64,000 bases of DNA from Tubulanus polymorphus (taxonomy: Eukaryota > Nemertea > Palaeonemertea > Tubulaniformes > Tubulanidae): positions 6,675,001 through 6,739,000 of the forward strand of contig NC_134028.1 of assembly GCF_964204645.1 (NCBI RefSeq). Direction: 5' to 3'. The notes below the pieces were generated by a model, which was not told the origin of the DNA, ran no database searches, and saw only the letters and a list, made by a program, of their open reading frames with translations. A program made the position numbers and the translations under genes. Below are positions 1 through 64,000 of this stretch, one piece after another (positions within the stretch are counted from its first letter, which is position 1; every line of letters begins with the position of its first letter).

Positions 1-596
1 GCCGCGGTTAAGATTTCAAAGTCCGTCATGATTTAAGCTCTTGTCCTGCAGTGGTGTGGTGTGGTTGGTGCATGAGAGTCAAATGCGACATTAACATATT
101 TTGCGTTTAAAAAACAAATTATCAGGATACCTCGCCATGTGAAGAACGGGCGTAAATGCATTAGTAATAAATTCAGATCACTCGGAAAATGTCTGATTGA
201 AAATCTTATCAAGAAGATAAAAATAAGTTTAGCAGTAGCGTGTTCTGTGCGTGGGGTACTAGCAATTAGCGCTGAAGACTAATGATTAAAACAGCTGATC
301 GTGTTAGAACCTTCTATCTCTCTATGCCTCTCCTTTCCTTCTCACTCCATTTACACCGTTCAGTGGGTTGCTGTTTACCAGGAAGTATCTCAATTTCGCG
401 GATTACTTTCTTTGCAAGTTCGTACAGGCCGAGGGAATATCGCGTCATGGATGTTTAGTTTCTCCTGTAGTCAACTCTTTGATTATCATGTCGTCCGTCG
501 TAAGTTTCAAGATTAAAGTTATGAAATGTTTTATATGTTGTAATTTATTTTTCACTTGGTAAATAACCATGCAAGTTGAACAGTTTATTAGACTAT
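1..596. other. Intronic sequence upstream, no feature seen
   Basis: Probably part of the first intron of the PKA gene. I see no conserved exon. Confidence 0.4.
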
Positions 597-935
597 AGCC
601 ACGATCACCTGGCGACTATTTGGCTCGGGCCAAATTGGCACGGATCGGGCCTGAGTCAAATTTGGCCCAAGCCTAATTAGGGATCGCGTTCACATATAAA
701 CCACTCTTCCATACTAAACAATGCTCAAAACGAAGTGAGTCATTTCCTGAACCAGTTGAATTCAAACGCAATCATTTGTCCTGTGTTAAAATTTGGATGG
801 GGCCTCGTCCGCGGTTTTTGGTCGAGCTGAATTTGGCCCTGGCCAAACAGGCACGGGCCTACATTTGGCACCCGTGTGAACAGTTGTTCCCAACCAAATT
901 TGGTGCGGGCCAAAAACACTTATGTGTTCGCAGCT
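597..935. mobile_element. TA-flanked MITE, family A, copy 1
   Basis: Ends AGCCACGATCACC and GTGTTCGCAGCT, both next to TA. The interior is rich in GGGCCAAA/TTTGGCCC and contains the family hallmark CTAATTAGG...AAACCACTC...AAACAATGCT. Confidence 0.7.
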
Positions 936-1620
936 TATAATTAAAGGTTTATTTGGATCTAATAGATAGCATCAGATAAATGTCATGGTGACTATTGAAA
1001 TTGTATGTTAACAATGTTGTTTGTCCACCGAATAACTCAACCTTTTAACTGGTCAAGCAACTTTTGAGCAATTGGCCCCAGAGCCGCTGCTAATAGAGCG
1101 AATCATCGCATCTAGGCTTTTAAAACAAGCGCAATCAAAAAGCTATTTCGATCAGATCACGTCGGGAGTTTCATGCAATTCATCAATTGTCGCGGATATC
1201 TGGTAAATATTCAAGCACTTTGTCACTGTCGACGACATCGTCTTTTCTATGAGACATCGTTGTTGTATAGATATACAACCGGGTACTAAATGATGGATTA
1301 CTATCCTGAAGAGTCGTCGTGTTGTCCGAGCTATTGGTTACGCAGTGATTTCTGCGATGTTTCCTGAGACGACACGCGCGTAAGACCTACCTGAGGATAT
1401 ACGCACGATTAAAGAAATTGATCGGACGATGATTCTTTTCTTTCTCATTTGATCTCTCCTTCTTCCCGTTGCAAGCTGCCAGCCAGCCGATGTTGCTGAT
1501 GTTCAGTATTTTCTTACTATTTTATCCCTAAAAATGTCGACGTCATTATTTGTTGGATGCGTACAGAAATGTGAAAGATGTTACTGAGAGTCTTGCTGTT
1601 GATTATTGATAATCTGAGAC

Positions 1621-1747
1621 TAGTTGCCCAAAAGTTGGTTAAAGATAACCGGTGGATAAATACCATAGAAACAATGAATCTTTATTTGTCACTATGTCAA
1701 CTAGCCACTGGTTAACACTTAACCAACCGTTGAGCAACTGGGTCCCG
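1621..1747. repeat. Short hairpin MITE (family E), copy 1
   Basis: Ends CTAGTTGCCCAAAAGTTGGTT and AACCAACCGTTGAGCAACTGG are inverted. A right-end fragment of the same family (CAAGCAACTTTTGAGCAATTG) is at about 1051-1071. Confidence 0.6.
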
Positions 1748-2661
1748 AACATTTACTTTCATATCTCAATGAAATTTTACCGAAAAAATTCAACTTGTTA
1801 CTGATAGCACTTTGCCAATTTTGGCAACTCTCTGGAGTCAGCAGAGCGTAATGCCGCAATGTATTCAAAACCAACATTGAACTCGATTGGGGACCGAAAT
1901 TATCCCAGAACGATCGGATTACAACGAGCAGACTCTGTGGGGCGATATTTACGAAATCGTTACGAAATGCAATTTTCTCCCGGGCGTAATTAGTTTTCTG
2001 AATTAATAATTAATTTACGAAACAATATTGATCAACGATTCGCGACGTAATTAAGTTCGTTCGTGGATCGACTATTACGCATTTGTCACTTTCTTAAAGC
2101 CGGGCAAAATGATTGTCGACCCACTTCTATGACCGGCGGACATGCCCATCAAGATTTACTTCTAAGATGTAGAATATCATCGTGTCTAAATCTTGATATT
2201 TTTCGATTATACCGTGGACTTTCAAACGAGGAGTCCGTGATTATGCATAGGAATATTGCGCTTGAGTACGAGTGGCATTTGCTAGAACAAGTGTTATCCC
2301 GGACAACATTCAGGATCAGCGCCCGTCAGAATTAAACATTCATAGAACATTGAATACGAATTGTTCTTCGGCTCAGTGTTTCTATAGAGATTTATTAATC
2401 GGATTTCGCGAGCATCGATTCAAATGCAGATGTAAGAAATCTCATACGGTTTTTCGGTCACCGTTGCAGGCTTCGTAGCCAGCCGCCTAGAGGCATATGA
2501 AATTTGTTGTTCGCATTCCAGGGTTCCTGGGTTCAAATCTTGGCGTAGTATTCGCCGCGACATGTAAACATAGCTACGCAGACCTTCTTGAATGCCCAGG
2601 TGATGCCTGGGACATCTACAAATCTGTATTCCAATTCTGCTATTTTTCAGCTATTGAATTA

Positions 2662-2977
2662 AGCCGCAATCACACGAACGTTTTTGGCCCTAACAGATTG
2701 GACCAACCATTCGCGAGGGTGCCAAATGGACTGCGTGCCTGTTTGACCCGTGCCCATCAAAAATGATGGACCAGGCCTGTGTCAAATGCTAGCGTGGGTC
2801 AAATTATTGCATGAGAACGGTTACTGGTTCTGGAAGTGATTTACTTCGCTTCGTTAAAGCATTGTTTAGTAATTAGTGAGTGGTCTACGTGTGAACACGC
2901 TCTCAAATTAGGCACTGGCTCCGGTCTGGTTCGGGCCAATTCGACCTGCACCAAATCGTCTCCGTGTGATCATGGCT
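2662..2977. mobile_element. TA-flanked MITE, family A, copy 2
   Basis: Ends AGCCGCAATCACACG and CGTGTGATCATGGCT; reversed relative to copy 1 (TTAAAGCATTGTTTAGT in the middle). Confidence 0.7.
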
Positions 2978-3763
2978 AAAATGTTTTGCCCGTGAGAAAT
3001 AAACACCTTGAACCTACTCAAATGCCCCGTAGGAGACTGGGACGTCAGCAAATCTGTCTGTATTCCAGCTCGTAATTGTCAGCTTTTGAAATGCGTTTGT
3101 TTTTCATCGTAGTACTGAAGATTTCGTGAAAGCGTTGATAAACTATATCGAAGCGACGCCGCGTACATCACCCCCTCCTCGACTCGCCGAGAATTGAAAT
3201 TTCATTAATGCGGGATCATCGTTGTTTTCTGAATTTGATTTAGAATTTAATTGTTCATATTGTCATGGCAACGTGCGATTTAAATTCTCGTCTCTCTCGG
3301 GGGCAAAGAGCGCGACAGATGCAAACGTACATCTTTTTCCCCTACCCCTTCCGCAAATCTGACAACTTACAAACTTTTATCGTAGACATTTTCTAATAAT
3401 TGTGATGGTTTTACGTTATCATCGAAGGCTTAGGTGTAATTGCTACTATGCTATTAATAGTGATGAAACATTTATCAAAATGTGATGAGAATTTTTCCCG
3501 ACTAAATAAACCCGGTGAACGCGTGAATAGCTCCGAGGCTCCGGCGATACGGAGTAACCTCTGAACCTGATTAGAGTGAATCGTGCGGCACGAAACTTCC
3601 TCGTACGCTCGGCGCGGCGCCTGCCTTTCTTCATCCTCCCTCGGCAAGGATACGTAACCTGTTGGTATCGCTAGACTCGGCTTATGACATGGAACCCCGC
3701 ACCGAGTGTGGGCGGATATGCATGCAGCGTTCGAACGCCATATTCAGATTTCCTGTTTCTCTG

Positions 3764-3916
3764 GCAACTATAAATGGAATAACGTGGGCTAAAATAAAAC
3801 GTGATTTCAGATTGGCTGATAATGACTTCATCTTTTAAGCCGAGCACTTGGGCTAGTGTGGTTGGGTTTTATACCGTGGCGAGTGTCAATGCCATCGCGT
3901 TCAATCCATGCTGAAG
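3764..3916 (+). repeat. SINE-like repeat (family D), copy 1
   Basis: AACTATAAATGGAATAACG, CAGATTGGCTGATAATGACTTCATC, then GGCTAGTGTGGTTGGG and GCGTTCAATCC, which resemble pol III A and B boxes. The SINE interpretation is inference. Confidence 0.4.
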
Positions 3917-3997
3917 GAGAAGATACTTCCTCAGTGCTCAAAGTATCGTTCGTCCTTTACACCATGTAGAGTCCATGCTTACACGAAGCAATACATA

Positions 3998-4261
3998 AGC
4001 CGCGATCACGCGGACATGATTTGGCCTGGGCCAAATTGGCACGGATCAGGCTCGGGCCAAATTTGGCCCATGCCTAATTAGAGAGCGCATTCACGCGCAA
4101 ACCATTCACTCAAAACTAAACAAAGCTCAAACCAAGCGGAGTGGATCATTTCCGTTACCAGTTGCAATTCAAACGCAATCATTTGTCTGGTGCTAAAATT
4201 TGGCCCGAGTCTGTTGGTCACTAAATTTGTCCGGGCCAAAAATGCTCGTGTGATCGCGGCT
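3998..4261. mobile_element. TA-flanked MITE, family A, copy 3
   Basis: The best preserved ends: AGCCGCGATCACGCG and CGTGTGATCGCGGCT, with TA on both sides. Same interior as copy 1. Confidence 0.75.
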
Positions 4262-4869
4262 ATATTGTCCAGGGACGATGAGGAATGTTTACCACACATT
4301 CGATGATGATCGTGCGTAGAAGTCAAAGTATTCTGACATCACTTATTCTGATCTGAAGTTCACCTGCCATTTCGAGTTGGTAGTGGTTTACCTGATTGAA
4401 GAAGTGTGAATTATGTCGTCATTCTGTCCACGCATTAGTGCCATGTTCTCCTGGGATTTCAGTTAAATTAACACGCGTGTTATTGGAATGGCATGTTTAT
4501 CTCGCGTGAACCTAGGCGTCGCCTTCTTGACTTGTCACCAACACTCGTCGATAAGCAAAAATTTTGATTATCATGGCGGGCGGGGATCACCGGGGTGCGA
4601 TATTGTTGATCGATTGTCATAATAACGCGTAGTCATGCAGTGTCCCCGTTACCTGACGTCGCCTAGCAACTTATCTCCCCGATACGTGTTATATCTCGTT
4701 CGGTTGTTATTGAATCGTCGTTAAATCATGGAAAATGAAATCGATTCATTTGGTCGTTGTAAGTGTGTCAATAACAGCGTGTGCGTGCTCGAAGCAATTA
4801 CCAGTTTCTTTCTCATGAACAAATGCTTTTTCTCCCAGTACCGTCTCTGTTCGCGATAGACTGTCTACT

Positions 4870-5125
4870 TCGCTCTCGTTCCTGCCTGCTTCTCCCTATT
4901 GCTGGCTGTCTTGTGTCTTCTCCCTAGTTGCTGGCTGTCTTCTGTCTTTTTTCTCATTCCTGGCTGTCTTGTATCTTCTCTCTCGTTGCTGTCTGTCTGG
5001 TTGTCTTTTGTCTTCTCTCTTGTTGCTGTCTGTCTGGCTGTCTTGTGTCCTTTCTCTCATTGCTGTCTGTTTGGCTGTCTTGTATCTTCTATCTTGTTCC
5101 TGGCTGTCTTGTGTCATTCTCTTCT
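4870..5125. repeat. Pyrimidine-rich minisatellite
   Basis: About seven units of roughly 30-39 bases built on CTGGCTGTCTTGTGTCTTCT and CTCGTTGCTGTCTGT. It opens frames of up to 142 codons that are repeat artefacts. Confidence 0.8.
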
Positions 5126-5644
5126 GCATTTTGTGCAGTACCCTGTGGGCTGCACTTTCGTTATTTTTTCTTCTGTACTGCCCGATGGTCTCGCGTCTGC
5201 TGCATTCTCGTTCAATGTAGCGCATCATGCCACAAGAGAAAGTTTCTCCCTTTGGGCCGTACTGGCTGATATCGACTTGATTTGTTTCCCTGACTTATCC
5301 ACCGTGCTCAGTCAGTTCCAGTTCTGACAGAATGATCGCTCCTAGGTGCAGTATAACTGCTCTCGCATCTTACCATAAGTAGTGGAGGCAGGAGTGACCT
5401 CCTCAACATAAGCTACAGTGCCTGGTATTTCCACTTGCCTGGACTCGTGTAAGACTCTCCCTTCTAGATCTTCTATAATTAAGATTACTGGTCTTGCTCA
5501 TTTACGTCGTTGTTATTCTGTCCTTGACAGTACGTTGAACCACGGCAATGTCCAGCTTCGCCTGAACTTGTTTTTCTCACAGATCAACTAAGGTTACATT
5601 AACATTATCATGAAAGCAAACATACATTAAGAGGATATGTTTGT

Positions 5645-5875
5645 GTTAAGAGAAAATGTATTTAGGTATCTGCAGATATGTTGATCATGATAATAATGAT
5701 ATCTATTTTCATCTTACTATAAATCTTACATAATAAGTTATTTCCATTACGAGTTTTTGTTAAGAGAAAATGTATTGGGGTATCTGCAGATATGATAGGA
5801 TAATAATGATAATAATGACATTTATTTTCACCTTACAATAAATCTTACAAAATTAGTTATTTTCATTATGAGTTT
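5645..5875. repeat. Tandem duplication, unit about 115 bp
   Basis: GTTAAGAGAAAATGTATT(T/G) ... CATTA(C/T)GAGTTT occurs twice in a row (about 5647-5757 and 5759-5871). Confidence 0.8.
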
Positions 5876-5879
5876 ACAT

Positions 5880-8096
5880 AGGAATTCGAAGCGTTTCATT
5901 TCATATCTGCGTACGGAATTTTGACTGCGCAACTGGTAACTGGATGGGACGTCGTGATCTTCAAACTCGTCAGTCACGAGTAATGAGGTGATCCTCGTCA
6001 AGGACACAATTCTATGCCATCACAGGTTCAAACGCTTACCGAGGGATTACGATGCTTGATTGCTGATTTTCATGTCTCATTGACTCTTCAAATGAGCGTT
6101 TAATGGGCGCGCGCCGAGCTGAAAAGAAAAGAAAGTGTCTCATAACAATATTCCTCCCATTCATGCGAAGCGCGCTCGTTCGCGTGTATGAGTTACATAA
6201 GTGCATCTCGATTTACGTCGCCCCACGTATTATCAATCGCTATTGATTAACCTATGTCAATAGTCAATCGTTATTGATCGTTTATTGATCGGATCGCGTC
6301 GTCAATAGCGCTCGGGAACGTATGAATAGGAAATGATGCTGGATATCTGCCGCTTGCGGGTATTTAACGTGTAAATGACTAGTTAACAGACTTATGTCAA
6401 CTGTGGGGGGGACATAGCAACATGCAGCTTTCAGTCAACAACTTCGTCTTAGGCCTATAATGCTCTATATGTGTATGTGAACATTTCTAAGGTCCCTGTC
6501 CGGCCAATTTCTTGACAACGATCATATAACGGTCTTTCTTGGAAAATGTTGTCGGTAAAGCCAATTGACATTCTAAGTCATATTGTTAGCCGTTTTTTCG
6601 CGGAACCAAAAATCTTATAGTTACGTATAGATATAGATTTAAGACCTATTCTACATAATTTAGGTGCTTAACCAAATATGAAAAACTAAGATTTGTCTTT
6701 GAGAGATTCAAAACTTTTTTTTTTGGTCATGTCATATATATGTTCCTGCCAGGGGCTGATTTGATTGACTCGCATTATCTTTAACCATGGCTGACTAAAT
6801 TCATATTTAATTGATAATACCTTGGCCATTTTTTTCCTGGCCATTTTTTCCTTGGCCATATTTTCCGATTTTATTATTATTTTCCGTTCACCCTGTAGAA
6901 ACCAGGCCTGGGTACTGATCGACATTTTACACTGTTTCATTACTGCGGCTATGATAATCCTCGGCTTTAAAAAGAAACAAAGAAAAAAAAAACGTATTCT
7001 TCATGGGTGTATTTTTTCGAAATGGATTAACAATTCAGGGGTGGTTGTTTTGCTTTTTTCGTCCTCAGTTGCAAAGTTGATATTTAGTTGTGTTGCCACG
7101 AGGTGTCATTTTAATGTCAGAGTTCGATATTTTTCACCGAACGTTACCTGCAGAAATCGGATCTCACAGTGTTTAGTGATCGCGTGTGGGAGTCAGATGG
7201 ATTGTGTTGAATAGCGCGCGGTGTTATTTTTTTTGTAGCAGACCTTGTTGTTGACTGGTGTTTTTTTTTTCATATAGCAGGTGATCTCTCGAAGGTGATT
7301 GTATTCAATCGATATCGTTCATACTGAAGTATGGTGCCTAATACGCCATCTACCAGTAGTTCTCTATACTAATGATTGTTCTACACCATTAAAGCCGTTA
7401 CAATGATGTTTACAGATGTTGCTATGAAAGAAGAACAAGAACAACGGCATTGTCTACAAGGGCAGGGGTTCATAACATGTCTTGTTCAAACCAGATTTCA
7501 ATCGTTAGGAATAGGAGTATGGGCCTTTGGGCTGGTTTTTTTACTGGGTTCAGAGCCATCAGGCTCAACTCCTGTCCAATGAAGAAACTGAAAAATGACT
7601 ATCCAAGGGTTACAGACACCTGGGGGTGGATTTATAGACTGGTATTAACTTTAACCAGCTGGCTAACTTAATCCATTTCAATAGAGTTAAAGTTGATGCC
7701 GGTCTGTAAAACCGGCCGCAGATGGCTTGACAAAGTACAGTTACATAGTGAAAATTAGTTCATTTTCAATGAACTTTGAACAGGACTTTAAGGCTCCTTA
7801 ATGGAAGTGTTGCCGAACAAGTCATTACTTAGATGTACTAGATATAAGATTGATGCTCCCGTTGAGTAAGTGTATGGTATAGTTTACTGAAAATTGACTA
7901 ATGAGAAAAGTCGATACAAATTCTATTGAAATGTAGAAGAGATAGAAGTGCAGTAACCACAAGCGAGCCTGGCATAATCCTCACTTGCCACAATAACGGT
8001 GTGCTGGTACCCCATTTCACGGTACTCGTATCCGTTTTGAATATCTCAGTTCTGGAGAAATATTTAATCATTTTCTTTTCTTCTTATTTCTTCTAG
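5880..8096. other. Non-coding before the pseudosubstrate exon
   Basis: AT-rich, with poly-T runs and one hairpin repeat (7630-7712). No docking-domain exon was found. Confidence 0.4.
7630..7712. repeat. Hairpin repeat (family G), copy 1
   Basis: TTTATAGACTGGTATTAACT and GTTGATGCCGGTCTGTAAAA are inverted arms. The same structure recurs at 44237-44335. Confidence 0.6.
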
Positions 8097-11000
8097 GAAG
8101 AAGCTGCAGCTGCCCAGAAGAAATCTTCCACGCCCCCTAGTGACGAAAGGGATGAAGACGTGTCGCCGACCCCGCCGCAGCCCGGCCCGAAAAAACGAAT
8201 CCGTCGCGGCGCCGTCAGTGCTGAGGTTTATACCGAAGAAGATGCAGCTTCATACGTTAAAAAGGTAATCATTTATTGACATGAACGTACGCAATGCTAT
8301 CAACCCATGATTCAACTGCTGTGCCTTGACCTATTATCCCTAAGCCACAGCACAAAATCCTGCCTGATCAGCTTGAACGCTCAAATGCGCAGTGCAAATC
8401 AGAAAATGGAATAGGCCAAGCTAAAATAGAATTCGATTTCTGGTAAGATGAATACAACGAGATGAGTAGTACTTTTATGGGTTCACTATTTTCATCGAGT
8501 GAATGGGACCCATTAACTGGATGAAGCTACTATTCATTAATAGCCAAAGCTCGTGCATCAAATAAAATAGTTAACCTATAGAGCATTACTTGTCTCATTG
8601 TATTTATTCCATACCAGGTTAACACGGCTCCTCTACGAGATTTCTGATTGGCTAATAATGTCATCATCTAAGCTGCGCACTCCGGCTAGTGTGACAGGGT
8701 TTCGTACCATGGCGAGTTGCGATGCCATTAGGTTCGAATTCCTGTGGACGGACGAATGGTTTCGGTAAACGATCTTAAGTGACTTGACTGTCATCTGTAG
8801 TTCATTCGAAATCTGATAGATGTCAGCGCTGTCTCGTCAATCATGGATTGTAGTCGTTGCCGTACGGATTATGCCCAGGCGATGTAAGAAATGATCTTGT
8901 TGCCTAGGAGATACGGTGCGGCAACCATCGTCCAATCACCTGTGTGCGTTGTACGATAATGTCCCTCTACACCCGGCTAATGATGACTTTATTAGAAAAA
9001 TAGATCTTAACCCAGTTCAACGGAACTGTGAGCTTGGGTTGACTCCTCAGTGGCTTTTCGCACCTAGTTACGAAAATCAGAAGGTGGCGCGATAAATTCG
9101 ATAGATTGATTGGTTATCTTTGTCAATTTCTAATTAAAATGTATCTAGGAAGGGTGAGGTCTTAAAGGAACACCATGTGAAGTGTAGACGGTGATAAAGC
9201 AATGAATGAACATCTAAGGCATACCTGACTACAAATTCTATTCGAGAGTAGTAACTAGATAGTCCAGGAGCTAGGTGTCTAGGTATAGAGTTTTAACGAT
9301 GTTCAAAAATATCAAAATATTCCAAATCAGAATTATTTCTAGTACATTTACGATAAAGCAGGGATGAAAATCTTCCGACCATAGACGGATTTCCGACCTT
9401 TTCTAACCTTTCTTTATTCCTGAGAACAGTGTAAATCATCTCAATTGCTTTAATCACCTAAATCGCGGGCGTCACATCGGAGCGCTCTGTAGTTAGGAGT
9501 CCTCCTTAAGATGGTTTTCGGCAGTTGTTAGCAGAACTGTGGAGTCGGAGAAACCAATATGGCGTCTCATTCAAAAAGCGGCTCTAATTCAGGCCCAAAC
9601 TATTAACATTTTGACCAAAAGGAAATAAGTTTTTTGGCTAAAAGTTACTGATTTTTGTTCCCCAAAAAATTCTTTTTTTTTTTGAAAAAATTTTCCGACT
9701 TTTTCAATATGGGCCGTTTTCATCCCTGATAAAGAGAAACAACGATTACGGATACCGGCTAAGTCTGGTCTGTCTTGATGGGTTATGCGTCCAGCCAGCT
9801 GCAGATTGATATGCTATTTTCAGTCGAGTGTCACCGATGAGAATCAAACTGAAGTGCGCTTGTTCTAGCCCCACCTTTGTAATGTCATCGCTTTTTAAAA
9901 ACGACAGACATCATTTGATTGCAACCATCATTTTCCGCTGACAGTCGCGTGTTATTCCACTGTCTATCATTCGAGAGGAGTAACTCGCCGAACGACCATT
10001 TCACTGCCCCCTCAAAAAAATGGATGGATTTTCCTTGTAATTTTTTTTCTTCGGTTGCGAAAGAATTCGAGAAGAAGTATGGGAAAATTCGGGGAATTTT
10101 ACAAACAACCCGGATAACTTCGGACAATGCCATTGACCTCGTGAAAGATGACTGAATTCTGACATTTTAAACCTAGAAATTTTTCTTAATTATTCAGGGA
10201 ACTTAGTTTAATCACATGGAAAATCAGGGATAAGTCAAAGGGGTAAATGGGCCTCGGTGAATAAGAAAAATCTGTATAAACATCAGAGAAAACTCAGGGG
10301 ATTTCGAAATGGGCGTTAAGTTGCCACCGTGAATAAGAATAATCCAGAAAATATCACGGAAAACTGCGGGGATTTGTAAATCGGCGGAAAGTGGCCACGA
10401 TGTAGAATGAGTTAAGATCAGTGAATCGCGGATCTGTTTTTCATCCTCAAACAGGTGTTTTTGAGTTTCATCCGCACACGTTTCGTTGTTGTTAATAACG
10501 TGTTCTTTCCGTCGTCTAATTAAGTACGAACCCGAACTTGCCGATGACGATGACGACGACGATGAAGGCGCCTCGGGTCATTCTTACCACCGTCAGGTCG
10601 GCGCTAATTGATCGTCAAATGGATTTTCATAACGGCATCGAATGATCGACTATCTCGATCGCGAAGAAAAAATTCGACCAGCAAATTGAAAATTACACTT
10701 CACGACGGTCTTTGATAATGATTGAAAAAAAAAAAATGTTTTTGATGCGTGTAAATTTCAACTTTCGTTTTGAAGAGGCGATTGCCTTCGAGTATTTTTC
10801 GAACGCCGATCCGATATTTTCGTTCTTGATATTACGCCGATTAATTTGCGGAGGTGAATGAGTTCTTGATTGTCACGAACTGAATGGCAATAAATAGTCT
10901 GACGCGCAGCTAAAATGATCTTTGTTGCTATTTACGGGTGAATCTTGTCTCCCAGATGTCTAAAGTGAAAGGACCGGCTTTTAAAATCCTCCCTCGCGCG

Positions 11001-14000
11001 TCGTAAGATCCAATAGTCAGTTTCTCTAGATCATATTTTTTTATTAATCAGTCTTTAGATTCTTTCCGCACTTTCCCTACAGTGCGGATGACAATTGAAA
11101 TGGCTGAACATAATTAGTAATACACTTAGCAGCATCTGATTCGTTTTTAGAGTCCACGGTCGCTTCGAGTAACTAATTTTGCAACGGCTTTTAATCTGAC
11201 GCGCAAATGAATCACTGACAATCTTATACTTTTATTATTGTTGCTATGTGCGTATTTGACTTAAGATTACAAAACTAAACTATTAGATAAAACCGGGTTG
11301 AAGAATATTATTTTCCAATCATAAAATTCAAAATGAGATGAATTTGAAGTTAGTACTCGATCATGTGTCAATGTGCGTTATTGCGAAGCTTTTGGTGTTT
11401 ACCGAACTCGGAAGTTAATACCGTGTCTTTTGCCTGTTTCTGTTATTGAATATTTTTGCATTTATTGTATGCAATTTCTCTGTGGTTGCTTACGGGAAGA
11501 AAACAGCGGTGATGAATATTCACCGAATACTTCGTAGATTTCGTTAGTTATCAATAAGTGTTGTACGGGCACTCAGAACTGCTGTAGTGCGTTTATGATA
11601 CCCAGCACAAAATGAAAGAATTGAAATAACTCATTCAGAGTTTTTCTGATATCAATATTTGATGATTATGAATTCAGATTAGTTGAATGATTAGATGATT
11701 AGATGAAAACTTTTTTTTACCCCATGGCCATCAGATCCTAAGGGGCAATAATGGCTGACAGACATCCTGGAGGAGTTTGTTCCCATTCTATGGTCTACAG
11801 TTTTGAACCAAGTTCTTCATAACTTGGTGTGTGGATTATGGCTGGGCGGAGGGTGGGCCCTATTGATTTGACCTATGTATATCATCCAAGATGGCCACCA
11901 TAGGCATATTTGTGTATGAGATAGGCACGGCACTTGTTCCCGATCTACTTACCATAGTTTTTGAATGATCTTCTTTTAACTTGGTATTTATGTTAGAGGT
12001 AGACGGTGGATGAGCCCTTTTGTTTTAAACATATGTTGGTCATCCAAGATGGCCGCCATAGGCATATTTGTGTGCAAGATAGGCATGGACTTTATTCCCG
12101 CTCAATATTTTTGACTGATCTTCTTTTAACTTGGTATTTAGGTTAGGCATAAAAAGTAATCGAAGATGGCCGTCACAGCCATATTTGTAGAGCCTTCATA
12201 TTTAAGGTTATTGCAAGCGTTGCCAAGTCAGGATTCCTGATTCCCAATCAACAATGCGTAGTAGATAGATAATTAGATTCAGAACTCCATTCGGCCGCAG
12301 CCTTATCTTTTTGTTTTTTGGCTCAGAGAAATTCAGCGCGAATGAGTTCTTTCTCGAAGACTTTTTTGCCGTATTGAGAATCAGTTCGGTAATTCACAAT
12401 TACTTACAGCAGGTTTATTAATTGATGTTATTACGTAATGAACCGCAATATTGAACGCCTCGTTCAAGTCTTTGATCAACAATTAATAAACCGTAATTGT
12501 TTTCGTCGCGCTCCTTAATTAAGAGTTGATTAATAATCTATTTGTTTGTTGATTATTCGCCTATAGCAAATCTTCGGCTTGTTTTTCTTTATCGTTTTTT
12601 TTCTGGCTCCAACTGAGCGTTACGTCACCATGTGACCTGGGAGAGCTCAGACCACTATTCCAAAATCTTCTTTATCCTATAGTAAAAAGAAATTCAAACG
12701 TTTAGTTCACATGATATAAGCGCCTAAATTCAGGGGAAATTCTGATTATGGCTCATAAGCCAGTATCTTAGCTACGCATTGAAGTGGTTTTCGCCCAAAA
12801 TACCCGACCTAACCTTTGGAATAATCAAACCTTAGAAGGTAGGGGTATCCCAGCGCAGGTATGCCGGTACATCCGAGCCGATAATATCGAAGGGAATCCC
12901 CAACTGTGTTTGGTACCGTAACTCCAAGCAAAGAAGTCCAGGGAATCCCTTATCTCATTGTCAATCTGTCTCTCAGGACAAATGGATTTCATTTCATTCA
13001 TATAACCAAAATTCGTTACCTATCCCATTTGCCGAATTATGACAACATATATCAGGGACCTCTTCTACACTTTTTGGGTTCCGGTCCTATGCATCTTCAA
13101 GCTACAAACCTTATTGTAATCCGATGCCAGACCGAGTTTCGAACAGTTCGAAAAATTTGATCCCGAATTATTGCGAATTTGGAACTGCGTGATGCGGTGT
13201 CTTAACTAAGTCCATCACTGATTTCTACACGGCACCGGGGTGTAGAGACGCGCCGAACGGGTTAACAATAGTTGTTCGAAATTCCTACGAGCAATTACAA
13301 ATGCTTTAGGATATTCGGACATTGAAAGCATCGGCGGACGATGTAACGATCAGATGTACCCACCTGGAGATATAACATCACCGTTATTCGAGGGACAATT
13401 TCATCTGCAATGCTAATCATACCGCTAAAGGGCTTGGCTATTCAATTTAGGCTCCGCTGTTACGCCGAGGCTGAAATCGGTACTCTTGATTGCCGAGTTA
13501 AAATGTCCCCGACCGCACTGCGAATTTATTGGGGAATATAACTGGCGTTGTAAAGTTTTTTTTATGTTTGCTAATGCCTTTAAAACTTCCGTGAATATTA
13601 TTAAAGTTATTTTATGCTCGCGAAAGGCTTTAAAACTTGCCCGTTATCGATGTCTTTTAATAAAACTCGTAAACAACTTTTAACGCCGCCTCTTAGTCGA
13701 AGTAATTGTCGGCTACAGACACGAAGGCTCGAAATTTATTTTATTTTATTCGCGAGACTTAAATGGAATCATCGGAGAGACTGAGCGAATGGGTTCGAAT
13801 AGACTTAGCGGGTTATATTGGCTTGCCCGTAATTTAGAAAAGATCTTATCGATTCGAATTCAAAACGAGAAAACTAACTCGAAAGTTTTATCGGTGCCTC
13901 GAAAAATGACACTTATATGATCTAATGTTATCGACAATGAATAATATAATATAGATTGTATGATATTGAGGGTCAATAAAGTTATTTTGGATTTTAATGT

Positions 14001-17000
14001 ATCGATATTTGAATTGAATTGACTGGCAACCAGTCTATAATTCTATATTTTATTATTCTTTGTCGACGATGCGTTTTTTAAGGCGTTGATAAACTTTCAA
14101 ATCAGTTTTCTTGTTATTAGTTCTCTTGGGTTGCTATGAATTATCTCCGAATTTGAACATCCTAAAGCGACAATGCCGCCCAGAAATACGACTAGATATC
14201 TCCTGTTCGAATTCATGCGCGAATTTTAGAGGCTTTATGGAAATAAAGATTTTTCTCTGGCGTGTAAACGTTTTATGCGCGAGAGAAACGTCGATTGTGA
14301 TTGGTCGATTCGTCTGAGACGACAGCGTTTACTAATATAGCAACAGCGGTTACAGTCAGTCAGTCAGTCAGTCGATCGGTGAATGTGCATAGAACAGTCT
14401 CTTGTCAATCCGTCAACCATCTAACTGTAACGACAACAACCACTGGCGAGTGAGCGGCATGGATTTGGATTTTAGGAAACAGTTTCCGATGGAACTACCC
14501 GACGACTGGAAACCACCGGAGGTAATCTGTTGAATAGATGCGTGATTGATATTTTGTTGTAGTTGTAAAATTGATTTTGATTTCGTACATTCAGCTTATA
14601 GCAGCGGTACCGTGGAAATCAGGAATACCTTTTCAACAAAAAAAAGTATTTTACAGTTTTGAAATATTTGGGAACTCGAGATAGATTTAGCCTACCTCGA
14701 ATCTGGGAAATATTTGGGAAATTTTTTCAACGCTTCACGTAGCATCGTTCGCGGATGTCGATTGCTTGCCAGCGCGTGACTGCGATTTTTCTTGAAAATC
14801 ACTTTATCGACCAGTCACCATTATCCCTGTAGTGTGATGGTACATTCACTTTCGTGAATGCCCCAAAACTTGGGAATATTGAATTCGTGTTGCTGTGGAA
14901 ACAACGTAGTGGTAATTCAATGTTCCCACGGGTTTTGGAAAGTATTTTTACGAAGTCTTGAAAAGTTTTGCAAAATGGCAACTTTTCTTCCAAACCCTTG
15001 AAAAGATATGGAAATTTTGTTTTATTCTCTGTGGCTAGTGGAAAAGGTATGGAAAATCAGACAATGGTCACAAAATGAAATTTTGAATTATAGGCTATAT
15101 GCCCAATTACCAGGTATATGTTGTTCGTAGACTTAAAGTGGTCAGTGCCTTATTCGATGATGTAGGTCATTTTTCAGCATTTCACGTAGTATAGCTTAAG
15201 CTTTGATGTTGCGGAGGCATCAACAGTTTTGCGTAGACTGGAAACAATGGTCTTAACGAATTTAAATCTGGTTCTCGTCGTGGTCGTCATCGCGCGAAAT
15301 CAGGTTTAGCATATTTTTTTTCCCCACCGTACATTTATGCGGTAGACGACAATACCGCGTCTGACGTCCTCTACTTTATGATTCTGCGCGTCCTTTGGTC
15401 GTGTTTTCTCTCGCGAGCTTAATCCTTCCGGTTTTCTTAGAAAGTCCGTGGACCGTCTTCCATTGTCTCCTTTAGATGATCACGTATCTATTGTCTATTT
15501 CGAGCTAGGCGAATTTTTTTTTCATCCGGGTCGGGGAACGTTTAATTGTTATTTGTAATTAGCGAATACGATTTCGGTGGATTAGTATTTAACACTCATT
15601 AATCAAAACCCGTTGACTGCGGAGAAACCTTGTTAAAACTTCCCGCGCCTTACGCTGTTGTACGCCTCGCTGTCATCTTTGCGGTCATTTAAAGCTAATG
15701 TTTTTCTTGATATTGAAAGCCACAAGCAATCTGTTCGCTTCGAAACTAACCGACCTTATGGAGTGATCTTCGCATACCGGTATATATTGCCGAATGCACA
15801 GCTGCCAACTGTTCTTGATTATCAGTATTTGTTACTCTTTTTTTTAACGAGAAATACCGATTTGATTTGTTTGATGCATACAGAAAATTATAATATGGAA
15901 GATCTTACTGAGGGTCTTACCCATTACTGATTAATTTCATCATTTTCTGTCATATTTCAATGAAAAATTAAATTTTTTTGTGATATCATGTTTCAGAGGT
16001 AAAGCAGCCCTGGTCTTCGCACGTATATTGCCATTGTTATTTAGGTTTGACGATTCATCCATCATTTCAGTACCCACGGCCTTGTTTAATTCATCGAGAT
16101 TAACTTTAAGCTTCGAGTTTATCAGGCAGTTGGAAGAAGAAACCGATTCAAACCTGGCAGAACTCTTTTGTCTACGGTTTAAAGTAATTAAACGGGCCCG
16201 CCCCATTCTTCTATGAAAATGCAGCTAATTCTTTCAAAATGTCGGCTAGTATGGACATCAGCGCCGATTTGACTCCGATCTTTACGACCATGTCGTAAAC
16301 GTTATTCGTATTTCAAATCTTGACGAGTTTCGACTTTTTCGATACCTAATAGATCAGATGATCGACGCGGCAACGTTTGGTTTATCTCTCCTCCGAGGAC
16401 CGCGTTATTAGATTCGCCGATGACCGAAAACTTGTTATCCGTTGTAAATGATTTAGGCCGGCTCGTGTGTTAATAATGATGAATGGCCGATAAGTGAGCG
16501 CGAAAAGGGGGCGAAATTCCCCTCAAACCCCCCATCGCCCCCCCCCCTCCGCATGTTTCGATGTTCTGAATATTTTGTCTGACTCGTTCCGACGGAACGG
16601 CAAAATGGTAAACAAATGAACCTGGCTCTCTCGTCTTCTTAGCGACTAGTTTTGTTGTTTTATGCGTAATCGTGATTTATGAATAGTCTGACAAATGGAA
16701 TCAGGGGTTCCGGTAATCCCTATAAACGCATACGCGCATCCGGACTCGTTTTTGGATTAATCACCCGATGATGGCTCGGGCGTCGAGGGCGGCGAGCGTC
16801 TGACTGGAGGTTTATCGACGAGAATAAACCGGACCGACGCGGGATCACGTAATGTTTATAGTCGTAATCTAGCGGCGGGCGCCGCATCATTAGACTGCTC
16901 TGAATTACAGTGTAATTTAGTGAATTTAGAAGAAATTTTGTGCGTTGACACGAAACATGAAGAGTACACCACTTTACCATATACAGCCATACTCGCGGTA

Positions 17001-20000
17001 AAAAAACTGCATATCCGTTTCGTTGATATTTCTCTCGTGGTATCTGAGCTGTCTGAGCCATTGACAAGGACAGTTTATCGACATACTAGATAAGCTGATC
17101 TAAAGGTGTTCACGATTCAGAAAAATTCATAGCTTGGCCACTTCCATCTTCCCATGACAGTGATTTTGACCCTGTTGGCATTGTGACACTCAGCCACATG
17201 AAAACTTGCCGTGCCAATCAAATTGCCTGTAGTATTATCTCCGAGACAAATTTTAGGGATAACTATAAATGGAAAAACCCAGGTTAAGATAAAACAGGAA
17301 ATCTGATTGGCTAATAATGACATCATCTAAGCTGTCCATGTATGCAGCTGCGCAACCGGTCTAGTCTTAATGCCACCGTGTTTGAATCCCTGCCACCGTG
17401 TTTGAATCCCTGCCAATGGAGGATGGGCCATGTAGATGGAGATTCTAGTTGTTAATTTTCAGCGGTCACGAAATACGTTTTTATTAGCAATAATCTTATT
17501 CGCTTATTTTATGTTTCAGGTTGTGCCAAAAGACTATAAAACCATGGCAGCATTATCGAAGGCCATCGCCAAAAATGTACTTTTCGCTCATTTAGATGAT
17601 AATGAGAGAAGGTAAGGGAAGAATGAATGTCTGGATGATCAAAAGATCAATTTGTTGAAGGTGATTCAATAGTTCTTAGGCCGCCATCACACGGAGATGA
17701 TTTGGTCTGGGCACAAATTGGGTCCGATTCAAATTTGGCCAGTGCTAATTAGAGTTCAGATAGATCATGCACTCAAAACTAAACAATCATTTCAGGAACC
17801 AGTTGCAATTCACGCACAGTAATTTGACCCGTGCTAGAATTCGGCTCGGGCCTTGTCAGACATCTTCGGTTGGGCCAAACAGGCACGAGCCCATTTGTGA
17901 ACAGTTGTTCCAGGCCTAATTTGGCAAAGGCCAAAAAGCCTGGTCCTGTAGTGGGAAGTTGACCTCAACTGCTGTTAGACCTAGAAGGAGTTCATTTTGC
18001 GATCAGTTATCTCAGAGTTACCTCTAACTATGTATCCATCCATGTTAAGCTGAGGCAACTCCGGATCCAATTTTGACTGACCTATCACACCCTAAAAGGG
18101 CACTTTAATGTCCAAAAAGGCGATATTAAATACTGATACTAAAATGCACTGATTATCTTTGTTGACAAAATGAAAAGGGCACTAAAAATATTTGATGCAC
18201 TCGTACAAGTTTCATAAGTGCCCGTGGATCTGCTGCTGTTTAGCCCGATGCTGGAGATGAGTTAAATCGAGCATTGGTGATGTAGCACGAGTGAGGTTCC
18301 CCATCGCAATCTGCTCGATCGATACAATTTTATTACGATTCATTGAATACCGGATTGAAATTCTTCAGTAAGTTTAATTCGTATTAGTTTAGTGTGTAGT
18401 TTAATTGACTGTGTTGGTGTTTTTGCGGATACGTTGTCATCCGCACGCGTTGAAAGGTTATATCGTGCCCACGGCGAAAACCAGTCACTCCTCTCGCGTG
18501 CCCTTTACTTCGGTACGCGCAGTAGAAGGTCGATCTTTGCCCTGAGTTAAGGAAAAAGTTATTTTCATTTGTGTGTGGATGGATTTAGTAGATGATTAAA
18601 TTTTCTAATAAGCTCTCGGGCGGGCTTATACGCGATTTTTATGTGGTATTGTATTCATCGATGAATCCCACTACTTGGGGTATCATGAAGCGGCTGACTC
18701 GAAAACAATGGCCGTTAACAAACCGGGTGGAAATCAGGCAAAAGTCGGGGTGATTAATAAATTTTGAAAAAGTCGGAGAATAGACCACACTCAAACGTGG
18801 TGAACGGATAATAAGATAAAATCCCACTATTTACAGATTAAAAGGATTTCAAAACAAGAATTTATTCAGGTGTGACGATGATCTCTAGGGTGAGATCGAA
18901 ACGTCGTGTCTTTTAAATATTTTAGATTTAATAAATAAATTCTTGTTTTTAAATCCTTTTTATCTGTAAATAGTGGGATTTTATCTTATTAAGTCGGAGA
19001 ATTTTGTACATTTTGTCCAAAAGCTAAAAATCAGGGAAATTTGCTAGATCGTGTATAGAATCATAGTTACCGTTTACGTGTTACATATTTGATTGTGTTA
19101 ATTGATTGGATTCTTAGCAGGTCGAGTCAAGTCAGGCAAAAACGATGTAGGGGAATAGTCAGAAAATTTGATTTCTTTGAAAAAAGTCAGTAAATTTTGT
19201 TGAGAAAAAGCTTAAGATCAGGGAAAAGTCGGGGAAGTTTGATTGAGATGCTATGATCGCGTGTAAAATCATACAGTTTCCAACTATGTCTTTGCTAGAA
19301 ATTCAATCGATTGACGCAGTCAAATACGTAAGCATCTTATGTATTTGACTGTGTTAATTGATTGAATTTTTAGCAGATCAAATCAAGGAAAACAATGAGA
19401 GAAATGCCACAATAAATTCAGCCAAAACGAGAAACTTGAATAAAAGAGTATATATATTGCACAATGTTTCGGCTAAAGACTATTAGCCATCATCGGGCGT
19501 ACTGAGAACAGGAGAATATTACAAGATATTTATTCAAAGCCAAAACAATAGAAACTGAGTGAGTGATTAAAATGTTGCGAGGGGAATAGATTTGATATTT
19601 GATTGGGAATAGATATTGTGTATCTTCTCGTCTCAAGGAAAACAACGTGCATGTTAAGGAATAGTCAGGGAATACGCGAGTTGCCACTGTGATAAATGCT
19701 CATAATCTAAATCCCCTTGCGCATTCGATGATATAAGAAGAAATTTGAATTTTCTATCGAGATATCGTTGCCTATATCTGAGTGAATATCGCTTTTGTTT
19801 CTGATTTAAGGCGTGTGTTTATCCCGCCAGGTAATGATGTCGCTATGAATTATTTTCCGAGGCCCGCGGTAATAGAATAGAAGCGCTATCTGACTGCTGT
19901 AAGGTGCTGCGACCGCGCGAGGGGCAATGATAGTATTATCACAGCGTCTTTTGACTTGTAAATTTTTTTTGCTTTTTCGAAATGTCAATCGTTATAATTA

Positions 20001-23000
20001 TTCATTTTCGCCTCGTCGCCAAGTCAAGACTGCCGGCTTCACGCGGTTTACGCGAGAAATTTCCATATGAATTCGATCGTAATCATGAGTTTCTTGCGTC
20101 GTTGGTTGGAAAATGATCAGTCACCGAATGCAGTCGTGCAAGAATGGTTGCTTTTTCGAGCCCCTGATATTTGAATTTTATTAGTTTTTTTTTCATTTGG
20201 CACCAATGTGAATAGTTGTTCCGGTTTTGATGGACAAAATGCGACTGGTGTAGAAAGACAAAAGCCGCCAATTGGGTGCCAATTGGGCCCTAGGCTTTTT
20301 GGGGCGGGCCAAATTTGGCCCAACCAAAAACATCAGACCAGGCCGGAGCTAAATATTAGCACAAGACAAATGAGTATCGAGTGGTTTACGTGTGACCCGG
20401 GCCAAATCATTGTCGTTTGATCGCGGCTTTGATCTTCAATGGAAATTATTAAAATCTCAACTATGAAAACAAATGTTCCGTTCTCAATAATGTCACATCT
20501 CTCCCTCTCTCTCCTCTCTTCTCTCTCTTGTCGATGTCTCTCCTCCGTACGCATTCGAAACACAGCTGCCTACTTGAACTCGATTGTCGGATTCTATATT
20601 AGGTTAACAAGCTTCGAATTTTTACTTCAAAGAATCGTCGTCGCCCGTAGTAATTGCGGATTCACCGCCGCCACGTGGAGCCGAGTCGCAAATTATTATC
20701 GGTTATACGTTTAACAGCGTTGTCACAGCCTGCAGTTATACGTGTAGATATATTACAGTTTGAGTCGGTCACCGAGTTCAACTCAGATAAACCACCATGA
20801 TCGGGCGAGCAGTCTGACCAGACCTGTGCCAAATTTCAGCGCATGTCAAGTCATGCTTGCTGGTTCCGGGAGGAAGAAGTGAATCGCTTGCTTAGTTTAA
20901 CCCTTTCAGTGCGTCTACACCGCAGTGCGATGTATGAATCAGTGATGTATTTTGCTAGTACACCGCACTGCGGTGTATTGATGTAATTAGTAATTAGTTT
21001 TTATCTGTATTGAAAGATGGCAGCACCGGTCAAACACAGTGAAATATTAGTAACTAGCGCCACACCGCGCCACAGTGAGGAGGCACTATAGTGTTATTCC
21101 CATTATTCAACACACTAGGGTGGAATTTTTTTTTTCAATTTTCAAATTATCTCCAGTACTATAGGGTATTGATTAGTCAGCACTGAAAGGGTTAAGCATT
21201 GTTTAGGCATCGAGTGACTGGTTTACGGGCGAACGCCCTCTCTAATTAGGCAAGGGCCAAATTTGACATTTCAACTGAACTAAACGAGTTCGTTTCGCGG
21301 GGAACAAGAAACATTGTTTCGATTGCTGTATGCGAGTAGCTAAACAAGAAACATCAATACACAAAAACCAATCATTAAAGAGCGTACTCTGATCAATTAG
21401 CTACTTTTCACTTGAGGAGCTGTTTGTTCAGTATGTTTCTTGTTTTCCTGTACGCAATCGCAACGCATAAACACAAAATGTGTTTCCATCATCAAGTTTT
21501 TACTCGCTGTGCATACTACGCGTTGGTCTATTTTAGAAAAAAGTATTGGTGAGACGGGAACCTTTACACGGGATTATGTCTAAATTTACCACATTATCCA
21601 TGTTTATCGTTGCTGTTACCATGGTAATTAGCTCGTTAGGTTACAGACAAGCCGGACTTCGTCTCGTGTGTAAGAAAAAATTGTTTTTTGAATCGATTAT
21701 ATTTTCATATAAATCTTTCGAGCGTAAAAACCGAATTCGGAGACGATTTCCTGAAACCTGATACGAAGCAAAAATATGGCAATGAGCCATTTATTCGGGG
21801 CGCTCTAGAAAAAGGTCCGTCGGTGTTTACAGTATCATCGTCTGCCGAACGCCCGGAACAAACTGACGATCATATTTCTTATCAGATGATAAACATTAGC
21901 CGGGGATAAGGACCTTACGGTCGTAAATAATGGAGATAAACACCGATCCCTCGCGGTTCCTCCTCAATCCTCCTCGGCGACCATGAAATGAAATTATTTC
22001 GTTACCGAATAGAATTGATTTTTGTTTGAATTCATAGATTAGTTTTAAACTGAATGTGTCGTAAACGAAAAAAGAGTCCGTTTATTTTTGTCTGGGATCG
22101 ATTTTTTTTAAGGATATTTCGCTTAATCTTTTGAACGTATACCTCAAAGTTATCATAATACGACCAATGAAACTGTGCCGTCTGAATAAACCATTGTTTT
22201 TATATCGATTTAGCAAAGTATTGAAGAATTGCCTAAAAGTCTCTTCAACTCATTTGAATTGGGGAAAAGAAACTGATCTGAAAACGGCTGATCTTTTTTC
22301 TCGGATTCAAATGAGTTAAAACAGACTTTTTAGCAATCTTCAAAACATTAGAAAATGAATATAAAAACGATGGTTTATTCAGACTGCACAGTTTCACCGG
22401 TCGTATTAAGGCCAATTAGAGGTATGCGATCAAAAAATTAAGCGAATTATCCCCCCCCCCTCCCCAAAAAAAAAAGAATGGATCACAGTCAAAAATGAAT
22501 AGACTTTTAGTATTTAAGTAGTTGGTAGTTACCATTCCAACAATAAACCGAAGTTGGCACCACAACTGACTAAATGATACCTCCCTTAAGACCGAAGCTT
22601 GACTAGTTTCATGACCTGAGCTTTAGACGTTGTCCCTAGAATACTCGACACCTTATAACGATTTTTATCTTCTTAAGAATAAATTTAATAAAGCGGCCTG
22701 TCACTGATTTGACGTGCTGCTGCGACGGTGCCAGCGATATTATTGCGAAATGCTTTCAAATCCCTCGTTGACCGTACGTCGATCGAGATCCTGAGAGAGA
22801 AATGAGTTTTTCATCGGTTCAATCGCCGATAAACAAATGTCCAGACGTTTTTTATTACCGCTTTCAGAAACCGAGGAATGTTTTTTTTTTTTTTGAAAAA
22901 CAAGATCGGCCAACAAATAAAAAACCCCGACAACCTGGGCGAAGTTAGTCGACTATTTGCAAACTAGATGAAAACTGAATGTCGGTTAGACTATAAACCA

Positions 23001-26000
23001 TGGTCGGAAGAGCATTTTTGGCCTAGACCTACCGGAAAAACTTCACATGGATGCCAAATGGACCGGACCAAAAACCCGACCTGTTTGTTAAGCCCAACCA
23101 AAATGTTGGACCAGGCCCGAGCCAAAGTTTAGCATGGGTTAAATTATCGCATGTGAATTGCAACTGGTTCCGGAAGGGACTCGCCTTACTTTGTTAAAGC
23201 ATTGTTTAGTTTCGAGTGATTGGTTTACATATGAACACGCTCCCTATTTAAACACGGCCGAATTTGACTCGGGCCTGATCCGGGCCAAATCGTTGCTGTG
23301 TGATGGCGGCTATAATCCGAGAATAGTGAGCCACGGGATTGAGCACAGTGGCTGTAGTTCGGACCTAGTTCCAAGATGGCCAACACCGTGAAATGTGTTA
23401 CGACCGAACTAAAGCGCATTCAGTTATTAGTTCCGACTGGCGACTTTACTACGAAATCCTGTCCTGGTTGTAATGTTTTCGTCTTTCAATTTCAGCGATA
23501 TATTCGATGCTATGTTCCCGGTTCATCGTCACGGTGGTGAAGTTATCATTCAACAAGGTAAGTACGGCGTACGTCGCCCGCGTCCTTCACATTTCAATCA
23601 GATAATCAGTAATTGAGCATATTTAAGATTGGTATCCGAAGTAGTAATAAGCACGACTCGTCGGCCGCGATATTTCCATTACCGACTGATTTCAGCACTT
23701 CTTCAGAAATCGTTCGATTGATATAATCTGCTTGGTTATTATTACGAATACCTTAGTATTCATTTCCCGAGGTCAATGTACTGTAAGAATATGTCATTAT
23801 AGTTGGACTGAAGTTTCTTCATAAAATCTGCCTATGACATCGTTAGCATGGTTATACCTGCAGTGGTTGCATGCATCATCGTTTACTGGCGCCATCTGTC
23901 CGGAGTGCATGCCTATGTGTATTCAGCTCTCCTTGATCTGTTGTTCTTCCTTGGCGCATATCTCCAATCCTCTGGAGTTTCTTCGTAAGATCTCCCTATG
24001 ACATCATTAGCATGGTTATACCTCAAAGTGCCGTGGTTGCATCATCTTTTACTGACACCATCCGGAGTGCATGGGTTTAATATGAAATCAGCTTTGTCAT
24101 TCTTCATATGTCATTCTTCTTTGGTGCATACCCCCTCCCCCCCATAGATGGTAAAAATTAAACCCCGAGCCCATTCAATGATACTCTTAGAGTAGCGCTC
24201 TGCGGTCTTAAAGATTTGAAATAAGGCGTCATTAAGAATTAATGTTGTTGGGTACGTCAAGCCAGATGGCTTTTCGACAATGCCATAGGTGAATATTTAC
24301 AGAAGTAGCCATCTTATCTGGATGTGTAATGCCAATACGAATAGAACCTGAAGAACATTTCCTTCGCGATAAAGAATTTTTTATCGCCGTCAAGGCGTAA
24401 AATGAACGGAGATTTTCGAGTAAACCGTAATCAAATCAGTTCCGCTAGAACGGTATCGACGCGCGTCGTCGTGGGCCGCGTGCTGTTTATTCTATAGATC
24501 ATATATCGTCGGCTTGTCGTAAAATTACTAAAACGTTGTATAAATTCTCGACGCGAGACAAATTACCGAATTACCGTAGGGTCTGTGACCGGCGTCAACG
24601 AGCGCCGAATTTGTTTTAAGATAACATGTATTTGATTTCATTTTTAATCTAATTCAATTTCGCTAACACGCTTTGATTAATTGAAAATTCAAGTTAGCTT
24701 CGTCGGAAATGGACTAGTGTCAGGAGTCGTCTAACGGTAGTGGGAGTGTTAGTGGAGATCCTCATTGATCGCTTAGAAGAATGGAATAATGATTTTGATA
24801 CAGCGAACGTTCTACCTGAGATAATATTCGAGGCTGTCAGTTTAGGTTGTTAGGTCACCCCTTGTAGATTGTGTAGTTATCAGTCTGGATTTTTTCACTT
24901 CGCGCTTAAGCCCAACGCACACGACACAGGCATAAATGGAAACAGGAGATGGAAACATGTTTCCGAGTCATATGAAATGCATCCCAACAAAAAAAACATT
25001 GAGTCTGAAAATGTTTCCTTGATTTCGTAGTTTTCTCATTTTCGGACTTAATATCAAATTTTTTTTCGTTATTATTCGGGGATTCTCAACATATTTTATC
25101 ATCACAAAGCAGATATACTGTCCTATCAACTGTTTCCATGTTTCCGAGCGTTCACCAGTCTTATTTGCGTGTACGAGAAACAAGAAACATGGTTTTGGGA
25201 ACAACATTTCCGACGATCAAACAGGTTTTCCCCCATGTCGTGTGCGTTGGGCTTTACCGATAAACTATTCTTTTTCAAAATAGATATAATTTTTTTTCCC
25301 CGTTTATTTCACAGGCGATGAAGGAGACAATTTCTACGTTATTGACATCGGAGAAGTCGATGTAAGTACGACGACAACAACGATGAAATCATGTTTCAAA
25401 TATTTCGAAGTATACGAAAAAAATTCCATAATAATTAAATCACGTAGCGTGACTGTCATATGCCATTCACCATTCTAAGCTCACCTGTGATTGAGCGCTC
25501 ACGTTTTGCGAAAACTAATTAGCGTTTCACTCATCACCCGTCAGAAAATAATACTTTAACGGCCAATCTTAATTAACCGGCTGCTAAAAGTTTTCACGTA
25601 GGCATCGGCCTACGTGTATATAGCCTTGGGTAACTTCGATAGGACGGTCCTCATCTAGGAAAAAGCTTTTAGTTAGATTTTAAGTGAAATGTCTAAAGTG
25701 TTACTTACGCAGGATGGCCACTTACCTGGAAAACTGGAAAAAAATCTAGATATGATTAGGGAAAACTATGGGAAATTTTACCAAAAACCTGGAAGACTAG
25801 GGGAATTCAGATAATGCTATTGACCACGTTTTTCTTTATCAGTATGTGATTCGATGCAAAATTGTAACATTTTAAACCTAGGAATTTCACTGATTTACTC
25901 GAGGAATTTCAATGTACCGGTAATAAAAAACGAGGGAAAACTCGAGGGATTTGTAAAGGGGCGTCAAGTGGCGACCATTAACATGGGTTCTCAAGTTATA

Positions 26001-28114
26001 CCGGGTACTGATAATTCAAGTTGGTCACTTGTAACGACTAAGCTGATATAAGAGTATGCATTTGTATTACCGGTTTATGACGACGTTTTCAGGTTTACGT
26101 CAACGGCGAATGTGTGACCACGATTCAAGATGGTGGAAGTTTCGGTGAACTGGCTCTTATATACGGTACACCCAGAGCAGCGACTGTTAAGGTTTGTTTC
26201 GCGTTATCCCCTGCGAATTTTTAGCGACATTCGTTATGAAATAACATCTAGAATAGGAATAGTAATTCCGGGTTGGTTCAATTTTTCAGGCGAGAACCGA
26301 CGTGAAACTCTGGGGTATAGACCGCGACAGTTATAGGCGAATTCTTATGGTAAGTAGAATTTCTGTTCCTGTCAAAAATTAATACATCGAGCCCTGTAAC
26401 TGTATGACAGGGCTGCGACGTGTGTTGTTAATAATATGAATAATAGTTATGATGATGATATATTTTATACAGCGCGATTATAAAATCTTATCCACCGCAC
26501 CTTACATTCTAAAGCTACATTATAAAAAGTACAAGTTGAAAATCAATCACCATAGGTGTTTATAGATTGAAAAGTTTTCAATCTGGATGTGAAGGCTGAG
26601 ACAGATGGAGACTCTCTTATGCTACAAGTTAGTTCATTCCAAAGAGTAGAAGCTCAATAGCAAAATCGCCTCCCTCCAATAACCTTTTTTTGGCATAGGT
26701 TATGTTACATGTCATACTTAGAAATGAAAATAATTGCAGGCTCGTAGTTCATAGAAATCTTTCATCGACCATTTTCAGGGAAGCACAATTCGAAAGAGGA
26801 AGATGTACGAAGAGTTCTTGACGAAGGTTTCGATTCTAGAGAATTTGGACAAGTGGGAGCGATTGACGGTAGCAGACGCGCTCGAACCGGTTCAGTTCGA
26901 GGATAACGAGCAGATCGTTCGACAAGGCGAACCGGGCGAGGATTTCTTCATTATTACCGAGGTACGTTACTTCGAACAGCATGCCTTGACCTAGTTGTAT
27001 CTGTTAGTATTTGAAATCTGGACGCGGCTTCACAGTCTCGAATGACAGTTAACTCCACTGTCGTATATATCAACTAGAATTGCTCGAAAGTTGGTCCTAG
27101 AATTGCTCAAAAGTTGGTTCAAGATAACCGGCAGATAGATACCGTCCATGGTAAAATAACCTTTTAATTGTCACTATGTCAACTATCCACAGGTTTACCA
27201 ACTTTTGAGCAATTGTCCCCTGGAATTCAAATATTGGAAATCAGCAGCTCGTTTTATCAAATGTAACCTTGTACTAATGATGGAATAGTGTACTGATGCC
27301 TGGTTTCCATCTTTCTCAATGTTGAGAAACAGTTATGAAGCGCGGTAAACGTTGATGATTTCGATCTGATGACTAAAATCGTATGTTGTCTGCTTGTTTT
27401 CAGGGTTCAGCAGCTGTTCTACAAAGGAGAACTGATAACGAAGACCAAGTTGAAGTCGGTAAACTTGGGCCGTCTGATTATTTCGGTAAGCTTTTCCGAG
27501 TACAGCCAGGAAACTTTTCATCTAGCGGGTATTCTTATCATGAAATTTGAGTAGTTATCTGATTGAAGAGTATGATTTACATGTAGTAACCATTTGAATA
27601 AATGACGAATTTTTGTGAAGTTAAGTTATAATCACCAACCTAATGGAACCAAAACCAGCACCCAGTTGCCTGGTTGTAATTGATTTTCAATAATGGTCTT
27701 ACATCCTGAGATCAGCGCTCTCAAAAACGAAACAACAGTAAACCTCGCCTAACTCAGACAAACTGGACAGTAAGCGAAGCAGCCGATTTAAGGATAGGAA
27801 AATTCGTTTGGAAGTCAGAACAGTGATTTTGTTTTTGTCCAAGTCTGAGTTGGGCGAAGTTTACTGCATGATCCAATTGATTGTTATTGAGATCGAGTAA
27901 AAAAGGAAATTAAATTTATCTATTTTTTTCATTATTTTCAGGTGAAATAGCGCTGTTATTGGATCGACCGCGCGCGGCGACCGTCATCGCTCGAGGACCG
28001 TTAAAATGTGTGAAACTCGATCGGCAACGCTTCGAACGAGTCCTCGGCCCGTGCTCGGAATACCTCAAACGCAATATCTCACAGTATAACAGTTTCGTTT
28101 CGTTGTCGGTGTGA
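8097..28114 (+). CDS. PRKAR1A: cAMP-dependent protein kinase type I regulatory subunit (5' partial, 9 exons seen)
   Basis: Cytosolic PKA regulatory subunit: it holds the catalytic subunit inactive through a pseudosubstrate and releases it on cAMP binding. Exons: 8097-8264, 17520-17611, 23496-23557, 25315-25361, 26093-26191, 26290-26349, 26779-26961, 27404-27485 and 27942-28114, all with AG/GT borders and matching phases (321 codons plus TGA). Exon 1 here encodes an acidic/proline linker and the pseudosubstrate [18 protein letters not shown]. Domain A has the cAMP cassette [18 protein letters not shown], and domain B has [15 protein letters not shown]. The protein ends in NSFVSLSV, as in animal RI subunits. 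The first residues (EEAAAAQ) align just after the docking helix of known RI proteins, so the dimerisation/docking exon must lie left of the window; nothing like it was found in 1-8096. RI-alpha versus RI-beta cannot be separated, so the symbol is by family. Confidence 0.95.
8386..8750 (+). repeat. SINE-like repeat (family D), copy 2
   Basis: Two family fragments: about 8390-8450 and 8618-8745. The second holds CTGATTGGCTAATAATG and GGTTCGAATTCC (8731-8742), a good B-box match. Confidence 0.4.
9359..9728. mobile_element. MITE with CAGGGATGAAAA ends and target repeat
   Basis: Starts CAGGGATGAAAATC and ends GTTTTCATCCCTG. ATAAAG occurs directly outside both ends (9353-9358 and 9729-9734), a short target duplication. 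The interior is AT-rich and non-coding. The superfamily is uncertain. Confidence 0.65.
9735..14279. other. Large intron of the PKA gene
   Basis: Mostly unrecognised sequence. It contains family C-like debris (10000-10400), the AAGATGGCC tandem repeat and an acidic 24-codon candidate (10527-10598). Confidence 0.4.
11740..12190. repeat. Degenerate tandem repeat with AAGATGGCC blocks
   Basis: AAGATGGCC(A/G)CCATAGGCAT at about 11889 and 12048, and a third diverged block at about 12163, each preceded by GATCTTCTTTTAACTTGGTATT or a relative. Confidence 0.7.
14280..14458 (+). promoter_or_regulatory. Putative internal promoter / 5' UTR for the short PKA RI form
   Basis: Upstream of the alternative start there is an inverted CCAAT box (ATTGG, 14300-14304), CpG-containing sequence and a short CAGT tandem run (about 14353-14373). 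No TATA box is clear. The position fits a promoter in the large intron, but this is inference. Confidence 0.3.
14459..14521 (+). CDS. PRKAR1A: Alternative first coding exon of the PKA RI gene
   Basis: An ATG in good context (GCGGCATGG) opens 21 codons beginning [17 protein letters not shown] and ending at GAG before a GTAATC donor in phase 0. The next exon at 17520 also starts in phase 0, so the frame runs directly into VVPKDYKTM of domain A. A stop (TAG) at 14390-14392 in the same frame makes this the first possible start. The predicted 286-residue product would keep both cAMP sites but lack the docking helix and the RRGAV pseudosubstrate. Truncated N-terminal RI forms from internal promoters are known in other animals; here it is inferred from the sequence only. 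Confidence 0.6.
14522..17261. other. Intron after the alternative exon
   Basis: Family C-like GGGAATATTG/GGAAAATCAG debris at 14600-15060, and a C-run (CCCCCCCCCC) near 16540. No exon seen. Confidence 0.4.
17262..17420 (+). repeat. SINE-like repeat (family D), copy 3
   Basis: AACTATAAATGG, CTGATTGGCTAATAATGACA and TTTGAATCCCTGCC; the last segment (GCCACCGTGTTTGAATCCCT) is duplicated in tandem. Confidence 0.4.
17678..17940. mobile_element. MITE family A, copy 4 (right end lost)
   Basis: Starts AGGCCGCCATCACACGGAGA; interior with GGGCCAAAC and AAACAATCATTT. The right inverted end is not seen. Confidence 0.6.
18782..18990 (-). mobile_element. Fold-back PLE-type element with 12-bp target repeat
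   Basis: Perfect target repeat AAGTCGGAGAAT at 18770-18781 and 18991-19002. A 28-base tail (18782-18809) is on the left only. Arms start AATAAGATAAAATCCCAC (18810) and end with its complement (18990). The centre GATCTC TAGGGT GAGATC followed by GAAACGTC resembles a hammerhead stem II and core, but the CUGA half reads ACGATGA, so it is probably inactive. It is inserted in an older repeat of the GGGAATAGTCAG type. Confidence 0.8.
19396..19632 (-). mobile_element. Truncated PLE-type insertion with 13-bp target repeat
   Basis: Perfect repeat TCAAGGAAAACAA at 19383-19395 and 19633-19645. The left end GAGAGAAATGCCACAATAAA resembles the PLE terminus GAGAGAATCCCACAATGATA. A minus-strand hammerhead-like motif (CGATGATGGCTAA...TTAGCCGAAAC, about 19463-19496) has U4 changed to C. 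There is no second arm, so this looks like a 5'-truncated single copy. Confidence 0.75.
20195..20428. mobile_element. MITE family A, copy 5 (left end lost)
   Basis: Internal GGCACCAATGTGAATAGTTG to the right end GTTTGATCGCGGCT. Confidence 0.6.
20791..21268. mobile_element. MITE family A, copy 6, interrupted by a TTAA element
   Basis: The left part (CAGTCTGACCAGACCTGTGC) and right part (CATTGTTTAGGCATCGAGTG) are contiguous in other copies. Here they are separated by the TTAA-flanked element at 20897-21195. Confidence 0.65.
20897..21195. mobile_element. piggyBac-like MITE (family B), copy 1, nested in family A
   Basis: TTAA at both ends (20897-20900, 21192-21195), followed by the inverted ends CCCTTTCAGTGC / GCACTGAAAGGG. 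The interior repeats CACCGCAGTGCGRTGTA-type palindromic blocks. TTAA target sites are the mark of the piggyBac superfamily. Confidence 0.8.
22112..22452. repeat. Large fold-back, arms about 150 bp
   Basis: Left arm 22112-22262 and right arm 22304-22452 are imperfect reverse complements (for example CTCATTTGAAT / ATTCAAATGAG and GTCTGAATAAACCAT / ATGGTTTATTCAGAC). A 41-base loop separates them. Neither arm codes for protein. Confidence 0.8.
22995..23311. mobile_element. MITE family A, copy 7
   Basis: Left end AAACCATGGTCGG (mutated) and right end GTGTGATGGCGGCT, with TA at both sides. Contains TTAAAGCATTGTTTAGTTTC. Confidence 0.65.
23811..24130. repeat. Tandem duplication, unit about 165 bp
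   Basis: GAAGTTTCTTC.TAA.ATCT.CCTATGACATC and CATGGTTATACCT ... GTGGTTGCAT.CATC recur at about 23811-23970 and 23976-24130. Confidence 0.7.
24131..25314. other. Intron of the PKA gene, nothing further seen
   Basis: No repeat or exon recognised. The stretch 24910-25255 is bounded by AGCCCAACGCACACGACA and CATGTCGTGTGCGTTGGGCT, which are inverted, so it may be another MITE of about 350 bp. Confidence 0.45.
27090..27228. repeat. Hairpin MITE (family E), copy 2
   Basis: AATTGCTCAAAAGTTGGTTC ... ACCAACTTTTGAGCAATTG inverted ends around GATAACCGGCAGATAGATAC and TGTCACTATGTCAACTA, as in copy 1. In the PKA intron before exon 8. Confidence 0.65.
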
Positions 28115-28806
28115 GGCGAAACGCCGTACGACGGTAGAACACGCGCGCGCATGAGCATCGCTTTACGAATGAACGAACGAACTGTTGTTGTTGCATCTTG
28201 AAATTATTACTACTACTAATTGAGAACGAAAATAAGTCGAACGCTCACATATTAAAAAAACTGTCGAGTCTGTTTTCAAACGCAGACTGGTTCAGGTCAG
28301 CGGGAGGGTGTTTTCATATCCTGGGCTAATTTTGAAATAATCGTTACCCGTGTTTCACTGCAGAGGGCGCTTTTTTTTGTTCGTTCCTTCGTCTAAAATG
28401 AAATACAAAATATCAATACGACGATGAAATAAGCGGGGATTTTCGCCATCTCCCCGGCGCTGCCAAGATTATAAGCATCCTCCCCGCCTTTGCGGATGAC
28501 ATGTACAGCTTGATTTCGGTGGTGTCCATATTAAATGTACATGTGCTTCCAATGATTCAGACTTTTCTTACCAGGTGGCGACTCTTGTCGATGACATTAT
28601 TTCTTGTTGGTTGATAATAATGAAGAATGAAAATAACCTTTCGATGTCCTTTTGCTAGAGGTTTGGTTACGAGTACGTGAAATTTATCGATCGTTCGAAA
28701 TATGAAGTTGAATGAACCTGTTTTAAGAATTTACTGAATGCGTTTTTCCGTGAAAATGTAATGAAATTCAAAAGAGAATATTTGAAAAGAGATAATGAAA
28801 AATAAA
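28115..28806 (+). other. 3' UTR of the PKA RI gene with poly(A) signal
   Basis: AT-rich non-coding sequence follows the TGA. The first canonical AATAAA is at 28801-28806. Another at 30721-30726 could end a longer transcript, which would then include the TTAA-flanked MITE at 29213. A G-run lies just past the first site, near 28855. Confidence 0.5.
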
Positions 28807-29212
28807 TCAACGGCATACAGTGATTGATTGCGGGATATTCGCGATGATTATTTTCGGGGGGGGGGGGTTGGGGAACAGTGTTTGTAAATAAGTATTCTGC
28901 GATGGATATGTGTCAAATACGGGACAAAAGGTGTCGTTGAATTGATGCGAAAACCAAAAACGATGATAAACTTATTTTCGAAAAGAAGAAAAAAAAAGAA
29001 GTCAAATAGTTATGGGTAGTACAAAAATACTTGTACAGTATTGAATATAATGTTAATGTTTAATGAAATGGAATAGTGTTTGTTGCCCGGGCGTGTTGTG
29101 TGAATTTTTATAACAAAAGTAACTTGCATTTGTCTTTACCATTTGATTTTAGCACCTGAGTTTTTAATCGCGAGATTTGTAATTAGATTTATTGATTAAC
29201 ACGATAAGCTTG

Positions 29213-29490
29213 TTAACCCTTTCAGTGCTGACTAATTAATACCCAAAAGTGCTGGAGATGATTTGAAAAGGTTAAAAAATTCCACCAGTGCGTTGAATAA
29301 TGCGAATACCGCTATAGTGCATCTACACTGTGGTGCGGTGTATCATTACTTACTGTGTCACTATGTTTGAAGGTGCTGCCATCTTTCAAAACAGATAAGA
29401 ATTAATTACTAAAACCATGGAAACACCGTGATGCGATGTATTAGCAGTCTATTACTGATTACCGCGGTGTAGTGGCACTGAAAGGGTTAA
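29213..29490. mobile_element. piggyBac-like MITE (family B), copy 2
   Basis: TTAACCCTTTCAGTGC at the left and GCACTGAAAGGGTTAA at the right; inverted relative to copy 1. Lies downstream of the PKA gene. Confidence 0.8.
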
Positions 29491-32185
29491 TAGGTAAAAA
29501 ATTTTAAAGAGCTGTCAATAGATGCAATATATCTATGTATGTTGAATATTCAATATGCCTTGGCTATATGAACGTGCGGCAGAGTTTATTACGTTTTAAA
29601 AGAACTTGTCTTTTTTGATCAAATAGAGAAATCTCGTAGATCGCTTTATTATTTCCATCTTTCGTGTCATTCATTCATTAATAGAGAATTTTCAAGCAAG
29701 ATTCACGCTGCTTTTAAAAGATATTTTAGCAGGAGTATAGGGTAGATTTCCCTATTTTCATTGTCAATCTAGAAAATCCTTGGAACTAGAAGCATACTGT
29801 AGAATTATGGATTTTACTCGCTGTTTGTATGTTTTTTGACGAGACACAATTTTCAAATGAACTTTTTCGGTTTTTTTTTTTGCGGGATTTTTGCTGTATA
29901 AAACTAAGGCATGAAAATCATAAATCCTCTTTTTTGGAGGTTTATAAAGCGAGTGCTTTTATTGTTTGAATATTTTCTGGTAGGAAGTGTCTGTTTACAA
30001 CGGTTTTGATAAATCGAAAAAAAAAAAAATTATTTCTGAAGGCGAGAATCTTTCATAAGCATGATGTATGAAATTATTACTTAGACTTATATAAGGGACT
30101 GTTAATAGATCAAGAAATAGATCAAGGCACGTGCTTAGATTGTATACGAATAAGAAAGGCAATCACACTTTGTGAGACTTTTCATTCACGCCAGAGAACG
30201 GTGTGAGAAATTTTATGCGTGAGAAGTCTTATGAAAAATGTTATTTTAATGAACCTTGCAACTTTCTCGATATCTCGGTGAAAACGAGAACGTTTGCCTG
30301 AAAAAAAATGCTATTATTTGTTGTTCGATGAAATCTATAGTTTTGTTGACAAATGGTCAGGAGGAATATGTACCCGGTATATAGTCCTGAGGTGTGCTGG
30401 CATTGCAGTAGTTATTTATCCCAAAAATTATGGTTTTTTCGAAGCAGTGTTATCTCGAAGCAGTCTACTGTATCCCAGTGAGAAAAATTCGAAATTACCT
30501 CTGAGAAGCTCATGGGAATCATTTTGACTTGAAATCTCGATCGCGTGCTGTAATTGGAATCGAAAAATTAACATTTTCCTTCGAAATAGGTTAACACTGC
30601 TTCGAAAATACTTTCCCTTTAAATCGTAGATTCTGAAGTTTCAGACTTACTAATGATATATATATACACATAAAAATATATATATGATATCATATTTGTT
30701 CAGTATAAGCTCTAATTCGTAATAAATGTTTTGAACAGTAATTAAAGATTCTTCTTTTTCGTTTAAATCTGTTTTTAGAGGACTCTGTTTTATCTTTTCT
30801 CGCCGGTTTGGAACTTCTTTCATTGAATTTATTCAAGTAATTTTACAACAACTGAACCCATGAAATCCGACTGAATTGTCATTTATGGTACAGAGGTGCC
30901 GTTTCAACTCTCAGGAACACCATTCTGTTCCTTGGCCAGGATCTACTTGCCAGTCTTACAACTTTACGACCACTTTTGGACTTAAGTCTCGACTATGAAC
31001 CCAGACCCTGAGGCCAGTTGCTCAAAAAACACCCATTACTTTAGAGGCTTTTTAAATTTCATTGTACCATAACAAAAATACATTATTATTTCAACCATGG
31101 TCTTGTCCATTTCCAGCAAACCAACTTGAGCAACTTACTGGCACTGCCCCCTGATTGTCTCCTCATGCTGGAAACAAATAATTTGATTGCAGTCATACAA
31201 TTGATAGGTAAGTGAATGTTTGAATATGCAGCAAAACAAATTCGAAGTAAATTCTATGAATTTGGACTGTGCCAGTCGGTTTCAGTTGGTAATTAGTTCG
31301 TCTCTCATGTGTACTTGATTAGTCGAGATCGGCTTTATAACTTTAACAATCCAGAGTTATCGGAAGAATAAGTATGGAAAATGAATTAGAACTCGTGAAA
31401 AATGTACTGGAATATAACATTTACCAACTAGAAATCTATACCAACTAGAAAGTGTCTGATTTGAGCGTTGAACGGTCTAATTTGTTAGACTTGATGTCGA
31501 TTATAGTCTGTGTTTAAATCGTTTGCTTGCGTAACCAGTATGATTCTGTTAAGGAAAGATGTATTTCGCAGTGATTCCCGAGACAATTTCTTAGAATGAA
31601 ATTTCCTGATGGGGCATGCTATTCATTCAACCACTTGTCCAGTTAGTTGCTGTTGCTGTGTTTGTGGACAGAGCAAACAAAACTCGTCGCTACTGATCTG
31701 TTAGTTGACCTTTTGTAGGGCAAGTCCTGTTCCAGTCAAATTCTCTGCTTAATCACAATGACATCACGCCAAACTCACGCCCTTTTTTGTATCCCTTTAC
31801 TTCCCATCAGAAAACCTATCTTAATCCAGTATTTTAACCCAAGACTCTGCCCTCGTGGCTGTGCTCTATCCAAGATCTAGTCAGAATTTATGAATTGGCC
31901 TAAGACAATCTTACAAGTTGCCTTCTATTTCGGGAACAATGGCTAGTTACTAAAAAAATAAACTTTCCCATGAAACACTTATCATTAGTGTGGCATGAGG
32001 ATCCTTTGCCATCAGCTATCCTGCTAGATGGCGTGCATTTTGGTGCGACAATTCGGTCGCTAATTCAGTTCATTTTCAATGCAATTTCATCTGGATTTTT
32101 AGGGTTTGACCTGTATTTCTGCGTTTTACATTGTTAGGTTATGACATAGTGTTGATACGAAAAAGTTAATTCCTGGAGGTTGAAA
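29491..32185. other. Intergenic between PRKAR1A and SLC25A19
   Basis: AT-rich. It holds a possible distal AATAAA (30721) for the PKA gene, family E copy 3, and the presumed SLC25A19 promoter without a clear TATA box. Confidence 0.4.
31013..31147. repeat. Hairpin MITE (family E), copy 3 (diverged)
   Basis: GGCCAGTTGCTCAAAAAAC at the left and CCAACTTGAGCAACTTACTG at the right; the interior is different. Confidence 0.45.
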
Positions 32186-34901
32186 ATGGTGGGATATGAC
32201 CCGACAAGTGATGTGCACCTGTCTGAATCGGAACAAGCTGCAGCTGGTGCTATCAGTGGTGTCATCACTAGAGCCATTGCACAACCATTAGACGTTGTCA
32301 AAGTCCGATTTCAGGTTTGTATTAAAAGACTGCCAATCATGCCCACAGTTGTGAATTAGATTTGAATGGCATTAATATCAAGACATGGAATAAATTCAAT
32401 TCAAAAAATCTTTATTGTGCCGTAACGTTTTATATACATTATTGGACTATACAATAAAGACAAGAAAACAACATTATCAAAATAGAATATAAAATGTATC
32501 ATACAAAAACAGTTAATATTATATACATTGTAAGGTGTTCTGGAATAAATGAAATCTCTAGGACGGGCACAAAAAATTTATTTGAATTTTTAATGAAAAT
32601 TATGGAAACTCAATAGAAAAGTCCATATTTCATTAGAGACCACAAACTTAAACCGCCAAAAAGATACCCTTGACATCGTGGTCATGCAATCTACGATACG
32701 TACCTACAATTTGTTCGTTGTATTTCTAGCTTCAAATAGAACCGATAAAAAAAGGTGGAGGGTCAACGTACCATGGAGTTACGCAGGCATTCATTAAGAT
32801 TTTACGCGAAGAAAAGATGCAGGCGTTATGGAAAGGACATGTTCCCGCGCAGATGCTTTCAATTTCATTCGGACTAGTCACGGTAAATATCGCTGCAGTT
32901 GAAAGTCCCTCTGCTGCCGTACTGGGGCCAGCTTTATTTTGTAATGCAGGCAGTTAACCTTGTCGGAGTAAGAGTTTACTTCGTAGAACCAGTTAAAAGT
33001 CCTCTTATCATAATATTCCATAGTTCGGAGGTAGTTTTGACTCTTGAGTTATGAAAAAGTTCGTTTTCGATTTTTCAGTTTTCGTCGTTCGAAATCCTGA
33101 CAAAAGATATCGGCAAATTATTCCCGATCGTACTCACCGATCGGTATCAACCGGCTTATCACTTTACGTGCGGTGGATTGGCCGGTTGTATCGCCACCGT
33201 CGTGTCGCAACCGATGGACGTAGTCAGAACGCGGCTAGTTGCTCAAGGTGAACCAAAGGTAAATCGCAATTGCAGTTCGGCATTTCGGGGTGGCCACTTA
33301 TTAGCTGGAAATCAAGGAGGAGTCGGGAAATTTGTTATTCTTTAAAGAAGTCAGGGAACTATGTAAAAAAAGCTATAAGTCGGGGAAATTTGTTGAGATA
33401 GCTAGATGGCGCATAAAATCAGACAGTTTCCTTCTATGTCTTACGTAGTTGACTGTGTTAATTGATTGGATTCTTAGGAAAACAACGTTCATGTCAGGAA
33501 ATAGTCAGGGGTTAAAGCAAATCAAATACCAGTGGCCACCCCTGCATTTTGCTGTCATCTAGTTTGAAATATTTTGTATTAGGATGATGACTATGTTTGA
33601 TAAGTTCGCTGGATAAATTGCCGCAAGAATTATTATCTACTCCAACGATGACAATGAATTTATCATTTGAAATTCGATATTTTCAGATTTACCCGACGAT
33701 CTATTCGGCAGTCAAAACGATGTATAAACAGGAAGGGGCCCGGTGCTTCTTCCGCGGTTTATCGCCAACTTTACTACAAATCGTTCCGCAATCCGGTTTG
33801 ATGTTCGGCTTTTATTCGTTTTTCGTGAATATCTGGGAGAAATACATCAAAACTGAACATCACCACACTCATCACCCGAGTAAGTTTGAATCAAAGAATC
33901 GTTATTAGATTTCCGGGTACAGGTTTTGCCGGATCAGTTTCTGGTGATGGTATTTGTTCGGTGCCTGGTTTTGGGTTGAAAGTTTCATTATCTGTTTATA
34001 TTTTTAACTACTTTAAGAAAATTCCAGAGAAAATTTTAATTGGAATAGATCGAAAAACAATTTTTAGAATAACATCGATTATTAAAGAATCCCCTTTTAT
34101 CACGACGATGAAAAATTCTGCTGAAAATAATGTACCATGGTTAATGAAAAGATGTAAATTGTGATGATAATCCCTGGGTAAGGGGCTGTTCATAACATAC
34201 ATACCGCTAAAGTCCGGACGAAGGGAAATGCGAAAACAAACATCTCAAAAACATCCCCTGAGACCATGTTTCTCGAAAACGACACACAGGAAAACGCCTT
34301 CGGAACCGTTGTGTCCGTCCCCTGTTTCCATGTTTCCCTGCATCAAAGTTCGGCTAAAGCAAACTTATGCTGATACATCAGAGAATCCTACATTGATATA
34401 ACGAGAAAGATGAAGTCCGAAAAGTTTCCTGAAAGCTTTATCAGTGTCTCAACGCAGACATAGTGTTTCATCAATGGTTTAAATTTTACTGATATTTGCA
34501 ATCCTCCTTCCCGTGTATGTACGTGTGTACATAATGAACGTCGGTTGTTTTGTGTTGTAGCCGGTATCGAGAGTATGGTATGCGGATCGCTGTCGGGTGT
34601 GTTTTCCAAATCGATCGTCTACCCGTTGGATCTCATGAAGAAGCGTCTGCAAGTTGTCGGCTTCGACGAAGCGCGCAAGAAATTCGGCCAGGTACGAAAC
34701 TACAAGAGCCTGCGCGACTGCACGATGACGATATTCCGCGAGGAGGGAATCAAGGGCCTGTTCAAGGGCATCGTGCCGAGTGTGATGAAAGCGGCGCTGT
34801 CGGTTGGGATCACGTTTTGCTCGTACGAACAAGTCTGCGAATTCATGGAAACTCACTGGCACGATAACAAATCAACGTCGTTAACGAAAAATAAGTCTTA
34901 A
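32186..34901 (+). CDS. SLC25A19: Mitochondrial thiamine pyrophosphate carrier
   Basis: Inner-membrane carrier importing thiamine pyrophosphate into the matrix. Five exons with clean borders: 32186-32314, 32730-32882, 33079-33258, 33687-33879 and 34561-34901 (TAA), giving about 331 residues, close to the roughly 320 of the family. Three SLC25 repeats are visible, each with the PxDxxKxR-type signature: QPLDVVKVRFQ (repeat 1), QPMDVVRTRL (repeat 2) and YPLDLMKKRLQVVGF (repeat 3). The N-terminus MVGYDP and the segments WKGHVPAQMLSI, AAQGEPK-like VAQGEPK and KKFGQVRNYKSL are characteristic of the SLC25A19 subfamily rather than other carriers. The start has no competing upstream ATG in frame near it. 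A His-rich stretch (HHHTHH) in the loop before exon 5 is unusual. No frame breaks. Confidence 0.95.
33286..33545. mobile_element. MITE-like repeat with GGGGTGGCCACT ends (family C)
   Basis: Inverted ends CGGGGTGGCCACT and AGTGGCCACCCCTG; the interior has AGTCGGGAAATTTG and GTGTTAATTGATTGGATTCTT. Fits in SLC25A19 intron 3. Relatives run through 18710-19700 and, more distantly, 10000-10400 and 25710-25980. Confidence 0.6.
34391..34490 (+). mobile_element. Deleted PLE-end remnant in SLC25A19 intron 4
   Basis: GATATAACGAGAAAGATGAAG and AGTCCGAAAAGTTTCC match the fold-back element at 50.4 kb, and GCAGACATAGTGTTTCATCA matches the tail. The second arm and the hammerhead centre are missing. Confidence 0.5.
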
Positions 34902-35141
34902 CGTTAAATTGATATTAGGTTTATTATAATGCAAAAAGGGTCTTCGAGATTTTAGTGGCCTTTCGATAAGTGCGACAGTATTTATTATTAACCTCAGGTG
35001 TCTTCGAAACGAATATATCCTGCAATAGATTACCGTATATATATAGCACATATCTTATTTGCATTTTTGCTGCTTTATAGAACGTACTCACTGAATTCAT
35101 GACTGCAATTAACTGATATCAATCTCAGTGTAGAGTTAACA

Positions 35142-35147
35142 AATAAA
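35142..35147 (+). promoter_or_regulatory. Likely poly(A) signal of SLC25A19, inside a fold-back element
   Basis: AATAAA is 241 bases after the SLC25A19 stop. I found no AATAAA or ATTAAA between 34902 and 35141. The motif is the first part of the left arm of the inverted-repeat element at 35106-35338, so the transcript end appears to be provided by a mobile element. Confidence 0.45.
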
Positions 35148-35179
35148 AACCCATGGTTAGATCTGTAAAAACAGTTTAT

Positions 35180-35228
35180 TTTCCTTACAGTTTCGAGGCT
35201 TTAACTAAACCTCATCATCAGAGGAACA
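35180..35228 (-). ncRNA. Hammerhead ribozyme motif, left arm
   Basis: Minus-strand partner of the motif in the right arm: CTGATGA, stem II GAGGTTT/AAAGCCTC (one wobble), GAAACTGTA and AGGA pairing with TCCT. The two ribozymes lie on opposite strands about 20 bases apart. Confidence 0.7.
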
Positions 35229-35247
35229 AAAAGCAAACAAAATTTTT

Positions 35248-35298
35248 TGTTCCTCTGATGATGAGGCTTAGCTAAAGCCTCGAAACTGTAAGGAAAAT
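35248..35298 (+). ncRNA. Hammerhead ribozyme motif, right arm
   Basis: CTGATGA at 35255-35261, stem II GAGGCT/AGCCTC, and GAAA at 35282-35285 followed by CTGTA. AGGAA after the predicted cut pairs fully with TTCCT before the core. All core bases are intact, so this is one of the best candidates for activity in the window. Confidence 0.75.
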
Positions 35299-35355
35299 AA
35301 ACTGTTTTTACAGATCTAACTGTGGGTTTTTATTTGTTCACTGAATTCATGATTG

Positions 35356-38300
35356 TTTTGGGCTCAGATTCATATACGGTCAACTCTTGGTTATCCGCCC
35401 TCCGCGTATCTACCTCGTCCCGAATTAATCAGTGCTTTCAGCTTCCAATTGTCTGCCGAATTCTATATCAGCCCATTCGCCACACAATTTTCTGAACATA
35501 TCTTATGATGATGGTTCTTTTTTGTTTAATTATCCGCCATCGAATATATTTATTGGCAACAATTGCTTTAAATATATTACAGTGATACTGTTGTTTGTAA
35601 TCAACTCCAGATGTTGTCCTCCAACTGATCCCCCATGTGAATATTTTGACTACAGGGACTACCAGTACTAAACTCTCAGAGTACAATTGATGAATATTTT
35701 AGATAACAGAACAAACCGGTCACTACTTTTCATAAAAGGCGGAGTTCAATAAAACAGTTCACGTGTTTATAGTAAACGGCTTAATGATAACTATGAATAC
35801 ATTGAATAAAATGCAAAGTTCTTAAATTCACTTATCTACGAGCCTTGATGATCCACCAAAATTGCAAAGGTTCCGATAGTGGCGGATATCCAGGAGTTGA
35901 CTGTACTGGGGTATACTTTGAATGATTCAATTGTCTGCTATTTCCACGGTTAAAGATTGTTAGGCTACTGACTGTATTAAGCAACAAAGGGAAATATTTA
36001 AGAGCCAGTCTATGATTCTGGGTTCTGCTTTAATGTAAAATCATCTCGAAACGTGACTCAGTTTAAGTAAGGTTTACTGTGACGTATTATACAAATTGGT
36101 ATAGGGTTATTTTTATCATTTACCGGTATTGATTATTTAAAATTGATCGAATCGTACTCGGCTCCTAGAAATAGCGATAACCAGAGTACCGGGGCAGTCT
36201 TGTTTTATATGCGATCATCGGATTCCAGAGTTGCTCGTATGTGTCAAACCATAACCCTGTGTATAACAATTACGGAGTTCTATCAAAAAAGCTGAATACG
36301 CCGACCTTCGATTCCGCCGTCATTCGCTTAATGATCTCTTGATTTGAAACATTCTTTATGCGAAATATACGAAAAATTGTGCTTTTCGCCGTTTGTCTGA
36401 ATATATGTTTGCATGTTGAAAAAGTATGCTGAAGTCTCTAATGCTGTGCGTTAAACTTATCTTTGATGCGTTAAACTTATCTTTAATGCATCTCATGATT
36501 TTTATTTTCGTGCGAATTCGATCTATATGACTTTTTATAATTAATTTATTGTGCATGTATGGTATGTTCCGATCAAATTTCGAAAAAATGTTGTGTGATT
36601 TTAATATGTGATTTTTGAAATATTTTCAATTTCGAATTTAAACGAATGCACGGTTATATTTTCTAGTCTGCGTCCACGAAGAAGCTACGATGTTTCGATC
36701 TTGCCTAAAATGATAATTTTTAGGAACTGCCCATTTCTCAAAGTCCCTACCTTTGGCATTTTAATCGCTGTGTACATATCTCGATACAATTTTGCCAGTA
36801 ATAGAAATTATTCAGTGCTCGGTACAGTCGAAGGCTGTTACATGAAGTCTGTTGTATATGAGTAATGGGATAGTGTTTTTACTTGGCTTCTGATACAGAA
36901 CTTCATACACACCCTAAATTCCTATCGTCGCAAAAATTGTAGGCGCTTCGTAGAAAGAAATATGGTCCAAACTTAATCTATGCATTTTGTAGTACCGGTT
37001 TATTGTCGGTGACATTTCAACGAAAATTACAATAGGCCACAAATATGAAATAAGACCAAATGACACTGCACTGTCCAACTATCCAATAATAAATACAATC
37101 AATTTGTAAATAATGTTAATTTTGAATGAAATACGAATGGTCTGAATGTTTTTTCTGTAGATTTAGTGTTTGTTGGTAGCAATTGTTTTCTGTTTGTAGA
37201 ATATTGTTGTAGTCAATGAGATTGCCTTATAATATGTTAGTGTTGAAATGAGTTACGATTAACAGGGTTTTAATGTGTTAGTCACTTTCAACCCGGTTTT
37301 TGGTTTTAAGCGATGATCTAGTTTCTACGTTGATAGAGTTTGCGTTGATGGCTCAGTCAGATGTCAAGTTGATCGATTTTCTCAGGGTTAAGTTGGTTGA
37401 CGTGACCTATTCTGATGACAGAACTGAATCTGGAATTGTGACGAAGAGAATTCCTGTATTTTCTATCGCAGAAATAGTCATTAACATTTTGACATTTAGA
37501 AAAACAATTGCCATGTTATATAACTGCATCAAGAACAATCTGTTCAATTTGACTATGCAAAAATATAGGAATAGAAGAAATCAGTTGATTGGATAACAGT
37601 TATAACTGTTTTGATTGGTTACTCCGCTGCCATGCAGCGAACATGACCGGCCATTATATGACCAATGAGAAGCAAGAAATCTCAGAGGAGCTCGCCAGAT
37701 TATAAAAAAGCATATGTTACAGCTGTAATTTAACAATGAAGACTTTTAAAAAGCGATATCACAAAAAAGTTAATGTTATTAGAGGAAGGCATTTTTTTGG
37801 GTACTGTTGAAGAACTAATGTTGTTCGTTCTCACAGTTTGTATAGGATCAAACAACAATGATTTGTGAGATTCTTTGTACATCGTTTATGTATGTGCTTC
37901 TCAAATCAAACTTAATGTAAAAATTGTAAATATGGAATGAAAATAAAATTGTTTATAGTATTTATTTCACATGATGAGAGTTGGTTCTAATTAACAGTTG
38001 ATCTTTAAAGGATTTGACTACTGACGTGAATCATTCTGCAGCCTGGAACCACCGCATCTAATGTGTACTGTTTAAAATCTGCCATTTTCAATTACCCGGT
38101 AAGAATTTTGGATGAAATAGTGATAAAGCATTAAATGTGTGAAGGGGTGGGTGTAGGCAGCAAATCGATACCTGTATTAGTTCAGGTACCAGAAATACTG
38201 ACTTCGAAGATGGATGTTTCTGCAGTAGCCAGCGTTCAAATCCTTGTATTGAACACGAGATTTAATCCACATGGTTATCTTTGAAACCCGATGTGGGCGT

Positions 38301-39324
38301 GCAGCGATTCCATGTGTATTACGTTTATAAATACAGCAAGGCATGCGCACTGCGAAAAAAAAGGCGGAACCTTGTGAAAAAAATTGTTAATGTTAATGCA
38401 ATGATCAACACTTAACGTCACAATTCATGACAATTAGGAATGCTGACAACTTTTCAGATAACAAGTTGAAGTTAGCAAGTAGCACTTCAGCACTTATTGA
38501 CATTTTTGTGAAAATTAAGCACGAATCAGGGTTTTAACAAAGCTTTTCCAGATCGGTTATATAGCACTTAATAGACCTGCTACAAACCATGTTCTTCCTT
38601 AATTTTCCATACCAATGATGTCCGCCAGGAGTCATCATTTGGCTGGTGAATCGGCATTCTTGACTTCTTACCTTGACAAACAGCAGCCTTATGGTTGATT
38701 ACATGTAGACTGTGCTACACAAGATTCAATCCTTATAGATTAGGCTTCGGCAGGTGTGGATTCAGGCAGGGATTCCAGGGTGTATGGAATCTCCCTTTGA
38801 GAAAAAGTAAAGGTGATAAAGTTAAGAGTTTCTAATTAAACTGATCAGTTTCCATTGCACATACATACAAATAAAACTAAACAATGTCATTTTGAAGAAA
38901 TCAGTTAAGAAACTCCTAAGTGGGTAATTAATAGAGTATTACTGGTAAATCCTTACACAGGAAAACTCACCAGGAGGCTTCTATTTTTCAAACATTCTGG
39001 GAGAAATTCCTAACGTGATAAAAATTACCCGGTAATCTAATTTTCCTGCTTCATGCCTGAACCAATCGTAACAAATTATGAAAATATTCTTTTTATGTAC
39101 ATTCCAATATTTATTGTTTCTAATACGCAGGGGATAAATTACAGTTAATACAGTCGACAGAAATATCATATTTACAATAACAATTTACAACTTATGCCGT
39201 AAATAGTCACTTTCATTAAAATCTAAAACCTTCAAGAGCTCTGTACATGTATTCCCAACACGTTTTTTGAACTGGTACAAGTATATCAAATGTTAATTTA
39301 CAATAAGCAAATTTTACAAATACT
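35356..39324. other. Intergenic, convergent gene ends
   Basis: SLC25A19 (+) and the SRRM2-like gene (-) both end toward this 4-kb AT-rich stretch. The small frames in it (for example 37300-37596) have no recognisable content. Confidence 0.4.
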
Positions 39325-39595
39325 TTCATAGGGTCCCTACAGATCTGTTATTCATGGATATAAGGCATTTCCCAAATTTCGAGGTTTCTAATCTTGTAAC
39401 CGCTTAATTGGTCAAAAAATAAAAATCCTGGTCCCTATTGAACAACTACAAACTAGACAATTATTTCTATTGCCTATTTCTCAAAATTGAAGGAGTTTAA
39501 AAGGACTTTTGGGCATTTTGCTCAATTCAAGCACCTTTAAAAGCATTTTCCGTTTTGAAGGCGTTTTTAAAGAATCAACGAGTTGTAGGGACCCT
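39325..39595. mobile_element. MITE with GGGTCCCTACA ends
   Basis: Left AGGGTCCCTACAGATC and right GTTGTAGGGACCCT are imperfect inverted ends of a type common among hAT MITEs. Just downstream of the SRRM2-like gene. Confidence 0.5.
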
Positions 39596-39663
39596 GTTTC
39601 AAATCTAAACATTTTTCTACGAATTTATACAAAAAATGCTCTTCATCGTTTCAATAAATGTCT

Positions 39664-39669
39664 TTTATT
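39664..39669 (-). promoter_or_regulatory. Poly(A) signal of the SRRM2-like gene
   Basis: AATAAA on the minus strand, about 100 bases beyond the stop codon at 39768-39770. Confidence 0.6.
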
Positions 39670-39767
39670 TTGAATCGATCAGTTTTTTTCTTGTTTTTTA
39701 CGCAGCGGACTGAAATATCGGTTTATCTCGCGGAATGTTCAGCCGCATTTCCGAAGTCGTTTCGTGA

Positions 39768-40844
39768 TTAATCGATTGGAAAGTCGTCGTCTCGGCTTCG
39801 CTTGTGTCTCTTCTTATCTTTTTTCTTGTGTCTGGGCGGGGGCGACGTGCTACGAGATCGCGACCGATCTTCGCCGCCGGGTTTGTTATCGCTGTGCCGA
39901 CGATCCCTCGACGACGTCGTCGCGTTGCTACGTTGTTTTTTATACGGCGACTCCGAACGAGACCGCGAGCGATGATGGTCTCGTTTACGCGACTTATGCT
40001 TCGGCTGCGGCGACTCGCTACGCGACCGATGAACTCTACGCGACTGCTGCTTGTGTTTCGGCGACTCGCTTCGCGACCGACGATGCTCGGATCGGTGTTT
40101 TGAATGGCCGCGTCTACGCGACGTCGGCGACTTACTTTTCGATCGTTTTTCGCCGCGTTTTTTCGGCGACCGACTTCGCGAGCGTCTGTCGCTGCCTCGT
40201 TTTGTCAGCGGCGGCGACTGCGAAGTTGTTTTCTTGCGCTTCTTTTTCTTTTCGTTATCGCGTGATTTCTTGCTCCGCCTCGGTTCCGGAGATGACGACG
40301 ACGAACTGCTGCGGACTATATCATATGCTTTCTGCTCGGCAGCGGCCTTCGCGGCCGCTTCCGCTTCTTTCGTTTTGCGATTCGGATCGAACGAACTTCC
40401 GTCGACGTAGAAACTGCTCAAACCGAACGCTTGCCGCAGTAAGTCGTTCTTTTCTTGGTTCGCCTCAGCGATCTGATGCGTCGCTTTGGCGACCGGCCGG
40501 CCGAAATCATCTTTGTCGATGTTCGACCCGTCGGCCACGCCCTCTTTCTCGGTCAACATTTTACGAAACAACGCGACCTTTTCGTCGATTTCGTCGGCGT
40601 CGTAGCCCTGTTCTTCCATCAATTCTTCCATTTCAACGCATTTCAGTTCGACTTTGCGTTTGCGCTCGTGTTCCAAGATTTCGACGTTCGGTTTTTTGTT
40701 GAGCACCTGATCGAGTTTTTTGAGATCGTCCTCTGATTTGAAGTCGCGGTGGTCTTTATGATGACGTATTTGCGACATGTTACGTTGAACGTAGCCGTTT
40801 GTGCCGCTCCCCCGAGCTGTCTCTAAACCAATACCATTGTACAT
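39768..40844 (-). CDS. SRRM2: SRRM2/RSR-2/Cwc21-type splicing factor (intronless coding region)
   Basis: 358 residues. The N-terminus MYNGIGLETARGSGTNGYVQ followed by ILEHERKRKVELKCVEMEELMEEQGYD (about residues 55-80) is the cwf21 domain that binds the U5 Prp8/Snu114 region of the spliceosome. The motif AFGLSSFYVDGSSFDPNR (about 140-157) is also conserved in SRRM2. The rest is a low-complexity RS domain (RSRSESP, SRSRSPKKR repeats) ending DDDFPID. The protein is far shorter than vertebrate SRRM2 but similar in size to nematode and yeast relatives. No intron interrupts the coding frame. A likely 3' splice site (TTTTTTGCAG) precedes the exon at 40878, 34 bases before the ATG, suggesting a 5' UTR intron. 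The long plus-strand frames here are only shadows. Confidence 0.9.
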   Translation of the reverse strand: MYNGIGLETARGSGTNGYVQRNMSQIRHHKDHRDFKSEDDLKKLDQVLNKKPNVEILEHERKRKVELKCVEMEELMEEQGYDADEIDEKVALFRKMLTEKEGVADGSNIDKDDFGRPVAKATHQIAEANQEKNDLLRQAFGLSSFYVDGSSFDPNRKTKEAEAAAKAAAEQKAYDIVRSSSSSSSPEPRRSKKSRDNEKKKKRKKTTSQSPPLTKRGSDRRSRSRSPKKRGEKRSKSKSPTSRRRGHSKHRSEHRRSRSESPKHKQQSRRVHRSRSESPQPKHKSRKRDHHRSRSRSESPYKKQRSNATTSSRDRRHSDNKPGGEDRSRSRSTSPPPRHKKKDKKRHKRSRDDDFPID

Positions 40845-40878
40845 TGTGTTGCTCTGTCTTTTACTTGCACTTCACCAC

Positions 40879-41929
40879 CTGCAAAAAATACATATCAAAT
40901 AATCACCGATTCCCGTTAAGATGTCACCCCTTGAAAAAGCCTTATTTCATGAGATGACTACGATGTAAGATGAAGCATCGTAGAAAATGCTACAAATCGT
41001 CGGCTAGGGCACTAGACTGCAGCAGTCAGTGCAAGGGCATAGTAGCGGGTGGGTTCAAATCCTGATTTTTCACGTTCATGATTTCTAGAATCTCCAGCAC
41101 CTTTGGCGTGCATTCGCAATATAACCAATCAGAATGACCAGGCATTTAATACATGTCCGCTGCAACAGTGCCACTATGAATACGGTCTTACTGCAGTTTT
41201 GGTCACCTTTCCACTGTGCCTGTGGAGCTAATTAGTGTTATTAAAGAATAGTGTTATATGGTTGGGTTAGGTATAACCATTAAGGTCACTCCAAAAAGTG
41301 AGTCCCAATTCTTCAAATATCGCACTTTTTGTATGATCTCTGAGTAGAGGATCAAGAGTAGACTGCATTTGATTTGAATTGAATTGAACTGCATCTCGCA
41401 TTGAAAGAAATAACCGTCCTTTTATTTTCGATCGAGTGGTGGCAAAAAAGATAAAACATTCAAAGTACAGCCCGCACTACTATATGAAACAATGACAACG
41501 TGAAAAATACCAACCAAATTCCCGATTCAAAACAAGCAAAAATTTTCAGCCATGCAAATAAAAACGAATGCAATTAGTGAAGATGTTGAATGTCATGAAT
41601 TACATGATGTCAGCGATGATAAAATGGTGTTCGAATCCCATAAATTCACGGGTCTGATGCAAAATTATTTAAACATTTTTTTAAATACCCCAGCATCTTT
41701 GGTTATATGAATAAAAGCTTTTTTCATATAGAGTAGCTACTGGGGCCAAAAAAAAATTCCCGGTGGATATATTTCGTTGAAGTAGGTCTATATACAAATT
41801 TTTTAACTCTCGAAGAGTTTTCCTTTCGTTTTTAACCTTTTTTAGTGAAAAATTTTTTTCCACCAGTTCTAGGTTTATACCATCGTTTCTCTAGAAGCTC
41901 TTACCGTAATTAACTAGCTTATCAGTTAA
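40879..41929. other. Divergent region between the SRRM2-like and VWC genes
   Basis: Probably holds the 5' UTR intron and promoter of the minus-strand gene. A tRNA-like stretch with GGGTTCAAATCCTG lies at about 41003-41070. Confidence 0.35.
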
Positions 41930-42248
41930 TTAGCTGATTAGTTTTCAATTCCGCCACCAGGGGAGCGGTAACCACTCCCGTTTGACAGGTGTGCAGCGGC
42001 TCACAATCGCTGTGTGATAGACCGGGTAAGTTTGAATAGAGCGCATTGACGCTTACCAAATATATTCATAGGCTTTTTGTTCGGTCACCGTTATTCCTAT
42101 CGAATCTCTTTTTACAGGGTGTGGACTGTCCATTCATTATTGAGGATTTATAGATTGCGGTAGTTAGTGCATGATGGCTTTGAGAATTGATACCTTCTTA
42201 TAGTTTTTGGTATCGAGAAGCAACTTTTCTCTCAAATCTAATACAAAG
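41930..42248 (+). promoter_or_regulatory. Probable promoter / 5' UTR region of the VWC gene
   Basis: The sequence leading to the signal-peptide exon has a possible non-coding exon end (ACCGGGTAAGTT, near 42020) and a possible acceptor (TTTTTACAG, near 42117), which would make a short 5' UTR intron. There is no direct proof. Confidence 0.25.
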
Positions 42249-45200
42249 ATGAAGAGGATTGTATTATTATTGTTTATCGTGATCTTGACCTGTTTCACGC
42301 AATTTGTCGAAGGTAAGAAAACATTTCGCAGTTTTTATATAGATCTATTTTTTATTTATGTTTTGAAAAATGTTTTCCATTAGGAAAGTCGTTTCATTGA
42401 TCCTCGATGCGGACCTATCATTAATGCGGGGTCAAACACAATTGAATTTCAAGGAAACCGCTTATAGCGTCCAACAATAGTTTCTAAATGTTGAATTAAG
42501 GTGAACCTGTTTTCCGAAAAGAAATCATAGAATGAGTTAGTTTTCATTTCATCCACAAAGAAAGGAAAAAATTGTGACAGATTTTTTTCTTGAAATTGTA
42601 GACCCCTATTGAGTTATGATTAACTTGAATCTACTCAAATTCAAAATCTATTTATATAGTGGTGATATTTCAAACAATAATGAGCTTTGAAATAAAATAG
42701 TGGAAAAGCTATTTTGATGTCTACACAAACTTAAAAATGAAAGTTAGATATCAATTATAGGCATGTTTCTTTATTTACAGGGTTTTGTATTCACAATGGA
42801 CATAAATATAGGGTAAGTACAGGGTGTTCCTTAATAACACTTTTCCAGATTTTCATGACCATGATAAATATACAAATTCTATAAACCAATGAAAAGGATA
42901 AAACTCTTAGCCACAATTTAGCGAATAAACAGTTTATTCAGTTAATGTAATACCTCCCTTTTTTCAAGATTTTTAATTGCTCAAATGTCTACTGGAGGTT
43001 AGCCCCATTAGGGGTTATATTATCTAGTTTAATGAGTCTATAGTCTGCTCTGTGTAATAGATACTCCAGGGGTCTGGTTCTTGTTAGTGCTTAAATATCT
43101 TTTGCTCCCATATTCTGATCCGCTTGTCATTAACTTAATCAATTAGGCATTAACTAGTCCATTTGAAAGATCTTCAACTAGGCCTATGCAGTTTTCTTTG
43201 CACCATCATATTTTCAATCACCAAATGTTTTGACACGAAAATAGTTTAATAGTTAATTTCAAGTCTTAGAAGTCGGATTCATTTCCTTATTGATGATGTA
43301 AATAAAGTGTAGTTTTCAAGGTTGATAAAAATCATCGCGATGATAAAAAGATGATGGAAAATTGAATGAAAGGGGGTAAGGAGGTTAAGAGGATATAAGC
43401 TACTTAGTAGCCTATAATAAGACATCGAAGTACTGATTAAAGTCGTTACTATTATCATGCCCAAATGCAAATATAGGCCTATGACTAAAACTAGAAGATG
43501 AAATTATTGCCTATTACAACTTTTTCTACAAACTCGGGTCAAAATTGAATAACTTTCTTCAATTTGACTTTGTTATCTGGTACATAGGTAGGCATATACA
43601 GAAATAAATGTGGCTTTTATTCCCTTATAACCTGTGTGGAAGTTTCGAAATTTCACATATCAATAAATAATCATCATTTGTTGACTGTTGTCCGCTTGTT
43701 TGCTTTGATGAAGTGATTATTATCGAGTTGAATTCACTTGTTCAGTGGATCTTTGATTGTGAATTCCCATGTTACTTTGACAGGTGATAATATATTGTGT
43801 CTGTACGACATGACACAATTCCTTAGTTTTCATAAAGCGATATTTACTTTGTGCCCAGTATCTCAACACAATTGCCACATAAAGCACGCGTTAATTGCTT
43901 GCTTGGTTCGGGTCTAATCGCAATATTTCTTAATCATGAACGACGGCAACTTGCTGTTCCTCAGAAATTGCCAACCTATTGTAGGCAGATTTTAGAACTT
44001 ATTAGATTATAGAACTTATATGATATTTTCTAATTCAAACTGTACAAAAATCTTAATGCTCACGATATTCTTATGTAATACCGTCCATAGAATATAAATA
44101 AATTGAAAATATATCAATATTATTGAATTGACCTTCAGATTGTATCTATTTGCAGTCCATTTAAATGGTAGGGGACTTTTATACCTACTTTGAAGAATCA
44201 GGGATTTTTACCACTAACCGAAAAAACCTCGGTCAGGTTTTATAGACTGGTATTATCTTTAACCCAGGGAGGGGACTCAACTCATTTTCAATTGAGTTAG
44301 CCCTCGGGTTAAAGGTAATGCCAGTCTATAAAACCGGTTCCTGGTGATCAAATTTTCTAAAAAGAACTAATTAACATCTAAGTTCAGTATTTATACTAAT
44401 TTCTAATCTAGATTCTTTCAATGAGGTTTGAGCCAGGAATTAAGTGAAAAAAAGAAAGGTATTTTCGTTAAAAAGGTAGATTAACCAGTGACCTCAGCGT
44501 TACCCAGGCACTATTGATGTTGTCAGCGTGTTCATCCCCGAGTGCTGCTCTGAATGAAAAATGACAAATTTCTATCCACTTAAAGAAAATCGATGTTTTG
44601 TAAAAGCCGGTTTCTTTGGTGGCGACATCGAAATAAAAACCACATGTAAAAAGTTCAAGTGTAATTCACTATAGTAATGAGAGTGATATTGAATGTGGAC
44701 ATTAGAAGCATGCCCTATTACCCTCCTATTCAATATGCGGGATATATTTCAAACTATTCATGTCGGCCACATTTCTAATTTCTATAGGCCTGATTTGTAA
44801 TCGGGGATGAAGCTAGAAATTTGTGATGCCTCTGAAGGAAGAAACTCATTTCAGAGAAAAGAAGAAAATCAAAAACCATCTCGGGGTGATATTTTGGGGT
44901 CTTAGGTTTATGGGTCTTAGGTTATGTATATTATAAGGGGCCTCAGGTCTTAGGTTTAGGGGGTATTAGGTTTAGTGACCACCCAACCATCTCTTGAATC
45001 ACTTAGTAAAGATGAAATGTCGACTTGATTCTGCTTAGTTCAGTTTGTCAGATGAAAGCGCTAGTTTTTTTCTTGACTCATTTGTGAAATTGACCCGGTC
45101 GGTCATGAGTTAACTTAAAAATCTAAGTGATATACGTCGATGGTTAGATTTAAGTCAAAGTTAATTGAACTGTGTGCCGGTTGTTCTAGAACTGTCTGAT

Positions 45201-48200
45201 GGGAAAAAGTTGAACTTGGATTTACCTCGAAATTCGAATTCTTCTGAAAGTTGTTCTACCGTGTATATGCCGACAACGACGTTTTGCTTGAGCAAATAGT
45301 CGGCCGGTTTGAGAAAATGTTTCTTCCTATCGTTAGGCCTATATGATAGCGCAATGTCCAAGAGTTGTCTAATAAACAAAGATAAAAACAAGTTGATTTC
45401 GTATTTGACAATATTTATAACTGATTGATGTTTGATAGATGACCCGCCACTAACCTTTTAGTGTCTTCAGTAGATCACGTCTTGCGGTTACTCTCGTACC
45501 CTCGTCAATTAAGATTACTTATTAAGATTATGAATAAGATTCCGAGTTGTAACTTGTAGTAATTATTATCTAGACATAAAGACTACATGTATCTGCTACT
45601 GAAACCGACAAAGAATTCAAGTGATGTGACTCGATTTTCAAAAGATTTTGAAATAATTCACGAAACAGAGGTGACATGAATGAAATTTGGTACTTTAATG
45701 TATATGGTAGTTATAAGTCAATCAGCCAAATGGCGCCATCATTATGATTTAGATTCTGCCATCTGGTAGGCTTCATTTTGTTACTTTTACATGGGCGTCA
45801 CCAGGGGGTTAGGGGTAGTGACTGACCCCCTTTCGATGATAATAATACTGATAATTTACAAACAGAAAAGTTCTACTTATGAGGTCCAAATTTTATTTCA
45901 TTGGATTCAAACCTAAAAGAACTGCTAAACTGTTTGGAAAATGCATCGATTTCAAAATTTTCTTGGGGGAAGACCCTGAAACACCTTTGGTTCGCGCCTT
46001 TGGCAGACGTGTTTTGGCTATTGCCGATTTCGACCTCCCCGCATAAAAATTCCTGCTGGTGACGCCCATGTTTCAAAATCATGGAAAGATGAATATATAA
46101 ATTTATCATGTGACAAGTTTGAAGTGTGTTAATAATAGGACTCCGGTGTCCTATTACTAGCACTCGAAATCTTAATTAATGCACATATGCGACTACCGGC
46201 CACAATGGCTGAGAGATCGGGGTAGGTTTCTGTTTTCATATATATATATATATTTCTGGATGACGGCGGAAAAACGATGAAGGCAAATATTTGATGAGCG
46301 TAGAAACACACTCGATCGAAATGCTCAATCTCTCCACCGCGAACCACACGTCAATTCCCTTCTCATATTTACATATGTACCGAAATGAGTTGGGAGATTC
46401 GGCGTTGAACGAGTTTTTCTATGACAGCGGGACTTCGAGATTAATTAGAACTCATACGGTTTCCATTCCTAGAAGTCCTACAATAAACTCTAAACCCTGG
46501 GTTGAATGAATGGAACACTCTCATGGTTATTTTCGCGTTATTTTGCGATAGTGGAGCTGGTGGGAATTATGTCGTGAATTGTATTTTATGAGGACGATTT
46601 CGATGTACTACAGCAGGGTACCACTGGTTCAATGACTCGCTGTTTGCCTTTCGAAAATTCGTGATTTACTGTTTTATTAGCGGCAATCTTGTTATGATAT
46701 ATTCATCGGGGTCGTACCCTCCCTAATTATCAGAATTGCGATTGTTGCTAATTTCATGAACTGTAGAACTTAGTCATTTCATTCACGCCTCACGACGGTC
46801 TCTTAGAGACAGAGAGAGAGTCTGAAATGTTGCGTCTTTTGATTTCAATTTTTGATGAATAAAATTTGTTTTAATCTTTTAGATTAAGTATATAGTCGGT
46901 TTTAAACTGATTATAATATTCTGCATGGCTAAGCTGGTATATGGAAAAAATGTCCCAGGGAAAAAGTATCCCCAGAAAAATGTCCCAATCTATCATTACT
47001 AACTTGGTAATGTAGTTAATTTCACATCATAATAACACCGGAGAACAAACTTGGTAATACATTTCAATTACAGTTGATAACAAATAATAACTCTACTTTG
47101 GTAAACTATTAAACTGTAGTAGACAAAATCCCACAATAAAAGTCGAGATATGAGTCTGCAATGTTCAAGCGCCTACTGATGGTGCTCATCAAATGAGAAC
47201 CATATGACAATTAAAAATCATTTCCACTCTTAGAAATATCGATCATAATATTATGAGAACCTTGAAGTGTATAGGAGGGGTATAGGTTCAAGCTTAGGTG
47301 ATATAGGATGATACTAAGTAGTGTCTCTAGAAATCCAATGGCCTCTTATGAGGTCAATGACGGCAGTTATTTCGAATTTGAATATATATTTTACCTTTTA
47401 CAGGGGCGCCATCATAGGGGGTGGCCCGAAGGGTGCGACTGACCCCCTCATCTTTTTAAAACCAAGTTCCGCATCTTTTTAGTTCCAAATTTTGGGTTTT
47501 TTTTCCATATTCCGGAAATTTCATAAATATTTTGCCTTAAAAGGTCACAAAAGCGTCCCTCTCAAGGTTCGAAATTCCAGAAATTAGGACTAAGAACATT
47601 CAGCAATTTCAAGTATTCAGAAATGCTTGTTTGCCATCGGCAGATATGATGCAAAGTTTGGATTATAAGTCCGCTTGTATTAATTCTGACCCCCTTTAAA
47701 AAAGCAAAATACCCTTGATTTATTGAAAATTAGATATCTGTGTTGTATGCCATTTCTGTGTTGTATGGGGTCACTACTGACTGTATGAATCATGTATATA
47801 TATGAATATGAATATGAAATATGCCAACATTATCAAATTAAACATGAAATCGCTATTAAAACTTACCTGTAATTGATGTGGAATAGTTTGTTTAAGTACA
47901 TATTATCAGGGTTCGTCCAGTGCAAGTTAATACTCTCAAGGGCTCTGTAATTTGTCTATAGATAAGTGTGAGATGATTGTTTAAATCTGATATTATATTG
48001 TTCTGTAAATTGATAAGAACCGATTATACTGGATTTCTGCAGGTATCGTAGCCAGCCATGTCTTTGGGGGCTTCGATTTTGATGAAAGTGGAAATGTTTG
48101 TAAGGTGCTCATGCCGGGTCCTGGGAGCACTGCCGCAAAAAAGTTTTGAAAATTAGAAGCAAAGAGAAGCAATTCTACAACTTCTATCATAATTGAGGTA

Positions 48201-51200
48201 AAAATTTAGTTACCTTTTCCTACAATTTGGCCTCGAATCAAGTTACTTTGGAAGCATATGCAAATTTTGAACAAAAAAGCATGAATGTTTGAGTGAATGT
48301 TTTGGAATCAATACTCTAATTTTCTTTAAGCCGGCATCTGGGCAGACCTTTCGACGAAGAGCGGGGTAGGGAATTTGTTTGAAGCGCCAGACCCCTCCTA
48401 GATGCGGGCGTGGGTATGGTTCGCTATTGGGTCCCTGATTATCCAGGTACAGTCTTTACCCAGTGCTAGACACAGATTATCTTGTCTATGAAGTCAAACA
48501 GTTTAAAATCACATTTATCATTTTAGATTGAACAGTTTGTCAATTACGAACACATTTCTCACTTTCTCGATAAACTTCACTGGCACCAGATAATGATATA
48601 TGTATTTGATCATGCGTATTTGAGGTTTCGTTTTTTCCTAGTTTTTCCAGTGTGCCACCGATGACAGAGGTTAGACAGATAAGCGCCTATCAATTATCAG
48701 GGCGTAATGGTTACATCAAAACTCATTCGATGAAAGATTATGACAGACCCAGTGTTTGTACTTATGAAAAACTTTAAATTTCAGGAGAATTGGATATTTA
48801 CAAATTTAGAAATTGATGAAACACTATATTCGTGTTATGACGATAATCTTGGAGAATCCTACAATAATAACGAAAAAATGATATCAAATCCGAAAATTTT
48901 TCCTTGATTCTAGTTTATTCGACTAGATTCTAGTAGTTATCTAAGAACATATTCCTGAAGATGGCTATTAGAATATAGTTAAAACGTCGAATAAACTATC
49001 TTAAAGGAAACATTTTTGGACTTAATGTTTTTTTCGTTATCATCGTGGAATTCATTGTAGATTAAATATTCAGCCCTCTGGCTTTATATTGGCATTTATA
49101 AAAATATAAAAAAAATTCGAGTGATTTCATATTTTTCTAACGCTCGTTAACGAAGTGCGTCGCTAACCTTTGGTCGTTATTAGTTTTCGGTGCAATTTAA
49201 CGCTGATCAAAAAGCTCTTAATAACCGTACGCCATCGTACATAAACACAGTTATTATTGCTCTGTGGTGGAATCTGACTGTTTGGCGAGATCAATTATCT
49301 AATCAGGTCAATTCGGAAGATCAACATACTTGCATGCGCTTTGTTTGAAAAACGCTGACAATATTTAGATATTTGATGACAATTAATCGGACCAATTTAT
49401 CATCGGTTGTTCAGGTTTGAAATGAAATGGTAGCCGTATTCCTGTCGCGATGGATGTGTAGGTTGTTTCAGTGCAGTGTTAATGGTTTCTGGCATATCCC
49501 TCCACGTAGCCCTGATACTTGTCCACGGACACCGAGTTTAGAAGAGTTTTACGTCCCAAATGCAAGTAACGGTGTAACCCTAGTGGGCTTGGTTCCCAGT
49601 CTTCCACTCAACCAACTGAGCTAACGGCACAGGACAAATGGGGGCCTGTGCCTGTTTGCCAAAAAGTCAGACCAGGACCGGGCCAAATGTAAGCATGGCT
49701 TAAACTATTGAGAGTGAATGGTTACTGGTTCTGGTAGTCACTCGTCTAGCATCGTTTAGTGGGCCTATGAACGCGCTCTCTAATTTGGCATGGCTAAATT
49801 TGACTCAAGTCTGATCCGGGCCAAAATGTCTCCAAGTGATCAATTTAATCGAAATAGAAGTCAACTATTCTTATTCAACGCTGCAGATTTTCTTCTTCAG
49901 ATTTGTTCGTGGTAGGCTACCGTTATTTCTGTCATTATGTCAGCAGCTGTGCTCTAGTTTTTTTCGACTTATCTTTTATCGGGTTCCTTATCAGTGGTAT
50001 CTGTCAACAATCAGCGATGCGTGAAAATAGTTGACGGTAACCCCAGCGGGATTCTGGTAACGAAAGAAGTATCTTTATTACTGGTTTGACCTGAATAGGT
50101 TACTTCTGAACTCTCTCTTATTTAGGACTCGTACCTCAGGTTTCAACAGAGGAAAAATCATTTTCACATAATGCAGCATGGGGTCCCTCACTAAGGTCAG
50201 ACATCTTTGAAGAAACACATATGCTAAAAGACGCAATTTCCTAAAGGACGAGTGTCAAATCTGCACAATCTCCTTTTTTGATGAAAAGGGCAACCACAAT
50301 AAAAAGGCAGGGGTCCACACCCCTCTGACCACCCCCTAAATCCGCCCTTGCATGGCTATTTTAGAATGTAAAACATCTAGTAAAAAACCACTATGGTCAT
50401 TGGTGAAACACTATGTCCATGAGTTGAGATGCTTTACATATTCGCATTTGAGAGAGAATTCTACAGTAATATAACGAGAATGATGAAGTCCGAAAAGTTT
50501 CCTTTGATTTATTGATTCGAAGATGACTTGTAGGTTATAGTCGAAACGTCGAATCAAATGACTATTAGCTTAATGGAAACTTTTTGGACTTCATCTTCTC
50601 GTTATATCAGTGTGGAATTCTCTCTCAACTCGCTAAGTGAGTTTTCTATCCTAATAACGTAGTCTTTTTTTATTGTAACACGGCGGTGAAGTAAGAATTT
50701 ACTAAAAATTTCCTCCTGTGTGTTAGACTGACGGGTTACATTTTCGTTGTTTTCGTTCAGTGACAAATGAAATTACGTTTTATCGGTTCTGTTATTATCC
50801 AGAGATTCAAAAATACAAGATTACGAAACACCTGGAAACAACAACAAAAAACCTCACAGATCTTTGATGTACATATAAACCTACATATACACGTATTACA
50901 TGATGTTTATTTTGTTTCAGTTCGTATTTAAGCGTATTCAAACACATGTTTGTATATATCTCTATCTCATGTTGGTTGATATTTTCTACAAGTTTTTGAT
51001 TACTTGGAGTACTTTGACGTAAAGCAAGTCACACATTTTTCTGTATAAATCACAGTTCGGTACTCGAAAAACGCCTGATAAAAATGCCGAATCAGAGAAC
51101 GGTTATCCTGAAAATTAACCGTGTTCAGTTATTTGCTGATATTCATGATTCATTTGAATTCCATCCATTAGCGGAATGCCAAGTGTTAGGCTAGTGTTTT

Positions 51201-54200
51201 TATTGAGAGTATATATATAGAAGAAAAAAAAAACAGAAAATAGTGACACTTGACTGCCCTCTATAAAACCTTACCTATCTTGAGAGCACATGAATCATTA
51301 TTTTCTGGAAATTTGTCGCTTTCGATCAGACTTTTGAATAAGCCCCAATAATTCAGTGTTCCAGAGACTTAGATTTATTTCAGAACTTTTAAAAGATTTT
51401 AATGTTTTTTTGCAGAATCTTACCGTTTGGAGAATGGATCCATGCACTATGTGTAAATGTGACAGCCCGAACCCGGTTTGTGAATCGGTCCGATGTAGAG
51501 CTACCAGGCTGTGTAACATTTCGAAGGTAAAGATTTGAAAACCGTACTCTTGGTGTGCTGGGCTAGAGGTTTCTCAAAAAGTTATAATATTATCCAACCA
51601 ATTTTCCTTAAGTTACAGTTACTAAGTTGAAACGTCTATAAAGGTTTAACCCTTTCAGTGCGTCTACACCGCAGTGCGGTGTATAAATCAGTAATAGATT
51701 TTGCTAGTACACCGTACTGCGGTGTATTGATGTAATAAGTAATTATCTCTCTTGAAAAAAGGCAGCACCTGTCAAACATAGTGACTAACTACATACCACG
51801 CTGCGGAATGGACGCACTATAATGGTATTCCCGTTATTCAACATACTAGGGTGGAATTTTTAAAATTTTTCAAATTATCTCCAACACTATAGGGTATTGG
51901 TTAGTCAGCACTGAAAGGGTTAGAATTAATCGAAAAATGATGCAAAACCACAATTGGACATAAAAAGAACAATTTAGAGTAAGAAAAGCATCTCAAAACA
52001 ATTTCCAAAAATGTTAGCAAAAGACTAGGGTCGTACGGAAATGACCCCCTCAAGCTGATATTTGGGAAAAAGGAATGATATTTATTGGTACTCATAAACG
52101 TTATAAGCAAGCCATATAGCAACAATTTACTGCGCTAACTACTATTTGTTGATACTTTTGATGTTACTCGAGTTCTGGTCTTTGTAAAAACTGTTTGTCT
52201 ACGGATGTCGGCAATGATGATGATGAAAATAAATATATCGCATTGTTCTTATCTAACCTCTGCCAGTTTGCACAATGTATAATAGTTATATTTCTGCGAA
52301 GGTGTATTAAACCTGTAGGTATAATTCCGCACTACACATATTTCCGGTCTGCGTTAATTTTTTATCCTGAAAATTCCGTATTTTTATCAAATTTGCTGAT
52401 GAATTTGTGATCAAATGGACTCTTTTGGCCCATGCCAGATTAAGGCCAGAATAACTGGTCACAAATGGGCCTGTGCCTGTTTGGTTCGACCAAAAACGTC
52501 TGACCAGGCCCGAGCTGATTTTAGCACGGGCCAAATTATGGCTCCTTAATGACTCACTTCACTTTGTTTAAGCATTGTTTAGTGCCAAATTTGACTCGGG
52601 CTTGATCCATGCCAATGTGGTCCGCGGCCCAAATCGTGTCCATGTTATCACTTCGTGCTTTCTGATGGAAATCTGTGCAAATCTATTTCATTTGCATTAT
52701 TTCTGAATTTTTCTGACTGAATATTAACAAATTATGTCATATTTTTATTGTTCACCTCGCAGTCAAGGTTGGCCTCATTATTACATCCAGACGTAAAGTG
52801 TTATAGTTTACTAAACAACCTGTCAACATACGTATAGTGCCTCTGCGCGTAGAATAATAATTAGTATTTATATGAACCCCTTTAAAAAATGGAAACAATT
52901 ACGGTATTCATCAAATGGTGTTTCTTTTCCATTCATTATTACTGATCTTAGGTGTAAACCTTCACTGCTGCAATGAATCTCTTATAAAAACTTCAGTTAT
53001 TGCAGAATTCTTGGTTACGTTGGAAACGAATTCAGTCAAATTTCTACATTTTTAGGGCGACTACTTACACATCCCAGCCGACCAGTGCTGCCCAGTCTGT
53101 AGACGAAATCCTAAACCTTGTCGATCACCGCATTCACCCAGTCAGTACATACAGGTATGTCTTCGAGACCCGTTGCAAAGTTATGGTTTAGATGAGGTTC
53201 ACGGTTGAGTTAAACATTTCTGAGTCTAAATCGCAACGGTGGAAACTTGTGAATAACTAAGAATTGATGAAAATGATATTGTTCCGAAGTATGGTTTAGA
53301 CAGGGCCCAAGATCCAGTTGATTTCTACATTTTCAATTTTTGATCGAATTAGTAATTTACTTAGAATTTGATGAAAAAATCATTGCAAAAATTTCTTTGC
53401 ATTTAAACACCAAAAAAAAATGTTCTTGTTAGATCTGTTAATATCATTTGGTGATTTTTGATTAGCACAATGAAGAATGGAGTGAGAAATCATGTCAGAG
53501 ATGTGTGTGTTATGACGGTCGCGTGAGTTGTCGCGGTAATACATGTCCCACCGTACGGTGTAATCCGGGAACCGTCACGCAACAACTTAGCGGAAAATGT
53601 TGCCCTCAATGCGTTCCTATCGGCCGTAAGTAGTAGTCCCAGTCCCGAGAAATAGTAGTTTAAATCGAGACGATACTCAATATATCCGCGTAAGTGAATA
53701 TATGAGAGAAATCCAACAATAATTCAGCCAAAGATGTTTAGTTCTATAGTAATAGAGTATGTATTTGAGCAAGACTATCAGCCATCATCAGCAGGAGCGG
53801 ATTCAGACGGTAGCACCGTAGGCACGTGCTACCGTTGCGAAAATCTCGTGCCCTTTTTTTTCATGCCCGAAGTAGAAAAGGGCACTTTTTTACAAGAAAA
53901 AGGTAGATGGTTTTGAATAAAAAGCACATCATTTTTCAAGATTTTGTCTTTATTTCCTGGAAACTGCATCTCAAAGCAGTAAAAATGCTAGAAAGCACTT
54001 CGCCTCAGGACTTGAATCGCTTGGAATTTGCAGCAAAAAGCAGATTTTCAAAATTTCAGAATGCCCTTTTTAATTTCAAAATGCCCTTTTCATAAGTTGT
54101 GCTACCCTCGACAGTGGTCCCTGGATCGCCCCTGGTCAGGCGTGAATAGTCTTAAGCTGAAACATTGCTCAAGAGTTTTTCATCTTTGGCTGAATTATTG

Positions 54201-56320
54201 TTGGATTTCTCTTGTATTGTAATTTAAATTTGTTGATGGTGGAATAGGGTCCTGATTACTGGAGCTCTGTGAAAATGGACCAGGAAATCTAAAAGAAAAG
54301 ATTTGTGAATGTTATGTCTGTTTTCTGGAAGTTATGTTGATAAATAGAAGCCGTATAAGCAAAGAAAGATAGAGTTGAATTAACTAATTGTAAAAATATG
54401 AAAAGAAATTCTATCTGGCAAAAAACATTCACAAAAACAGATCCCTATTTCACTGTTATGTCTACAGGTTGCTTTGGTTTAGTCTTTGTTTGATATAATT
54501 TATTTATTTCAGAATCATGTAATCATGAAAGTGTTGTATACTCTGACGGGCGTATATGGAACCCAGCGCCGTGTGTCCAGTGTCTTTGTAGAAATGGCCG
54601 TGTCAGCTGTTACACTCAACAATGTCCAAAATCCATGTGTAAAAAGGTTGATAGGTTTTCAGAATTTCCACCCTGCATTACCATAGATCCAGTTCCATTC
54701 TGAACTAGGCTTGACTATTCATCTAAAACTGGTCTTGATTAACTAGATTAGTTGAATAATGATTCAAAATGAAGCTTATAAGTCTTCACTCTTTGAGCTG
54801 AATCCTAAGTTAAGGCACGGGTCTTAATTCTTTGGGCCACATTTTATAGATCCACGATTTCACTACCGTATATGCAATAGACTAATTTCATTCATTAGGA
54901 AGATGTAGTTGCCCCGACTCGTGGTGAATGTTGTCCAAAATGTTTAAAACACGGCTGTCAGAGGGGAGATGATCAGTATTTGGTAGGTACCGGTACGCAC
55001 AATCCATTTACACAAGCGTCATTTTGCCCAAAGTGTATCTATCGGATCAAACCATATAGAATTTAACGGCAACCACAGGAAATAATTCAACCCATTCAGT
55101 GTGTCTACACTGCAGTGCGATGTATAATTCAGTGATGGACTTTGCTAGTACACAGCATTGCAGTGTATTGATGTTATTAGTGATTAGTTTTAATCTCTAT
55201 TGAAAGATGGTAGCATCTGTAAAACATATTGAAATATTAGTAACTACCGATACATCGCACAGTGATGTAGACACACTATAGCAGCATGCCCATTATTCAA
55301 AACATTTGGGTGGAATTTTTAGTAATTTTCAAATTATCTCCAGCACTTCGAGTTTTAATTAGTCAGCACTGAAAGGGTTAAGCCCCAGGAAATATTTCTT
55401 GTTGTGAATTTTCATGTTCAAAAATTTCATTTCAGGAAGGAGAATCGTGGAAGTTGAATCCGTGTACTATTTGTTCGTGCCATTACGGACAGATCTCGTG
55501 TTCGTATAAATCATGTTCAATGCTAAATTGTAAACAGGTGGGTAAAGATTGGAGTCTTGAAATTCTGCTCTGTATATATTGCTACATTGGGAACATTCGA
55601 AAATTAGATCTATTCCATAATTATTGTTCCGGGCCTAATTTCTTTACCAAAAATGTTTGTGTGGTCGTGACTAAAGATGAATGTAAACGATATGCATGCT
55701 GTAATGTAGAGAATGTTTTGAAATACTGAGTTGTTCTTATATATAACTTCATGTTCTCGATATCTTAATGATTATGACATACCTGTTAAACACATTGATC
55801 TAAAGCATAATATTATGATTGACAACAACAAGATAAATACTGGTACACCGTACTGATGAATGTTACTTAAAATTTTCAGAATGAAAAAGCGGTGAAAATC
55901 GAGGGTGAATGTTGCCCGAAATGTGTTCCTAATGAAGGTAAAAATGGATCATTATTCTTTTTGAAATCTAAACAGTCAAACCTTTCGGGTAAAAAGTATT
56001 CGATCGATCTAGCAGCAATCGATGAGAACTTTATTGGAATGGATTCTATCGGATGGCATTGAAAATTAATCGGATAAGAATTTTTTTTTAAATGAATGTA
56101 TTGAAAAAAAAACTTTCTACCTGATTATGTCCTTCAACTATCACTATTTCATATTTTTTTTTCATGATTCTATCTTTTATTTTCAGGTGTTTGTATTCAC
56201 CGGGCGAAGGTATATTACAGCGAGGCCGTGTGGAACGTATCTCATTGTGATTACTGCCAGTGTCTAGATGGTAATGTCTCCTGCCATCGGGCTGAATGCG
56301 ACAAACTCAACTGCGCCAAG
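42249..56320 (+). CDS. Secreted multi-VWC (chordin/kielin/BMPER-like) protein, 3' partial
   Basis: Ten exons in one frame: 42249-42312, 42781-42812, 51416-51526, 53056-53154, 53466-53625, 54513-54646, 54899-54982, 55436-55537, 55880-55937 and 56187-56320 (326 codons, no stop reached). Exon 1 is a signal peptide (MKRIVLLLFIVILTCF...), cleaved near residue 22. Five VWC domains follow, each with CxxCxC in the middle; the first four close with CCPxC (residues 80-84, 147-151, 211-215 and 273-277). The fifth (from C284) stops at an exon end after DKLNCAK with no closing CCPxC, so at least one more exon is missing. Such proteins bind BMP/TGF-beta ligands outside the cell. Which relative (kielin, BMPER, chordin-like, CRIM1) cannot be decided. 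Intron 2 is 8.6 kb. The last visible intron contains the PLE and the GPCR genes. Confidence 0.88.
44237..44335. repeat. Hairpin repeat (family G), copy 2
   Basis: GGTTTTATAGACTGGTATTA and TAATGCCAGTCTATAAAACC arms, with an inner hairpin ACTCAACTCA / TGAGTT. In VWC intron 2. Confidence 0.7.
45226..45368 (-). CDS. Orphan candidate exon, weakly sulfotransferase-like
   Basis: On the minus strand an acceptor (TTTGTTTATTAG) and a donor (CGAG|GTAAAT) bound 143 bases of open frame with protein-like composition. It includes LLKQNVVVGIYTVEQLSEEF, which recalls the VVGI.E...E segment near the C-terminus of Golgi carbohydrate sulfotransferases. No neighbouring exon on this strand was found, so it may be one exon of a nested gene, a pseudogene fragment or chance. 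It lies in intron 2 of the VWC gene. Confidence 0.25.
45791..46072. mobile_element. MITE with CATGGGCGTCACCAG ends
   Basis: Perfect 15-base inverted ends (CATGGGCGTCACCAG / CTGGTGACGCCCATG). Related GGGGCGCCATCA and GACCCCCT blocks recur at 47403-47700. In intron 2 of the VWC gene. Confidence 0.65.
48809..49062 (-). mobile_element. Fold-back PLE-type element
   Basis: Arms GAATCCTACAATAATAACGA (left) and TCGTTATCATCGTGGAATTC (right) with AGTCCAAAAATGTTTCC-type inner sequence. The left tail GATGAAACACTATATTCGTG matches the complement of the PLE tail. The centre keeps CTGAAGA (48955-48961) and a stem II, but GAAA is replaced by AAAA (G12 lost). No clear target repeat. Confidence 0.7.
49635..49834. 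mobile_element. MITE family A, copy 8 (degenerate)
   Basis: GGGCCTGTGCCTGTTTGCC...GACCAGGACCGGGCC...TCTAATTTGGC. Shorter, with a deletion in the GCATTGTTTAG region. Confidence 0.5.
50395..50632 (-). mobile_element. Fold-back PLE-type element with a damaged hammerhead
   Basis: Arms GAGAGAGAATTCTACAGTAA (left) and its near complement at about 50610-50630. The left tail ATTGGTGAAACACTATGTCC matches the complement of the PLE tail. The centre ATTCGAAGATGACTT...TATAGTCGAAACGTCGAAT differs from the PLE hammerhead by loss of CT from the core. Stem I (GATTCG/CGAATC) is perfect. Confidence 0.72.
51646..51923. mobile_element. piggyBac-like MITE (family B), copy 3
   Basis: Left TTAACCCTTTCAGTGC; right GCACTGAAAGGGTTAG, where the last TTAA base has changed. 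Located 120 bases after VWC exon 3. Confidence 0.8.
52411..52650. mobile_element. MITE family A, copy 9 (degenerate)
   Basis: GGGCCTGTGCCTGTTTGGTT, GACCAGGCCCGAGC and AAGCATTGTTTAGTGCC are family sequence; the ends are decayed. Confidence 0.5.
53711..54217. mobile_element. Fold-back PLE-type element split by another insertion
   Basis: Outer arms AGAGAAATCCAACAATAATT (left) and its complement (about 54186-54212). The hammerhead-like centre is divided: the CATCATCAG side lies at about 53785 and the CTTAAGCTGAAACATTG side at about 54157. Between them, about 53793-54137, is a separate element with ends CAGGAGCGGATTCAG and CTGGATCGCCCCTG, similar to hAT-type MITE termini. Confidence 0.6.
55087..55381. 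mobile_element. piggyBac-like MITE (family B), copy 4
   Basis: Left TCAACCCATTCAGTGT (decayed) and right GCACTGAAAGGGTTAA. In the intron before VWC exon 8. Confidence 0.75.
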
Positions 56321-56714
56321 GTACCCCGCAAAATATAGATTTGAAAAAATGATTTGAGGAAAAAAGATTTGAGGAAATAAAAAATTTATTCGAGTGACTG
56401 TTACCTGTGGTTGGAAATGTCAGGTATAATGGGATTGTATCAAAATTTTTGTCTATTCGAACATGCTAACTGTATGAGTGGTATATGATTGAAAATTTTC
56501 GCAAGCTTTTTTACTGAAAGTTACAGGTTTAAACCCTTCAGGTATGGGCTTGTGAATGGGTTTGAATGTTTAGCCCAAGTCAGCATTATAGTGCATTATG
56601 TAGGAAGAGTAAATCTGAGAATTTAGAAATGCGTTAATGCATTAGCTGAAATATGAAAGCGTATAATATCAGAATAAGAGAAGTTCCATGAAAATAGATC
56701 TCCAATAGTTGACG

Positions 56715-56940
56715 CGTTCTGTGACACCCTACATGCCAGTTAGGTGGTGACTTTACTGGATGGTTGACAGTAGACACCCTACACACCAGTTAGGTGATAT
56801 AATTGTATGAGACGATTTTACAGTAGACACCCTAATTACAAGCCAGTAAGGTGATGACTTTACAGGATTGTTGACAGTAGACACCCTACATGCTAGTTAG
56901 TTACATGACTGCACAGGACTGTTGACTGTAGACAACATAC
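56715..56940. repeat. Minisatellite, unit about 50-54 bp
   Basis: Four GACACCCTA-led units start near 56723, 56773, 56826 and 56880, each with a variant of CCAGTTAGGTGATGACTT and GTTGACAGTA. A partial fifth (GACAACAT) is near 56931. It is intronic in the VWC gene. Confidence 0.8.
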
Positions 56941-57328
56941 CCATTGTAATATTACAACCAAATTGCTGTTATCAAGAAAGATTTGGAAAGAAAATCCATT
57001 TTCTTGAGTCTCTTGCATACATCTTATCAGGAAATTTCAAAATTTTACCGGTCCTCATTGTGTTAAAAATCAAATTTTTCAGTAACTATAGAAATAAGGG
57101 CACTGAGGGAATCTGATGAATAGTAAATGAAGATGTTATGTTCTAGTAAAACAGCGAAAGATCTCACGGATTATTACTTGGAACTGATAAATCTCCACCA
57201 CTATTTTCATTTGAATCATGTTGGATTTACTGTGGGAGCAAGCAACTGTCAGACTAACATATTTGATATGTATATATTTATGTGATCCGTGAAGTTATGT
57301 GACTTGTGAAAAATACTGTGCTAATGAC
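56941..57328. other. VWC intron sequence left of the PLE
   Basis: AT-rich. No exon closing the fifth VWC domain (CCPxC) is present here. Confidence 0.45.
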
Positions 57329-57340
57329 TTAGGTCGTTAT

Positions 57341-58027
57341 GAGGAGAGAATCCCACAATGATAATAAAAAGTCCGAAAATGAAACTTCGAGATAGTAGTT
57401 TATTTCAACGTTTCGACTATATCCTAATAGTCATCTTCAGGAATAATGAGATACTACAGAAATTATGAGATATATATATATATACAATCCAGAGACAAAG
57501 AGACTAATTCAAGTAATCAGAGATGATACAAATTAAAGGAAAATAAACATAGAAACAGTTACACACGCTAAAATAGATTAAAGGGAAGCAAACTAAGGGG
57601 TAATTATAAACAAAAATAGTGAGTATAAATATAAATGAAACTTAAAGTCAGCAGTAAAAAGAAAGACAAACTAGGGGGCACTTAAATTAAAACAAAGGTG
57701 AATACAAGTTAAGTCAGAGACGAAATTGATGAGAGAACAAATAACAAATAATCAAAGGGGAAATCAAGTGTTGAGTTTAACCAGTTTACAGAGGAATTTT
57801 GATATAAGTTTATTATGGGGTGAAAAACCATTGTTAAGGTTTACAACGTTGTTTGAATTTTCAATAATTAATGCAGATTCCAAAATATGTCTTCTAGTTT
57901 TATCGCTGCAAGGGTAAATTAATTCAGCATTAGCAAAATCAAAATTGTGTGAAGTCTGAAAAACATGACTAGCAACTCCGTTTTCAGGTTTAAAGTTTTT
58001 TACATCTAATTTATGCTCTTTTATGCG
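57341..58027 (-). repeat. Inverted copy of the PLE 3' end (left arm)
   Basis: Reverse complement of roughly 59890-60567. It carries the C-terminal part of the PLE frame on the minus strand (the start is lost), the 3' UTR and a hammerhead. It lacks the 38-bp tail found at the right end. It ends abruptly at about 58027, within the codons next to the IKEH motif of the nuclease. Confidence 0.9.
57397..57450 (-). ncRNA. Hammerhead ribozyme motif at the PLE left arm
   Basis: Reverse complement of the right-end motif: CTGAAGA core at 57434-57440 (minus strand), the same stem II and GAAACGTT. It would be transcribed only from the minus strand. Confidence 0.7.
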
Positions 58028-58031
58028 TTAA

Positions 58032-60152
58032 TTCCGTCAATCTCAAAATTATTTGAAGTCACACGTACCGGACCTATTCCTCTGGAAATCGCTCTCCACT
58101 ATTGTTCAAGGCTCTGGAAAATATCATCAGCACAGAAAGTCCGTGGATCTTACCAACCAACTGAATAAACTCATTGATTCCAGCCCTTGGACTAGATTTA
58201 GCAACACCGAAAACATAGTAAATTTGTCTTCAACCACGTTATCTCCTACTCAGTGTCAACTTCTCGGCTACGGTTTGAATTTTTCTCTTCCTCATCAAGA
58301 TAAACATGTTTTAGACTTTGTCACCCAATTGGAATATCGCAAATCATCTCCGAACAGTTTGGACTATAACTTTACATTCATGAATCTACAGGCTATTTGC
58401 GATCAACTCAACAGGAACCTCTTTGGATATCTACCTCGTCGATTTCGGCTCGCCCTCCAAGAACTACGGAAGTTAAAGACTATTAAAATATCTAAGGCTG
58501 ATAAAGGTGGCAAGATTGTGATTTTAGATCTGGATAATCATAATGTTAAAATGCAATCTCTCTTGGATAATCCTGGTGTTTATAAGAAACTTAAATCGAA
58601 TCCTCTTCCTCGTATGCAAGCTAATTTCAACAGAAGTCTTTCGGATATTATTAAACGTTTCCCCTCCGCTAAAGAAACTCTGAATAAGTTCCATTCACGT
58701 CTTCCCTCTTTACCATATATCTATGGATTGCCTAAAATTCATAAAGATAATGTTCCACTGCGCCCTATAGTCTCCAATTGTAATTCTCCTACATACCGGT
58801 TATCTAAATTTCTCGCGAAACAGTTATCTCCGGTGCTCGGTTCGTTCTCTCCGTCGCACCTTCGCCATAATCAACACTTACTTGAACGTATTAAGAATAT
58901 TATCCCTGGCAACGACAAATTTATATCATTTGATGTTACTTCCCTTTTCACCAATGTTCCTCTTGGACCTACTCTTGATTTCTTAAAACGCAGATTACCA
59001 TCACTTAATATTAACTTCGGCATTCCTATGGATTGTATCATCGACCTTATCTCTATTTGTACGACGGACTCCTTTTTTGAATTTAACAATTGTTTTTACG
59101 AACAGACATTCGGTATCGCTATGGGAAATCCTCTTAGTCCTATTCTAGCTAATTTATTCCTAGAACATGTTGAATCTGAAATATTGCCTCTTTATACTGA
59201 TATTCACCCTAAAATCTGGCTCAGATATGTTGACGATGTTCTGGCTTTGGTTCCCTTTGACTTCAATGTTGATAACTTTCTTATATATTTAAACTCCCTT
59301 TACCCGTCTCTGGCTTTTACGTATGAATGGGAATCTAATAGTAAAATACCTTTTCTGGATGTTCTGATTTTTAACTGTGGATCCTTTTTGAAATTCGCGG
59401 TTTATAGGAAACCTACCAACGCTGAATCCTACCTCCATTACTTCTCTTTTACTTCTCCGGATATTAAACTCGGTTTAGCTCAAGGATTATTTCTTCGCGC
59501 TTTGAGAATTTGCGACCCCTCATTTCTACCCGATGAAATTCAACATATTAACCAATCTCTCAAAAAACTTGCCTATCCCGATTTCCTATTGAAAAAAGCT
59601 CTACTTAAAGCTCGTACTACGCATTTTAGAAATAACAACCTTAGAACTCCTACGTTGGCTACCGATAAACAGCCTATCATTGTACCGTATGTACCTTTCC
59701 TCGAGAATTCTAAAGTTTCTCTTCGGTCACTAAATAAACAACTTATCTTTAAATACAATAATAAACTTAGTAACATATTGATTAATAACAAACCGAAAAC
59801 CGAATCCCTAAACTGTGGAATTTATAAAATACCTTGTAAAGTTTGCGACAAAGTATTTATAGGAGAAACAGGTCGGAACCTTAATCAATGCATAAAAGAG
59901 CATAAATTAGATGTAAAAAACTTTAAAACTGAAAGCGGAGTTGCTAGTCATGTTTTTCAGACTTCACACAATTTTGATTTTGCTAATGCTGAATTAATTT
60001 ACCCTTGCAGCGATAAAACTAGAAGACATATTTTGGAATCTGCATTAATTATTGAAAATTCAAACAACGTTGTAAACCTTAACAATGGTTTTTCACCCCA
60101 TAATAAACTTATATCAAAATTCCTCTGTAAACTGGTTAAACTCAACACTTGA
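58032..60152 (+). CDS. PLE polyprotein: Penelope-type reverse transcriptase plus GIY-YIG endonuclease
   Basis: Open frame without any stop from 58032; codons before 58032 are closed by TAA at the junction with the inverted arm, and there is no early ATG, so the N-terminus appears truncated. Numbering from the TTG at 58053 (699 residues), RT motifs in order are KADKGGKIVILD, YGLPKIHK with PLRPIVS, SFDVTSLFTNVPL, GIAMGNPLSPILAN, YVDD at 392-395, KIPFLDVLI and YRKPTNAESYL. The C-terminal GIY-YIG nuclease starts GIY at 589-591 and has FIGETGR at 602-608 (F instead of Y). The Arg expected before the IKEH motif is Cys (TGC, 59889-59891). The intact frame suggests recent insertion; the Cys may disable the nuclease. 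Confidence 0.93.
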   Translation, partial: FRQSQNYLKSHVPDLFLWKSLSTIVQGSGKYHQHRKSVDLTNQLNKLIDSSPWTRFSNTENIVNLSSTTLSPTQCQLLGYGLNFSLPHQDKHVLDFVTQLEYRKSSPNSLDYNFTFMNLQAICDQLNRNLFGYLPRRFRLALQELRKLKTIKISKADKGGKIVILDLDNHNVKMQSLLDNPGVYKKLKSNPLPRMQANFNRSLSDIIKRFPSAKETLNKFHSRLPSLPYIYGLPKIHKDNVPLRPIVSNCNSPTYRLSKFLAKQLSPVLGSFSPSHLRHNQHLLERIKNIIPGNDKFISFDVTSLFTNVPLGPTLDFLKRRLPSLNINFGIPMDCIIDLISICTTDSFFEFNNCFYEQTFGIAMGNPLSPILANLFLEHVESEILPLYTDIHPKIWLRYVDDVLALVPFDFNVDNFLIYLNSLYPSLAFTYEWESNSKIPFLDVLIFNCGSFLKFAVYRKPTNAESYLHYFSFTSPDIKLGLAQGLFLRALRICDPSFLPDEIQHINQSLKKLAYPDFLLKKALLKARTTHFRNNNLRTPTLATDKQPIIVPYVPFLENSKVSLRSLNKQLIFKYNNKLSNILINNKPKTESLNCGIYKIPCKVCDKVFIGETGRNLNQCIKEHKLDVKNFKTESGVASHVFQTSHNFDFANAELIYPCSDKTRRHILESALIIENSNNVVNLNNGFSPHNKLISKFLCKLVKLNT

Positions 60153-60459
60153 TTTCCCCTTTGATTATTTGTTATTTGTTCTCTCATCAATTTCGTCTCT
60201 GACTTAACTTGTATTCACCTTTGTTTTAATTTAAGTGCCCCCTAGTTTGTCTTTCTTTTTACTGCTGACTTTAAGTTTCATTTATATTTATACTCACTAT
60301 TTTTGTTTATAATTACCCCTTAGTTTGCTTCCCTTTAATCTATTTTAGCGTGTAACTGTTTCTACGTTAATTTTCCTTTAGTTTGTATCATCTCTGATTA
60401 CTTGAATTAGTCTCTTTGTCTCTGGATTGTATATATATCTCATGATTTCTGTAGTATCT

Positions 60460-60512
60460 CATTATTCCTGAAGATGACTATTAGGATATAGTCGAAACGT
60501 TGAAATAAACGA
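60460..60512 (+). ncRNA. Hammerhead ribozyme motif at the PLE right end
   Basis: Core CTGAAGA at 60468-60474 fits CUGANGA. Stem II is TGACTAT/ATAGTCG around a TAGG loop, and GAAA is at 60494-60497. The following ACGT gives a two-base-pair stem III without a loop (ACGU), as in the very short stem III of PLE hammerheads thought to act as dimers. The predicted cut follows GUU, and GAA after it pairs with TTC before the core. Hammerheads in PLE pseudo-LTRs are established in the literature; activity here is untested. Confidence 0.75.
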
Positions 60513-60690
60513 CTATCTCAAAGTTTCATTTTCGGACTTTTTATTATCATTGTGGGATTCTCTCCTCATCGCGTCAACACGGATATAGTGTTCTACCAAT
60601 CGTGATTAGGTCGTTATATAAGGTTTAATGATTATAAAGATTAATGTTATGAGGGTTAGGGCAATTATATTCGCTTTTTATGGAAACACG

Positions 60691-61680
60691 ATGAATCTGA
60701 CACTTTTCGAGCCGCCTTCAGAGTTGTGGCAAGCGGCCGTCTGGTACGCGTACAATTTCGTAGTCTATTTCATTTGGATAGTCGGTAGTATCGGCAGCAT
60801 TCTTACGTTAGTTTTGCTCACGCGATTGCGCAATGAACTAGATGGCCCGAGCTCTCAATACTTGTTTTCGCTGGCCACATCGGATTTGATTTATTTGAAC
60901 ACGATGTCGTTGAAATGGCTGGAGAAGATCAGCGTGGCATCGGGCACCGGTTTTGACGTGTACGTATTCTACATATCCTCCGAGTTTGCCTGCAAGTTTC
61001 TACTGGTAACGGTGAATATCTCGGTGAAACTGTCTACGTGGACTTTGTGTATTTTTGCTATCGAAAGATCACTCGCAATTTCTATGCCTCTTAAAGTCGC
61101 CGACTACTTTACTAAAGTTCGACGGAAATATCTGATCGTATGTCAATGGACCATCGCGATCGTCATAGAGAGCTCTTTTACCAACTTATACGGAATTCGC
61201 ACCTTCTCAGACGGACGTAAAAACTGTATGTTATTTCCGAATTACTCGTCGGATAAGAATGCCGGACTTAGAATAGCATTTTCGATGTACGTTCGCGTAA
61301 CGCACTTTATTGTGCCTTACATCATAAACTCCTCCTGCGTAATCGTCATCGCTAAGAAACTAACGGCGAGACCGTCTAAAGCTTCGACTAATGTACAAAA
61401 TATTTCTAATCAAGACAGAACATGCATCAAAAACCTCGTAGCGATTGCTTCTTTATACCTAATTCTATCCCTACCTAATAACATCGTTAATTCTATTTTC
61501 TATGCGAAACCTACAGTTTTGACTTGGCCCCGTAAACCTCATATGATTCATTTCGTTTCTTTGATAACAGTGACAATCGAAACATCGAACAATGCCATGA
61601 ATTTTTTTATCTATTTCGCCAGCTTTAGAAAGTTTCGAAGAGAAATGAGGAATTTTTTCACCAAGATTATCCGCAGATAG
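60691..61680 (+). CDS. Intronless class A GPCR, peptide-receptor type (copy 1)
   Basis: 329 residues from the ATG at 60691 (MNLTLFEPPSELWQ); an in-frame ATG at 60628 would add 21 residues with no receptor-like content. Seven hydrophobic segments are visible. TM2 has LATSD. The disulfide Cys pair is in EFACKF (before TM3) and GRKNC (loop 2). The end of TM3 is ERSLAI (E125) in place of DRY, TM6 has LYLILSLPNN, and TM7 ends NAMNFFIY in place of NPxxY. TM1 reads GSIGSILTL, so the usual Asn is Ser. An N-glycosylation site (NLT) is at residues 2-4. The pattern fits the large invertebrate families of FMRFamide-like peptide receptors; the ligand is unknown. A PLE ends 85 bp upstream. Confidence 0.9.
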   Translation: MNLTLFEPPSELWQAAVWYAYNFVVYFIWIVGSIGSILTLVLLTRLRNELDGPSSQYLFSLATSDLIYLNTMSLKWLEKISVASGTGFDVYVFYISSEFACKFLLVTVNISVKLSTWTLCIFAIERSLAISMPLKVADYFTKVRRKYLIVCQWTIAIVIESSFTNLYGIRTFSDGRKNCMLFPNYSSDKNAGLRIAFSMYVRVTHFIVPYIINSSCVIVIAKKLTARPSKASTNVQNISNQDRTCIKNLVAIASLYLILSLPNNIVNSIFYAKPTVLTWPRKPHMIHFVSLITVTIETSNNAMNFFIYFASFRKFRREMRNFFTKIIRR

Positions 61681-62712
61681 GTGAAATGGGAATGTGCACA
61701 CTCTAGAAGTATACAGAATATATATAAGTATACAGAAAGTTCACAAAATCTGGTTTATGTAGACCTGCGACACACCAGAAAATACGCTTATTCAAGCTAC
61801 ATCATGGATGAAAAATGTACCAGTGAATAGATTTCAAATGTTAAGTTTTGAAATATTAACATTATATATGATATAATTAGGGTTTTTCTGTTTCACAGAA
61901 AACCCTATTGATATTCGCGTGTTAATTATTATTTGACAATTGACGTCAAAACTGCAAAGGCTTTCTTACCTTAGCGCAGTTTCCGATACAATCCGTTTTA
62001 TTTCATTTAGCTCACTTCGATCTACAGATATTGCATGGGAATTTTGATGAATCAATGTTACAAAAGCACTGTCAGGCCGTAAACATCGAAAATTGGGCCC
62101 CATTCAATGAGGAAACATGTTTTTCTGAGTCGTCATCCCGAAATCCACCGGAGGCTGCTCGTCGCTTCGATTATCAATTCAAGTGTAAATAAACAAATTT
62201 ATTGCCGCAAGACGTCACATTCAGCCACGGTCTTCAAACAGTAAATTTTAACAATTAGCCATTTTCTTCATCACTACATTTAACCGACCGACAGGATATA
62301 ATTTACTACTATAAATATTATAAGCACTGTCGAGCTGTAAAGATCGATGAATCAACTTGTGTCTTTACATCTTCATTAGTTAACGCCTTCTGTGACACCC
62401 TACATGCTAATGTCTATTTATTAATGAATGAGACCTGTTTTTCTTGGATATTTTGCTTACTTTTTGGGGTACATACCTCATTTATGTCTTAACAGAATGC
62501 CAAAAATCGCGGACAACAACTGAATATCCGATATATTTCCAGTTCTGTACCATTTAGATGGATTGGCAAAAAGACTCCTTAAGTCCAGTTGAATGAGAGA
62601 GAAAATCCTCCATTTTGTGAAATTTCTTGAATTTTTACATTGTCACCATGCCTACGAAATGAAGTTATTTTTCTTGTGGGGTCTCAACAACTAAATCAGG
62701 GTGGCGTAGGCA
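61681..62712. other. Spacer between the two receptor copies
   Basis: Non-coding. It holds a near-perfect hairpin at about 61879-61907 (AGGGTTTTTCTGT / ACAGAAAACCCT), two similar stretches around CACTGTC(A/G)(G/A)GC at about 62067 and 62326, and at about 62379-62402 a block CTTCTGTGACACCCTACATG that also begins the minisatellite at 56711. AATAAA near 62193 is a possible receptor poly(A) site. Confidence 0.5.
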
Positions 62713-62928
62713 GTTTAACCAGTTTACAGAGGAATTTTGATATAAGTTTATTATGGGGTGAAAAACCATTGTTAAGGTTTACAACGTTGTTCGAATTTTC
62801 AATAATTAATGCAGATTCCAAAATATGTCTTCTAGTTTTATCGCTGCAAGGGTAAATTAATTCAGCATTAGCAAAATCAAAATTGTGTGAAGTCTGAAAA
62901 ACATGACTAGCAACTCCGCTTTCAGGTT
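62713..62928 (-). mobile_element. PLE 3'-end fragment in inverted orientation
   Basis: Matches 57774-57991 (the left arm of the PLE) and is the complement of about 59935-60150. It is joined at TTTCAGG directly to the 3' half of a hammerhead at 62929, where copy 1 has 2.5 kb of PLE. The junction shares AGG with both sides. The left end at about 62713 is abrupt. Confidence 0.85.
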
Positions 62929-64000
62929 GTAGTCGAAACGTTGAAATAAACTACTATCTCAAAGTTTCATTTTCGGACTTTTTATTATCATTGTGGGATT
63001 CTCTCCTCATCGCGTCAACACGGATATAGTGTTCTACCAATCGTGATTAGGTCGTTATATAAGGTTTAATGATTATAAAGATTAATGTTACGAGGGTTTG
63101 GGCAATTATATTCGCTTTTTATCGAAACATGATGAATCTGACACTTTTCGAGCCGCCTTCAGAGTTGTGGCAAGCGGCCGTCTGGTACGCGTACAATTTC
63201 GGAGTCTATTTCATTTGGATAGTCGGTAGTATCGGCAGCATTCTTACGTTAGTTTTGCTCACGCGATTGCGCAATGAACTAGATGGCCCGAGCTCTCAAT
63301 ACTTGTTTTCGCTGGCCACATCGGATTTGATTTATTTGAACACGATGTCGTTGAAATGGCTGGAGAAGATCAGCGTGGCATCGGGCACCGGTTTTGACGT
63401 GTACGTATTCTACATATCCTCCGAGTTTGCCTGCAAGTTTCTACTGGTAACGGTGAATATCTCGGTGAAACTGTCTACGTGGACTTTGTGTATTTTTGCT
63501 ATCGAAAGATCACTCGCAATTTCTATGCCTCTTAAAGTCGCCGACTACTTTACTAAAGTTCGACGGAAATATCTGATCGTATGGCAATGGACCATCGCGA
63601 TCGTCATAGAGAGCTCTTTTACCAACTTATACGGAATTCGCACCTACTCGGACGGACGTAAAAACTGTATGTTATTTCCGAATTACTCGTCGGATAAGAA
63701 TGTCGGACTTAGAATAGCATTTTCGATGTACGTTCGCGTAACGCACTTTATTGTGCCTTACATCATAAACACCTCCTGCGTAATCGTAATCGCTAAGAAA
63801 CTAACGGCGAGACCGTCTAAAGCTTCGACTAATGTACAAAATATTTCTAATCAAGACAGAACATGCATCAAAAACCTCGTAGCGATTGCGTCTTTATACC
63901 TAATTCTATCTCTACCTAATAATATCGTTAATTCTATTTTCTATACGAAACCTACAGTTTTGATTTGGCCCCGTAAACCTCATATGACTGATTTCGTTTA
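62929..64000 (+). repeat. Second copy of the PLE-3'-end plus GPCR segment
   Basis: Direct repeat of 60492 onward: half of the hammerhead (GTAGTCGAAACGTTG), the rest of the PLE 3' end, the 38-bp tail, the target-site copy TTAGGTCGTTAT, the 5' flank and the GPCR. Because the PLE target site is included, the PLE inserted before the duplication. Confidence 0.9.
63132..64000 (+). CDS. Intronless class A GPCR, copy 2 (cut by the window edge)
   Basis: Same start and frame as copy 1 (a second ATG lies directly before, at 63129). It aligns base for base with 60691-61559. I count about 15 differences, nine clearly replacing a residue (V to G, C to W, F to Y, A to V, S to T, A to T, T to I, I to T, H to D) and five silent. 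No stop occurs before the edge. The final visible codon begins TA where copy 1 has TCT, so it is either Tyr or a stop; the 3' end is outside the window. Confidence 0.88.
   Translation, partial: MNLTLFEPPSELWQAAVWYAYNFGVYFIWIVGSIGSILTLVLLTRLRNELDGPSSQYLFSLATSDLIYLNTMSLKWLEKISVASGTGFDVYVFYISSEFACKFLLVTVNISVKLSTWTLCIFAIERSLAISMPLKVADYFTKVRRKYLIVWQWTIAIVIESSFTNLYGIRTYSDGRKNCMLFPNYSSDKNVGLRIAFSMYVRVTHFIVPYIINTSCVIVIAKKLTARPSKASTNVQNISNQDRTCIKNLVAIASLYLILSLPNNIVNSIFYTKPTVLIWPRKPHMTDFV

What the first reader, a model, noticed from the sequence alone, without database searches (positions are those of the whole stretch)
35089..35355. Small fold-back element with two intact hammerheads on opposite strands
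Both arms keep CTGATGA, a long stem II, GAAA and a five-base stem I pairing (four in the left arm). The 233-bp element has a tail on one side and a 17-bp target repeat, the same plan as the 3.3-kb PLE, but no coding sequence. It may be a non-autonomous, ribozyme-bearing unit mobilised by a PLE, comparable to retrozymes but palindromic. Either strand would yield a self-cleaving RNA.
Basis: partly seen in the sequence, partly recalled or inferred. Interest (0 to 1): 0.8.

Follow-up and report, generated by a model that had tools for sequence, protein, structure and literature searches.

The report
Penelope retrotransposon's hammerhead-bearing fold-back insertions
The small palindrome with two hammerhead ribozyme motifs is real and is one of a large family of short insertions in this genome, which look like by-products of a Penelope-type retrotransposon copying the start of its own RNA into both strands of a cut, and which together record how this little-understood class of jumping gene inserts.

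Summary
In detail: 35089-35355 carries two 95-nt inverted arms, each with a hammerhead core, a 38-nt tail on one side only, and a target-site repeat (11-14 bp rather than 17). The element is not single. I examined 112 distinct insertions of its family, plus 18 copies of the young Penelope-like element (PLE) family that includes the window's 3.3-kb PLE. The reading as a self-propagating palindromic 'retrozyme' is not supported: of 74 arm junctions 72 differ, and asymmetries between arms are rarely shared between copies. Where a second, tail-less arm exists it keeps its outer end, beside the target duplication, in 77 of 93 insertions and stops at variable inner points. Ten of 18 young PLE copies do the same, nine at the identical nucleotide. 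Best reading: each palindrome is made at insertion. PLE protein primes reverse transcription on both cut strands, from two start sites 38 nt apart, on a short RNA (probably the 5' end of PLE mRNA, below a TATA box). This fits published in-vitro data on an Anolis PLE and argues against the published self-priming idea. The hammerhead comes from the PLE leader and leaves no visible mark on template ends; its activity is untested.

The parts
35089..35099 (.). left target-site duplication (CACTGAATTCA; up to 14 bp with nucleotides shared with the tail)
   Evidence: tail end conserved in other copies
35100..35137 (-). 38-nt tail, outer (3') end of the tail-bearing cDNA; reads AACTCTACACTGAG...TGCAGTCA on the - strand
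   Evidence: conserved in the family
35138..35232 (-). tail-bearing arm (solo pLTR, about 95 nt)
35181..35226 (-). hammerhead motif of the tail-bearing arm (stem I, CUGAUGA, stem II, GAAA, GUA cleavage triplet)
   Evidence: stem I read from the sequence
35233..35243 (.). junction of the two arms; its coordinates are shared with no other copy examined
35244..35338 (+). tail-less arm; its outer end (35338) abuts the right target duplication
35250..35295 (+). hammerhead motif of the tail-less arm
35339..35349 (.). right target-site duplication (CACTGAATTCA)
57341..58033 (-). comparison: tail-less inverted arm of the window PLE, starting exactly at the arm/tail border
58030..60567 (+). comparison: PLE body with RT and GIY-YIG-like ORF 58053-60152 and 3' arm with hammerhead motif 60468-60502
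60568..60606 (+). comparison: tail of the window PLE

Best explanation
The element is a head-to-head pair of PLE leader copies (solo pLTRs) made in one insertion event. SHOWN by sequence: one arm carries a 38-nt tail, the other starts at or within a few nucleotides of the arm/tail border; both outer ends abut a target duplication of about 13 bp; inner ends and junctions vary from copy to copy; a young PLE family in the same genome shows the same plan with longer arms and an exact border. INFERRED: the PLE protein cuts both DNA strands about 13 bp apart and primes reverse transcription on each, one cDNA starting at the distal site (tail end), the other at the proximal site (arm border). Both run towards the RNA 5' end and the two cDNAs are then joined. 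The template here is short because initiation happened near the 5' end of the PLE mRNA, so about half of the cDNAs run off at the cap, 92-118 nt from the arm border, some 20-40 nt below a TATA box, and nearly all others stop short of it. The hammerhead lies in this leader and is copied along.
For: Outer end of the second arm kept in 77 of 112 insertions, 16 lack it and 19 have no second arm; by alignment it starts at arm position 1 in 42 of 74 and within 5 nt in 68 of 74. Target duplication at that end (score >=8) in 52 of 73 against 0 of 288 mismatched flank pairs; 1 of 74 second arms carries a tail. 74 junctions, 72 distinct. 29 second arms keep the outer and lack the inner part, 14 of them with 45 nt or less, down to 11-12 nt. 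Both cDNA ends peak at the same place: 52 of 100 sense arms and 34 of 67 second arms end 92-118 nt from the border, 6 of 100 and 1 of 67 go further; TATAA first T at 127-137 in 5 of 8 copies looked at there. Young PLE family: 10 of 18 independent copies have an inverted arm starting at unit position 2856 (nine) or 2855 (one), with ten different inner ends, 31-944 nt long; in L139 and L140 target duplications also abut that start. In tandem PLE units the tail is simply the next stretch after the arm. One-arm variants 160, 148 distinct, none listed in more than two copies; 36 non-consensus states shared by both arms of one element, 5 different. The window PLE's C-terminus matches the sequence upstream of the arm in L034, L046 and L085 (47-63%, E 2e-8 to 9e-26, tblastn). 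PMC11167929, main text read: Anolis PLE protein cleaves and extends both strands, and the tail equals the interval between two RT start sites.
Against: 16 of 112 fall by rule in the opposite class, outer lost and inner kept (by eye L055 is interrupted, L056 and L063 keep an outer remnant, L023, L085 and L099 look like chance; L019, L024, L068, L070 and L102 do have inner pieces only), and 19 have no second arm. The one-tail rule (73 of 74) is stricter than two free start sites would give; PMC11167929 saw no strand difference in start site in vitro. Junction microhomology is not above random joins (38% versus 47% with overlap of 2 or more; 23 of 56 junctions have filler of 2 or more). A sense arm's own partner is the closest in only 9 of 28 elements. 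The cap site is inferred, no transcript was seen. The parent of these arms is seen only as degenerate pieces. Two young copies (L138, L147) have inverted pieces that do not start at the border.
Confidence: 0.68

Rival explanations
1. Palindromic master: a non-autonomous, retrozyme-like fold-back element is transcribed whole and copied as a unit by PLE enzymes.
For: Many short copies with the same borders and few long ones; three sequence subfamilies in which both arms agree; L014/L022 and L066/L107 share junction coordinates; L019 and L024 look like outer-truncated copies.
Against: 72 of 74 junctions distinct; one-arm variants rarely shared; truncation is more often inner than outer (29 versus 16 by rule); whole-element RNA is a hairpin of -154 or -150 kcal/mol, probably a poor template.
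Confidence: 0.12
2. Self-priming: a PLE transcript (antisense, as proposed for rotifer Penelopes) folds back at a palindrome in the leader and primes its own copying, giving head-to-head arms.
For: Published interpretation (PMC3846280, Discussion read); the leader has a short palindrome GAATTACTGTAATTC near the inner end (seen in copies such as L034 and L086).
Against: Self-priming starts at the junction, so incomplete arms should lack the outer end; 29 lack the inner and keep the outer end, against 16 the other way by rule. In the young PLE family ten of 18 copies have arms that start at the border and stop anywhere. By the histograms few inner ends fall in that palindrome (about 106-120 nt by my count).
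Confidence: 0.07
3. Template jump: one reverse transcription from the tail, then a jump onto an antisense leader RNA whose 5' end lies at the arm border, where it runs off.
For: Gives outer-anchored, inner-variable second arms and a tail on one side only, that is, the 73-of-74 rule, without a second primed strand.
Against: Needs antisense transcripts that begin at the border in two separate PLE families; the border instead corresponds to the proximal RT start site that defines tails in Anolis. No transcript data here.
Confidence: 0.1
4. Chance palindrome, later rearrangement or assembly artefact.
For: Palindromes are unstable (recalled), and some centre changes may be later.
Against: Target duplications at the outer ends in 52 of 73 against 0 of 288; the same plan in 77 of 112 places and in young copies of 98-99% identity.
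Confidence: 0.02

Closest known systems
Penelope-like elements with inverted pLTRs (Adineta vaga Pen2a and relatives, PMC3846280, passages and Discussion read)
   Same: Inverted pLTR, tail (31 bp there, 38 here) optional on one of them, target duplications (8-10 bp in the passages seen, median 13 here), TATA box in the pLTR, tail reaching into the ORF start there; solo pLTRs mentioned
   Different: Here the insertion is reduced to the two leaders with no ORF, at many places, and second-arm ends point to an outer-anchored origin
Anolis PLE PAc (PMC11167929, main text read)
   Same: Hammerhead in the leader, two internal RT start sites that bound the tail, extension of both DNA strands; cut site to RT start 85-92 nt there by my arithmetic, about 82-86 nt here
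   Different: In vitro no strand difference in start site; here one strand takes one site in 73 of 74
Metazoan retrozymes (PMC7229834, abstract and passages read)
   Same: Small, non-coding, type I hammerhead, co-exist with PLEs; PLEs proposed as movers
   Different: Retrozymes are direct tandem repeats giving circular RNAs of about 170-400 nt; these are inverted pairs that seem to be built anew at each insertion
LINE-1 twin priming (recalled)
   Same: Both target strands primed, inverted product, target duplication
   Different: LINE-1 inversions do not duplicate sequence and have no fixed second start; here both arms copy the same stretch from a fixed start

Membership tests
PLE (EN+) insertion product | telomerase-like RT with GIY-YIG endonuclease in the source element | tested here: inconclusive
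   Window PLE ORF: RVT_1 5.5e-10; GIY-YIG 0.0022, below its cut-off. The arms' own parent is seen only as degenerate pieces that match this ORF's C-terminus.
PLE (EN+) insertion product | 30-40-nt tail beyond one pLTR | tested here: met
   36-38-nt tail; 1 of 74 second arms carries one too. Copies were anchored on the tail, so tail-less ones are under-counted.
PLE (EN+) insertion product | target duplications of about 8-15 bp | tested here: met
   median 13 in 47 copies; 52 of 73 versus 0 of 288 null
PLE (EN+) insertion product | inverted or tandem pLTRs, 5' truncation | tested here: met
Hammerhead ribozyme (minimal type I, PLE kind) | CUGANGA and GAAA core with NUH cleavage triplet | tested here: met
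   both arms of the window element; CTGANGA..GAAA intact in 42 of 69 sense arms
Hammerhead ribozyme (minimal type I, PLE kind) | stems I and II kept by paired change | tested here: met
   59 of 69 arms aligned: 86.3% of cells paired (62.3% or less when slid), 21 cells with double changes versus 8.3 shuffled, but number of pairs with a double change not above shuffles (5 versus 4.3, 227 of 500); rows are related, so the control is lenient
Hammerhead ribozyme (minimal type I, PLE kind) | match to an Rfam hammerhead model | tested here: not met
   no hit at gathering score nor in the permissive list
Hammerhead ribozyme (minimal type I, PLE kind) | self-cleavage | not testable with these tools
   needs in-vitro transcription
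Retrozyme | hammerheads in direct repeat that release a unit-length RNA | tested here: not met
   arms are inverted; 72 of 74 junctions distinct
Retrozyme | circular RNA | not testable with these tools
   no transcript data

The most novel reading that the evidence does not exclude
PLE integration is a two-strand, two-start reaction with a strict division of labour: one cut strand takes the distal start (with tail), the other the proximal start (without), each on its own RNA in a dimeric particle. Inverted pLTRs, long or short, are its products, and hammerhead cleavage plays no part in making the template. The fold-backs would be a genome-wide record of this reaction stopped at the mRNA leader.
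Probability: 0.4. Interest if true: 0.78.

Novelty: new variant of a known kind. Interest (0 to 1): 0.62.

Why it matters
PMC11167929 still calls the PLE transposition mechanism little known, and why PLE terminal repeats are so often inverted with a tail on one side only is open; the one printed proposal that I found (PMC3846280) is self-priming. This genome holds over a hundred short insertions plus young long ones that discriminate between the models by where incomplete arms begin and end. They also speak to what the PLE hammerhead is for: template ends do not gather at its cut site (4 of 100 sense ends at 46-50 nt, against 2 and 3 in the neighbouring bins), in line with the Anolis in-vitro mutants.

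Tried and rejected
Rfam search for the hammerhead: negative; I read the miRNA rows as matches to the hairpin itself. Microhomology as the joining rule: tested, not enriched. HHR cleavage as the source of template 5' ends: no peak. Own-partner arm similarity as a test of a common origin: weak, 9 of 28. PDB search with the window PLE ORF: nothing at E 0.01. My first hammerhead scan printed nothing because its stem II rule had no room for the extra U. A first extraction for the covariation test had a wrong end-gap setting and was redone. One search printed its table and then failed on saving it; the analysis was redone. Host organism: not identified.

Rows dropped before counts: nine loci (L007, L008, L009, L012, L013, L016, L025, L026, L030) are mirror matches of places already held, and L130-L131 are tandem controls; 120 loci went in, L048 and L086 had no arm+tail anchor, 6 of the other 118 were dropped for similar flanks (L029, L052, L080, L117, L122, L128), leaving 112. 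The subset of 100 leaves out 12 more that I listed by hand as found only by full-length queries. For covariation 74 arms qualified, 5 failed the length rule, and I gave 59 of the 69 left to the aligner. Genome searches score only 40 of 186-269 first-look candidates each, so copy numbers are lower bounds. Control: 19 loci with the window copy; L132 and L134 share flanks, so 18 independent; ten border-anchored, L138 with an inner inversion, L147 complex and cut at its left end, six without an inverted arm. L131 is a tandem pair and is not counted among them; in L143 the unit runs on past the tail.

Full report
What is there. The window element is real: two 95-nt arms in inverted order around a short centre, each with a hammerhead core, a 38-nt tail outside one arm only, and a target duplication. 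The hammerhead motif alone folds as stem I plus stem II. Stem III is reduced to one pair and one U is added before stem II, and Rfam's models miss it. The tail's outer end TGACTG is conserved in other copies, which moves the left border to 35100 and shortens the target duplication to 11-14 bp.

It is one of many. A search of the window's own genome (268 Mb, 77 contigs) with the element gave 89 matches at about forty places. Searches with two diverged subfamilies and with only the tail plus the outer 46-48 nt of the arm (not biased by arm length) brought more. 118 copies could be anchored, 112 after dropping flank duplicates.

How the copies are built. Written in the sense of the tail-bearing arm the order is: target duplication, second arm (antisense, no tail), junction, first arm, tail, target duplication. 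In 77 of 112 the second arm keeps its outer end; of these, 45 run to the centre, 29 stop earlier and 3 are recognised only beside the duplication; 16 by rule lack the outer but keep the inner part, and 19 have no second arm. By alignment 42 of 74 second arms start at arm position 1 and 68 of 74 within 5 nt. Fourteen second arms of at most 45 nt are outer pieces (L069, L071, L076, L083, L084 and others); short inner-only pieces also occur, in L019, L024, L068, L070 and L102. 74 junctions give 72 different coordinate sets. Where a second arm has its outer end, a target duplication abuts it in 52 of 73 cases at score 8 or more, against 0 of 288 flank pairs from different copies. Only L064 has a tail on both arms, 1 of 74. 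L048, outside these counts, is a single tail-less arm between exact direct repeats AGGACATAATAGTT (read by eye).

Not a copied palindrome. Among 28 elements with two long arms, 160 one-arm variants fall on 148 distinct site-states, none listed in more than two copies, while 36 non-consensus states are shared by both arms of an element and 5 sites differ from consensus in both arms differently. The arms of one element thus seem to come from one template, and I see no asymmetric master that was copied on. Against a neat picture, a sense arm's own partner is closest in only 9 of 28, and mean divergence within an element (0.068) is only somewhat below that between elements (0.092).

The template. 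Sense arms end 92-118 nt from the arm border in 52 of 100 insertions, further in 6 and shorter in 42; second arms in 34, 1 and 32 of 67. In 5 of 8 copies that I looked at upstream a TATAA lies at 127-137 nt, so the common stop is where a cap would be expected. This is an inference, as no RNA was seen. Upstream of the arm, L034, L046 and L085 match the C-terminus of the window PLE's protein (35-114 aa, 47-63%, E 2e-8 to 9e-26; the upstream frames are broken), while L010, L039, L042 and L086 gave no match; this names the parent kind. Ends do not gather at the hammerhead cut site.

A young control. The window's own PLE belongs to a family with 40 scored matches of 98% or more, itself included, out of 1108 first-look candidates. 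Its ORF has an RT domain and a GIY-YIG match below cut-off. In tandem units the tail is the stretch that follows the arm. Of 18 independent copies, ten have an inverted arm whose outer start is unit position 2856 (nine) or 2855 (one), with ten different inner ends, 31-944 nt long, and no tail hit beside it; six are single and 5'-truncated, one has an inner inversion and one is complex. In nine of the ten the other arm ends in the tail; in L143 it runs on. Target duplications abut the start in L139 and L140 too. So short and long elements are built alike.

Mechanism. PMC11167929 (abstract and main text read) reports that an Anolis PLE protein cuts and extends both strands, that reverse transcription starts inside the RNA at two nearby sites and that the interval between them is the genomic tail; hammerhead mutants insert normally. 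If one strand starts at the distal and the other at the proximal site, head-to-head arms with a single tail, fixed outer ends and free inner ends follow. PMC3846280 (passages and Discussion read) describes inverted pLTRs with an optional tail and proposes self-priming on an antisense template; that predicts arms anchored at the junction, the opposite of what the larger class shows. A jump onto an antisense leader RNA remains possible and would explain why the second arm is nearly always tail-less. Joining shows no excess of microhomology and often some filler.

The hammerhead. Across 59 aligned sense arms 86.3% of pair cells hold, with 21 double-change cells against 8.3 in shuffles, though the number of pairs with a double change (5) is no more than shuffles give (4.3). 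I take the motif to have been kept in the PLE lineage, as minimal variants are known from PLEs (PMC7229834, passages). In the fold-back itself full transcripts are hairpins of -154 and -150 kcal/mol. Nothing here shows that it cleaves.

Novelty. Searches of the held library, judged from their listings: Penelope with twin priming gave three papers that use the word Penelope once each; hammerhead with foldback and retrotransposon one paper, a review of giant transposons, not opened; Penelope with head-to-head and target-primed none; led to no further paper that I opened beyond those above. Inverted pLTRs and solo pLTRs are known; the fold-back pair of leaders as a family-wide product, and the outer-anchored ends as evidence on mechanism, I did not find in these searches, which hold open-licence papers only.

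Noticed in passing
window 48812-49053: Another, older fold-back related to the window PLE (65-71% identity): tail and arm on the - strand, hammerhead-like CTGAAGATGGC..GTTAAAACGTCG on the + strand.
   Followed up: partly
window 50453-50635: Short fold-back by eye, with an outer arm of about 50 nt and a hammerhead-like arm (GAAGATGACT..AGTCGAAACGTCGA; arm match 70% at 50519-50632); the left flank resembles a diverged PLE tail.
   Followed up: partly
window 34380-34500: By eye a very short PLE-like insertion (outer arm of about 50 nt, then a tail) near an exon that looks like a mitochondrial carrier gene (recalled likeness).
   Followed up: no
window 18809-18991: Inverted repeat with 58-nt arms (97%) flanking a hammerhead-like GACGATGATCTC..GAGATCGAAACGTCG; a similar sequence lies beside the arm in L092 (by eye).
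   Followed up: no
window 62712-63218: Further partial copy of the window PLE's ORF end and arm (94-99%), 2.1 kb downstream of the PLE.
   Followed up: no
L138 1734-1795; L147 1-936: Young PLE copies with inverted pieces that do not start at the arm border, more like LINE-1 twin priming or repeated template jumps.
   Followed up: no
L061, L079, L080, L081, L100, L104: Copies interrupted by what look like nested short repeats of two kinds (CAGTTCCACAGTTGTGAGTTAGAG.. and ..GGTCTTAAGTT..), often near the palindrome centre: possibly a preferred target.
   Followed up: no
L119: A short sense arm with tail seems to sit directly behind another copy's tail end (17-bp repeat that contains tail letters): possibly insertion of the element at its own end.
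   Followed up: no
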